From Candidatus Poseidoniia archaeon (GTDB lineage Archaea; Thermoplasmatota; Poseidoniia; MGIII; CG-Epi1): a stretch of 42,336 nucleotides of DNA. The stretch lies in assembly GCA_030748895.1 (NCBI GenBank), contig JASMLC010000001.1:1-42336 (forward strand), given 5' to 3'. This document shows positions 1 through 42,336 of the stretch, piece after piece (within the stretch, counting starts at the first letter, position 1; every line of letters begins with the position of its first letter). A program made the translations under genes and the position numbers. The notes below the pieces were generated by a model, which saw only the letters and a list, made by a program, of their open reading frames with translations, was not told the origin of the DNA and ran no database searches.

Positions 1-908
1 AGTCCAGTGACCTGCAGGTTCCCTCGCTCCAATAATTGCAGTGGTACCTCAAGGCGATGATTCCCCGAGTTAGAATCTGCTGGTGAAATATTCTCAGCTT
101 GCAGGATGAGGGTGTGGCTGCCAAGTTCCTGATTTGCAGTCTCAAAGCTGAAATTGAGATCAAGGTTGGCGCCATTCTCCAGGATTAATCCCACTTTTCG
201 TTCTAACAGTCCCTGCACGTTTTCCTCATCTATATAGAGAGCCAAGTTACACGTCGCATTACCGCCTAGGTTCTGCAAGACCACGTCCAACGTAGTGGCC
301 TGTCCCTGAATCGGAGCTGTTGGATTTAGCTCAATATCATTTTCAGCCAGCATGACGTCTGCCTTTTCAGTAGTGACCTGAAAAGGTTGTCTGGCGTCTG
401 TCAGGACATTGAAACCATCATCATGGTCATTACTCCCGTCAAGCAGCAGTATCAGGGTATCACTGCCGGCCTGGGACCCGGTGACGCTCCACTCCAGAAT
501 GCGGCTATTTCCTTCGCCTTCCCTCAAGTTGATGATATAGTCGGAAGGGTTATCTATCTCCAGGGTGTCATTCTCCGTACTGAGGATATAATCAACGCGC
601 TCATATCGTGTATACTGGTCCCGAATACCCTCAGCATCGTTCCAGATTTCAGCCAGTATAGTTCCTTCCTCTCCTACTTCGAGTTCAGGTACCACAAGAC
701 TACTGACAACAATGTAGCCTTCGTATTCTTCATCATGGTGGCCGTTATGGCATGAATTATCACAAGATGTGCCTCCATGGGTCTGTTCCAGCCCCTCCAC
801 AGACAGACTAATCAGCGTAGCGTAGGCAAGTGCCAGAAACACCAGCGCGTGATTCCAGCCGCTGAAAGGAGGTCGGGTAAACTGTAGCAGCAGGGGGAAT
901 CTCATCAT
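1..908 (-). CDS. Partial secreted/membrane-anchored CARDB-domain protein (C-terminus beyond window)
   Basis: The reverse strand is open from an ATG at 908 (an in-frame ATG also lies at 905) to the window edge, giving about 302 residues without a stop. The start has an N-terminal hydrophobic anchor (about residues 19-38). It is followed by a Cys/His-rich segment, CDNSCHNGHH, which resembles a non-standard CX3CH heme site or another metal site. Beta-rich, Ig-like sequence follows, and residues about 200-300 resemble a CARDB adhesion-type domain (conserved pattern LDVVLQNLGGNAT). The likely role is a cell-surface protein facing outside, but the function is unknown. A TATA-like CTAAAAG at 933-927 lies within the 39-bp repeat directly upstream and fits a leaderless start. 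Base composition is AT-richer than the rest of the window, which suggests an acquired or fast-evolving strip. The reading frame is well supported; the heme idea is only a motif resemblance. Confidence 0.75.
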   Translation of the reverse strand, partial: MMRFPLLLQFTRPPFSGWNHALVFLALAYATLISLSVEGLEQTHGGTSCDNSCHNGHHDEEYEGYIVVSSLVVPELEVGEEGTILAEIWNDAEGIRDQYTRYERVDYILSTENDTLEIDNPSDYIINLREGEGNSRILEWSVTGSQAGSDTLILLLDGSNDHDDGFNVLTDARQPFQVTTEKADVMLAENDIELNPTAPIQGQATTLDVVLQNLGGNATCNLALYIDEENVQGLLERKVGLILENGANLDLNFSFETANQELGSHTLILQAENISPADSNSGNHRLEVPLQLLERGNLQVTG

Positions 909-945
909 GGTCACAGAGTCACCATGCTTTTAGGGTTTTCTAAGA
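907..945 (-). repeat. Direct repeat copy A carrying the promoter of the CARDB gene
   Basis: This 39-nt block matches 1759-1797 at 37 of 39 positions. On the minus strand it contains a TATA-like box (CTAAAAG, 933-927) about 24 nt before the ATG at 908, plus the partly symmetrical element GGTGACTCTGTGACC (923-909). The block ends exactly at the gene start, so it looks like a promoter module. This copy also contains a five-codon reading frame (ATG GTG ACT CTG TGA, from 925), which copy B does not keep. Confidence 0.8.
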
Positions 946-948
946 AGG

Positions 949-965
949 CGGTAAAATCTTTACCG
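949..965. promoter_or_regulatory. Perfect palindrome upstream of the CARDB gene
   Basis: CGGTAAA and TTTACCG flank a 3-nt spacer. The palindrome lies about 16 nt upstream of the TATA-like box in repeat copy A and is absent next to copy B. Its position suits an activator or repressor operator. The remaining bases up to 1111 are AT-rich, and I see no gene in them. Confidence 0.4.
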
Positions 966-1111
966 ACTTTGTAGTTTGTTTACCATGTCGATGAAGGATA
1001 TATTTCAGCATATTCAGTGACTTTTGCATCTAAAACGGTAATAGCTTACGTAACTTATAATGTAACGGTGACCTATTCAGGGCGACGGCGCAGTGCCATG
1101 ACGGCAAAAGC

Positions 1112-1450
1112 TTATTTCTTTTTATTACTAACTTCTAATATTTCTTCTAAATCCAATTGCTTTAACTGTATGAAATCAAAAATCGGATTGAAAAACATTA
1201 CTGTGATGCCAAGAACTATTAGTACGCTCACAGCACCTATTACAAAGAGATGAGATGAAAGATAATGGGATTCATTTATTATCCAATGCGTTGCTAAACT
1301 GGAAATAATAAGGAGTGGTACACCGTACAGAACTATTGCTGCAGCTAGCATCATATTGGATTGCATTCCCTTCTTTTCAGATAATATTAATTGATTATTT
1401 ATTTCATCAAGTTTTTGAATGATCTCATCCAGTTTTTCATTCAATCCCAC
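1112..1450 (-). CDS. Small two-TM membrane protein with N-terminal coiled coil
   Basis: 112 residues from a GTG start at 1450; the 3' neighbour starts after about 200 nt. Residues 3-30 form a heptad-like coiled coil (NEKLDEIIQKLDEINNQL). Two hydrophobic segments follow (about 33-55 and 68-90), then a charged C-terminus. The start overlaps the end of the zinc-ribbon gene by 10 nt, so the two genes are almost certainly translationally coupled and may work as a pair, for example as a membrane-tethered complex. I do not recognise a family. Codons are AT-rich compared with the window, as in the two flanking genes. Confidence 0.75.
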   Translation of the reverse strand: MGLNEKLDEIIQKLDEINNQLILSEKKGMQSNMMLAAAIVLYGVPLLIISSLATHWIINESHYLSSHLFVIGAVSVLIVLGITVMFFNPIFDFIQLKQLDLEEILEVSNKKK

Positions 1451-1758
1451 ATGGTCACCCCAGCACTCTCATCCCTGGACATCCGGCTTCCGCATTTGGG
1501 GCAATCATAGTTTTCCTCCTCTCCCTTGTCATAGCGGTCTTTCTGGCCCCAGCCCCTGACATTGGTTCCACCACATTCTCTGCATTTTCCAATATCATCC
1601 TTCCATTCCTCTTTCTCGGTCTCGACGGTAATATCACCAATTTCCTTGCAATCATCGCAAGTCACAGTGATAGTCATAGCAAAGAATCCCGAGTCTGGCA
1701 TACCGGAAACATGCGCTGAATAGCCACAATCACATTTGAAAGTAAAGTAAGCTCCCAT
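1441..1758 (-). CDS. Double zinc-ribbon protein
   Basis: 105 residues from an ATG at 1758. Four cysteine pairs are visible: C9/C11 (CDC), C34/C37 (CDDC), C59/C62 (CREC) and C86/C89 (CPKC). This suggests two consecutive zinc ribbons, the second one acidic (KGEEENYD). No enzymatic motif is seen; nucleic-acid or protein binding is the usual role of such folds. It is the first gene of a two-gene unit with the membrane protein that it overlaps, and it is driven from repeat copy B, whose TATA-like box lies about 26-20 nt upstream of the ATG. The specific function is unknown. Confidence 0.75.
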   Translation of the reverse strand: MGAYFTFKCDCGYSAHVSGMPDSGFFAMTITVTCDDCKEIGDITVETEKEEWKDDIGKCRECGGTNVRGWGQKDRYDKGEEENYDCPKCGSRMSRDESAGVTMWD

Positions 1759-1797
1759 ATGGTCGCAGAGTCACCATGCTTTAAGGGTTTTCTAAGA
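1759..1797 (-). repeat. Direct repeat copy B carrying the promoter of the zinc-ribbon/membrane gene pair
   Basis: This is the second copy of the 39-nt block at 907-945. The TATA-like box reads CTTAAAG (1785-1779), and the block ends directly before the ATG at 1758. The two copies are 852 bp apart in the same orientation and bracket the two-gene unit. It also marks approximately where the AT-richer strip ends. Confidence 0.8.
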
Positions 1798-1995
1798 GAA
1801 GCCGGATGAGGAAGCCTTCTGCAATGACTACGTGAGGCCCAGTTCTTCCTTCAGGGCATCGTCCGGTTGAAGGGCATTGCCCAGCTCCTTGTCCGCAAGT
1901 ATCTCGTTCAGCGCCTTCTCGGCCATCTGCCCTGCCACTTTCTTCTCGATGATCTCGAGGATGTTGTCGTAGGTCAATGCGACGCCACGGCTGCG

Positions 1996-2015
1996 GGCCC
2001 AGCTCAGGCTGGGCC
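1996..2015. repeat. Hairpin copy 1 (8-bp stem)
   Basis: GGCCCAGC and GCTGGGCC flank the loop TCAG, a perfect inverted repeat. The same unit recurs at 2111-2129 with one base changed in the loop. It coincides with the frame break in the surrounding coding-like sequence. Confidence 0.7.
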
Positions 2016-2110
2016 AGACGCAAGCAGGTCTGTCTCTATCTCGACCAGGGCGGAAACCCCGGCCTCAGTGGAAGCGCTGTCTGTCCTTAATTTCGGGCTT
2101 GCCTGAAACC

Positions 2111-2129
2111 GGCCCAGCTCACGCTGGGC
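2111..2129. repeat. Hairpin copy 2 (7-bp stem)
   Basis: GCCCAGC and GCTGGGC flank the loop TCAC. 18 of 19 bases match hairpin copy 1, which lies 115 bp away. It sits about 45-65 nt downstream of the RRM stop codon, so both hairpins could be in the 3' part of the RRM transcript. Confidence 0.7.
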
Positions 2130-2174
2130 AGCTCGCTTCAGGTAGCCGTTGTGCGAAAAAAGCGACTGTTTGAC

Positions 2175-2444
2175 TCAGTAGTTGTCGCGGCGGGGTGCCC
2201 GTTCCTGAGCGGCGTCAACCTTCAAGGTGCGTCCGTCAGCTTCGCTGCCGTTGATGGCCTCGATTGCTGCACTCGCTTCTTCGGCGGTCGACATCTCGAC
2301 AAAACCGAAGCCGCGGGAGCGGCCACTCATCCGGTCCATTATGACCTTGGCTGACTGCACTTCGCCGTGCTCCCCGAACAGCTGTCCGAGGTCTTCGTCC
2401 TTGAACGACCATGGTAGGTTGCCCACGTATATGTTTCTGCTCAT
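2175..2444 (-). CDS. Single-RRM RNA-binding protein
   Basis: 89 residues that form one complete RNA recognition motif. RNP2 is IYVGNL (5-10) and RNP1 is RGFGFVEM (44-51), with the aromatic residues that stack on RNA. A short basic tail (RAPRRDNY) follows. The architecture matches the small glycine-rich/cold-inducible RRM proteins of bacteria, which act on single-stranded RNA. RRM proteins are patchy in archaea, so the gene may have a bacterial origin (inference). It has its own TATA-like box at 2493-2499 and, unlike most genes here, a leader of roughly 27 nt with a hairpin and Shine-Dalgarno sequence. Confidence 0.92.
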   Translation of the reverse strand: MSRNIYVGNLPWSFKDEDLGQLFGEHGEVQSAKVIMDRMSGRSRGFGFVEMSTAEEASAAIEAINGSEADGRTLKVDAAQERAPRRDNY

Positions 2445-2454
2445 TGTTCTATTG

Positions 2455-2470
2455 CCTGCCTCCTGGCAGG
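2455..2470 (-). promoter_or_regulatory. 5'-UTR hairpin of the RRM gene that traps its ribosome binding site
   Basis: On the minus strand CCTGCC and GGCAGG pair around the loop AGGA. The Shine-Dalgarno-like AGGAGG is made of that loop plus the first two bases of the 3' arm. It lies 14 nt before the ATG at 2444, and the predicted transcript start (about 25 nt from the TATA-like box) falls at the base of the hairpin. The arrangement suggests temperature- or protein-controlled translation, such as autoregulation by the RRM protein (inference). Confidence 0.45.
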
Positions 2471-2492
2471 ATGGCGGCGCAGGGAGCCTCCA

Positions 2493-2499
2493 TTATAAT
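2493..2499 (-). promoter_or_regulatory. TATA-like box of the RRM gene
   Basis: TTATAAT lies in GC-rich surroundings, 49-55 nt upstream of the start codon. It is farther away than at the leaderless genes, which predicts a transcript with a leader of about 27 nt. Confidence 0.5.
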
Positions 2500-2523
2500 A
2501 CTTGGCGTTCCCCCGAATATTGG

Positions 2524-3692
<1,169 letters not shown>

Positions 3693-3693
<1 letters not shown>

Positions 3694-4070
3694 CAGCCCT
3701 CCATCAGCCGGATAATCGCCTCGGCCGGCTCGCCGTTGCATTCGCGCAGCGCCTCGAGCGCCGCCTCCTCGGAGACGCCGGCCTGCGCGGCGACCAGCGC
3801 CACGTCCTCGGCCGGGATTTGCGCCGCCGCGTCGCCCGCGTCCGCCGCAGTGCCGCTGCCGAGCGGCCGCTCCTGCGGCTCGCCGACGACCTGAAAAGAT
3901 TTCTGCCCCATCATGTCCATCGCTGTCACGCTCGGCGCGTCAAAGTAGAGTTCCTTCTCCGGCGTGCGGATGATGACTTCGGTCGCGTCGATTTCCTCGG
4001 TCGATTGCTTCAGCTGCTTCTGCAGCTTCTTCATCATGCGCGGGTTCATGCGACCCATGCCGGGCATCAT
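3693..4070 (-). CDS. nac: Nascent polypeptide-associated complex protein (archaeal alpha-NAC)
   Basis: 125 residues. The Met-rich N-terminus with the basic segment MNPRMMKKLQKQLKQ is the ribosome-contacting part. A NAC beta-barrel follows (about 27-65, with EVIIRTPEKELYFDAPSVTAMDMMGQKSFQVVG split by short loops). After a low-complexity Ala/Gly linker, a UBA domain (about 86-125) ends the protein. Archaeal NAC is a homodimer that shields emerging chains at the ribosome exit tunnel. A TATA-like CTTAAA at 4099-4094 lies 24-29 nt before the ATG, so nac and the acyl-CoA dehydrogenase gene have a promoter of their own besides read-through from pelA. Confidence 0.95.
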
Positions 4071-4093
4071 GCGGCCGACGAGGCCGGCGCGTG

Positions 4094-4099
4094 TTTAAG
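4094..4099 (-). promoter_or_regulatory. TATA-like box of nac
   Basis: CTTAAA (minus strand) lies in the 43-nt gap after pelA, 24-29 nt upstream of the nac ATG. It fits leaderless transcription. Confidence 0.5.
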
Positions 4100-4113
4100 C
4101 GCTGTGGCGCCGC

Positions 4114-5145
4114 TCATAATTTGTAGCGCAGCACCGCCGCCGCGCCGCCCAGCCCCGCCAGGATTTCGCCGCCGTGGTGGTGCGGCGAGACCTCGATGAC
4201 CTCGGTGCGCGCCTGCTCGGCCAGCGCCAGCAGCCGGCGGCCTTGCGGGGAACGTGTCTCGGGCGCCAGAATCAGTAGCCGCTCGCCGGCGCCCGCCTCC
4301 AGCGCCTCGCGCAGCTGCGCCGCGCCGTAGGTCGCCCGGTCGCGCGCGAGCGCGTCACTGAGCGCCGCGACCGCCTCCAGCTCGCGCTGCAGCTGCGCTT
4401 GCGCGGCCGCCTGCGGCAGCTTGCCGGTGCGGAGCGCTTCGTGGACGCCCGCCAGGCCACCCTGCCCTGCGGTGACGGCGGTCGCGCCGCCCCACTGCTC
4501 GGGCGCGTCGTCGCGCGCCTGCTTCAGCAAATCTTCTTTGAGGAAGCCGGGGCCGATGACAATCAGCGCCGCGGCCGTGGTCGCACCGCCGCTGCCGAGC
4601 GCGTCGGCGACGCTGGTGATAACGCGCGCGAAGAACGCCTTCTGGCTCTCGCCGCCGGTGCCCTTGCCGCCGGCGCGGTTCAGCGCCCGCAGCTCGCGGA
4701 TGCCGTACGGCCTGACTTCAGCCAGCACAACCGAGTCGGCCTCTACCGCGACCGCCAGCGCGCGCACCGCGGGCTGCGCCGCCTCGCGCAGCCGCCGTTT
4801 GTGGTGCGGCGCCCATGCGGGTTTGCCGAGCGTCAGGTCGTCGCCCGGTCCCAGCAGCAGCGTGTGGTGCTGGCCGACGTCGCGCTTCGCCTCGGTAATC
4901 GGGCCGTGGCAGCGCAGCCGCTGGCCGAACGGCTGGTATTCGACCTTTTCGACCGCGAGCGTCAGCGTCATTTTCTGTTTGGCGCCGCGCCCGGGACGCA
5001 GCCGGTCCGCCTGCGTCGCCTCGCGCCGCTCGGTGGAGGCGCGGACGCGGTCGCCCGGCTCGAGCAGCAGGTCAAGGTGGTAGAGGTCGTCCTCGTGCTC
5101 GAGTCGCAACCGGACGGCGCCGTCGCGCCTGCGCTGGACGCGCAT
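4114..5145 (-). CDS. pelA: mRNA surveillance protein pelota
   Basis: 343 residues from MRVQRRRDGAVRL at 5145; the frame extends upstream only into tfb. This is the eRF1-like ribosome-rescue factor that, with aEF1A as Hbs1 counterpart and ABCE1, splits ribosomes stalled without a stop codon. An Sm-like N-terminal domain (about 1-130) is recognisable by EHEDDLYHLDLLLEPGDRVRAST and LTLAVEKVEYQPFGQRLRCHGPI. The central domain contains AVEADSVVLAEVRPYGI and FFARVI, and the C-terminal domain carries VSPHHHGGEILAGLGGAAAVLRYKL. It lacks the GGQ motif of release factors, as expected. It lies 5 nt after tfb, so the two are one operon. Confidence 0.95.
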   Translation of the reverse strand: MRVQRRRDGAVRLRLEHEDDLYHLDLLLEPGDRVRASTERREATQADRLRPGRGAKQKMTLTLAVEKVEYQPFGQRLRCHGPITEAKRDVGQHHTLLLGPGDDLTLGKPAWAPHHKRRLREAAQPAVRALAVAVEADSVVLAEVRPYGIRELRALNRAGGKGTGGESQKAFFARVITSVADALGSGGATTAAALIVIGPGFLKEDLLKQARDDAPEQWGGATAVTAGQGGLAGVHEALRTGKLPQAAAQAQLQRELEAVAALSDALARDRATYGAAQLREALEAGAGERLLILAPETRSPQGRRLLALAEQARTEVIEVSPHHHGGEILAGLGGAAAVLRYKL

Positions 5146-5150
5146 GCGCG

Positions 5151-6095
5151 CTATATCTGGACCGTGATGTCCAGATTCTCCGCCAGTTCCTTGTAACGGT
5201 TGCGGATGGTGACTTCGGTCACGCCGACGGTTTCGGCGATGCACTTCTGCGTCTTGCGTGAGTTGTAGAGCACCGACGCGACGTAAATCGAGGCCGCGGC
5301 GACGCCGGTCGGCCCGCGCCCCGAGGTGAGTTCAGCCTCGACCGCCTGATTCAGGATACGGATGGCGGCGTTCTCGACCCGCCCCGGCAGTTCCAGCTCG
5401 CGGCAGAAGCGGTTGATGTAGACGACCGGCGACGCCGGCCGGAGGTTCAGTTTCAGCTCGCGCGAGATGTAGCGGTAGGTGCGGCCGACCTCCTTCTTGT
5501 TGGCGCGCGACGCTGCGGTAATCTCGTTCAGCGTACGCGGCACCTCGCAGCGCCGGCAGGCGCCGTAGAGCGCAGCGGCGGCGACTCCTTCGACCGAGCG
5601 GCCACGGACTAGGTTCTGGTTAACCGCCCGCCGGTAGAGCATCGCGGCGTCCTCGCGCACCCGCCGGTGCAGTCCAATCTTGGAAGCGAGCCGGTTCAGT
5701 TCCTTGAGAGCCATCGCTAGGTTGCGGTCGGCCGAAGTCGAGGCGCGGGTGCGGTTCTGCCACTTGCGCATACGGAACAGCTGTGCGCGGTTACGGGTCG
5801 GGACGACGTTGCCGTGGGTGTCGCGGTTGCCCCAGCCGATGTCGGTCGAGAGCCCCTTGTCGTGTACCATCACCGTCATCGGCGCCCCGCCTCGCGAGCG
5901 TTTCTCGTTCTGCTCGGCGTCGAACGCGCGCCACTCCGGACCCTGGTCAATGAAGTTGTCATCGACCACAAGACCGCAGCCGCTGCAGGTCATTTCACCG
6001 CGATTATAGTCGCGGATGAGATGCTTCGAATCACACTCGGGACAGGCAGTAATTTCCTCAAGTTCAATCTTACTGTCAGATCCCTTGAGTACCAT
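5151..6095 (-). CDS. tfb: Transcription initiation factor IIB (TFB)
   Basis: 314 residues, normal length. The zinc ribbon has C18, C21, C37 and C40. The B-reader/linker contains [21 protein letters not shown], here broken as GPEWRAFD and RSRGGAP. Two cyclin repeats follow (about 115-205 and 215-305), with [17 protein letters not shown] and [16 protein letters not shown] in equivalent places. TFB bridges TBP-TATA DNA and RNA polymerase. It is the first gene of the tfb-pelA unit, and the TATA-like CTTTTATTG lies 23-31 nt upstream of the ATG. Archaea often have several TFBs; this could be the main or an alternative one. Confidence 0.97.
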
Positions 6096-6117
6096 TAGCT
6101 CCCGTCATGTCGGCCGT

Positions 6118-6157
6118 CAATAAAAGCGCTCGCCCTCCGGCCGGCAAATCGTATAAC
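6118..6157. promoter_or_regulatory. Divergent promoters of tfb and the site-2 protease gene
   Basis: In the 85-nt gap, CTTTTATTG (6126-6118, minus) serves tfb, 23-31 nt before its ATG at 6095. TATAAC (6152-6157, plus) lies 24-29 nt before the ATG at 6181. Both spacings imply leaderless transcripts. GGCCGGC-type inverted repeats (CCGGCCGG) between them may be a shared protein site. Confidence 0.55.
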
Positions 6158-6180
6158 CGGCCGGCCCGCCTGCGCGGCGT

Positions 6181-7743
6181 ATGCCCACTCCGGAGGAGGA
6201 CCCGCGTGGCTACGCCGAGCGGCGCGGCTGGAAAGTGCTCGAATCGCGCTGGGACGGCTCGGCGCACCTGCTGCTGGTCGAGGAGCGGCCCGACCTCGCT
6301 ACAGCGTTCGAGGAGCTGCGGCTCGACCTGAAGGGAGAGCCGGGCGGGGTGCGGCTGCACCCGATGCTGCGCCGCGCCGGGGGGGAGCTGCTGCTGGTGC
6401 TGTTGCCGCAGACGCGGCGCAAAACTCGCTCCGAGCGCACCAACCTCTATCTGCTGCTGGCGACCATCTTCACCACCACCTGGGCCGGGACGCTCTTCTG
6501 GGCCGGCTACGCCGGGAGCTACGAGCTGCGGAGCGGCTGGGACCTGCTGCTCATCCTGCTCCACCCCGAGACGCTCTTCTACGGCTGGCTCACCTTTTCT
6601 CTGCCGCTGCTGACCATCCTTGGCATCCACGAGATGGGACACTACGTCTACGCACGCAAGCACAACCTCGACGCGTCGCTGCCCTTCTTCATCCCCATCC
6701 CGCCGCCGCTGCTGCTCGGGACCATGGGCGCCTTCATCGCCATCCGCGAGCCGATTCCCAACCGCCGGGCGCTGCTGGATGTCGGCGCCAGTGGCCCCAT
6801 CGCGGGCTTCCTCGCCGCCCTGCCAATCACGCTGCTCGGCTTCTGGCTCACCGAGCAGGCGGCGCGCGAGGCGCCGGTCGACCCGGGTAACCTGATTTTC
6901 CTCGGCACCCCGCTGGCGTTCAACCTGCTCGCCACGCTCGCCGCGCAGTTCATGACGCTGAGCGATAACTACCTCATCCATCCGGTCGCGTTTGCTGGCT
7001 GGGCGGGGCTGCTGGTGACTGCGCTCAACCTGCTCCCGGCGGGACAGCTCGACGGTGGCCACATCGCGCGCGCACTGTTCGGCCCGCGCGCGCGATTACT
7101 CTCCTATCTCGCCATCGCGGTGATGCTCTTCATGGCGTTCTTCGGCGTGCCGGGCTACTCGGACCCATATTTCGGCTGGGCCATCTTCGCTGGGCTAGTC
7201 TATTTTCTCGGTGCCGAGCACCCGCCACCATCGGAGGAAATCACGCCGCTCGACACCCCACGTTGGTTCGCCGCCGGCTTCACCGGTGTAATGCTGCTGC
7301 TCTGCTTTGTCCCGTCGCCGCTGATGACTATCCCGTCGCCGTTCGGGCTGGAGATGGAGGCCGCCGAAGGGGAGCTGGAGTTTGCCGCTGGCGGTTCGAA
7401 CTCGACCATCATCTGGGTCAATAACACTGGCGAGGTGCACGACAACTTGACGCTGGCACTGAAGCTACCGGTCAACTGGAGCGCGACGCTGGACGTGACG
7501 AACGTGACCTCCGGCACCGGATGGCTTAATCCTGACAACACCACTTTCAGCGACGTGGCGTGGCAGCCGGACCCGTTCAACTGGACGCTAAACCTGACCG
7601 CCGGCGCATCAGCACAGCTGCTACTTGAACTGGTTGCGCCGGCGAGCCTCAGCGAGCCGGCGCAGGCGCTGCTCGAAGCCGACAGCCGTAACGAGGCGAT
7701 CTACACGCTGCGGCTATCGCTGCTGCCGGAGGCGGAGGCGTGA
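6181..7743 (+). CDS. M50 site-2-type membrane metalloprotease with C-terminal outside domain
   Basis: 520 residues. The start is the ATG after a well-placed TATA-like box. A soluble N-terminal part (1-85) is followed by about eight membrane segments. The zinc site is H150-E151-x2-H154 (GIHEMGHYVYARKH), and the third ligand region is LLPAGQLDGGH. This is an intramembrane-cleaving protease of the kind that releases membrane-bound regulators or trims membrane proteins. After the last membrane segment, residues about 395-520 form a beta-rich NEW3-like domain with eight N-x-S/T sequons in about 75 residues (NST, NNT, NLT, NWS, NVT, NTT, NWT, NLT), so it should lie outside the cell and be glycosylated. 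The stop overlaps the pyrC start. Confidence 0.9.
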   Translation: MPTPEEDPRGYAERRGWKVLESRWDGSAHLLLVEERPDLATAFEELRLDLKGEPGGVRLHPMLRRAGGELLLVLLPQTRRKTRSERTNLYLLLATIFTTTWAGTLFWAGYAGSYELRSGWDLLLILLHPETLFYGWLTFSLPLLTILGIHEMGHYVYARKHNLDASLPFFIPIPPPLLLGTMGAFIAIREPIPNRRALLDVGASGPIAGFLAALPITLLGFWLTEQAAREAPVDPGNLIFLGTPLAFNLLATLAAQFMTLSDNYLIHPVAFAGWAGLLVTALNLLPAGQLDGGHIARALFGPRARLLSYLAIAVMLFMAFFGVPGYSDPYFGWAIFAGLVYFLGAEHPPPSEEITPLDTPRWFAAGFTGVMLLLCFVPSPLMTIPSPFGLEMEAAEGELEFAAGGSNSTIIWVNNTGEVHDNLTLALKLPVNWSATLDVTNVTSGTGWLNPDNTTFSDVAWQPDPFNWTLNLTAGASAQLLLELVAPASLSEPAQALLEADSRNEAIYTLRLSLLPEAEA

Positions 7744-8963
7744 TTCTGGAAGGCCGTATCTGGCATCCGCAGAACGGGCTGACCGAGGGATGCGTCGTCG
7801 TCGGCGACGACGGCAACATCGAACGTGTTGCGAAGACCATGGCCGGCCCGAAAGAGCGCGTTCGCGGGATGCTGCTGCCCGCCGGCTTCGACATGCATGT
7901 CCACTTCCGCGACCCCGGCTTCCCGCAGAAAGAGACTTGGGCCAGCGGCTCTGCAGCGGCTGCGTGCGGCGGAGTTACCGCCGTCGTCGACATGCCCAAC
8001 ACACAGCCGCCGACCGACTCGCCCGCCGCGTTCGCCGCGAAGGCGGAGCGCGCCGCGGCGGCGTCGGTGGTCGATTTCGGGCTGGGCGTCAGCGCGCGCC
8101 CGGGGATTTCGCGCGAAGCATGGTTCGGCAAACTGCCGGCCGCCTTCTGGAAGCTCTATCCCTACGGCAAGTCGTGGGATGATTATCGCGCGACCGCCAA
8201 CGAGATCACCGCTGCCGGCGGGCGGCCGCTAGTGATTCACGGCGAACACCCATCGCACATCGACATGTCGCCGCCGCGCAAGCTGGCGGAGCACACCGCG
8301 CACCGCCGGCTGGCCGAGGCGGAATGCCTGGCGGGGATGCCGGCGTCGCCGCAGCTGCATGTCGCGCATCTCTCGACGGCGGATGGCCTGGCGGGGCTGC
8401 CTGCGGGCGCGACCGCGGAGGTCTGCCCGCACCACCTGCTGCTGAACCTTGACGCGTGCGATTCCATCGACTGCAAGGTTGACCCGCCGCTGCGGACGCC
8501 GCGCGACAACGCTGCGCTCTGGGCGGGCTTCCGCGACGGCCGCATTGCGGTGCTGGCGAGCGACCACGCGCCGCACCTGCCCGAGGAGAAGGCGTCCGAC
8601 AATCCGCCGTCGGGGATTCCCGGCGTCGAGACGATGGTGCCGCTAATGCTGCAGCAAGTCGCCGCTGACCGGCTGGCGCTGGGGCGGCTGGTGAACGCGA
8701 TGGCCGAAGCGCCCGCCGACCGGCTGGGTCTGGCGCGCGGCCGCATCGCGGCGGGGCAACCGGCCGACTTGATTGAGGTCGACCTGAAGGCGGCGCGCCC
8801 GGTCGCGCTCGAGCAACTCCATTCACGCGCCGGCTGGAGCCCCTACGAGGGGTGGGACGCCATCTTCCCGCAGCGGGTCTGGCGCCGCGGCGAGCTGGTG
8901 GCGGCCGACGGGGAACTGCAGGAAACGGGCGGCGGGCAGTTGCTCTTCACAGCACAACCTTAA
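7740..8963 (+). CDS. pyrC: Dihydroorotase
   Basis: 407 residues from a GTG that overlaps the protease stop (GTGA). The enzyme catalyses reversible cyclisation of carbamoyl aspartate to dihydroorotate, step three of pyrimidine synthesis, in the cytoplasm. Metal-site motifs are in order: HVHFRDPG, a lysine in FWKLYPYGKSW that may be the carboxylated ligand, VIHGE, HVAHLS and SDHAPH. Substrate residues include the usual MPNTQPPT and IPGVETM segments. The class I long form and length are typical. An alternative amidohydrolase such as allantoinase is unlikely given MPNTQPPTDS and the overall layout. No other pyrimidine gene is nearby. Confidence 0.93.
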   Translation: MILEGRIWHPQNGLTEGCVVVGDDGNIERVAKTMAGPKERVRGMLLPAGFDMHVHFRDPGFPQKETWASGSAAAACGGVTAVVDMPNTQPPTDSPAAFAAKAERAAAASVVDFGLGVSARPGISREAWFGKLPAAFWKLYPYGKSWDDYRATANEITAAGGRPLVIHGEHPSHIDMSPPRKLAEHTAHRRLAEAECLAGMPASPQLHVAHLSTADGLAGLPAGATAEVCPHHLLLNLDACDSIDCKVDPPLRTPRDNAALWAGFRDGRIAVLASDHAPHLPEEKASDNPPSGIPGVETMVPLMLQQVAADRLALGRLVNAMAEAPADRLGLARGRIAAGQPADLIEVDLKAARPVALEQLHSRAGWSPYEGWDAIFPQRVWRRGELVAADGELQETGGGQLLFTAQP

Positions 8964-8980
8964 TACTCCGCGAACGGAGG
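8960..8980 (+). promoter_or_regulatory. TATA-like box and Shine-Dalgarno of the surface-protein gene
   Basis: TTAATA (8960-8965) overlaps the pyrC stop and lies 24-29 nt before the ATG at 8989. GGAGG (8976-8980) is 8 nt from the same ATG. The box predicts a leaderless mRNA, while the GGAGG would work on read-through transcripts from pyrC, so both modes may be used. Confidence 0.45.
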
Positions 8981-8988
8981 GGCATGCG

Positions 8989-11181
8989 ATGCGGCTACAT
9001 CTTGCGCTGGCACTGCTGGCAGCCGGAGCGCTGCTGCTGCTGGCGCAGCCGGCGGAGGGTGCCAGCGCCGACGCCGAGACGCCGCTCTACCTGAAGCGAG
9101 ACGGTCTCGGTAACACCTTCAAGCTCAACGCCAAGGAACCGCAGGAGAACCGGTTGGGGTGGTGGAGCTGCAGCGAAGAGCTGAACCAGCAGGGGACGTT
9201 CTACCCGCTCTCCACGTGGGAACAGGGCCTCGGTGGTCAGGTCGAACTGGGTGAAAGCTATACCTTCACAATCTGGGTGGAGTCGACGAACGTCCAGGAG
9301 ATCACTATCCGCTCGACATTATACCTCTTCGTCGTCGATGAGGGAGGAAACGCTACCCGACACAACCTCTCACGCGAAGAAGTATCTGAGGAAGCTGAGG
9401 CATTCCCGCCAGGCACCACGCTCAACGGAAACTACACAGTTGGGCCCGATTCGGAGCTGTCCCTGGATTATGGTGACTACCATATCGTGCCAGCTTTCTC
9501 CACTATAGGAATCGAGCTGGAGACCTCGATTACCTGGGCACCCGACACAGAGAACCGCACAGTTTACATCAAGGCCGACAGCCCCGACTTCAACTCGCAA
9601 ATCATGGTGCGCATGCAGCCGGTATTCCTCAACCCCGAGGTGTTTTTCAGCAACGACCGCACCGACGAGCCGGGCGAGGATTCGCTCTACATCAAGGCGA
9701 GCGTCGTCGACGCGCTCGGAGTCATCGACGACTCGGGCTCCGGTTCGGTGGCGGACCTCGACCTCGGGAGCTTCAGCCTCGAAATCGAGGGCGTTTCCGG
9801 TGGGGGCAACTTCAACGACTCGGTCCGCGTCCGCGACCAGCATCCCTTCGCCAAATACATCGAAGGGCGCTGGCAATACCAGCAGGACTCCGGCATCAGC
9901 TCCGGTACTTACCAGATTACGATTTCGGTGACTGACATGCGTGGCAACATCTGGGAGGAGTCGGTCTCCTACGACCTGACCGTCGACGAGTTCGCCATCG
10001 AGCTTGAGCACGAGGATGGCGGCGGCGGCACTTACGACCTGCAGCTGCCGCGTGGCGGCAAGGTGGAGTACCGCGTCAAGGTCTGGAACCGCGGCAACAC
10101 CGCCGACAGCTTCGAAATCGAGGTTGACGACGGCTCGCTTCCCAGTGGCTGGGAGGCGACACTGCTGACGCCCGGCGAATTTGACCTGCCGGTCGACCAG
10201 TACGATTACGCGCGCGTCCGCATCGAGGCGCCCGACGGCGCCGCTGGCGGCAGCAGCGCGACCGCACGGCTGGAGGTAACATCGCTCAACGACGGCTCGG
10301 TCAGCGAGCGCATGGACCTGCGGGCGACGGTGCGCACCTACGGCGCCGCAATCAGCGGGCTCGACGCGCGAATTGCGATTGACCCCGAGGCGCTCGATAT
10401 CGACGGCCTCTACCGCTTCCCGGTCGGCGTGCGCAATACAGGCAACGACCGCGACAGCTACGACGTCACCGCCATCATCGGTCGCGGCGACTGGACCGTA
10501 CGCATCGAGGAGGGTGGGCAGGCAGTGAACACCATCACCGTCGACCGCAGTAAGACCAAGCAGCTGGAAATCGTGCTCAAGCCGGTCAATTTCGAGAACA
10601 GTATGGGCGACGAGGTCGACTTCCGCTTCAGCGCCGAGTCGGTCCCGCCCGGCGACGGCAGCGCGCTCTTCGAGGCGAAGCTGGTCGTCGAAATCCCCAT
10701 CGAGCGCGTAATTGACCTGATGATAGTGGCCGTTGACCTGCAAGTCAACGGCCGTCCCTACGCGCAGCTCATGCCGGGCGACCTGCAGGCGGGCGCACCG
10801 GTGCAGTTCCAGCTCGTAGTCAAGAATCTGGGCGGCCGCGGTGCCGACCCCTTTAGTGTCAAGCTCTACGTCGCGGGTCGGGTCGAGGCGAGTTACAGTG
10901 TTGATATGGGCCTCGCCGGTTTCGGCGAAGCGCTGGTGCTGCTCGAGTGGAGCAAGCCGGCCGCCGGGCTGGCGACGCTGCGGATTACGGCCGACCCCGA
11001 CCTCGCCATTGATGACGAGCGCAACCGCGCCGACAACAGCTTCTCGCTCTCGCTCGATATCGCCGCCGCCCCGTCGGGTAACGGCGACAGTAGTGGCGAC
11101 AGCGACGGCTTCTCGATTCCCGGCTTCGGGCTGGCGGGCGCGCTGCTCTCGGCAGCTATCGTAGCGCGGCGCAGGCGGTAA
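8989..11181 (+). CDS. Large secreted surface protein with NEW3/CARDB-like domains and PGF-CTERM-like anchor
   Basis: 730 residues. Residues 1-24 are a signal peptide with a long Leu/Ala core and cleavage near EGAS. Beta-sandwich modules follow. About 334-440 (VEYRVKVWNRGNTADSFEIEV) and 454-570 (FPVGVRNTGNDRDSYDVT) resemble NEW3 domains. About 577-690 (VQFQLVVKNLGGRGADPFSVKLYV) resembles CARDB. A Ser/Gly/Asp linker leads to SIPGFGLAGALLSAAIVARRRR, which has the PGF motif, membrane segment and basic end of archaeosortase-processed PGF-CTERM proteins. Several N-x-S/T sequons are present. It is probably an S-layer or adhesion component; no catalytic site is seen. It has its own promoter and is followed after 2 nt by a peptidase gene. 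Confidence 0.85.
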   Translation: MRLHLALALLAAGALLLLAQPAEGASADAETPLYLKRDGLGNTFKLNAKEPQENRLGWWSCSEELNQQGTFYPLSTWEQGLGGQVELGESYTFTIWVESTNVQEITIRSTLYLFVVDEGGNATRHNLSREEVSEEAEAFPPGTTLNGNYTVGPDSELSLDYGDYHIVPAFSTIGIELETSITWAPDTENRTVYIKADSPDFNSQIMVRMQPVFLNPEVFFSNDRTDEPGEDSLYIKASVVDALGVIDDSGSGSVADLDLGSFSLEIEGVSGGGNFNDSVRVRDQHPFAKYIEGRWQYQQDSGISSGTYQITISVTDMRGNIWEESVSYDLTVDEFAIELEHEDGGGGTYDLQLPRGGKVEYRVKVWNRGNTADSFEIEVDDGSLPSGWEATLLTPGEFDLPVDQYDYARVRIEAPDGAAGGSSATARLEVTSLNDGSVSERMDLRATVRTYGAAISGLDARIAIDPEALDIDGLYRFPVGVRNTGNDRDSYDVTAIIGRGDWTVRIEEGGQAVNTITVDRSKTKQLEIVLKPVNFENSMGDEVDFRFSAESVPPGDGSALFEAKLVVEIPIERVIDLMIVAVDLQVNGRPYAQLMPGDLQAGAPVQFQLVVKNLGGRGADPFSVKLYVAGRVEASYSVDMGLAGFGEALVLLEWSKPAAGLATLRITADPDLAIDDERNRADNSFSLSLDIAAAPSGNGDSSGDSDGFSIPGFGLAGALLSAAIVARRRR

Positions 11182-11183
11182 TT

Positions 11184-13028
11184 GTGGGCAACCTCGGCGA
11201 GAAGGGGTTCGCGCTGCTGACGGCGGTGCTGCTGCTCGCGAGCGTGGCTTACCTCACGCTGCAGGAAGAGCAGCGGCAGCTGCCGGTGGCGTACGTGCCG
11301 GTCTGGAGCCGCATTTACGAAGATTACAACACGACCGGTGACTGGGGCTACGTCCTCGAGCGGGGACCGTATGAGCTGCTCGCGACCGATAACGAGTGGG
11401 ACTCAACGCACGAGTATATCTCGGTCGATCTGCCGCTCATCGAAGGGGGCGCGGCGACCGACCCGCAATGCCTGCTCAACCCCGATTCGGACAAGTGCCC
11501 GCGCATCTCGCTTGCTTACTGGCGACCCGATGTACCGGCCGGGGAGACGGTGCCTGTCATCGTCGAAATCGGCCCCTACTTCGGTGAGGAGGCGGTCAGT
11601 ACTCCCGACATCACTGTGCCGGGAAGCTGGCTCGGGTACAATATCATCCAGAACCACCTGCCGCACGGCTTTGCCTTTGCGCAGGTTTCAGTCTTCGGCA
11701 CCGGCGCGAGCAACCACTGCATGGACCTGATGGGATACTCTGAGCAGTTGGGGGTCGACGCGGCGGTGACGTGGCTCGGCTCGCAGGAGTGGAGCAACGG
11801 CAACGTCGGCATCATCGGCAAATCGTACGACGGCTCGACTCAGTGGCAGGCGGCGCAGTTCGGCAACCCGCACCTGAAGACCATCGTCCCCATCTCCGGG
11901 CTGATTGGCGTGCGCGAGCTGATGTGGCGCAACGGCTCATCCGAGGCACGGGCGCCGTTTATGCACAACGTGGTCTACGGCGGGTTCGGTACCGACGGCA
12001 ACGACGAGGACCTGCAGAATGCCTGCCCCGACTACGTCGCGGGGCCAATCCACGGCGTCAACGGCTACGTCTTCGGGGGGACCGAGTTCCAGAACGCGCT
12101 GGTCGAGGGGTACTGGGAAGAGCGCTACTTCCTGCCCGAGGTGCTCGAGAATTACGAAGGCAGCGTCTACATTATCCACGGCTTCCACGACTGGAACGTC
12201 GACCCGCACATGGCGGTCCCGACGCTCAACACGCTCAAGGACCACGGCATCGAGGCGAAGCTTCTGATGGGGCAGTGGGACCACGATTACCCCGACCGCC
12301 CTACCTACCTACGGGACCGCAGCGACCCCGGCCGTGGCTCGGAAGCGTTCCCGCAGATGGTGCGCTACGACTGGATGCAGGACCTGCTCGAGTGGTTCAC
12401 CTTCTACCTGCGTGAAGAGGGGCCAAAGCCGAACATGTGGACTGAAATCCAGGATAATCACGGGCAGTGGCGTGTCACCGACCGCTACCCGCAGGCGGGC
12501 GCCGAGCGGCGCGAGTTCGCGCTCGGCGACGCGCTGGCGCACGCGGGCGGCAGCCTGCAAGTATTCCCGGGCAGCCCGGACGTCGTCTTCGAGACCGAGC
12601 CGTTTGCAACGGAGTTCCGCTTCGGCGGGCAGCCGCAGCTGCATATCGACGCTACCCCGGAAGGCTCCGGGGGGCAGCTCTACGCGCTGCTCGAGGACTG
12701 CGACGGCGATAGCTGCATCCACGTCGGCCACGCCATCATGGACCTGCGCTTCTACGCCGGCGGGACCGACTACCACGTCATCGCGCCCGGCGTGACGCTT
12801 AACGCCAAGATGGAGTTCCTGGCGATGGACGTCGTAATCCCGCAGGGCCACACGCTGAAGCTTTCGCTGCGCTCAACCGGTGACGGCTACCTGCCAGCAT
12901 CCACGTCGGCACCGGTCGCTATTGAACTCGGGGCCAGCAGCGTCCTGCGCGTCGACGTCGTCGACCCGGCCGCGGAGCACTACTTCCTGCCGCCGCAGTG
13001 CCGCCATCCTGCCTGTGTGGGCGAGTGA
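11184..13028 (+). CDS. Secreted or membrane-anchored S15/CocE-type alpha/beta-hydrolase (X-Pro dipeptidyl-peptidase-like)
   Basis: 614 residues from a GTG at 11184. Residues 8-25 are a hydrophobic signal or anchor. The hydrolase core carries the nucleophile motif GKSYDGS with Ser214; in the family this reads GxSYxG. Acid and base candidates lie in the FHDWNVDP and GQWDH segments. The C-terminal jelly-roll-like beta domain (about 470-600) is typical of S15 peptidases and CocE esterases, both named in the family. The likely job is removal of X-Pro dipeptides from peptides outside the cell, but ester or amide hydrolysis is possible. Its place between a surface protein and an M28 peptidase supports peptide scavenging. 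Confidence 0.85.
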   Translation: MGNLGEKGFALLTAVLLLASVAYLTLQEEQRQLPVAYVPVWSRIYEDYNTTGDWGYVLERGPYELLATDNEWDSTHEYISVDLPLIEGGAATDPQCLLNPDSDKCPRISLAYWRPDVPAGETVPVIVEIGPYFGEEAVSTPDITVPGSWLGYNIIQNHLPHGFAFAQVSVFGTGASNHCMDLMGYSEQLGVDAAVTWLGSQEWSNGNVGIIGKSYDGSTQWQAAQFGNPHLKTIVPISGLIGVRELMWRNGSSEARAPFMHNVVYGGFGTDGNDEDLQNACPDYVAGPIHGVNGYVFGGTEFQNALVEGYWEERYFLPEVLENYEGSVYIIHGFHDWNVDPHMAVPTLNTLKDHGIEAKLLMGQWDHDYPDRPTYLRDRSDPGRGSEAFPQMVRYDWMQDLLEWFTFYLREEGPKPNMWTEIQDNHGQWRVTDRYPQAGAERREFALGDALAHAGGSLQVFPGSPDVVFETEPFATEFRFGGQPQLHIDATPEGSGGQLYALLEDCDGDSCIHVGHAIMDLRFYAGGTDYHVIAPGVTLNAKMEFLAMDVVIPQGHTLKLSLRSTGDGYLPASTSAPVAIELGASSVLRVDVVDPAAEHYFLPPQCRHPACVGE

Positions 13029-13064
13029 ACGGCGGCGCAATGCGCAGTCTCGACGCGCGGTGGG

Positions 13065-13070
13065 CTTTAT
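13065..13070 (+). promoter_or_regulatory. TATA-like box of the M28 lipoprotein gene
   Basis: CTTTAT lies 23-28 nt before the ATG at 13093. This supports that ATG over the in-frame ATG at 13069, which overlaps the box itself. Confidence 0.45.
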
Positions 13071-13092
13071 GCGCTGCCGGACTGGCGGGCTG

Positions 13093-14811
13093 ATGCTAAA
13101 GCCATTGGCGGCCGCGTTCCTGTTCCTGCTCCCCGCGCTGGCGGGCTGTCTCGACAGCGACGAGGCGCGACCGCTCTCTGCCGACGACCTGCAGGTCGCG
13201 CCGCAGCTTCTGACCGGCGGCGAGTTTCAGCCGTTGGTGCTGACCGCGCGGCAGACGCTGGCGGTCTACATTCCTTACTTGCTGCTCAACCCGGCGACCG
13301 GCTACATCCAGAACTCGACCGTGGTCGACCTGGCGCTGGGCGAGACGGTGCAGTTGCAGGTGCTCGCGCCGCCGCGAATTGACTCGGCCTGGCTGTTCAT
13401 CGGCGAGAGCGGCCGCCAGCACTGGCCGGCGCGCGACCCCGGTGAGAGCTGGGAGGCGTGGGTCGCGCGCGGGATGCCTGCGGCGACGATGGTCGAGCGC
13501 GTCCCGCAGGCGGCGGGGCTTGACGCGCTCAACGCATCGCGCGATAGCGGCGCCGGCCGCGTCGTCCCGCTGCGCGTCCCGGTCGTGCGGCCGCAGTCGC
13601 CCGCGTATGCGCTGGAAGAGGGCGGTCGCTTTGCGACCGGGGTCGTCGATGGACGCTCGGTCTTCAACACGATTCGCAAGATAACTGACGACACGCTGGC
13701 GCCCGACCCCTACGACGGGGCGGCGGGCTACCTGGACCGCTGGGCGGGGCAGGGTAACCACGCCTACGAGGACGCGGCGCAGTTCCTGATTCGCGAGCTT
13801 GAATCCTACGGGCTCGAGGTGCAGGCGCACCGCTTCGAGTTCACCGACATCTTTGGCAACCAGAACCCGGAGGCGTACAACATCTGCGGCTACCGCTACG
13901 GCACGCTCTACCCCGACGAGTGGCTCGTCTTCGGCGCGCATTTCGACGTCGCGCCGCCAACCAACGCCGGGCTGCTCGACCCACACGTCACCGGCAGCCG
14001 CAGCTACGGCACGCGCGTCGGCGCGTACGACAACACCGCCGGCACCAGCATGGTGCTGAACGTGGCCGAGGCGATGAGCGACTTCGCCAGCCGCCGCACG
14101 ATGGTCTTCTGCCTCTGGTCGGGCGAGGAGGGGGGCAAGCGCGGCAGCGACTACTGGACCGAGCATTACGTCAAGGGCGACCGTCCCGAAGTCACCGTGA
14201 CGAACTACGTCAACCTCGACATGGCGGGGGTCAACTGGCCCGGCGGAGGCGGCGCCCCGCACGGCGACCCGGACCCGCAGCCGGCGGAGTCCGGCTACCC
14301 CAAGGATACCGAAATCTGGCCACTACGGCTCTACATCGGGCCGTCGGAGGACTACGACGCGGTCAACCAGCCCGGCATGGTGCAGCTGGCGCGCTGGGTC
14401 GGCGCTGACGCCATCAACGTCTCGGCGCAGATGGACGTACTGGTCGGCAACGCGAGCGACGCCGCGTCAACCTGGAAATACGATGTCTGGCTGCGACAGG
14501 AGCGCCCCGAGGTTATCGTCTACGAAGACACCACGGCCCGCAGCGACCACGCTTCCTTCCAGGAAAATCTGGGCACCATCACCCTCGGCTACGGCGGGCT
14601 GGTTGACGGCTACTGGTGCTACCACCAGACCTGCGACACGCTCGAGGAGATGACCGAGTGGATGGATAACTCCGAACCGGCCCGCCCCTACGGCAACAAC
14701 GCCACCGGAGAAGAAAACATCGTCAATTCGCTGGACATTATCACCTGGTGGGCGCTCTACATGTTCTTCCACCTTGACGAGAAGCCGGTGCTGAATACCT
14801 ACCTTGACTGA
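13093..14811 (+). CDS. M28-family zinc aminopeptidase, lipoprotein
   Basis: 572 residues. The start at 13093 gives a lipoprotein signal peptide with lipobox LAGC (MLKPLAAAF to LPALAGCLDS), so the enzyme should be lipid-anchored and face outside. Longer upstream frames run inside the S15 gene. The two-zinc site of M28 peptidases is visible: HFD (H283, D285), AYDNTAG (D313), GEE (E345, E346), NLDMAG and a late SDHASF. An N-terminal domain of about 180 residues is beta-rich and unassigned. The enzyme releases N-terminal residues from peptides. Together with the S15 protein it forms a secreted peptide-degrading pair. A PA-type insertion is not evident. Confidence 0.9.
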   Translation: MLKPLAAAFLFLLPALAGCLDSDEARPLSADDLQVAPQLLTGGEFQPLVLTARQTLAVYIPYLLLNPATGYIQNSTVVDLALGETVQLQVLAPPRIDSAWLFIGESGRQHWPARDPGESWEAWVARGMPAATMVERVPQAAGLDALNASRDSGAGRVVPLRVPVVRPQSPAYALEEGGRFATGVVDGRSVFNTIRKITDDTLAPDPYDGAAGYLDRWAGQGNHAYEDAAQFLIRELESYGLEVQAHRFEFTDIFGNQNPEAYNICGYRYGTLYPDEWLVFGAHFDVAPPTNAGLLDPHVTGSRSYGTRVGAYDNTAGTSMVLNVAEAMSDFASRRTMVFCLWSGEEGGKRGSDYWTEHYVKGDRPEVTVTNYVNLDMAGVNWPGGGGAPHGDPDPQPAESGYPKDTEIWPLRLYIGPSEDYDAVNQPGMVQLARWVGADAINVSAQMDVLVGNASDAASTWKYDVWLRQERPEVIVYEDTTARSDHASFQENLGTITLGYGGLVDGYWCYHQTCDTLEEMTEWMDNSEPARPYGNNATGEENIVNSLDIITWWALYMFFHLDEKPVLNTYLD

Positions 14812-14827
14812 TGGCTCCGGGTTACCC

Positions 14828-14833
14828 TTTTAG
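14828..14833 (+). promoter_or_regulatory. TATA-like box of the transhydrogenase operon
   Basis: TTTTAG lies 69-74 nt before the pntAA ATG. It predicts a transcript start near 14855 and a leader of about 45 nt that contains the 14860-14880 hairpin and a GGTGA Shine-Dalgarno. Confidence 0.4.
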
Positions 14834-14843
14834 CATCTCCCCG

Positions 14844-14880
14844 GGTGGCGCCGCCACCGGCCGTCCCCACAGGGGACGGC
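14844..14880. promoter_or_regulatory. Two adjacent hairpins between the M28 gene and pntAA
   Basis: The first hairpin is GGTGGC-GCC-GCCACC (14844-14858). The second is a perfect 9-bp stem, GCCGTCCCC-ACA-GGGGACGGC (14860-14880). No T-run follows. They could end the peptidase transcript or act in the pntAA leader as a stability or control element. The structure is clear; the role is inferred. Confidence 0.55.
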
Positions 14881-14901
14881 GAGGCATAATTGGGTGACGT
14901 A

Positions 14902-16062
14902 ATGCTGGCAGGAATTCCCCGGGAACCGGAAGGCGAGACGCGCGTGGCGATGGTGCCCGACGTCGTCCCCAAGCTGGCGAAGCTGGGGTTCGAGGTCGTC
15001 GTCGAAAAGGGCGCCGGCGCGGCCGCCGGCTACGGCGACGACGCGTATGTTGCCAAGGGCGCGACGCTCGGCAGCGCCGCCGACGCGCTCGGCTGCGAGC
15101 TAGTCATCGCCATCAACGTGCCGGACTGGGGCGCGATGGCGGCGGGGCAGATGCTGGCGTGCATCGCCGACCCGTTCCGCGACACCGCGCGGGTCGGCGC
15201 GATGGCGGCGGCGGGGCTGACGCTCTTCAGCATGGACATGATTCCGCGCCGGCTCTCACGCGCGCAGTCGATGGACGTCAACTCGAGCCAGGACAATCTC
15301 GCCGGCTACAGGGCGGTGCTGCTCGGCGCCGCAGCAGTGGGCCGCATGATTCCGATGATGATGACCTCGGCCGGCACGGTCAAGCCGGCGAAGTATGTCG
15401 TGATGGGCGCTGGGGTTGCCGGGTTGCAGGCCATTGCGACCGCGAAGCGACTCGGCGCGGTGGTGTGGGCCAGCGACGTGCGGCTCGCCGCCAAGGAGCA
15501 GATTGAGTCGCTGGGCGGCAAGTTCATCCTCGTCGAGGGTATGGAGGACTTCGAGGACGAGTCGGGCTACGCGAAGCCGCTGACGCCCGAGTTCATCCAG
15601 AAGGTCAACGACACCGTCTGCGAAGTCGCGCGCGACGCCGACGTGGTGGTTACCACCGCGCGGCTCTTTGGCCGCGCGGCACCGATTACCGTCCCGGCCA
15701 GCGCGGTCGAGGCGATGAAACCGGGCGCGGTCGTCGTCGATATGAACACCGCCAGCGGCGGCAACTGTGACCTCTCCGAAGCCGGGAAGACGGTGGTGAA
15801 GCACGGCGTCACGATTATCGGCGAAGCCAACCTGCCCGGGACGGTGCCGCACACTGCGTCGCTGCTCTACGCCAATAACCTGACGAGCTTCGCCGCAGCG
15901 CTGGTCAGCGACGGGAAGCTGGCGCCGGATTTCGAGGACGAAATCCTGGTCGGAGCCCCGCAAGGCGATGCGTTCCACGTCCCCGGTATGGGCGGCGTGC
16001 TGGTCGCCCACGCTGGCGAAATCCACGCCGCGCAGTCGCGACTCCGCGAGGCGGCAGGATGA
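14902..16062 (+). CDS. pntAA: Proton-translocating NAD(P)+ transhydrogenase, subunit alpha-1
   Basis: 386 residues. The start is the ATG at 14902 because GGTGA lies 4 nt upstream and MLAGIPREPEGETRVA matches the family N-terminus; a TTG 12 nt earlier is less likely. This is the NAD(H)-binding peripheral domain I. It shows an alanine-dehydrogenase-like fold with VVMGAGVAGLQAIATAKRLGA (Rossmann turn G-x-G-x2-G), the conserved SSQDNLAGYRAV loop and GEANLPG near the end. With AB and B it couples hydride transfer from NADH to NADP+ to proton entry, and so supplies NADPH. It is the first of three overlapping genes. Confidence 0.96.
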   Translation: MLAGIPREPEGETRVAMVPDVVPKLAKLGFEVVVEKGAGAAAGYGDDAYVAKGATLGSAADALGCELVIAINVPDWGAMAAGQMLACIADPFRDTARVGAMAAAGLTLFSMDMIPRRLSRAQSMDVNSSQDNLAGYRAVLLGAAAVGRMIPMMMTSAGTVKPAKYVVMGAGVAGLQAIATAKRLGAVVWASDVRLAAKEQIESLGGKFILVEGMEDFEDESGYAKPLTPEFIQKVNDTVCEVARDADVVVTTARLFGRAAPITVPASAVEAMKPGAVVVDMNTASGGNCDLSEAGKTVVKHGVTIIGEANLPGTVPHTASLLYANNLTSFAAALVSDGKLAPDFEDEILVGAPQGDAFHVPGMGGVLVAHAGEIHAAQSRLREAAG

Positions 16063-16373
16063 TTGAGCTGACGCTGGCGGCGCTGGTCGCGGCGGTGACT
16101 GTTTTCGTGCTTGCCATCTTCTTGGGATTCGAGCTTATCAGCAAGGTGCCGCCGACACTGCACACCCCGCTCATGAGCGGCGCGAACGCGATTTCCGGCA
16201 TCACGGTCGTCGGCGCGCTGCTGCTGAGCAACGTCGCACTCACCGACGGCAACGCGCCGCTGGCGGCGAAGCTGGCGTTCGTGGCGCTGGTGCTGGCGAC
16301 GATTAACGCCGTCGGCGGATTTCTCGTGACGAACCGCATGCTGCAGATGATTGCCGGCCGGAGGCGCAAGTGA
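16059..16373 (+). CDS. pntAB: NAD(P)+ transhydrogenase, subunit alpha-2 (membrane)
   Basis: 104 residues from an ATG overlapping the pntAA stop (ATGA). Three membrane segments are visible (about 3-25, 43-63 and 68-90) with the family signature VPPTLHTPLMSGANAISGI. It supplies part of the membrane domain II proton channel. A separate alpha-2 gene is the three-gene Rhodospirillum-type layout, in contrast to the fused PntA of enteric bacteria. Confidence 0.95.
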   Translation: MIELTLAALVAAVTVFVLAIFLGFELISKVPPTLHTPLMSGANAISGITVVGALLLSNVALTDGNAPLAAKLAFVALVLATINAVGGFLVTNRMLQMIAGRRRK

Positions 16374-17821
16374 TAGACGCCGCAATCTGGGACATCGGCT
16401 ACCTTGTGGCGGCGCTGCTCTTTATTCTGGGGCTGAAGAAGCTGAGCCACCCGCGCACCGCACCGACGGGGAACCTCTACGGCGCGAGCGGGATGCTGCT
16501 CGCTGTTATTGTCACGCTAGCGCGTATAGAGGACTCTGGGACCGGTATCATCGGCTGGGAGCTCATCATCGGCGGGCTCGCGCTCGGCGCCGTCATCGGC
16601 ACCTGGATGGCGCTGCGTGTCGAGATGACCGGCATGCCGGAGATGGTCGCACTCTTCAACGGCTTCGGCGGCGGTGCGTCGGCGCTGGTCGCGCTCTCGG
16701 AAGTGCTCAAGCGTATTGATGCCGGACCAGGCGGGGACCTCCTTGGCGGAATTCCGTCAGATGATACCACGCTCTGGGTACTCTGGATAGCGATTGGCCT
16801 TGCGGGGCTGGTCGGCTGGATTACGCTTTCCGGCAGCCTGGTCGCGATGATGAAGTTGAAGGGTGGATTCAGCCTGCCGGGCGGCAAATGGGTCAGGTTC
16901 CCGACCTGGGGACCGCCGTGGCTCAACGCCGTCAAGGTGCTGCTGCTCATTGCCTGCTTTGCATTCATCTGGCTCTCAATCCAGGAGCCAACCAACGCGC
17001 AGTGGATTTACGGGCTGATTGGCTGCGCATCGCTGCTCGGCATCCTGTTCGTGCTCCCCATCGGCGGCGCCGACATGCCGGTCGTCGTCAGCCTGCTCAA
17101 TTCGCTCTCCGGCATCGCCGCCGCGTTCACCGGTTTCGTGCTGATGAACAACGTGCTGATTATCGCCGGCTCGATGGTCGGCGCGGCGGGGCTCATCCTG
17201 ACTTTCATCATGTGCAAGGCGATGAATCGTGAGCTGCGCGACGTGCTCTTCAAGGCGTTCGGCGGCAGCGGCGACCGCGAAACGGTCACCCGCACGAAAG
17301 TCGGCAGCGACCCCGACGAAGTCGCGATGCTCTGCGACGGGATTTCCAAGTGTATCATCGTTCCCGGCTACGGGATGGCGGTCTCGCAGTGCCAGCACCA
17401 GGTGCGCGAGTTCGCCGAAATTCTCGAGGCGCGCAATTGCGAAGTAAAGTACGGCATCCACCCGGTCGCGGGGCGCATGCCGGGCCACATGAACGTGCTG
17501 CTGGCCGAGGCGAACGTGCCGTACGAGCAGCTAATCGAGCTGGAGCACATCAACTCCGAGTTCGCCGACACCGACGTTGTGCTGGTTGTCGGCGCCAACG
17601 ACACCGTCAACCCCGCCGCGCGCAGCGGCGAGGGGCCGCTGGCAGGGATGCCCATCCTCGACGTCGACAAGGCGCGCGTGGTCGTGATGGTCAAGCGCTC
17701 GCTCTCGGTCGGCTACGCCGGCGTCGACAACGACCTGTTCTACGAGGACAATACGATGATGCTCTTCGGCGACGGCAAGGAAATGATGACGCAGCTGGTC
17801 CAGGCGATGAAGGAGCTATAG
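16370..17821 (+). CDS. pntB: NAD(P)+ transhydrogenase, subunit beta
   Basis: 483 residues from a GTG overlapping the pntAB stop. Residues 1-290 hold about eight to nine membrane helices of domain II, including the conserved LFNGFGGGASALVA and LPIGGADMPVVVSLLNSLSG segments. Residues 305-483 are the NADP(H)-binding domain III with VPGYGMAVSQCQ, GIHPVAGRMPGHMNVLLAEA, VVGANDTVNPAA and KRSLSVGYAG. It is the last gene of the operon. Its stop is shared with the convergent rad50 gene on a CTATAG palindrome, so no intergenic terminator exists. Confidence 0.96.
   Translation: MIDAAIWDIGYLVAALLFILGLKKLSHPRTAPTGNLYGASGMLLAVIVTLARIEDSGTGIIGWELIIGGLALGAVIGTWMALRVEMTGMPEMVALFNGFGGGASALVALSEVLKRIDAGPGGDLLGGIPSDDTTLWVLWIAIGLAGLVGWITLSGSLVAMMKLKGGFSLPGGKWVRFPTWGPPWLNAVKVLLLIACFAFIWLSIQEPTNAQWIYGLIGCASLLGILFVLPIGGADMPVVVSLLNSLSGIAAAFTGFVLMNNVLIIAGSMVGAAGLILTFIMCKAMNRELRDVLFKAFGGSGDRETVTRTKVGSDPDEVAMLCDGISKCIIVPGYGMAVSQCQHQVREFAEILEARNCEVKYGIHPVAGRMPGHMNVLLAEANVPYEQLIELEHINSEFADTDVVLVVGANDTVNPAARSGEGPLAGMPILDVDKARVVVMVKRSLSVGYAGVDNDLFYEDNTMMLFGDGKEMMTQLVQAMKEL
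17816..17821. other. Shared palindromic stop of pntB and rad50
   Basis: CTATAG gives TAG on both strands, so the two convergent genes overlap by 6 nt. Confidence 0.9.
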
Positions 17822-19912
17822 TTCCCGCAGCACGGTTCCCCGCTCTTCGTCCAGCACCAGTTCCCACACATGGGGCAGGTGGTCCTTGACGGACTCGATA
17901 TGCGTCACCAGGATGACCTGTCCGACTGACCGTGCCATGCGCTCGAGCCCTTCCAGCACCCGCCGCTGCCGCAGCTCGTCCTGCGAGCCGAGCACCTCGT
18001 CGAGCACCACCAGCCCCATCTCGGTCCCGGCGCGCTCGGACAGCAGCTGCGAGATGCTCAACCGCAAGGCGAGGCTGAATGCATCAGCCTCGCCGCCCGA
18101 GAAGCGGTCGAGCGAGTGCGCCTCGACCCCGTCGAACACCTTCAGGCTGTAGTCGCTGCCGTCAATCTCGACCTGCGTGTAGCGCCCGTCGGTGAGCTGC
18201 GCCAGCCGGCGCGAAGTGTGCGCCGCCAGCGTCGGGGCGATGCGGCTGGTGATGTGGGAGCGGAAGCCTTTCAGCAATTGCTCGAGCAGCCCAAACCGCT
18301 CCAGCTCCGCCTCGGCGTCGCCGATTTGCGCCTGTGCGCGCTCGACTCGCTCCAGCTCGGCCTGCTTCGCCTCCAGCTTCCCGGCGTGCGCCTTCAGCTC
18401 CCCGCGATGCCGTTCGAGCGCCAGCTTCGCCTCCGACAGCGCGGCCGCCACCGCCTCGCGCTGCTGCCGCGCATTGGCGTGCGCCTGCGGGTCGAATTCC
18501 AGCTTCGTGAGCGCCGCGTGCGCCGCTTCCTGCTCGGTGCGGGCCGCCTGCTCTCCCGTCTGTAGCTCGGCCAGCTGCTGCTCCAGCTCGGGCTTGCGCG
18601 CCAGTACCTGCTCAAGGTCGCGCAGCCGCGCCAGCTGCGCCGCGTGCTCCGCTTCCGCGCCACGCAGCTTCTCTTCCTGCTTGCCGAGCGCCGCCCTGCG
18701 GCTGGCGGTCGCCTCGCGAGTTTGCGCCAGCGCTTCGAGCGCCGCGCGCGTTTCCCGCTGTTGCTGCTCGAGCGCCCCGATTTCGCCCGCGATGCGCTCC
18801 ATCAGCGCCGCGCCATGCTCGCCGAGCGGCCGCTCACAGGTAGGGCATTCGCTCTCGGCGCCCAGTTCGTGAATCTCTCGCAGGTGTTTTTGTCCGTTCA
18901 CCAGCTCGCGGCCGTTGGCCGCGAGCGCGGCATCCAGCTTCCCCTTCCCGGCGGCGAGTTCCTGTAGCTCTTTTTCGACCGCAGCCTGCTTTTCCCGCAG
19001 CGCCGCCAGCTTCCCGGGAGCGTCGCTGGCAGCGGTCGCCGTGCGGAGCTCAACGGCTTCCTTTTCTTTTTTATAGCTATTGTCAAGAGATTTCTGCGCA
19101 TTCTGCAGCCGCTCTCCAGCCAGTTTCAGCGCACTCTGCGCCGCGTCGCGACGCTTCTCGGCAGCGCGATATTGCTCGGCGTTCGCCTCCGCCTGCTCCC
19201 ACGCCTTGACCGCCTGCGCGTCCTGTTGCGTGGCCGTTCCCAGCGCGGTTTCCAGCGGCTCGCCCGCCTTACCGAGCGCTGCCGAGCGCTCCTGTAGCGC
19301 GGCCAGCTCCGCCGCGAGCCGCGGCTGGAGCGGCTCGCCGTTGCGCGCGACTAGCTGGCTGCGCAGTCCCTCGAGCCGGTTGCCCAGGTCGCGCTTCTGC
19401 TGCCGCGCTCGCTGGCCCGCTTCCCTGACGTCGGAAATCCGCAATAGCCGCTCAACCGCCTGTCGCCGCGGCTCGCTCGACATGCTGACGAACTTGTCCA
19501 GCTCGCCTTGACGCGTGAAAATCGAAGCGTAGAAAGTCTGGTAGTCCATCCGCAGCAGTCGCTCGGCGACGTAGTCGGCGACCTCGCGCGCACCTTCGGC
19601 CAGTAGCTCGTCACCGCGCGCCAGCTCGGCGGTCGTCGATGACGGCTTCAGCACCCGTTCGAGCCGGAATGCCTCGCCGCCAAGATCGAACTCCAGCCGC
19701 ACCCGACAGGGGTCGCTGGCGCCGATGGTGGCGACCGCCTCCGCCCGCGTGCGCACCGCTGGTGTCCCGTAGAGCGCCCACGCGACCGCCTCGAGCAGCG
19801 ACGACTTGCCGGCGCCGTTGTGGCCGACGATGCCGAGCACCCCGTCGGGGAACTCCACTTGCAGGCGACGGATGGAACGGTAGTTGCGGATGGCTAGTGA
19901 GCGCAGCCTCAC
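17816..19912 (-). CDS. rad50: DNA double-strand break repair ATPase Rad50
   Basis: 698 residues, shorter than many archaeal Rad50s (which approach 900), mainly through shorter coiled-coil arms. Walker A is GHNGAGKSS near residues 30-38. The zinc hook CPTC (C356, C359) sits at mid-protein, flanked by long Glu/Ala/Lys-rich coiled coils. The C-terminal half has the ABC signature DRFSGGEADAFSLALRLSI and Walker B LVVLDEVLG with a D-loop and THIESVKDH. Rad50 clamps DNA ends and controls the Mre11 nuclease. It overlaps mre11 by 4 nt (start ATG at 19912). HerA/NurA, often next to these genes in archaea, are absent here. Confidence 0.96.
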   Translation of the reverse strand: MRLRSLAIRNYRSIRRLQVEFPDGVLGIVGHNGAGKSSLLEAVAWALYGTPAVRTRAEAVATIGASDPCRVRLEFDLGGEAFRLERVLKPSSTTAELARGDELLAEGAREVADYVAERLLRMDYQTFYASIFTRQGELDKFVSMSSEPRRQAVERLLRISDVREAGQRARQQKRDLGNRLEGLRSQLVARNGEPLQPRLAAELAALQERSAALGKAGEPLETALGTATQQDAQAVKAWEQAEANAEQYRAAEKRRDAAQSALKLAGERLQNAQKSLDNSYKKEKEAVELRTATAASDAPGKLAALREKQAAVEKELQELAAGKGKLDAALAANGRELVNGQKHLREIHELGAESECPTCERPLGEHGAALMERIAGEIGALEQQQRETRAALEALAQTREATASRRAALGKQEEKLRGAEAEHAAQLARLRDLEQVLARKPELEQQLAELQTGEQAARTEQEAAHAALTKLEFDPQAHANARQQREAVAAALSEAKLALERHRGELKAHAGKLEAKQAELERVERAQAQIGDAEAELERFGLLEQLLKGFRSHITSRIAPTLAAHTSRRLAQLTDGRYTQVEIDGSDYSLKVFDGVEAHSLDRFSGGEADAFSLALRLSISQLLSERAGTEMGLVVLDEVLGSQDELRQRRVLEGLERMARSVGQVILVTHIESVKDHLPHVWELVLDEERGTVLREL

Positions 19913-21033
19913 TGGTTGCCCCCGAGCAGTTCTGCGGCGTGCTCCAGCAGCCAGTCGCGGTCGGCCGGCTTTTGCAGGGGCTGGCCAGTCAGGTAGTCGC
20001 GGAACTCCTCCAGCAGCGTTCCCAGTTCGGGCGCCGCCTGTAGTTCGACGGTCGTGTCGCTGAACTCGGGGTTTAGCGCGTAGTTGATGGCGCCGCCCGC
20101 AGCATGCAGCAGCGCCCGCCGGTCAACCGTCGCCCACTCCTCACGCGAGACGTTCCAGATGCGCTGCCGGACTACCTTGTCGTCGGGGGCGGTCGCCTCG
20201 AGTTGTGCGAGCAGCCGCTCGGTCAGCCCCTCCCCGCCACCGCCAGCAGCTATGTCCTGGCAGTCATAACTTAATGTAACGAATTGTCGGCACGCAATTT
20301 CGTGGTGCTCGACCTGCGGGCCGGGCAGCTCGACGATAGCGTAGCCTTTCGGCTCTTTTTCCTCGGAGAAGGAGAAGCGTTCGTTGGAGCCGCAATACCA
20401 GGTGTTGTGCCCCAGCGCGGTGAATTCGTGGTAATGCCCTAGTGCGACGTAGTCCCAGCCGCCCTGTAGCGTCGCGTCGGGGAGTGCCGCCTGGTTCAGC
20501 TCGCTGTTGCGGAACTCCTTGATTCCGGAAACGGCGCCATGCGTGACGAGCAGGTTCAGCTCCGCGTCGGGGTCTGGCCGTGCCTCGCCGACGCGCTCCG
20601 CCAGCTGGCCCGAGTGCGCCACGGCCGTAACGAGCAGGTCGCCGATGGCGACCTGCTCGGGCTTCCCCGCGAAGAGCGGGTGGATGTTGGGAATCCGCCG
20701 TAAAAGCCGGAAGACGTGGCCGGTCTCGCGCAGCCGCGGCGTCTCGTGGTTGCCGGCGACGATGATTGTCGGGAGCCCCGCTTGCGAGAGCCGGTGCAGC
20801 CCCCCGAGCGCACGGTCGATGGCGCGGTTGCTCGGCCGCACCCGGTCGAACAGGTCGCCGGCGTGGATGACCACGTCCGGTCTGGCGGCGATGGCCGCCT
20901 CAATCAGCCGGTCCCACGCCGCGTAAACATCGGCCTCACGCAGGTTCAGCCCCGCGTCGGGTTCGCCTTCGGGGACGTGGCGGCTGTAGGCACGGTATCC
21001 CAAGTGGGTGTCTGCGCAGTGGAAAATCTTCAC
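19909..21033 (-). CDS. mre11: DNA double-strand break repair nuclease Mre11
   Basis: 374 residues from a GTG at 21033. All phosphodiesterase motifs are present: CADTHLGYRAYS (motif I), HAGDLFDRVRPSN (II), VAGNHE (III), VTHGAV and ALGHYHE (IV-V). These bind two Mn ions for 3'-5' exonuclease and endonuclease activity at broken ends. The capping and Rad50-binding region follows from about residue 260. It is transcribed away from trmJ from a TATA-like TAATAG 22-27 nt before the start, implying a leaderless mRNA. Confidence 0.96.
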   Translation of the reverse strand: MKIFHCADTHLGYRAYSRHVPEGEPDAGLNLREADVYAAWDRLIEAAIAARPDVVIHAGDLFDRVRPSNRAIDRALGGLHRLSQAGLPTIIVAGNHETPRLRETGHVFRLLRRIPNIHPLFAGKPEQVAIGDLLVTAVAHSGQLAERVGEARPDPDAELNLLVTHGAVSGIKEFRNSELNQAALPDATLQGGWDYVALGHYHEFTALGHNTWYCGSNERFSFSEEKEPKGYAIVELPGPQVEHHEIACRQFVTLSYDCQDIAAGGGGEGLTERLLAQLEATAPDDKVVRQRIWNVSREEWATVDRRALLHAAGGAINYALNPEFSDTTVELQAAPELGTLLEEFRDYLTGQPLQKPADRDWLLEHAAELLGGNQ

Positions 21034-21054
21034 GGAGGGGCGAGCGTCCCGGGT

Positions 21055-21087
21055 CTATTAGGAATTCCGGCGGGCTAACCCTATTAC
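21055..21087. promoter_or_regulatory. Divergent promoters of mre11 and trmJ
   Basis: TAATAG (21060-21055, minus) lies 22-27 nt before the mre11 GTG, and TATTAC (21082-21087, plus) lies 21-26 nt before the trmJ GTG. Both imply leaderless mRNAs within a 74-nt gap. Confidence 0.5.
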
Positions 21088-21107
21088 GCGCCGCTCGCTC
21101 GCGACCC

Positions 21108-21803
21108 GTGGCGACTATCGTACTCGTCGAGCCGCAGCATCCCGGCAACGTCGGCGCCGTCGCGCGAGTGATGGCCAATTTCGGCTGCCGCGAGCTATTG
21201 CTGGTCGGTGGCTGCGAGATTGACGACGACGCCATGGCGCGTGCCAAGGCGGGGCGACCACTGCTCGAATCCGCGCGGCGCGTCGATTCGCTCGCCGAAG
21301 CGCTGGCTGATGCGCCGCTCTCGGTCGCGACCAGCGGCATCGTCCCCGAAGGTGACAGTCGCTGGCAGCGCGAGCCGCACTCGGTCCGGGAGCTGCCCGA
21401 CTTGCTCGACGGCCGTGAGCCGGCGCTGGTGTTCGGGCGCGAGAATCACGGGCTTGACCGCACCGAGCTGGCGCTCTGCGACCTGACCGTGCAGGTGCCG
21501 ACCAGCCCGGAGTATCCGGTCCTGAACCTGTCGCACGCCGTCGGAATTCTGCTCTACGAACTGTTCAGTCGCGACGTCTTCCAGCGCCCCTATCGCCCCG
21601 ACCTGATTCCCCGTCGGGAAGTGGACCTGCTGGTCGAGCGCATCATGGAGGCGGTGCGGGCAAGCCGCTTCGCCGAGCGGCGGCTGCCGCGCGCCGAGAC
21701 GACACTGCGCCGCATCCTGGTGCGAGGCGAGATTGACGAATGGGACTACGAGACGCTGATGGGGATGTTCAAGGAGCTGCGGCCCCTGCGGAGGCGAACG
21801 TGA
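21108..21803 (+). CDS. trmJ: tRNA (cytidine/uridine-2'-O-)-methyltransferase TrmJ-like (SPOUT)
   Basis: 231 residues from a GTG. Residues 1-155 are the trefoil-knot SPOUT domain: IVLVEPQHPGNVGAVARVMANFG at the start, LVFGRENHGL in the middle and PVLNLSHAVGILLYE at the knot. These residues bind S-adenosylmethionine and the ribose 2'-OH. The helical tail from about 165 (DLLVERIMEAVRASRF to DYETLMGMFKELRPL) is characteristic of TrmJ, which methylates position 32 of tRNAs. It is the first gene of a tight three-gene operon. Confidence 0.9.
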   Translation: MATIVLVEPQHPGNVGAVARVMANFGCRELLLVGGCEIDDDAMARAKAGRPLLESARRVDSLAEALADAPLSVATSGIVPEGDSRWQREPHSVRELPDLLDGREPALVFGRENHGLDRTELALCDLTVQVPTSPEYPVLNLSHAVGILLYELFSRDVFQRPYRPDLIPRREVDLLVERIMEAVRASRFAERRLPRAETTLRRILVRGEIDEWDYETLMGMFKELRPLRRRT

Positions 21804-22279
21804 GCTACGTGATGGTGACCGGGCCGATGGGCGCCGGCAAGTCGACGCTGATGCGTTCGCTGCCGGAGCAGGCATCCTTCGCGCCCCCGCCCGGCGTGCC
21901 GGAGATGTTCCTTGACCATGCCTGTAGCTGTCGCACCCTGCAACTCTACGAAATCGACGAGCCGACCGCGCTGGGCGCGCGCTGGGCCGATTGGCTGCGC
22001 GCAGCCGACGCGTTCCTGCTGATAGCAACCGCGGCGGCGGGACCGGAGTCGGTCGCGCCGCTACTGGCGCACCTGCGCGGGACCTGTCCCGAAACGCCCT
22101 GCCTGCTTGTCGCCAGCCGCTGGCCGGACGGCAGCCGCGAAGCGTGGGAATTGCCGGGCGTCAGTGCGTTCGAAATGCTCGCACCGGGCACGGTCCTCGA
22201 CGAGGACCGCGCCCTTGCGGAGCCGGCCGATATCGAGCGCATACTCGCCCGGCTGCACAGCTTACTGGAGGGCGAGTGA
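21800..22279 (+). CDS. Degenerate small P-loop (GTPase-like) protein
   Basis: 159 residues from a GTG that overlaps the trmJ stop (GTGA). The N-terminus has a full Walker A, GPMGAGKST (7-15). The later layout recalls Ras/Arf-type GTPases (RTLQLYEID, then WLRAADAFLLIATAAAG, then CLLVASRWPDG). However, the DxxG motif is replaced (EIDEP) and the guanine-specifying NKxD position reads SRWPD. Nucleotide specificity is therefore unclear; it may bind without normal hydrolysis. I do not recognise a named family. The overlap on both sides suggests a working link with trmJ and the next gene. Confidence 0.7.
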   Translation: MSYVMVTGPMGAGKSTLMRSLPEQASFAPPPGVPEMFLDHACSCRTLQLYEIDEPTALGARWADWLRAADAFLLIATAAAGPESVAPLLAHLRGTCPETPCLLVASRWPDGSREAWELPGVSAFEMLAPGTVLDEDRALAEPADIERILARLHSLLEGE

Positions 22280-22668
22280 AGCCGGCGCAGCAGCAGCAGG
22301 TGCTCGAGCTGCTGCTGCGGCTGGCGCGCGAGAGCCTGGGCGAGCAGGATTTCGCGGCGCTCTTCGACGGGGAGCCGACGCGCATCAGCGAGGTCACGCT
22401 GGCGCTGCGCGACAACGAGCCGTTCCTGCGGCTGCTGCGAAGCCGGTTGGCAGCGGTTTCCCGCGTGGCCGGGGCGCTCGAGCTTCCCGGGGCCGGGCGG
22501 CTGGCGGAGTGGCTGGGCGACGACTGCGACCCCTGCCTGGTTGACCGTGCTGTTGAGGGCTACGACCTGCTCTACCGCATCCTGCTCGAGCTGGACGAGC
22601 TGCTGCTCTGGACCGGCTGGCCGCTGCTCGGGACGCTCCACGACCCGGCTGCCGCCCTGAAAGAATAA
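22276..22668 (+). CDS. Unknown helical protein
   Basis: 130 residues from a GTG overlapping the previous stop. The sequence is Leu/Glu/Arg-rich and predicted all-helical: QQQQVLELLLRLARESLG at the start, then FLRLLRSRLAAVSRVAGAL, ending in LLYRILLELDELLLWTGWP. One CDPC pair lies near residue 92. There is no signal peptide or membrane segment, and no family is recognised. Being coupled to the P-loop gene, it may be its partner or effector (inference). It ends 36 nt before ppdK, which has its own promoter. Confidence 0.7.
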   Translation: MKPAQQQQVLELLLRLARESLGEQDFAALFDGEPTRISEVTLALRDNEPFLRLLRSRLAAVSRVAGALELPGAGRLAEWLGDDCDPCLVDRAVEGYDLLYRILLELDELLLWTGWPLLGTLHDPAAALKE

Positions 22669-22672
22669 ATCC

Positions 22673-22678
22673 TTTTAT
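22673..22678 (+). promoter_or_regulatory. TATA-like box of ppdK
   Basis: TTTTAT lies 27-32 nt before the ATG at 22705, directly after the preceding stop codon. Confidence 0.5.
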
Positions 22679-22704
22679 GGGGGTCGACTGCGCCGTCGAG
22701 GCGT

Positions 22705-25413
22705 ATGAAAGAGAAGGCAGTCTACTCGTTCGGCGGCGGCAGTGCCGACGGCGACGCGACAATGAAGAACCTGCTCGGCGGCAAGGGAGCCAACCTGGCC
22801 GAGATGGCACAGCTGGGAATCCCGGTCCCGCCTGGCTTTACGATTACGACCGAGGTGTGCAACTGGTTCAACGACCACGACCGCACTTACCCCAAGGCGC
22901 TCGACAGCAGCGTACGCAAGGCGCTCGCTGCCGTCGAAGCGGAGCTCGGGCTGGAGTTCGGCGACCCCGCACAGCCACTGCTCGTCTCTGTGCGCTCCGG
23001 CGCCCGTGCGTCGATGCCGGGGATGATGGAGACGGTGCTCAACGTCGGGCTGAACGACGAGACGCGCGAAGGGCTGATTGCGGAGAGCGGCGACGCGCGC
23101 TTCGTCTACGACGCGCAGCGGCGGCTAATCCAGATGTATTCCGATGTGGTGATGGAAAAGGCGGCTGGAATCGAGCCGGCCGAAGGCGAAGGTATTCGGG
23201 CGCAGCTGGAGCACGAGCTGGAAAAGTTCAAGGAAAAGCGGGGCGTCACCGACGACACCGACCTTTCAGCAGACGACTTGAAGTTACTCGTAGTTACGTA
23301 CCGGGCTAAAGTCCTGGAAGTCCTCGGGAAGGAGTTCCCGGAGGACCCGTGGGAGCAGCTCTGGGGCGCGATTACCGCTGTCTTCCTGTCGTGGAACGGC
23401 AAGCGCGCCATTGCCTACCGGAGTATCGAGGGACTGCCCGACGAGTGGGGCACCGCGGTCAACGTGCAGGCGATGGTTTTCGGCAACCTTGGCGAGGAAT
23501 CGGCGACCGGCGTTGCGTTCACCCGCAACCCCGCCACCGGCGAGAACGCCTTCTACGGCGAGTGGCTGGCGCAGGCGCAGGGCGAGGACGTCGTCGCCGG
23601 CATCCGCACCCCCAATCCGCTCAACAGCCACAGCCGCACCGAGTATTCGGGCAATCTGCCCAGCCTGGAGGACGTGCATCCTGTCCCCTACGGCGAGCTG
23701 GATGAAATCCAGTGCTCGCTCGAGAAGCATTATCACGATATGCTCGACATCGAGTTCACCATCCAGTCCGGCCGCCTGTGGATGCTGCAGTGCCGCATCG
23801 GCAAGCGCAACGGCCCCGCCGCGGTGCGGATGGCGGCCGAGATGGAGCAGTCGGGGCAGATTTCGGCCGCAGAAGCGGTGATGCGCGTCACCCCGTCGCA
23901 ACTCGACGAGCTGCTGCACCCTATCGTCGACCCCGATGCCGAGAAAGTGGCGACGCTGCTCGCGAGCGGCCTGCCGGCCGGCCCGGGCGGTGCGACCGGG
24001 CGCGTGGTATTCACCGCTGACGATGCGGTCGAGTGGGCCGGTCGCGGCGAGCAGGTGGTGCTGGTGCGCGAGGAGACTAACCCCGAGGATGTCGCCGGCA
24101 TGCGCGCCGCCGTGGCAATCCTGACCGCGCGCGGCGGGATGACTTCGCACGCGGCGCTGGTCGCGCGCGGCTGGGGGATGTGCTGCATCGTCGGCGCAGG
24201 CGACCTGGAAATAGACGCCCCCGCTAGGCGATTCTCCGTCGGGGGCCACACCGTTGCGGAGGGCGATACAGTGACGCTCAACGGCACCGCCGGCAAGGTC
24301 TACGAGGGCGAACTGCCGCTAATCGAGACCGATGCTTCGAGCGAATACATGACTCATTTCCTTTCGCTCTGCGACCAGCATCGCAGGCTGAAGGTGCGCA
24401 CCAACGCCGACACGCCGGCCGACGCGCAGCGCGCGCTCGATTTCGGCGCCGAAGGCATCGGGCTGTTCCGCATCGAGCACATGTTCTACGGCGAGGGCTC
24501 CGAGGAGCCACTGTTCCACCTGCGCAAGATGATTATGGCCGGCTCCCCGATGGAGCGGCAGGCGGCGCTCGACGAGCTCTACCCGCACATGAAGGGCGAC
24601 ATCCGCGAGACGCTGCGCGCGATGGCGGGGCTGCCGGTAACCATCCGGCTGATGGACCCGCCGCTGCACGAGTTCATCCCGCACGAGCCGCAGGGGCAGG
24701 CGCAACTCGCCGATGCTTTGGGCATCGACGGCGCCGAGCTGGCGCGACGCGCTGAGCAGCTACGCGAGACCAACCCGATGATGGGGCACCGTGGCGTGCG
24801 GCTGGGAGTTACCTACCCCGAAATCACCGAGCTGCAAGCGAAGGCCGTGCTGGTTGCTGCCGCGGAGCTGCAGGCCGAGGGTGTCGCGGCGCTGCCGGAA
24901 ATCATGGTGCCGTTGACCGCGGCCGAGGCGGAATTCGTGCATCAGGACCGGCTCGTGCGGCGTGTCGCCGACGCGGTCGAGGCGGAGCACGGCTGCAAGC
25001 TGGATTACCTGGTGGGGACCATGATTGAAATCCCGCGCGCGACGCTTGTCGCCGGCAGGATTGCCGAGACCGCTGAGTTCTTTTCCTACGGCACCAACGA
25101 CCTGACGCAGATGACCTTCGGCTTCAGCCGCGACGACAGCGGCGGCTTCCTGCCCGAGTACGTCGGCCAGGGCATCCTGCCCGCCGACCCGTTCGCGACG
25201 CTCGATGCAGGAGTCGGCGAACTGGTCACAATCGGTATCGAGCGCGGCCGCGCAACCCGCCCCGACCTGAAAATTGGCATCTGCGGCGAGCACGGAGGCG
25301 ACCCCGCGTCGGTCGCCTTCTGCCACGCGGCCGGGATGGACTACGTCTCCTGCTCGCCGTTTCGCGTGCCGATTGCGAGGCTGGCGGCAGCGCAAGCGGT
25401 GTTGAATGGCTGA
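22705..25413 (+). CDS. ppdK: Pyruvate, phosphate dikinase
   Basis: 902 residues, full length. It interconverts pyruvate + ATP + Pi with phosphoenolpyruvate + AMP + PPi. The N-terminal ATP-grasp part starts KEKAVYSFGGGSADGDA and LLGGKGANLAEMAQLG. The swivelling phosphohistidine domain has GGMTSHAALVARG with catalytic His482. The C-terminal TIM barrel has GLFRIEHMF, MVPLTA, GTMIEIPRA and CGEHGGDP with the proton-donor Cys860. It can work in gluconeogenesis from pyruvate or in PPi-linked glycolysis. The downstream membrane-protein gene overlaps it by 8 nt. Confidence 0.97.
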   Translation: MKEKAVYSFGGGSADGDATMKNLLGGKGANLAEMAQLGIPVPPGFTITTEVCNWFNDHDRTYPKALDSSVRKALAAVEAELGLEFGDPAQPLLVSVRSGARASMPGMMETVLNVGLNDETREGLIAESGDARFVYDAQRRLIQMYSDVVMEKAAGIEPAEGEGIRAQLEHELEKFKEKRGVTDDTDLSADDLKLLVVTYRAKVLEVLGKEFPEDPWEQLWGAITAVFLSWNGKRAIAYRSIEGLPDEWGTAVNVQAMVFGNLGEESATGVAFTRNPATGENAFYGEWLAQAQGEDVVAGIRTPNPLNSHSRTEYSGNLPSLEDVHPVPYGELDEIQCSLEKHYHDMLDIEFTIQSGRLWMLQCRIGKRNGPAAVRMAAEMEQSGQISAAEAVMRVTPSQLDELLHPIVDPDAEKVATLLASGLPAGPGGATGRVVFTADDAVEWAGRGEQVVLVREETNPEDVAGMRAAVAILTARGGMTSHAALVARGWGMCCIVGAGDLEIDAPARRFSVGGHTVAEGDTVTLNGTAGKVYEGELPLIETDASSEYMTHFLSLCDQHRRLKVRTNADTPADAQRALDFGAEGIGLFRIEHMFYGEGSEEPLFHLRKMIMAGSPMERQAALDELYPHMKGDIRETLRAMAGLPVTIRLMDPPLHEFIPHEPQGQAQLADALGIDGAELARRAEQLRETNPMMGHRGVRLGVTYPEITELQAKAVLVAAAELQAEGVAALPEIMVPLTAAEAEFVHQDRLVRRVADAVEAEHGCKLDYLVGTMIEIPRATLVAGRIAETAEFFSYGTNDLTQMTFGFSRDDSGGFLPEYVGQGILPADPFATLDAGVGELVTIGIERGRATRPDLKIGICGEHGGDPASVAFCHAAGMDYVSCSPFRVPIARLAAAQAVLNG

Positions 25414-26113
25414 AGACACTTCCATCAGCGCGAAGCGGCTGCTCGAGTTCAGCGTCGGCCTGGGAATAGTGACGCTCGTCGCGACCTACGTTGTCGGCAC
25501 GACTGGTGGGCGCGTAGCGCCTTTCATCCCGATTATTTCCGAAATGCCCTTCGCCGGACCGGAGTCCAGCTTCTACGGTCCCGGGCTCGCCATTAGCATC
25601 TTCTCGTTCATCCTGCTGGCGCAGGTGTTCCACCGCGTTTTCGCGCCGCAGGCCCAGGCGCTTGGAGGCAACTGGGAGTCGTGGAACGATATGGCGCGGG
25701 CACTGGCGACTTTCGGGGGCGTCTGTGGGATTATCACGGTCAACTTCCACTGGAACAGCTACGCCCTGTTGCACGGTGCTGCGGCGCTGCTGTTCTTCAC
25801 TTCGTTCCTGCTCTGGAGCACCTTCGCCTGGCGGCTGCTTGAAAAGTCAGGTCGGAGCCACACCGTCAGGCGATACGCAGTCTTTGCGGGCTGGCTATTC
25901 TACCTGTTCATGCTAGTCTTCAGCGCGCTCGACAGCCAGGAACTGGTGGCGGACGGCGAGGGGTTCTTCTATCGTATGGAAAATCCACCAATGGTTGGCG
26001 ATGAGCGGTCGCTCTACCTGAACCTGATGGCGCTCTGTGAGTGGAGCATGGTCTTTTCGTTCTACACTGGCGCACTGACCTTCCGGCGTGAGCTGGAAGG
26101 CGTGCGGCTCTAG
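25406..26113 (+). CDS. Frag1/DRAM/Sfk1-like six-TM membrane protein
   Basis: 235 residues, start ATG inside the end of ppdK. About six membrane helices are visible. The first loop, PFIPIISEMPFAGPESSFYGPGL, is split here as PFIPIISE and GPESSFYG. It resembles the conserved outside loop of the Frag1/DRAM/Sfk1 family (a P-x-I-S-x and PES-x3-G pattern). CEWSMVFSFYTGALTF at the end recalls the last helix of that family, whose eukaryotic members act in autophagy, GPI-anchor maturation and plasma-membrane organisation. The archaeal role is unknown, and the family call rests on remembered motif patterns. Confidence 0.6.
   Translation: MAEDTSISAKRLLEFSVGLGIVTLVATYVVGTTGGRVAPFIPIISEMPFAGPESSFYGPGLAISIFSFILLAQVFHRVFAPQAQALGGNWESWNDMARALATFGGVCGIITVNFHWNSYALLHGAAALLFFTSFLLWSTFAWRLLEKSGRSHTVRRYAVFAGWLFYLFMLVFSALDSQELVADGEGFFYRMENPPMVGDERSLYLNLMALCEWSMVFSFYTGALTFRRELEGVRL
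26110..26113. other. Shared palindromic stop of the Frag1-like and DUF1801-like genes
   Basis: CTAG provides TAG on both strands, so the two convergent genes overlap by 4 nt. Confidence 0.9.
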
Positions 26114-26472
26114 CCGCTTCCCGCATCCAGTGCGATCGCGCGCGCGGTGAGCTCGCGGATACCGCTCTCGTCGATTTCCGCCCCCGGGAAGAGCTTGACG
26201 TGCCGCATTCCCTTTCCCGTTCCTTCGAGCAGTCCGCGTGGGTCATCCAGTCGGGCGCCAAAGAAGAAGAAGAGGTCCACGTGCTGGCTGAAGGCGCCCA
26301 GCCCACAGACGTTGCCGTTGCCGGACCAGTTGGGAGCACCCCACTTGATGCCTTCGCGCAAGCCGGGTGCTGCGGAGCGCAGCAGGTCGCACGCGCGCTC
26401 GCAGAGCGGCCGCAGCAATAGCTCAGCTTCTTTTATATATTCGTCGACGGTCGTTACTTTCTTGCAGCTCAT
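26110..26472 (-). CDS. DUF1801-like (YdhG-type) protein
   Basis: 120 residues. The start MSCKKVTTVDEYIK at 26472 is chosen because the sequence before it looks non-coding and holds no other in-frame start close by. Typical family features are visible: VDEYI near the N-terminus, RSAAPGLREGIKWGAPNWSGNGNVCGLGAFSQHVDLFFF in the middle (shown here only as a region, about 34-74) and GKGMRHVKLFP later. The fold is small alpha/beta and its function is unknown; family members are soluble. No well-placed TATA-like box lies just upstream, so its leader may reach back to the shared gap near 26555. Confidence 0.8.
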   Translation of the reverse strand: MSCKKVTTVDEYIKEAELLLRPLCERACDLLRSAAPGLREGIKWGAPNWSGNGNVCGLGAFSQHVDLFFFFGARLDDPRGLLEGTGKGMRHVKLFPGAEIDESGIRELTARAIALDAGSG

Positions 26473-26557
26473 CGCTTTGCAGGTGGCCGCGCGTGCCGGT
26501 TCTCCGGCCCCCGCGCTCGCACCCCTGACGAGCGCAGGCGGGCAGCGCGTAAAACCC

Positions 26558-26563
26558 TTATAG
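26558..26563 (+). promoter_or_regulatory. TATA-like box of the Tad-like operon
   Basis: TTATAG lies 22-27 nt before the TTG at 26585 and supports that unusual start as a leaderless one. The rest of the 112-nt gap holds nothing else I recognise. Confidence 0.5.
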
Positions 26564-26584
26564 CGTGAGTGGCTCGCCCGGCCG

Positions 26585-27151
26585 TTGGGGAACGTCGACG
26601 AAGAGCTGCTGTACGCTATCCGGGCGATGGAGGTGCTGTTGCAGTCGGGTGTCGGCATCGCAGAGGCGATGAAGCACGTTGCCGATGAAGACTACGGCGA
26701 CCTTTCGATCGAGTTCGGGCGAATTTTCAAGGCAGTTGACAGCGGTGCTGGTCTGGGCGAGGCAGTGCGGAATCAGATGCGCGCTACCTCGTCGGCAGGG
26801 CTGCGGCGCACGCTCTCGGTGCTGGCGATGTCCATTGAGCAGGACACCAACGTTATCGACCGGTTGCGCTCGATTGCTGACAAGGAATCCCGCTCGCGCC
26901 GCGTCGAGCTGCAGGCGTTCGTTGAATCCCTCAGCGCGGTCTCCGAGCAGTTCCTGATAATATCGGTGCTGGTGCCGATTATCGTCGTGATTATGGCTGT
27001 GATTGACGCGCTGGTTGGCGGCGCTGGCGGGGCGTTTGGCGGTAATATGCCGCGGATGCCACCCGCCTGCACGCCCATCCTGTTCCTGCTGGCGATGCTG
27101 GCGATTGCAGGGCTGATTGTGCGCACCCGCTCGCAGGAGCCGAAGATATGA
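26585..27151 (+). CDS. T2SF/TadC-like platform protein, first half
   Basis: 188 residues from a TTG start fixed by the promoter spacing. A cytoplasmic four-helix T2SF domain (about 5-110) has LLYAIRAMEVLLQSGVGIAEAM and GAGLGEAV. Two membrane segments follow (about 124-146 and 163-182), with a Gly/Pro-rich loop between. Such proteins form the inner-membrane platform of type IV pilus, archaellum and type II secretion machines and are driven by a GspE/TadA-type ATPase. The archaellum FlaJ protein carries two such halves in one chain. Here they are two genes, as in bacterial TadB/TadC. Confidence 0.85.
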   Translation: MGNVDEELLYAIRAMEVLLQSGVGIAEAMKHVADEDYGDLSIEFGRIFKAVDSGAGLGEAVRNQMRATSSAGLRRTLSVLAMSIEQDTNVIDRLRSIADKESRSRRVELQAFVESLSAVSEQFLIISVLVPIIVVIMAVIDALVGGAGGAFGGNMPRMPPACTPILFLLAMLAIAGLIVRTRSQEPKI

Positions 27152-27933
27152 GTCTGCACGAAATGCTGGACCCTTTCTTCGCTGGCATTGACGGGATTCC
27201 GTCAGCCATCGGGGCACTGGTCTGGACCGCGCTGGGTCTCTGGGCGGTCGGGAGCTACATCATTTATCTGCCGCTGAAGCGGCTCTTTGCCGAGCGTACC
27301 GAGCTCGAGAACGTTTGGCCCGAGGTGCTTGGGGAGCTGGCGGAGAACCTGCGCGCCGGGATGGGAGTTGAGTCGGCGCTTGACGCAGTTGCCAGCGCCC
27401 GCAGCGACCGCATGGGCGAGATGCTGCGGCAGGCGGTCACGGAGATGCATGACACTTCATTCACCGAGGCGATGCGGGACTTCGCAGAGCGCAGCCGTTC
27501 GCCGATGATTTCGCGCGTCGTGAGTATCCTCAACGTGGCGCTGGTCTCCTCGGGCAGCTTCTCGGAGACGCTCGAACTGCTCTCGGAGGAGTTCTGGGAA
27601 ATATACCTGCTGCGCAAAGAACGCATCGCCAAGACCAAGGGCACTGCAGATTTCATCCTCTGGTCGGGCGCGCTCATCTGTCCTGCGCTGCTCGGCTTCA
27701 TCGTCGCCGTCTTTGGCTCCGGGACCGTCGGTAGCTTCCAGCTTGTAATCGAACTCGGGAGCCTGAACCAGATGCTGTTGCTCTACGTAATGGTGCTCGG
27801 CGCCGCGGGAGTCCTGATGCAGTCGGTCATCCTGCAGACGATGCGCACCGCGCTGCTGCGCATCCCGCTCTACATGCTGCTTGCCAACACCACGCTTTTA
27901 GTAGCGCTGAAGCTGCCGGCAGAGTTCCTATGA
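27148..27933 (+). CDS. T2SF/TadC-like platform protein, second half
   Basis: 261 residues, ATG overlapping the previous stop. One membrane segment lies near the N-terminus (about 22-45). The cytoplasmic T2SF domain (about 55-165) has EVLGELAENLRAGMGVESAL and SGSFSETLELL. Three more membrane helices follow at about 170-195, 202-228 and 235-257. It is a paralogue of the preceding protein and should pair with it to make one platform. Coupling to the ATPase gene by an ATGA overlap supports a joint complex. Confidence 0.87.
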   Translation: MSLHEMLDPFFAGIDGIPSAIGALVWTALGLWAVGSYIIYLPLKRLFAERTELENVWPEVLGELAENLRAGMGVESALDAVASARSDRMGEMLRQAVTEMHDTSFTEAMRDFAERSRSPMISRVVSILNVALVSSGSFSETLELLSEEFWEIYLLRKERIAKTKGTADFILWSGALICPALLGFIVAVFGSGTVGSFQLVIELGSLNQMLLLYVMVLGAAGVLMQSVILQTMRTALLRIPLYMLLANTTLLVALKLPAEFL

Positions 27934-29168
27934 GCCAGGGCAAGCTAATCGCAAAATATCCCAATGCCCACGTCATTGAGCAGGCGGGGCAGGACCTGCT
28001 GGTCTATCGCGTACTGAAACTGAACCGCTCAACCAGTTACGGGCCACTGCGACCGCTGCTCGAGGATGACAACCTGGAGGAAGTGATGTTCAACAACCCC
28101 TCCCGGCCGGTGATGGTCTACCATCGCCAGCACGGCATGTGCGTCACTAACATCAGCATGAGTGAGGAAGAGGCAGTAAAGGTAATCCAGAAAATCGCCG
28201 CCTACGTCGGGCGCAAGATTGGATTGGAAAACCTGCTTCTCGACGGGCGGCTGCCCGACGGCAGCCGCGTCAACGCCACGCTACCGCCCGCGTCGCCCGG
28301 TGGGCCGACACTCACGATTCGCAAGCAGACGCAGGACCCACTTACCTTCGTCGACCTGATAGGCTTCGGCACGCTGACGCCCCGGCTGGCGGCACTGTTG
28401 TGGATGTTCGTCGACGGGATGGGCGCCGCGCCGTGCAACATTCTGGTTTCAGGCGGCACCGCCTCTGGTAAGACCTCGACACTGAATGTGCTGGGGCTCT
28501 TCATCCCGTCACAGGTGCGGCTGATTACGATTGAGGATGTCTCCGAAATCCAGCTGCTCCATGAGCACCACGTCCAGCTGGAGACGGTCAATCCGGCCAA
28601 ATCGGGTGACCCGGAACTGGACATGGACGCGCTGCTGAAGAATACGTTGCGCATGCGCCCCGACCGGCTGATTGTGGGCGAGGTGCGCGGCCCCGAGGCG
28701 CGCACGCTATTCACGGCGATGAATACTGGCCACGACGGCTGCATGGGCACGGTCCACGCCAACACCGCACAGGAGTCGGTGCAGCGGCTGGTTAACCCGC
28801 CGATGTCGGTGCCTCCCATCATGCTCAACGCGCTGCACCTGATTATCATGCAGAGCAAGCTCAACGTCGGCGGGCAACAGGTACGCCGCATCACCGAAGT
28901 TTCGGAGATGGCAGGCCTCGAGGGTGACAAGCCGCGGCTCAACACGATTTTCCGCTGGGACCAGGGCAAGGGACAACTGGTCGAGACCGGCGTCCCGAGC
29001 AAGCTGCGCGAGCGCATCGCAAAGGCAGCCGGCGTCTCGCCCGCCAAGTTCGACGAGATGGCGCGCAACCGGCAGAAAATCATCGAGACGCTGGTTGACC
29101 GCGGGATTTCCGACATCACGCAGGTCTCGCGCGTCGTGCAGAACTACTACCAGAAACTGGGCCGCTGA
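27930..29168 (+). CDS. TadA/VirB11/GspE-family secretion or pilus ATPase
   Basis: 412 residues, about the length of bacterial TadA and shorter than archaellum FlaI. The N-terminal domain is followed by the conserved LLLDGRLPDGSRVNATLPP region. Walker A is SGGTASGKTSTLN (about 173-185). The Asp box is TIEDVSEIQL, Walker B is MRPDRLIVGEVRGPEA and the His box is GCMGTVHANTAQ. The hexameric ATPase powers assembly of a filament or secretion. The gene order platform-platform-ATPase reverses the usual ATPase-first order. No pilin, prepilin peptidase or secretin is in the window. The purM gene overlaps its stop. Confidence 0.93.
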   Translation: MSQGKLIAKYPNAHVIEQAGQDLLVYRVLKLNRSTSYGPLRPLLEDDNLEEVMFNNPSRPVMVYHRQHGMCVTNISMSEEEAVKVIQKIAAYVGRKIGLENLLLDGRLPDGSRVNATLPPASPGGPTLTIRKQTQDPLTFVDLIGFGTLTPRLAALLWMFVDGMGAAPCNILVSGGTASGKTSTLNVLGLFIPSQVRLITIEDVSEIQLLHEHHVQLETVNPAKSGDPELDMDALLKNTLRMRPDRLIVGEVRGPEARTLFTAMNTGHDGCMGTVHANTAQESVQRLVNPPMSVPPIMLNALHLIIMQSKLNVGGQQVRRITEVSEMAGLEGDKPRLNTIFRWDQGKGQLVETGVPSKLRERIAKAAGVSPAKFDEMARNRQKIIETLVDRGISDITQVSRVVQNYYQKLGR

Positions 29169-30142
29169 TGGCGCGCACGTACGCTGAGGCGGGGGTCGAT
29201 ATCGACGCTAGTGACCGCGCTACCGCCGCGCTGGTGGCGCAACTCGGCAGCGCGACGCGCGAGGGCGACGGCGCCCCCGTCAAGCTGGAGAACGGCTTTG
29301 CAGGGCTGGTGCAGCTCGGCAACGGGGCGCTGGCAGTCTGCACCGACGGGGTCGGCACCAAGCTGATGCTGGCGCGCGAGCTGGGCAGCCTCGACACGGT
29401 CGGCATCGACTGTGTAGCGATGAACGTTAACGACCTTATCTGCGTCGGCGCCGAACCGCTCTCGTTCGTTGACTACGTCGCGCTCGAGGAGCCTGACGCG
29501 GAGCTGATGGCGCAGCTCGGCGCCGGCCTCGCCGAGGGGTGCCGGCAGGCCAACTGCACGCTCTCGGGCGGTGAGACCGCGGTGGTGCCGGAACTGGTGC
29601 GCGGTTTCGACCTGGCGGGAACGGCAGTCGGCTGGGTTTCGCACGAGACGATTATCGACGGCTCGCGCGTTGCCGTCGGCGACGCGCTCATCGGCCTCGC
29701 CTCTTCCGGGCCGCACTCGAACGGCTACACGCTCATCCGGCGGCTGTTCGATGGCGACCCCGAAATCGGTGCGCAGTTGGTGGCGCCGACGCGCATCTAC
29801 GTCCGTTCGGTGCTGGCGCTGCTGGCGGCGGTGGAAGTGCACGCGCTGGCGCACATTACCGGCGGGGGGCTCGACAACTTGTCACGCATGAATCCCGGCT
29901 TTCACTATGTCGTCGACAACCCGCTGCCGGTCCCCCCAGCTTTCGACTGGCTCCAGCGCAAGGGCGACATCGCTTCGGCAGAGATGTATCGCACTTTCAA
30001 CATGGGGCTGGGGATGGTCGTCGCCGTCGCCACCGAGGACGTCGACCGGGCGCTGGAACTGCTCGCCCGCGAAGGCGAAACGGCGCAGCTGATCGGCCAT
30101 GTCGCCGCCGGCGAGGGCGTCGCGCACGCCGCGCTTGACTAG
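29168..30142 (+). CDS. purM: Phosphoribosylformylglycinamidine cyclo-ligase (AIR synthetase)
   Basis: 324 residues, ATG overlapping the ATPase stop (TGATG). It converts FGAM to AIR with ATP in purine synthesis. It starts ARTYAEAGVDIDASDRA, has TDGVGTKLMLARE and CVAMNVNDLICVGAEPL for the ATP site, then SGGETAVVPEL and SSGPHSNGYTLIRRL. The C-terminal part has HITGGGLDNLSRM and FNMGLGMVVAV. All are classic PurM motifs. Its place at the end of a secretion operon is probably positional. It shares a CTAG stop with aconitase. Confidence 0.96.
   Translation: MARTYAEAGVDIDASDRATAALVAQLGSATREGDGAPVKLENGFAGLVQLGNGALAVCTDGVGTKLMLARELGSLDTVGIDCVAMNVNDLICVGAEPLSFVDYVALEEPDAELMAQLGAGLAEGCRQANCTLSGGETAVVPELVRGFDLAGTAVGWVSHETIIDGSRVAVGDALIGLASSGPHSNGYTLIRRLFDGDPEIGAQLVAPTRIYVRSVLALLAAVEVHALAHITGGGLDNLSRMNPGFHYVVDNPLPVPPAFDWLQRKGDIASAEMYRTFNMGLGMVVAVATEDVDRALELLAREGETAQLIGHVAAGEGVAHAALD
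30139..30142. other. Shared palindromic stop of purM and the aconitase gene
   Basis: CTAG gives TAG on both strands, so the convergent genes overlap by 4 nt. Confidence 0.9.
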
Positions 30143-32388
30143 GACTGCCGCAGGTAGTTCAGCGCCGAGCCGGCACGGAACCACTCCACTTGTTGCTCGC
30201 TGAGGCTGTGGCGGCAGACGAATTCATCGCGCGTGCCGTCAGCGTGCGCGACGGCGACCGTGAGCCGGCTGTCGGGAGCCAGTTCATTGAGGCCGGAGAT
30301 GCTAAGCCGGTCGTCGGCCCGCACCAGCTCCCAGTCGGCCGGCTGCTCGACGGTGAGCGCCAGTACCCCCTGTTTCTTCAGGTTGGCTTCCGCGATGCGC
30401 GCGAAGCTGCGTGCGATAATCGCGCGGCAGCCGAGGAAACGGGGCGACATCGCGGCGTGCTCGCGCGACGAGCCTTCGCCGTAGTTGGTATCGGCAACGA
30501 CGACCCACCCCTGCTTCGCAGTATGGTAGGCGCGCGCCACCTCGGGCAGCGGTGCCTGCTCGCCCGTCAGGCTGCTGACGGCCATGCCCCGCTCGTCGGT
30601 GAAGGTGTTGCTGGCGCCGATGTAGGTGTTGCCCGAGATATGGTCGAGGTGGCCGCGGTAGCGCAGCCACGGTCCTGCCGGCGAGATGTGGTCGGTGGTG
30701 CACTTGCCCTCAACCTTCGCCAGCACCAGCAATCCCTCAAGATCGCCTGCGGCCGGCGGCGCAAATGGCTCGAGCAGCTGTAACCGCTCGCTGGCGGGGT
30801 CCACCTCGAGCTCGACAGCGGAGCCGTCGGGAGGCGGTGCGACAAAGCCCCGGAGGCTGGTCTTGAAACCGCCCGCGGGCAGGTCGCTACCGGTCGGCGG
30901 CGCCAGCCGGACTTGCTTGCCGTCGCTACCCGCAAGCTCGTTGCGTAGCGGGTCGAAGTCAAGCCGACCGGCGAGAGCCATGGCGGTCACGACCTCGGGA
31001 CTGGTGAGGAACGAGAGCGTGGCATGGTTACCGTCGTTGCGACCGCTGAAATTGCGGTTGTAGGATGAGACTATCGAGTTCACCTCCCCGTCGGAGATAT
31101 CGTCGCGCCGCCACTGCCCGATGCAGGGGCCGCAGGCGTTCGCCAGCACGGTGCCGCCAATCGCCTCCAGCGCCGCCATCTGCCCGTCGCGCCGGATGGT
31201 GCGGTCAATCGTCTCCGAGCCGGGAGTGATGTAGAACGGCACCTTCGCGCGCAGCCCCAGAGCGGTCGCCTGGCGGGCGACCGCGGCGGCGCGCTCCATA
31301 TCCTCGTAGGAGCTGTTGGTACATGAACCGATTAGTGCCGCATTAAGCTCGAGAGGCCATCCCGCCTGGCGGGCTTCCGCGCCCAGCCCGGAGACGGCAC
31401 GCGCCAAATCCGGGGAGTGGGGGCCGACGATGAGTGGCTCGAGCGTCGAGAGGTCGATTTCGATTACCCGGTCGAAGATCTTTTCGGCCGTCGCCTCGAT
31501 TTCGGGGTCGGCGCGCAGCTCCGCACCGTGCTCGCGGGCGAGCTGCGCTAGTTCCCCGCGGCCGGTCGCCGCGAGATATTCCGCCATGCGTTCGTCGAAC
31601 GGGAAGAGTGAAGTGGTCGCGCCGACTTCGGCACCCATGTTGCAGATAGTCCCCTTGCCGGTGCAGGAGATGCTCTCGCAGCCGGGTCCGAAGTACTCGA
31701 CGATGTGACCAGTGCCGCCTTTGACCGTCAGGGTTTCGCACACTTTCAGGATAACGTCCTTGGGCGAAGCCCAGCCGCTGAGTGCTCCGGTCAGGTGGAC
31801 GCCGATGAGTTGCGGCCAGCGGATGTTGAAGGGCAGTCCCGCCATCACTTCCATGGCGTCGGCACCGCCGACGCCTATGGCGACCATCCCCAAGCCGCCT
31901 GCGTTAGGTGTGTGAGAGTCGGTGCCAATCATGAAACCGCCGGGGAAAGCGTAGTTCTCTAGGACTATCTGATGAATAATGCCGGCACCGGGCTTCCAGA
32001 AACCTATACCGTATTTCGCGGAGGCGGACTTCAGGAACGCGTAAACTTCTGCGTTCACATCGTTGGCCGCAGCAAGGTCGCTATCGCAACCGCTGCGCGC
32101 CTGGATAAGATGGTCGCAATGCACCGTCGACGGCACCGCCACCCGTTCGCGCCCCGCGAGGGCGAATTGCAGCAGCGCCATCTGCGCCGTGGCGTCTTGC
32201 ATAGCGACGCGGTCGGGCCGCAAGTTGACGTAGCTCCCACCACGCTGCGGTAGCTCCTGCCCCGGGGCAAGATGCGCAAAGAGGGTTTTCTCGGCTAGCA
32301 CCAGCGGCCGTCCCAGCTGCTTGCGCGCGGCAGAATGGCAAGCCGCCAGCGAGTCGTAGAATTGCTGCACGGCACCGGGGTCAGACAT
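30139..32388 (-). CDS. acn: Aconitate hydratase (mitochondrial-type)
   Basis: 749 residues. The enzyme isomerises citrate and isocitrate with a [4Fe-4S] cluster in the TCA cycle. Cluster ligands are the Cys in LIGSCTNSSYEDM and the two in NACGPCIGQW. Substrate and active-site segments include IGTDSHTPNAGGLGMVAIGVGGADA (given here as a region, about 155-180), DHISPAG, YGEGSSREHAA and the conserved RSFARI. The overall layout fits the mitochondrial-type subfamily rather than AcnB. It follows a small membrane protein gene by 24 nt and is probably read from the ferredoxin operon, with a possible TATA-like ATACATAG inside that gene. Confidence 0.94.
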   Translation of the reverse strand: MSDPGAVQQFYDSLAACHSAARKQLGRPLVLAEKTLFAHLAPGQELPQRGGSYVNLRPDRVAMQDATAQMALLQFALAGRERVAVPSTVHCDHLIQARSGCDSDLAAANDVNAEVYAFLKSASAKYGIGFWKPGAGIIHQIVLENYAFPGGFMIGTDSHTPNAGGLGMVAIGVGGADAMEVMAGLPFNIRWPQLIGVHLTGALSGWASPKDVILKVCETLTVKGGTGHIVEYFGPGCESISCTGKGTICNMGAEVGATTSLFPFDERMAEYLAATGRGELAQLAREHGAELRADPEIEATAEKIFDRVIEIDLSTLEPLIVGPHSPDLARAVSGLGAEARQAGWPLELNAALIGSCTNSSYEDMERAAAVARQATALGLRAKVPFYITPGSETIDRTIRRDGQMAALEAIGGTVLANACGPCIGQWRRDDISDGEVNSIVSSYNRNFSGRNDGNHATLSFLTSPEVVTAMALAGRLDFDPLRNELAGSDGKQVRLAPPTGSDLPAGGFKTSLRGFVAPPPDGSAVELEVDPASERLQLLEPFAPPAAGDLEGLLVLAKVEGKCTTDHISPAGPWLRYRGHLDHISGNTYIGASNTFTDERGMAVSSLTGEQAPLPEVARAYHTAKQGWVVVADTNYGEGSSREHAAMSPRFLGCRAIIARSFARIAEANLKKQGVLALTVEQPADWELVRADDRLSISGLNELAPDSRLTVAVAHADGTRDEFVCRHSLSEQQVEWFRAGSALNYLRQS

Positions 32389-32412
32389 GGATGGCGCCCC
32401 CCCGGTCGGCGA

Positions 32413-32610
32413 CTATGTATGGTTTTCGCTTCGCGTGCCGAGCACCCAGAAGATGATTGCCAGCATCCAGAAGACGAACGCGCAGGGGGTCGAGAGCGAA
32501 CGGCCTGAGGCTGGCACGATGTATTCGCCACTCCCGGTTGCCAGCACTACTCCCGCCAGCAGGCACGCCAGCGAAGTGGCGCGTATCGCCAAATCCTCGG
32601 CCCGGCTCAC
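32413..32610 (-). CDS. Small two-TM membrane protein
   Basis: 65 residues from a GTG that overlaps the stop of the upstream flavoprotein gene (GTGA). Two hydrophobic stretches (about 9-28 and 44-60) surround a short Gly/Ser loop, and the C-terminus is short and polar (GTRSENHT). Codon use is GC3-rich, as in the neighbours, which supports a real gene. The function is unknown. Its coupling to the flavoprotein suggests a membrane helper or anchor (inference). Confidence 0.65.
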   Translation of the reverse strand: MSRAEDLAIRATSLACLLAGVVLATGSGEYIVPASGRSLSTPCAFVFWMLAIIFWVLGTRSENHT

Positions 32611-33689
32611 CAGCGGTCCCAGATGCCTTTCTTGACCATCTCGAGGACGTAGAACGAATTGTAGACCAGCGACTTGCGCCAGCCCTGCAGGTTCATCTTC
32701 TCCCAGTCGACGGTATCGCCATCTTTCACCTTGCGCATCGCCATTTCGAAGGCGCGGTTACCGAGCAGCGCGAAGATACCGCGCCGCGCGATGTCCGCCT
32801 TCTTGCGGTTCCGGAACTGCGCCTTCCACATCTGGTCGTAGTTTCCGCCGTTGCTGAGCGCACGCTGCGCCAGCACGCCCGACTCGATGGCGTAGTTCAT
32901 TCCGAAGCCGCGCCACGGGTCCTGGAAGCCAGCCGCCTCGCCCGTGTAGTAGGCGCCGTCGCGCACTGCCGAGCGCGGGAACTCGGCGCCACCCTGACCG
33001 CCGACGGTGCCGGTCGGCTTCGCGCCGTCGATGATGTCGCGCAGCACCTTGCGCTCCTCCACCGCTTTATATAGCAGTCGTCGGACTTTTCTGGTGTGCG
33101 AACGCGAGCAGCAGTTCATCACTTTGATGGTATCGTCGTCCATTGGGATGATGTAGAGATACCAGCCGCGGGGTGAGTATTTTTCGTCGTGCATGTAGAG
33201 GAACTGGTCGCGCGGGAAATCCGAATTTTCGTAGTAGGCGCCGAAGGCGGCCATATCGGTGCGGTAGGAACCGGTGGCGACGATGTCGCCCGCCTGCGGC
33301 TTCGGCCGCGACTTGTAGTGGAACTTGACGCCTTCCTGTTCCGCCTCCACCGCCAGTCCGCGCTCGAGCGAGCCTTCCCCGCCGCGCAGGATGAGCGGCA
33401 GTGGCTGCTTCATGGTAATCGTGAGGTCGCGTGTCGGTGTGCAGCAGACGAACTTCTGCGCGTCGCGGTAAGTGAATTTCGGTTCTAGCCCCCAGCGCTT
33501 CAGGTAGGCGGGCGCGGTCGAATCGGCCCACGGCATGTCGGGCCGCTCCTTCAGCAGCACCTGGTAGTTGGCGTGGAACTGCTCACCCACTTCGCGGCGC
33601 GCCTCGTGTACTTCGACCCGCTCGCCCTCTTTCGCGAAGTTGACGGCTGCCGCCAGCCCCGAAAGGCCGCCGCCGATTATGCGCCTCAT
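32607..33689 (-). CDS. Geranylgeranyl-reductase-family flavoprotein
   Basis: 360 residues, ATG overlapping the ferredoxin stop. The FAD dinucleotide fold opens IIGGGLSGLAAAVNFAKEG with an acidic strand end (VEVHEARREVG). The second FAD motif is YYTGEAAGFQDPWRGFGMNYAIESG (region about 243-267), the hallmark of the GGR/bacteriochlorophyll-reductase family. The middle contains YLYIIPMDDDTIKVMN. It probably reduces isoprenoid double bonds or acts as a related flavin reductase, taking electrons from the ferredoxin encoded just upstream. It is only distantly similar to the GGR encoded at 34181, so substrate differences are likely. Confidence 0.85.
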   Translation of the reverse strand: MRRIIGGGLSGLAAAVNFAKEGERVEVHEARREVGEQFHANYQVLLKERPDMPWADSTAPAYLKRWGLEPKFTYRDAQKFVCCTPTRDLTITMKQPLPLILRGGEGSLERGLAVEAEQEGVKFHYKSRPKPQAGDIVATGSYRTDMAAFGAYYENSDFPRDQFLYMHDEKYSPRGWYLYIIPMDDDTIKVMNCCSRSHTRKVRRLLYKAVEERKVLRDIIDGAKPTGTVGGQGGAEFPRSAVRDGAYYTGEAAGFQDPWRGFGMNYAIESGVLAQRALSNGGNYDQMWKAQFRNRKKADIARRGIFALLGNRAFEMAMRKVKDGDTVDWEKMNLQGWRKSLVYNSFYVLEMVKKGIWDRW

Positions 33690-34099
33690 GCGGGAGTCCG
33701 GGTGGTGTTGCGCTGCGGCTCGGCCGGGTAGGTCAGCGCGCCGACGGGGCAGACGCGGATGCAGAGCAGGCAGTCGGTACAGTTCTCGTCAATCCAGATA
33801 TCACGGTCATTAAACTCGAGGAACATGGCGTTGGTGGGGCAGACGCCGACGCAGGCGCCGCAGAAGATGCAGGTGTCGCGCGCCAGGTCCGGCTTCACCG
33901 GCAGGCGCTGGCCGTGCGGGTCCCACTGCTGGCCGGGCGGCAGCGGCCTGCCGTGCGCCCAGCGGCGGCGGGTGGCGCGCTGGCCGTCGGGGTGGAAGGT
34001 GGTTTCCCAGCCGTGGCGCTGGCCGTCAACGTAGCTGGTTTCATGCTTTGGGGTGCCGTCAGGCCAGCTCTCGGTTTCGCTGCTCTTGTCCGGGGCCAC
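33686..34099 (-). CDS. MORN-like repeat/ferredoxin (2x[4Fe-4S]) fusion
   Basis: 137 residues from a GTG at 34099. Residues 10-65 contain about three MORN_2-like units (WPDGTPKHETSYVDGQRHG, then FHPDGQRATRRRWAHGRP, then WDPHGQRL). Residues 72-125 are a bacterial-type ferredoxin with two complete cluster motifs, CIFCGACVGVCP and CTDCLLCIRVCP, each C-x2-C-x2-C-x3-CP. It is probably the electron donor for the GGR-family proteins on either side; in methanogens a ferredoxin gene next to GGR serves this role. The MORN-like head is unusual and may dock to lipid or to the partner. It is first in the operon. Confidence 0.87.
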   Translation of the reverse strand: MAPDKSSETESWPDGTPKHETSYVDGQRHGWETTFHPDGQRATRRRWAHGRPLPPGQQWDPHGQRLPVKPDLARDTCIFCGACVGVCPTNAMFLEFNDRDIWIDENCTDCLLCIRVCPVGALTYPAEPQRNTTRTPA

Positions 34100-34120
34100 G
34101 CCGGCCGACCGCTCCGCTAT

Positions 34121-34155
34121 CTAAAATTCTTTGCTCGTCTCCCCCCAGCTATTTA
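34121..34155. promoter_or_regulatory. Divergent promoters of the ferredoxin and geranylgeranyl reductase genes
   Basis: TTTTAG (34126-34121, minus) lies 22-27 nt before the ferredoxin GTG. TATTTA (34150-34155, plus) lies 26-31 nt before the ATG at 34181. The two oppositely directed units share an 81-nt gap and may be co-regulated. Confidence 0.5.
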
Positions 34156-34180
34156 GCCGCGCGTGGACTGCCGCAATTTC

Positions 34181-35557
34181 ATGGCCGACAGTTTCTGGGA
34201 GCAGCCCGTCGCTAGCGGTCCGCAGCCCGCTTCCGGGTCGCGCTTCGACGTCATCGTTGTCGGGGGCGGTCCCGGCGGCGCGGCCGCCGCCGGCTACGCG
34301 GCGCTGGCGGGCCAGCGGGTGCTGCTGCTCGATAAGGCAATATGGCCCCGCGACAAGACCTGCGGTGACGCCGTCGGCGGGAAATCGCTCGCGCGCGTCG
34401 AGGAGCTGGGGGTGCGCTCGCGCATCGAGGCATCGCCGCACTTCAGCATCACCGGCGTGCTCTTCAGCAGCCCACGCGGCGATGAGCTGCGCGTTTCGCG
34501 GTCGGACGGCCAGCTTTCGGGCTATGTGCTGCCGCGGCGCCAGTTCGACTACATCATGTTCCAGCGCGCCGTCGAACTGGTGCAGCAGGCGGGCGGCGCG
34601 GTGGTGCAGGGCTTCGCGGTGCGCGAGGTGCTGTTCGACAACACTGCCAACGGCCCCGACCCCGGCCCCGGCATGGGGGATTTGCGGCGCGTCATCGGCG
34701 TCGCGGGCGATACTGGCGACCGCGCCAGCCCGCTTTCGTTCAGCGCGCCACTCACTATCGGCGCCGGCGGGGTGCGCTGTCCGGTCGCGACTGCGGTGGT
34801 GCAGGAGATCTACGACGGGCGCATGGTCGACCGCGAGAAGCTGCACTACAGCGCCGCCTTCCGGCAATACTGGCGCAACGTCGAGGGCGCGACCGCCGAC
34901 TCAGGGCCGGTCGAGTTCCACTACATTGACGGGGTGCTGCCGGGCTACTTCTGGATTTTCCCCGTCGGTGGCGGAGTGTGCAACGTCGGCTTCGGCATCG
35001 CGCTGCGCGACCTTGAGCTGCACGACCGCAAGCTGCGCGGACTACAGGAATACATCATCAACGAGGTGCCACGCTTCCGCGACCGCTTCGCGCAGGCTGA
35101 ACTGATCGCGGGGAGCAGCCGTGGCTGGCAGCTGCCGCTCGGCTCACCGCGCCCCGGCGAGAAGCTACAGCCGCGCCGCGCGTTTGCGGCCGGGGCGATG
35201 CTGGTTGGCGACGCCGCTTCGCTGGTCGACCCGTTTACCGGTGAGGGTATCGGCAACGCGCTGCTCTCGGCCAAGCTAGCGCTGGGCCACTTCGACCGCG
35301 AGGAACACGCGCGCGGTTTCCCGCTCGAGGCGGGCGCGCGCTACCAGCGCGCGCTCTGGAAGCGGCTGGGATACGAGCTGCGCAATTCCTACAAAATCCA
35401 GCGGCTGTCGCGCCACCGCTGGCTGCTCAACTGGTTCATCGGCAAGGCGCGCCGCAAGGCGGAGCTGCGGCGCGTCCTGACCGAGAGCCTGATGTCGCGC
35501 GAGGCGCAGGCATCGCTCACGAGTCCGTTCTTTTTGTTGCGTCAATTACTTTTCTAG
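34181..35557 (+). CDS. Geranylgeranyl reductase (archaeal lipid saturation)
   Basis: 458 residues from the ATG at 34181, chosen over a GTG 18 nt upstream because of the promoter spacing. FAD binding is VIVVGGGPGGAAAAGYAALAG followed by LLLDK (here in two parts). The conserved KTCGDAVGG loop and the late LVGDAASLVDPFTGEGIGNAL motif define the family. The enzyme saturates the geranylgeranyl chains of archaeal ether lipids at the membrane surface. The substrate loop YFWIFPVGGGVCNVGFG is typical. It stands divergent from the ferredoxin gene that may reduce it. Confidence 0.93.
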   Translation: MADSFWEQPVASGPQPASGSRFDVIVVGGGPGGAAAAGYAALAGQRVLLLDKAIWPRDKTCGDAVGGKSLARVEELGVRSRIEASPHFSITGVLFSSPRGDELRVSRSDGQLSGYVLPRRQFDYIMFQRAVELVQQAGGAVVQGFAVREVLFDNTANGPDPGPGMGDLRRVIGVAGDTGDRASPLSFSAPLTIGAGGVRCPVATAVVQEIYDGRMVDREKLHYSAAFRQYWRNVEGATADSGPVEFHYIDGVLPGYFWIFPVGGGVCNVGFGIALRDLELHDRKLRGLQEYIINEVPRFRDRFAQAELIAGSSRGWQLPLGSPRPGEKLQPRRAFAAGAMLVGDAASLVDPFTGEGIGNALLSAKLALGHFDREEHARGFPLEAGARYQRALWKRLGYELRNSYKIQRLSRHRWLLNWFIGKARRKAELRRVLTESLMSREAQASLTSPFFLLRQLLF

Positions 35558-35580
35558 TCGCAGTCGGCCCCAAGCCGCTT

Positions 35581-36705
35581 ATGGCTCTGTCGCATCGCAC
35601 TGCGGTGCTCCCCGATTCCGAGCTGCGGCGCTACGCCCGTCACCTGATGCTGCCCGGCGCAGGGCTGGAAGGCCAGCAGCGGCTGAAGGCGGCGCGGGTG
35701 CTGGTGGTGGGAATGGGCGGACTGGGCTGCCCGGCCGCGCAATACCTGGCGGCTGCAGGTGTCGGCCGTCTGACGCTGGTTGACGACGACCGGGTGGAAT
35801 TGAGTAACCTGCAGCGGCAGCCGCTCTACACCGAGGTCGACATAGGGCAGCCGAAGGCGGAGGTGGCGGCCACCCGGTTGCGCGCGCTGAATTCCGCCAT
35901 CCGGGTCGAGCCGCTGGTAGAACGCGTCACGGCCGCCAACGTGCTGGAGCTGGCGCGACAGCACGACCTGGTGCTCGACGGCACCGACAGCCTGTCCGCG
36001 CGCTATTTGCTCGCCGACGGCTGCCATCTGGTGAGGGTCCCGCTGGTCCACGCGGCGCTACGCCGTTTCGAGGGGCAGGTGGCGCTCTTCCCTTCGGGGG
36101 GGCCGTGCTACCGCTGCCTGTTCCCGCGGCCGCCGCCACCGGAAGTGGTCGAGGACTGCGCCACGGCGGGAGTGCTGGGGGCGGTGCCGGGGCTACTGGG
36201 AAGCTTGCAGGCGCTTGAGGCACTGAAGTGGCTGCTGCGGATTGGCCCGCGCGAGGCGAGGCTGCTACTGCTCGATGGCCTGGCGGGGACGGTGCAGCGG
36301 GTGGCGCTGGCGCAGCGCCCCGACTGTCCGCTCTGCGGCGAATCGCCGACGATTACCGTGCCGACGGAGGAGCCGCTCACCTGCCGGCCGGGAGAGTTGG
36401 CGCCGGAGGAGTTGCAGGCGGCGCTGGAAGGTCCAGCGCCGCCGCTGCTAGTGGACCTGCGCGAGCCGTGGGAGCGGAAGCTGGTGCTCATCCCGGGCGA
36501 GGAGCTGCACCTACCCTTCAAGCAGCTCGCGCAGTGGCAAGGAGAACTGCCGCGCGAGCGGGAGTTGCTGCTCTACTGCCGCACCGGCATCCAGTCGGCG
36601 ATGGCGCTGCGGCAGCTACAGCAAGGGGGCCGCGAAGCGCGCCACCTGACGGGCGGCATCGCGGCGTGGCTGCGGGAGACAGGTCAGCAGGAGCGACTCT
36701 ACTGA
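35581..36705 (+). CDS. moeB: MoeB/ThiF-type E1-like adenylyltransferase with C-terminal rhodanese domain
   Basis: 374 residues. The E1 domain (1-255) has RYARHLMLPGAG, the nucleotide loop VGMGGLGCPAAQYLAAAGVG, DDDRVELSNLQRQ and DGTDSLSARYL. Two Zn pairs, CYRC and CPLC, are present. The rhodanese domain (about 275-374) carries the active-site loop YCRTGIQSA with Cys333. The enzyme adenylates the C-terminal glycine of MoaD, and the rhodanese part can supply sulfur, as in MOCS3. It is directly coupled to moaD (TGATG overlap), which supports a Moco role; ThiS-type sulfur carriers may also be served. Confidence 0.93.
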   Translation: MALSHRTAVLPDSELRRYARHLMLPGAGLEGQQRLKAARVLVVGMGGLGCPAAQYLAAAGVGRLTLVDDDRVELSNLQRQPLYTEVDIGQPKAEVAATRLRALNSAIRVEPLVERVTAANVLELARQHDLVLDGTDSLSARYLLADGCHLVRVPLVHAALRRFEGQVALFPSGGPCYRCLFPRPPPPEVVEDCATAGVLGAVPGLLGSLQALEALKWLLRIGPREARLLLLDGLAGTVQRVALAQRPDCPLCGESPTITVPTEEPLTCRPGELAPEELQAALEGPAPPLLVDLREPWERKLVLIPGEELHLPFKQLAQWQGELPRERELLLYCRTGIQSAMALRQLQQGGREARHLTGGIAAWLRETGQQERLY

Positions 36706-36950
36706 TGCGACTCACTGTCAAACCATTTGCCCAGTTGCGCGAACGGCTCGGTACCGAAGCGCTCGAGCTGGAGCTGCCAGCGGGCGCCACCGTTGCGGAG
36801 CTGCTGGAGCGGCTGCTCGCCGAGCATCCCGCGCTGGCGCCCTTCCGCGAGAGCTTGCTGCTGGCGCGCGGCGCCGAAATGCTGGAGCCCGGCAGCGCGC
36901 TGGCCGAAGGCGACACGGTAGCGCTCTACCCCCCCTTCAGCGGCGGCTAG
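36705..36950 (+). CDS. moaD: Molybdopterin synthase small subunit (sulfur carrier)
   Basis: 81 residues from the ATG that overlaps the moeB stop; a longer frame upstream is inside moeB. Ubiquitin-like fold: it starts RLTVKPFAQLRERLG, has ATVAELLERLLAEHP, and ends ALAEGDTVALYPPFSGG. The terminal Gly-Gly becomes the thiocarboxylate that sulfurates cPMP together with MoaE. Length is normal. Its stop is shared with moeA on CTAG. Confidence 0.95.
   Translation: MRLTVKPFAQLRERLGTEALELELPAGATVAELLERLLAEHPALAPFRESLLLARGAEMLEPGSALAEGDTVALYPPFSGG
36947..36950. other. Shared palindromic stop of moaD and moeA
   Basis: CTAG gives TAG on both strands, a 4-nt convergent overlap between two genes of the same pathway. 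Confidence 0.9.
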
Positions 36951-38170
36951 AGCAGATCCACTTCGACCTGCTCGCCGGTACCGGCGCCGGCGCCAGCCGG
37001 AAGCGCCACCACCCCGTCGGCCAGCGCCATCGACATAATCGCGCCCGAGCCGCGGTAGCAAGGGGTGGCGCGCAGCGCGTCGCCCGCCCCTTCCAGCCGC
37101 ACCAGCATGAGCTGGTCGCGCCCCTGCACCGCTCGCACGGCGGCGGCAAGCGTCGCCGTCCGGCAGCGTCGCAAGTCGGGCGGTAGCCGCGCCATCTGGC
37201 GCAGTGCGGGACGCAGGAAGAGCCACGCAGTCAGCAGGCACGACGTCGGGTTGCCCGGCAGCCCCAGCACTAGCGCGCCGTCCAGCCGGCCGCAGAGCAT
37301 CGGCTTCCCCGGTTTGACGGCGACGCCGTGGAACTCGATGCTCCCGAGCCGCTCCATGGCGGGCGCCAGCAGGTCGCGCTCGCCGACGCTGGAGCCGCCG
37401 GTGACCACCACGATATCGCTGCTCCCGGCCGCCGTACAGAGCGCCTTTTCCAGCACTCCCTGCTCGTCGCCCAGCACTGGCGTGCGCTCCGCTACTCCGC
37501 CCGCCTGCTGTACCAGCGGCACCAGCGCGGGGGCGTTGGAATCGTACACCTGCCCCGCTTCCAGCGGGCGGCCCGGTGGCACCAGTTCGGTGCCGGTCGG
37601 CAGCACCATTACCCGCGGGCGGCGGAATACCAGCGCCTGCGCCAGCCCCAGCGCCGCCAGCACCCCCACCCGGGCCGGCGTCAGCACCATCCCCGGCGAG
37701 AGCACTTCGTCGCCGGCACGCATGTCTTCGCCCCGCGGGACGACGTGCTTGCCCCGCTCCACCGCGACGCGCACCAGCACGGCATCGCCTTCGCGAGCAG
37801 TATCCTCGACCTTCACCACCGCCTCCGCGCCCTCCGGTAGCGGCGCCCCGGTGGCGACCTGGATGCAGCTGCCGGCGCCAAGCGTGCCGCGCGGCAGGTG
37901 GCCGGCGTGGACCGCCTCGAGCAGCGCCAGCCGCACTGGCTCCGCAGGCGTCGCGTCGGCTACATCAGCCGCCCGCATCGCGTAGCCATCCATCGCCGAG
38001 CGGTCGAAGCCGGGCACGTCGCGGTCGGCTACCACCGGCGTCGCCAGCACCCGGCCGGCCGCTGCGGCCAGCCCCACACCCTCGCTCGCTTCCAGCGGCT
38101 GCGCGGCCGCCAGCACCAGCTCCCGCGCCCGCGCCAGCGAAATCAGCTCGTCGAAGGGTCTGAACCCCAT
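36947..38170 (-). CDS. moeA: Molybdopterin molybdenumtransferase
   Basis: 407 residues from MGFRPFDELISLARAR at 38170; a longer frame lies within the preceding gene. The enzyme inserts molybdate into adenylylated molybdopterin. Visible motifs are VPGFDRSAMDGYAMRAADV (the MoeA signature), GAEAVVKVED, MVLTPARVGVLAALG, VLPTGTEL, VYDSNAPAL, TGGSSVGERDLL (pterin-binding) and AVKPGKPM with GLPGNPTS. All domains are present, including a C-terminal domain IV. It starts 1 nt after the stop of the small membrane protein gene. Confidence 0.96.
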   Translation of the reverse strand: MGFRPFDELISLARARELVLAAAQPLEASEGVGLAAAAGRVLATPVVADRDVPGFDRSAMDGYAMRAADVADATPAEPVRLALLEAVHAGHLPRGTLGAGSCIQVATGAPLPEGAEAVVKVEDTAREGDAVLVRVAVERGKHVVPRGEDMRAGDEVLSPGMVLTPARVGVLAALGLAQALVFRRPRVMVLPTGTELVPPGRPLEAGQVYDSNAPALVPLVQQAGGVAERTPVLGDEQGVLEKALCTAAGSSDIVVVTGGSSVGERDLLAPAMERLGSIEFHGVAVKPGKPMLCGRLDGALVLGLPGNPTSCLLTAWLFLRPALRQMARLPPDLRRCRTATLAAAVRAVQGRDQLMLVRLEGAGDALRATPCYRGSGAIMSMALADGVVALPAGAGAGTGEQVEVDLL

Positions 38171-38171
38171 C

Positions 38172-38543
38172 TTAGACCTCCAGCGCCGTCCGGAGTAGTG
38201 ACGGCATGGTACGGTTGAGACCATGGGCGACCCAGGGGCCAAGTCCTGCCCGGCGCACGCCCGTCCGATGGAGCATTTCTCTCCATTCCAGCCTTTCCAC
38301 CCAGCAGATAGCAGCTAAGGGCAGCAGCACGAAGAGCAGCAGCTTGCCCAGTCCGTAACCCGGAGCACCCAGTATCTCGGAGAGGAAGAAGGTGAGGGGA
38401 TACAATACCACCATCAGGACTCCAGCGGCGAAAAGCATGGCCACCGGCCGCAGGGATTCCTGTTTCCATTTCAGGCAGTATCCCAGGGGGATGAGCAGGG
38501 CTGCCAGCAGCAGGGCCACTGGCCATTGGCCGAAGGAAATCAT
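38172..38543 (-). CDS. Small multi-TM membrane protein
   Basis: 123 residues. Three or four hydrophobic segments are visible (about 5-24, 32-54 and 66-83). The segment FLSEILGAPGYGLGKLLLFVLLPLA resembles the N-terminal helices of CPBP/CAAX-type membrane proteases, but no catalytic EExxxR or later helices are present, so it may be a truncated relative. The C-terminus is soluble and Arg-rich. Base composition is somewhat lower in GC than in moeA and moaB. It has its own TATA-like box and Shine-Dalgarno (AGGGAG) and leads the moeA transcript. The function is unknown. Confidence 0.65.
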   Translation of the reverse strand: MISFGQWPVALLLAALLIPLGYCLKWKQESLRPVAMLFAAGVLMVVLYPLTFFLSEILGAPGYGLGKLLLFVLLPLAAICWVERLEWREMLHRTGVRRAGLGPWVAHGLNRTMPSLLRTALEV

Positions 38544-38575
38544 CCATCTCCCTTCCGGCCCGGCGCCCAGGCTCC

Positions 38576-38601
38576 CTTTTTATAATAATTATCGAGAAAA
38601 A
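38576..38601 (-). promoter_or_regulatory. moaB T-run terminator and TATA-like box of the moeA unit
   Basis: Directly after the moaB stop the minus strand reads TTTTT (38601-38597), a usual archaeal termination signal. TATAAAAAG (38584-38576) follows, about 33-41 nt before the ATG at 38543. It predicts a short leader of about 10-15 nt with a Shine-Dalgarno, so moeA is separated from the moaECB transcript. Confidence 0.5.
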
Positions 38602-39105
38602 TCATGCCTTTCCCAGCTCCCCCACCATGTGTCCCAGCTCCGGCAGGATGAGCTGCTCCAGTGCCAACCGGCACGCCGCCTCGGAACCCGGCAATGCAAA
38701 GAGCAGCTTGCCGCGCGCGACGCCCGCCAGCGTGCGGGAGAGCATCGCGGCCGCGCCGATTTCGTGGAACGAGAGCTGCCGGAACAGCTCGCCGAAGCCG
38801 GGCAGCTCGCGCTCCAGCAGCGCACCGATGATTTCGGGCGCCGAATCGCGCGGCGCGATGCCGGTGCCGCCGTTCAGGATAATCGCCTGCGCCGGTCCCG
38901 CCAGCGCCGCTTCGAGCGCCGCCCGGATGACGGGTGGGTCCTCCCGCACCAGCACCCGGCCGGCGACGGAGTGGCCCGCCGCCTCGAGCAGTGCGACGAT
39001 GGCGTCGCCGCTACGGTCTTCCGCCGGGGTGCGGCTGTCGCTCAGCGTCAGCACCGCGACCGCGACCGTGCGGGGAGCGGCAGCATGGTGCTCGCGGTGG
39101 CCCAT
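38602..39105 (-). CDS. moaB: Molybdopterin adenylyltransferase-type protein MoaB
   Basis: 167 residues from MGHREHHAAAP at 39105; longer frames are inside moaC. It has the MogA/MoaB fold with VAVLTLSDSRTPAEDRSGDA, the pterin-binding loop ILNGGTGIAPRDSAPE, MLSRTLAGVARGKLLFALPGS (in parts) and a C-terminal helix. In archaea MoaB adenylylates molybdopterin before MoeA adds the metal. The ATG overlaps the moaC stop by one base. No separate mogA is seen, so this gene should cover that step. Confidence 0.93.
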   Translation of the reverse strand: MGHREHHAAAPRTVAVAVLTLSDSRTPAEDRSGDAIVALLEAAGHSVAGRVLVREDPPVIRAALEAALAGPAQAIILNGGTGIAPRDSAPEIIGALLERELPGFGELFRQLSFHEIGAAAMLSRTLAGVARGKLLFALPGSEAACRLALEQLILPELGHMVGELGKA

Positions 39106-39545
39106 TATTTTCCGCCCTTCAGCTTCTCCACCACTTCCACGTCGTAGATGCGGGTTTCGGGATACTGCCCGGCAGCATCCTTCTCGAGCGGCTTGACCAG
39201 ATCCCAGACGCAGAGTAGCCCCGCCATCACGCCGGTCAGTGCCTCCATCTCGACACCAGTGCGGTACATTGCGGCAACAGTAACGCGACATTCCACTGCG
39301 TTACCCTCCAGCGTGAATTCTACCTCCACGCCGCTGATTGGTAAGGGGTGGCAGAGTGGCAGGATTGCGGGCGTCGCCTTCACCGCCTGGATGGCGGCGA
39401 CGCGGCCGGTGGCGAACGGGTCGCCTTTCGGGACTTCGCCGTCGGCGATGGCGGCCGCCGTCGTGGGCCGCAGCCGCAGCCGCCCCCGGGCGGTGGCGCG
39501 TCGCGCCACTTCCTGCTTGTCGCTGATATCAACCATTCGCGCCAC
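39105..39545 (-). CDS. moaC: Cyclic pyranopterin monophosphate synthase
   Basis: 146 residues. The start at 39545 overlaps the moaE end by 17 nt; an in-frame ATG at 39536 (MVDISDKQEVARR) is an alternative. The enzyme turns the MoaA product into cPMP. Signatures: ILPLCHPLPISGVEVEF, VTVAAMYRTGVEMEALTGV and LLCVWDLVKPLEKD, with the substrate-binding His and Glu-Met residues. Length is normal. Confidence 0.95.
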   Translation of the reverse strand: MARMVDISDKQEVARRATARGRLRLRPTTAAAIADGEVPKGDPFATGRVAAIQAVKATPAILPLCHPLPISGVEVEFTLEGNAVECRVTVAAMYRTGVEMEALTGVMAGLLCVWDLVKPLEKDAAGQYPETRIYDVEVVEKLKGGK

Positions 39546-39975
39546 AGTTCACCTCATGTTGCGGCGCGACCCAGCGTGTGCCGTCCGGGGCGTGCTCCTG
39601 CTTCCAGATGGGCACCCGTTGCTTGAGCGTGTCGATGAGCCACTCGCAGGCGCTGAAGGCGTCAGCGCGATGGGCCGCCGCGGCGCAGCAGACCACAATC
39701 AGCTCGCCCGCCTCGAGCAGTCCCACCCGGTGCACTAGCGCCGCGTCGTGGATGGCAAATCGCTCGCACGCCTCGCTGCGCAGCGTTTCCATCTGCGCCA
39801 GCGCTGCCGGTTCGTCGGCGCTGAACTTGATGCGCTCCACCACGCCCGCCTCGGTCACGCCTTTGACGGTGCCGGTAAAGGTCACCACCGCCCCGACTTC
39901 CGGTCCGCCCAGCGCAGCCGCGAGCTCCGCGGGGTCGCACGCTTCTCGCTGCAGCCGCACCTTTGGTGGGACCAT
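39529..39975 (-). CDS. moaE: Molybdopterin synthase catalytic subunit
   Basis: 148 residues from the ATG at 39975; a TATA-like TATTAA lies 23-28 nt upstream, and VPPKVRLQREACDPAEL fits the family N-terminus. An in-frame ATG at 40023 would add 16 residues inside the AEC gene. It has GAVVTFTGTVKG, HRVGLLEAGELIVVCCAAAAHR (in parts, the conserved GxxxxGE segment), ACEWLIDTLKQRVPIWKQE and the catalytic lysine in KQRVPIWK. With MoaD it adds two sulfurs to cPMP. Confidence 0.93.
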   Translation of the reverse strand: MVPPKVRLQREACDPAELAAALGGPEVGAVVTFTGTVKGVTEAGVVERIKFSADEPAALAQMETLRSEACERFAIHDAALVHRVGLLEAGELIVVCCAAAAHRADAFSACEWLIDTLKQRVPIWKQEHAPDGTRWVAPQHEVNCGANG

Positions 39976-39997
39976 GCCGCCGATAATGACGGCCGGG

Positions 39998-40003
39998 TTA
40001 ATA
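39998..40003 (-). promoter_or_regulatory. TATA-like box of moaE within the AEC gene upstream region
   Basis: TATTAA (minus) lies 23-28 nt before the ATG at 39975, just after the AEC stop at 40014-40016. It suggests a moaE-moaC-moaB transcript in addition to read-through from moaA-mobA. Confidence 0.45.
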
Positions 40004-40013
40004 GCAGTCGGCT

Positions 40014-40937
40014 TCAGGCCCATACCTCCGCCAGCAGCACTACGAGCGGAATAGTCACCAGCGCCAGCAGTGTAGTCCCGAGAATGCCCAGCGAGAGCCG
40101 CTGCATGTCGCTGCCGCAGTAGGCGCCGACGACGTAAGTGGTGATGGCCGAAGGCATGCTGCTCGATATCAGCACCACCGCCGCCAGTTCTCCGCGGAGC
40201 CCCAGCGCCAGCACCAGCGCTGCTGCGGCAGCCAGCCCGGTGGCCATACGGGCGACCACCAGCGGTGGCAGCAGGCGCCGGAAGTCCGCGCTTTCCAGCC
40301 GTGACGCGCGGCTCAATTGCATCCCGAGCGTCAGCAGCAGCACCGGCTTCCACGCCCCGCCCAGGATTTCCAGCGTGCCGTCGGCCACCGCCGGCAGCCC
40401 CGTTCCAGCGCGGTTCAGCGCCAGCCCCAGCAGCAGCGCCCAGATGAGTGGTAGCCGCAGCGCAGCGGCAGCCCCTTCGCGCAGCTGCTCGCGGCCGCCG
40501 CCCGCCAGCGCCGGCCCGACGGTGTAGAGCAACGCCTGCACCGTAATGTAGAAAAGCATCGCCAGCAGGAATCCCTGTTCGCCGTAGAACTGGTCCGCCA
40601 CCGAAGTTCCCAGCGACCCGGCGTTCATGAATCCCGAGCCGAGCACCAGCGCGCTGCTGGCGGCCGCCGGCAGCGCCAGCCACCGCGCCAGCCACCACGC
40701 CACCGCTGTCGAGGCCGCTACCACCACCACCGCTGCCAGCACCGGCTCCCACGTCAAGGCGAACTCCGCCTGCTGGGTCGCAAGCAGGATTTTGGCCGGC
40801 ACCAGCAGGTAAATCAGCAGCCCCCCGAGGTCGCGCAATGTCTTTTCTTTCACCCCTAGTCGCCGGCCGGCGAGGAAGCCTAGCGCCAGCAGCGCGAAGA
40901 GCGGGACGAGCTTGCCAACCACCCAGAAAATGAGCAT
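40014..40937 (-). CDS. AEC-family (auxin efflux carrier-type) transporter
   Basis: 307 residues with about ten hydrophobic helices in two halves of five. The family fingerprint GSGFMNAGSLGTSVADQFYG lies at the crossover of the first half, and SSSMPSAITTYVVGAYCG sits in the second half. AEC proteins move organic anions such as malate across the membrane. Here the gene lies 4 nt after mobA and just before moaE, inside a Moco operon, so the transported substrate may relate to that pathway or to molybdoenzymes. Substrate unknown. Confidence 0.9.
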   Translation of the reverse strand: MLIFWVVGKLVPLFALLALGFLAGRRLGVKEKTLRDLGGLLIYLLVPAKILLATQQAEFALTWEPVLAAVVVVAASTAVAWWLARWLALPAAASSALVLGSGFMNAGSLGTSVADQFYGEQGFLLAMLFYITVQALLYTVGPALAGGGREQLREGAAAALRLPLIWALLLGLALNRAGTGLPAVADGTLEILGGAWKPVLLLTLGMQLSRASRLESADFRRLLPPLVVARMATGLAAAAALVLALGLRGELAAVVLISSSMPSAITTYVVGAYCGSDMQRLSLGILGTTLLALVTIPLVVLLAEVWA

Positions 40938-40941
40938 GTGC

Positions 40942-41544
40942 CTAGCGCTGGTCGATCGACGACCAGTTATTAAACTCCGACTCGCCGCCCGGCAGCTTGA
41001 GAAAGCGTTCCAGGTCGGCAGGCGTATTGAGGTTCAGCGCCACTTCGCGCCGCTCTACGAGCGTATGCGGTAGCTCGCTGAGCAGCCGCTGCGTGCGGCG
41101 TTCTCCCTGCGCCAGCAGCCGCTCCGCCGCTGCCAGTGCCGCTTCGCGCCAGTAGACCGCCACCAGCGGTTGCGGCTGCTTCCACGTCGCTACCGCCGCG
41201 TCGCCGTCATCGGCGACGCGGCGCAATGCACGGTAGGTGGCGGGTGCCAGCAGCGGCAGGTCGCACGGCGCGACCGCCACCAGTTTGCCGCGTACCGCCG
41301 CCAGTCCCGCCGCCAGCCCGACCAGCGGCCCGCCGTGCGGGACCGGATCACCCACCCAGTCGCATCCCGCGGGCGCCCAGTCGGGACGCTCGCCCGGCGG
41401 CCCCACGACCGTCACCCGCTGCACCACCTGCGCCAGCACTGCGGCGGTGCGGGCGGCGAGGGTTTCACCTCCGATTTCGAGTGACTGTTTGGGTTGCCCC
41501 AGACGACCGCTCCGCCCGCCCGCTACCAGCAGCGCGGAGTCCAT
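40942..41544 (-). CDS. mobA: Molybdenum cofactor guanylyltransferase
   Basis: 200 residues, ATG overlapping the moaA stop (TGATG). The nucleotidyltransferase start is ALLVAGGRSGRLGQPKQ, a variant of the usual LAGGxSxRMGxxK with Leu in place of Met. VAPCDLPLLAP is the metal-binding loop. QPLVAVYW and LNLNTPADLERF are typical of the C-terminal half. It joins GMP to Mo-molybdopterin and thus predicts MGD-type (DMSO-reductase-like) molybdoenzymes elsewhere in the genome. Confidence 0.93.
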   Translation of the reverse strand: MDSALLVAGGRSGRLGQPKQSLEIGGETLAARTAAVLAQVVQRVTVVGPPGERPDWAPAGCDWVGDPVPHGGPLVGLAAGLAAVRGKLVAVAPCDLPLLAPATYRALRRVADDGDAAVATWKQPQPLVAVYWREAALAAAERLLAQGERRTQRLLSELPHTLVERREVALNLNTPADLERFLKLPGGESEFNNWSSIDQR

Positions 41545-42336
41545 CAGCCCCCAATGCGGAACATCTCGACCTTGCGTGGCCGCTCGCCTTCGGGCAGCAG
41601 CGCGCGCTCTTCCGAGTAGCGGTCGCCGCGCGCACGCCAGATAGAGGCGAGCCGCGCGCGCAATTCGTCGTCGCTCGCGCCCGCTGTCAGCAACGGTCGC
41701 AGGTCGTGGCCGTCGCTGGCGAAGAGGCAGGTGTAGAGCTGTCCGTCAGGCCCCATGCGCATCCGGTCGCAGTCGTGGCAGAAAGGGCGTGTGACCGAGG
41801 CGATGACGCCGATTTCGCCCCCGCCTTCGACGTAGCGATAGCGGCGCGCCACTTCGCCGGCCCGTTCGGGGGTGACCGGCGTGAGGGGAGCTTCGGCGTC
41901 AATCATGGCGATAATCTCGTCGGCCGGCACGACCTGTTCGGGACTCCAGCGGTTGAGGTTGCCCACATCCATGTATTCGATGAAGCGCATCACGTGCGGC
42001 GTCCCGCGGAAGTGGCGCGCTAGCTCTACCACCGAACCGTCGTTGACGCCGCGGATGACGACACAGTTGAGCTTCAGCGGCCCGAAGCCGGCGCGCTCGG
42101 CTGCGGCAATGCCGCTGAGCACTCGCGCGACGTCCAGCTCGCGTCCGTTCAGCTGCTGGTAGACCTGCGGGTCGAGCGAGTCGAGGCTGAGATTGAGCCG
42201 CTGGAGCCCCGCACGGCGCAGCTTCCCGGCCTGCGGGGCGAGCAGGTAGCCGTTGGTCGTGAGCGCCAGGTCATCGAGCCCCGGAATCGCCGCGAGCATC
42301 TGCACCAGCCGGTCGAGGTCAGTGCGCAACAGCGGC
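41544..42336 (-). CDS. moaA: GTP 3',8-cyclase MoaA (N-terminus beyond window)
   Basis: 264 codons are visible; the frame is open at the window edge, so roughly the first 60-70 residues, including the radical-SAM C-x3-C-x2-C cluster, are missing. The visible barrel has LTTNGYLL, GLQRLNLSLDSLD, NCVVIRGVNDGSV and RFIEYMDVG. The second [4Fe-4S] site, FCHDCDRMRMGPDGQLYTCLF (in region about 190-210 of the visible part), binds GTP. The C-terminal IGG with the double Gly needed for activity is intact. It catalyses the first Moco step and leads the moaA-mobA-AEC unit. Confidence 0.95.
   Translation of the reverse strand, partial: PLLRTDLDRLVQMLAAIPGLDDLALTTNGYLLAPQAGKLRRAGLQRLNLSLDSLDPQVYQQLNGRELDVARVLSGIAAAERAGFGPLKLNCVVIRGVNDGSVVELARHFRGTPHVMRFIEYMDVGNLNRWSPEQVVPADEIIAMIDAEAPLTPVTPERAGEVARRYRYVEGGGEIGVIASVTRPFCHDCDRMRMGPDGQLYTCLFASDGHDLRPLLTAGASDDELRARLASIWRARGDRYSEERALLPEGERPRKVEMFRIGG

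Follow-up and report, generated by a model that had tools for sequence, protein, structure and literature searches.

A low-GC patch with a shared promoter block beside a putative family-wide gene exchange site in a Poseidoniia archaeon

The left end of the window (the whole stretch of 42,336 nucleotides that was analyzed) carries a low-GC patch with two leftward transcription units, one made of a zinc-ribbon gene and a membrane-protein gene and the other of a CARDB-domain gene, both of which start from nearly identical 39-nt blocks predicted to be promoters. The patch ends exactly at a 23-nt sequence that recurs across the genomes of the family. In related genomes, slots bounded by a promoter block and by this 23-nt site hold unrelated genes between exact homology edges, and we therefore read the patch as one such exchange slot, in which promoter-sharing units were joined at the site beside an old integrase remnant. 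On balance, we consider this reading probable. The broader result is the putative exchange site itself, which occurs across the family.

Table 1. Coordinates of the features in the window
Feature	Position	Strand	Remarks
CARDB-domain surface-type gene	1..908	-	Incomplete at contig start
39-nt block, copy 1	907..945	-	BRE/TATA promoter (predicted) and imperfect palindrome, directly before the CARDB gene
Candidate degenerate half-site after copy 1	939..952	+	TCTAAGA-AAGGCGG vs TCTAAGAGAAGCCGG; weak, found after the fact
Perfect inverted repeat 6-3-6, GGTAAAATCTTTACC	950..964	.	Close upstream of copy 1, no equivalent at copy 2
Small membrane protein, 112 aa, two hydrophobic segments	1112..1450	-	10-nt overlap with the zinc-ribbon gene
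Small zinc-ribbon-like protein, 105 aa	1441..1758	-	No convincing relatives found
39-nt block, copy 2	1759..1797	-	Same promoter (predicted), directly before the zinc-ribbon gene; touches the 23-nt site
23-nt site copy	1798..1820	+	Family-wide consensus CAAGCCGGATGAGGAAGCCTGAG; here GAAGCCGGATGAGGAAGCCTTCT
Tyrosine-recombinase gene, 3' remnant, about 57 codons	1828..1999	-	Gene intact in G003 (L157:6576-7877)
Junction	1996..1999	.	G001/G002 homology ends here; both continue into 23S rRNA
RRM protein gene	2175..2444	-	Conserved neighbor, anchors the chromosome side of the junction

The low-GC patch and its right edge

The GC-content over positions 1-1797 is 35-50%, relative to mostly 58-78% further to the right and about 64% for the genome. 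GC3 values are 0.52 for the CARDB gene, 0.50 for the zinc-ribbon gene and 0.28 for the membrane-protein gene (genome median of 0.82). The earlier note had taken AT-rich composition as the mark of a two-gene cassette: the region is low in GC and foreign-looking, but the low GC-content covers all of 1-1797, CARDB gene included. The whole patch is foreign-looking and lineage-specific; it starts at the 23-nt site and extends leftwards, and its left edge is out of view because the CARDB gene extends past the start of the contig. No contig of the same genome was found to overlap this one (C1) and continue it. The rest of the patch may lie in contigs C21 to C53, which read as N and place about 41 kb outside our searches (contigs C54-C72 were not included).

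The three genes of the patch are close to orphans: no convincing relatives of the zinc-ribbon and membrane-protein genes were found in the same family, and the CARDB gene presents weak, domain-level relatives only. We rejected a viral origin, as nothing in IMG/VR convincingly matched the three genes, the integrase of G003, the block, the site or the promoter block of the relatives; one weak match to the zinc-ribbon protein (L091) is a 17-residue stretch ending an unrelated reading frame. A plasmid origin was also rejected, with no match for the zinc-ribbon protein.

To the right of the patch, the neighborhood of RRM, acyl-CoA dehydrogenase and NAC genes is conserved across the genus. In this part, the window is 92-94% identical to its nearest congeners, G001 and G002, with homology up to position 1996, and the patch stands where both have a 23S rRNA neighbor. 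This 23S rRNA is archaeal, as identified by Rfam in G001, and is common to G002 by alignment; it places the organism among the archaea, probably in a marine lineage of the class Poseidoniia (Marine Group III).

Directly beside the site at 1798 lies the remnant of an integrase gene. Positions 1793-1999 correspond, at 90% identity, to the 3' end of a G003 gene whose full-length product is a tyrosine recombinase of 433 aa (PF00589, E = 6e-21). Homology with G003 continues for 5 nt beyond the 20-nt motif of the 23-nt site and then stops, and a different gene follows in G003. The genome of the window, G002 and G005 contain a C-terminal integrase fragment only, with a start near the same codon in each of them (373-376). 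The fragments of G002 and G005 lie elsewhere in the chromosome (G002:C25:4240-4416 and G005:C8:28265-28441), and the counterpart of that locus in the genome of the window (C2, about 3.3-3.9 kb) holds other sequence.

Other mobile-looking DNA was also observed. A stretch of about 44 kb (G000:C5, about 52,000-96,000; L072-L074) presents 40-49% GC in the 64% GC genome, with a tRNA-Gln gene at about its left edge (L072:11044-11119), and is possibly an integrated element. The 3.65-kb contig G000:C20 (L107) encodes another tyrosine recombinase, of 312 aa, whose gene closely follows that of a small protein resembling a ribbon-helix-helix regulator, and is perhaps part of a mobile element.

The 23-nt site and probable gene exchange in relatives

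A 20-nt motif of the site, AGGCTTCCTCATCCGGCTTS, was found in 25 copies in 14 of the 21 genomes of the family, relative to a single copy for the reversed control. Its consensus in the opposite direction is the one given in Table 1, and it is near-invariant over about 20 positions. The copies usually stand within low-GC DNA without any conserved flank, and most are located at the 3' end of a gene, in many cases between two convergent genes with stop codons touching each side. Among the family genomes, we could link no recombinase to the sites: at most two tyrosine recombinases were detected per genome, and none in several site-bearing genomes, which are incomplete. A limited search of open-access papers returned no description of the site. 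In the genome of the window (G000), two further site copies (G000:C6:54841 and 55507; L076:14841, 15507) have the same orientation within a low-GC region and are separated by 667 bp; between them is a small gene, named by eye as SnoaL-like, and part of the promoter region of the relatives (TTATAGGATCTATAGTAGACCC) stands beside the first copy.

Four relatives (G013, G015, G008 and G014) share one slot with the same two genes on the left and one shared gene on the right, which we take to be peroxiredoxin-like from its C-terminal sequence, and the flanks of the slot are 73-83% identical among them (pairwise BLAST). On the left, homology stops within a promoter block (...CCACAGTATTAAATTAAACAAAGGCGTCAGGG) or at its end, and on the right it starts within 0-2 nt of the 23-nt site. 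The genes in between are small membrane genes that are unrelated and present no DNA similarity. Variable genes exchanged at a common site, as in integrons, were found comparatively in these four genomes, with the 23-nt site as the boundary.

The promoter block of the relatives was found in 11 copies in eight genomes (0 for the control) before different small genes, among which just one homologous pair was found. The tested proteins behind this block have hydrophobic segments, like the membrane protein of the patch. G017 presents two block-gene-site units head to tail, and G013 an extra stretch of 758 bp between two site copies. These comparisons are evidence that genes have been replaced at the 23-nt site in the family. 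The patch differs in two respects: its 39-nt block is unrelated in sequence to the promoter block of the relatives, and its genes start at the site whereas most genes of the relatives end at it (with one parallel, G017:C20).

Alternatively, the 23-nt sequence could be a two-way terminator, or another 3'-end signal kept by selection, with ordinary turnover of the adjacent genes. In most copies, the stop codons of the neighboring genes, often on both sides, fall at about -4..+21 and +23..+31 relative to the site, as would be expected for such a signal, and some site-bearing genomes show no tyrosine recombinase. REP-like intergenic repeats and two-way terminators stand between convergent genes, and the site resembles them as a short dispersed sequence at gene 3' ends that is often found in this position. 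Unlike them, it has no notable hairpin (we found no clear fold on either strand and fold z-scores were near background), and it coincides with exact gene-exchange boundaries and with tandem block-gene-site units. The coding reading also bears on this question. In five genes (L192, L194, L195, L199 and L201), the site is translated in frame and gives a C-terminal PDEEA-stop, and 10 of 16 upstream genes end in the PDEEA frame (P about 0.016); in low-GC genomes, the letters of the KPDEEA-stop reading are near-invariant even at codon third positions, which argues against a terminator. We regard this alternative as possible but rather doubtful.

The predicted promoter block shared by two units

The two 39-nt copies, read as TCTTAGAAAACCCTWAAAGCATGGTGACTCTGYGACCAT on the minus strand, are direct repeats with 37/39 identical bases and a start-to-start distance of 852; zero such repeats are expected in shuffled sequences. 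Copy 2 abuts the ATG of the zinc-ribbon gene (1758-1756), and the final two letters of copy 1 are the first two letters of the first ATG of the CARDB gene, which opens with tandem ATGs (908-906 and 905-903). The earlier note had described near-identical blocks flush with two gene starts, and this description holds. Its statement that the flanks are dissimilar needs a correction for about 8 nt further upstream, where they are alike with a 2-nt gap (CCGCCTTC--TTAG / CCGGCTTCTCTTAG). At 1448-1457, at the start of the membrane-protein gene inside the end of the zinc-ribbon gene, GGTGACCATG is like the end of the block (TGTGACCATG).

A promoter model was fitted to the upstream sequences of 1,063 ORFs called in the same genome. 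It returned AAASCYTTWWAWMC, located about 34 nt before the ATG in about one third of the ORFs. The BRE and TATA elements of the blocks, AAACCCTTAAAGCA in copy 2 and AAAACCCTAAAAGC in copy 1, start 32 nt before the zinc-ribbon ATG and 31 nt before the CARDB ATG, respectively. On this model, the blocks score 10.0 and 11.6 at 31-32 nt before the ATG; equal or better scores are reached by 9% and 4% of the ORF upstream sequences and by 0.4% and 0.08% of random 30-mers. Since both blocks match the model at this distance, the left half of the block is, by its sequence, a leaderless archaeal promoter, in agreement with the TATA-like box at leaderless spacing claimed previously for each copy. The 39-nt block is thereby predicted to hold an entire archaeal core promoter, with BRE and TATA at the usual distance of this genome, followed by an imperfect palindrome, and both promoters are presumably active. 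Leaderless archaeal promoters share these two elements and their spacing; here, in contrast, the whole 39 nt, beyond the core elements, are common to two unrelated units.

The earlier note had also proposed a gain/loss cassette. This idea stands in kind, as relatives contain units of small genes that come and go, with a common promoter block and exact edges, but the boundary is the 23-nt site and not the 39-nt repeat. Under the preferred reading of an exchange slot, DNA with the two units (block, zinc-ribbon and membrane-protein genes; block and CARDB gene) would have been joined at the site next to the integrase remnant, by the same process that presumably formed the slots of the relatives. 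The agent might be an Xer-like tyrosine recombinase acting in trans, or plain homologous recombination through block and site. The common promoter would let each arriving unit be expressed, and the repeat itself could be a promoter module common to the units, or the footprint left when a promoter was duplicated or inserted together with genes. A shared promoter block is understandable in the context of gene exchange at the site in the family. Downstream of a 2-nt gap after copy 1, AAGGCGG is 6/7 like the AAGCCGG of the site (chance about 0.5%, post hoc).

It is also conceivable that the event was purely local, i.e., that the promoter was duplicated, or inserted together with genes, before the zinc-ribbon pair, with the site and the integrase remnant as bystanders. 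There are just two copies, close together and in the same orientation, and the few more upstream bases that are alike with a small gap fit such an event. A genome-wide scan for shared promoters, which returned mainly coding repeats, paralogues and one promoter/signal-peptide family, revealed no other shared-promoter pair of such degree between non-paralogous genes; the block pair was itself absent from its output because the CARDB ORF runs off the contig. What speaks against a local event is that copy 2 touches the site exactly (1797/1798), that G003 has a different gene at the same site, and that the family shows gene exchange at 23-nt sites. We consider it somewhat unlikely. Several other genes share a 5' module (about CCTAAACCCACCCGGCACTGCAACCSCGATG; G000:C2:84737, C3:1592, C4 about 42 kb and C9:32228), and at least two of them have a common signal-peptide-like start (MRPRPFLLL / MHPRPSLLL) with different bodies, which is another instance of shared starts among the genes of this genome.

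Compatible with the exchange slot is a role of the block in regulation, in which a repressor or activator would bind GGTGACTCTGYGACC between the TATA box and the start codon and control both units. This position is typical for archaeal repressors, and an imperfect palindrome (ATGGTnACnnnGTnACCAT) is found there; the pattern GGTNACNNNGTNACC is expected 0.01 times in the window. The inverted repeat upstream of copy 1 (Table 1) could be a second operator. The palindrome of the block, GGTGACTCTGTGACC, has one extra mismatch in copy 2 (T to C), which breaks one of its pairs, and no regulator gene is linked. The searches for further copies also argue against a wider role. BLAST against the same genome (1.395 Mb, of which 1.354 Mb readable) returned just the known pair, and the best remaining match to the 39-mer (25/39, in 1.137 Mb of this genome) is under that of the reversed control (27/39). 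Hits to the core GGTGACTCTGTGACCAT were present among 60 relatives, and those viewed with their context lacked the promoter of the block, which was not seen either at the other hits of the palindrome in the same genome. Exact block patterns were absent from IMG/VR and from GTDB r220, where records near this genome may be missing. With no further copy in the readable genome or in the relatives, a wider regulon of the palindrome is not supported and was rejected. The search of related genomes for the block, suggested by the earlier note, thus returned none, and the small regulon sharing one control site that it had proposed finds no support in these searches. Joint control of the two units by a bound regulator is doubtful.

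Finally, the 39-nt copies could be recombination (att) sites flanking an excisable two-gene unit, since they are direct repeats that bracket 0.8 kb of low-GC DNA near an integrase remnant, but we rejected this as the main reading and regard it as very unlikely because the block matches the promoter model, correctly spaced, ahead of both genes and no empty site or excised form was seen, the patch edge being at the 23-nt site, the low GC-content extending beyond copy 1 and the integrase being a remnant. Excision between the copies is possible, and nothing shows it happening. None of the genomes searched has a single block copy, or the CARDB gene without the zinc-ribbon/membrane unit, because none has a convincing copy of the patch genes. 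An IS or MITE has terminal inverted repeats and a short target duplication; no inverted repeat bounds 907-1797.

Known systems and implications

In SSV-type archaeal elements, the integrase gene is split on integration. The patch is similar in that a C-terminal integrase fragment lies at the edge of foreign DNA and that a fragment starting near the same codon lies at another locus in G002 and G005. It differs in that the N-terminal part was not found in the readable genome (the contig stops within the patch, and the small contigs are masked) and that no tRNA gene lies at the patch edge.

Integrons, including those of archaea (Ghaly et al. 2022, PMC9668308), are similar in that small genes stand in a slot at a short common site and differ between genomes, that tandem units are possible, and that the site in G003 has a tyrosine recombinase gene next to it. 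Unlike integrons, no IntI was found here (the integrase of G003 scores 25.7 bits relative to a cut-off of 265 for TIGR02249), and the site is about 23 nt long, without attC R boxes or a clear fold; each unit also brings its own promoter and the neighboring genes point both ways. Around the 25 sites, no consistent GTTRRRY/RYYYAAC pair was found, and attC identity was rejected on the lack of R boxes and of a clear fold. An integron was rejected on the two tested features, IntI and attC sites.

We tentatively suggest that these loci may represent an undescribed, non-integron cassette system in a family of uncultured archaea. Each unit would consist of a promoter block, one or two small genes that mostly encode membrane proteins, and the 23-nt sequence on the 3' side, where recombination would swap or stack the units, and the 39-nt promoter would be a second promoter type. 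If true, these archaea would have defined arrival places for small genes that bring along a ready-made promoter and a defined end, a gain of genes resembling that of integron cassettes without the integron parts tested. The 23-nt sequence offers a concrete means of finding exchange loci across uncultured archaea, and it poses the question of which recombinase, if any, uses the site.
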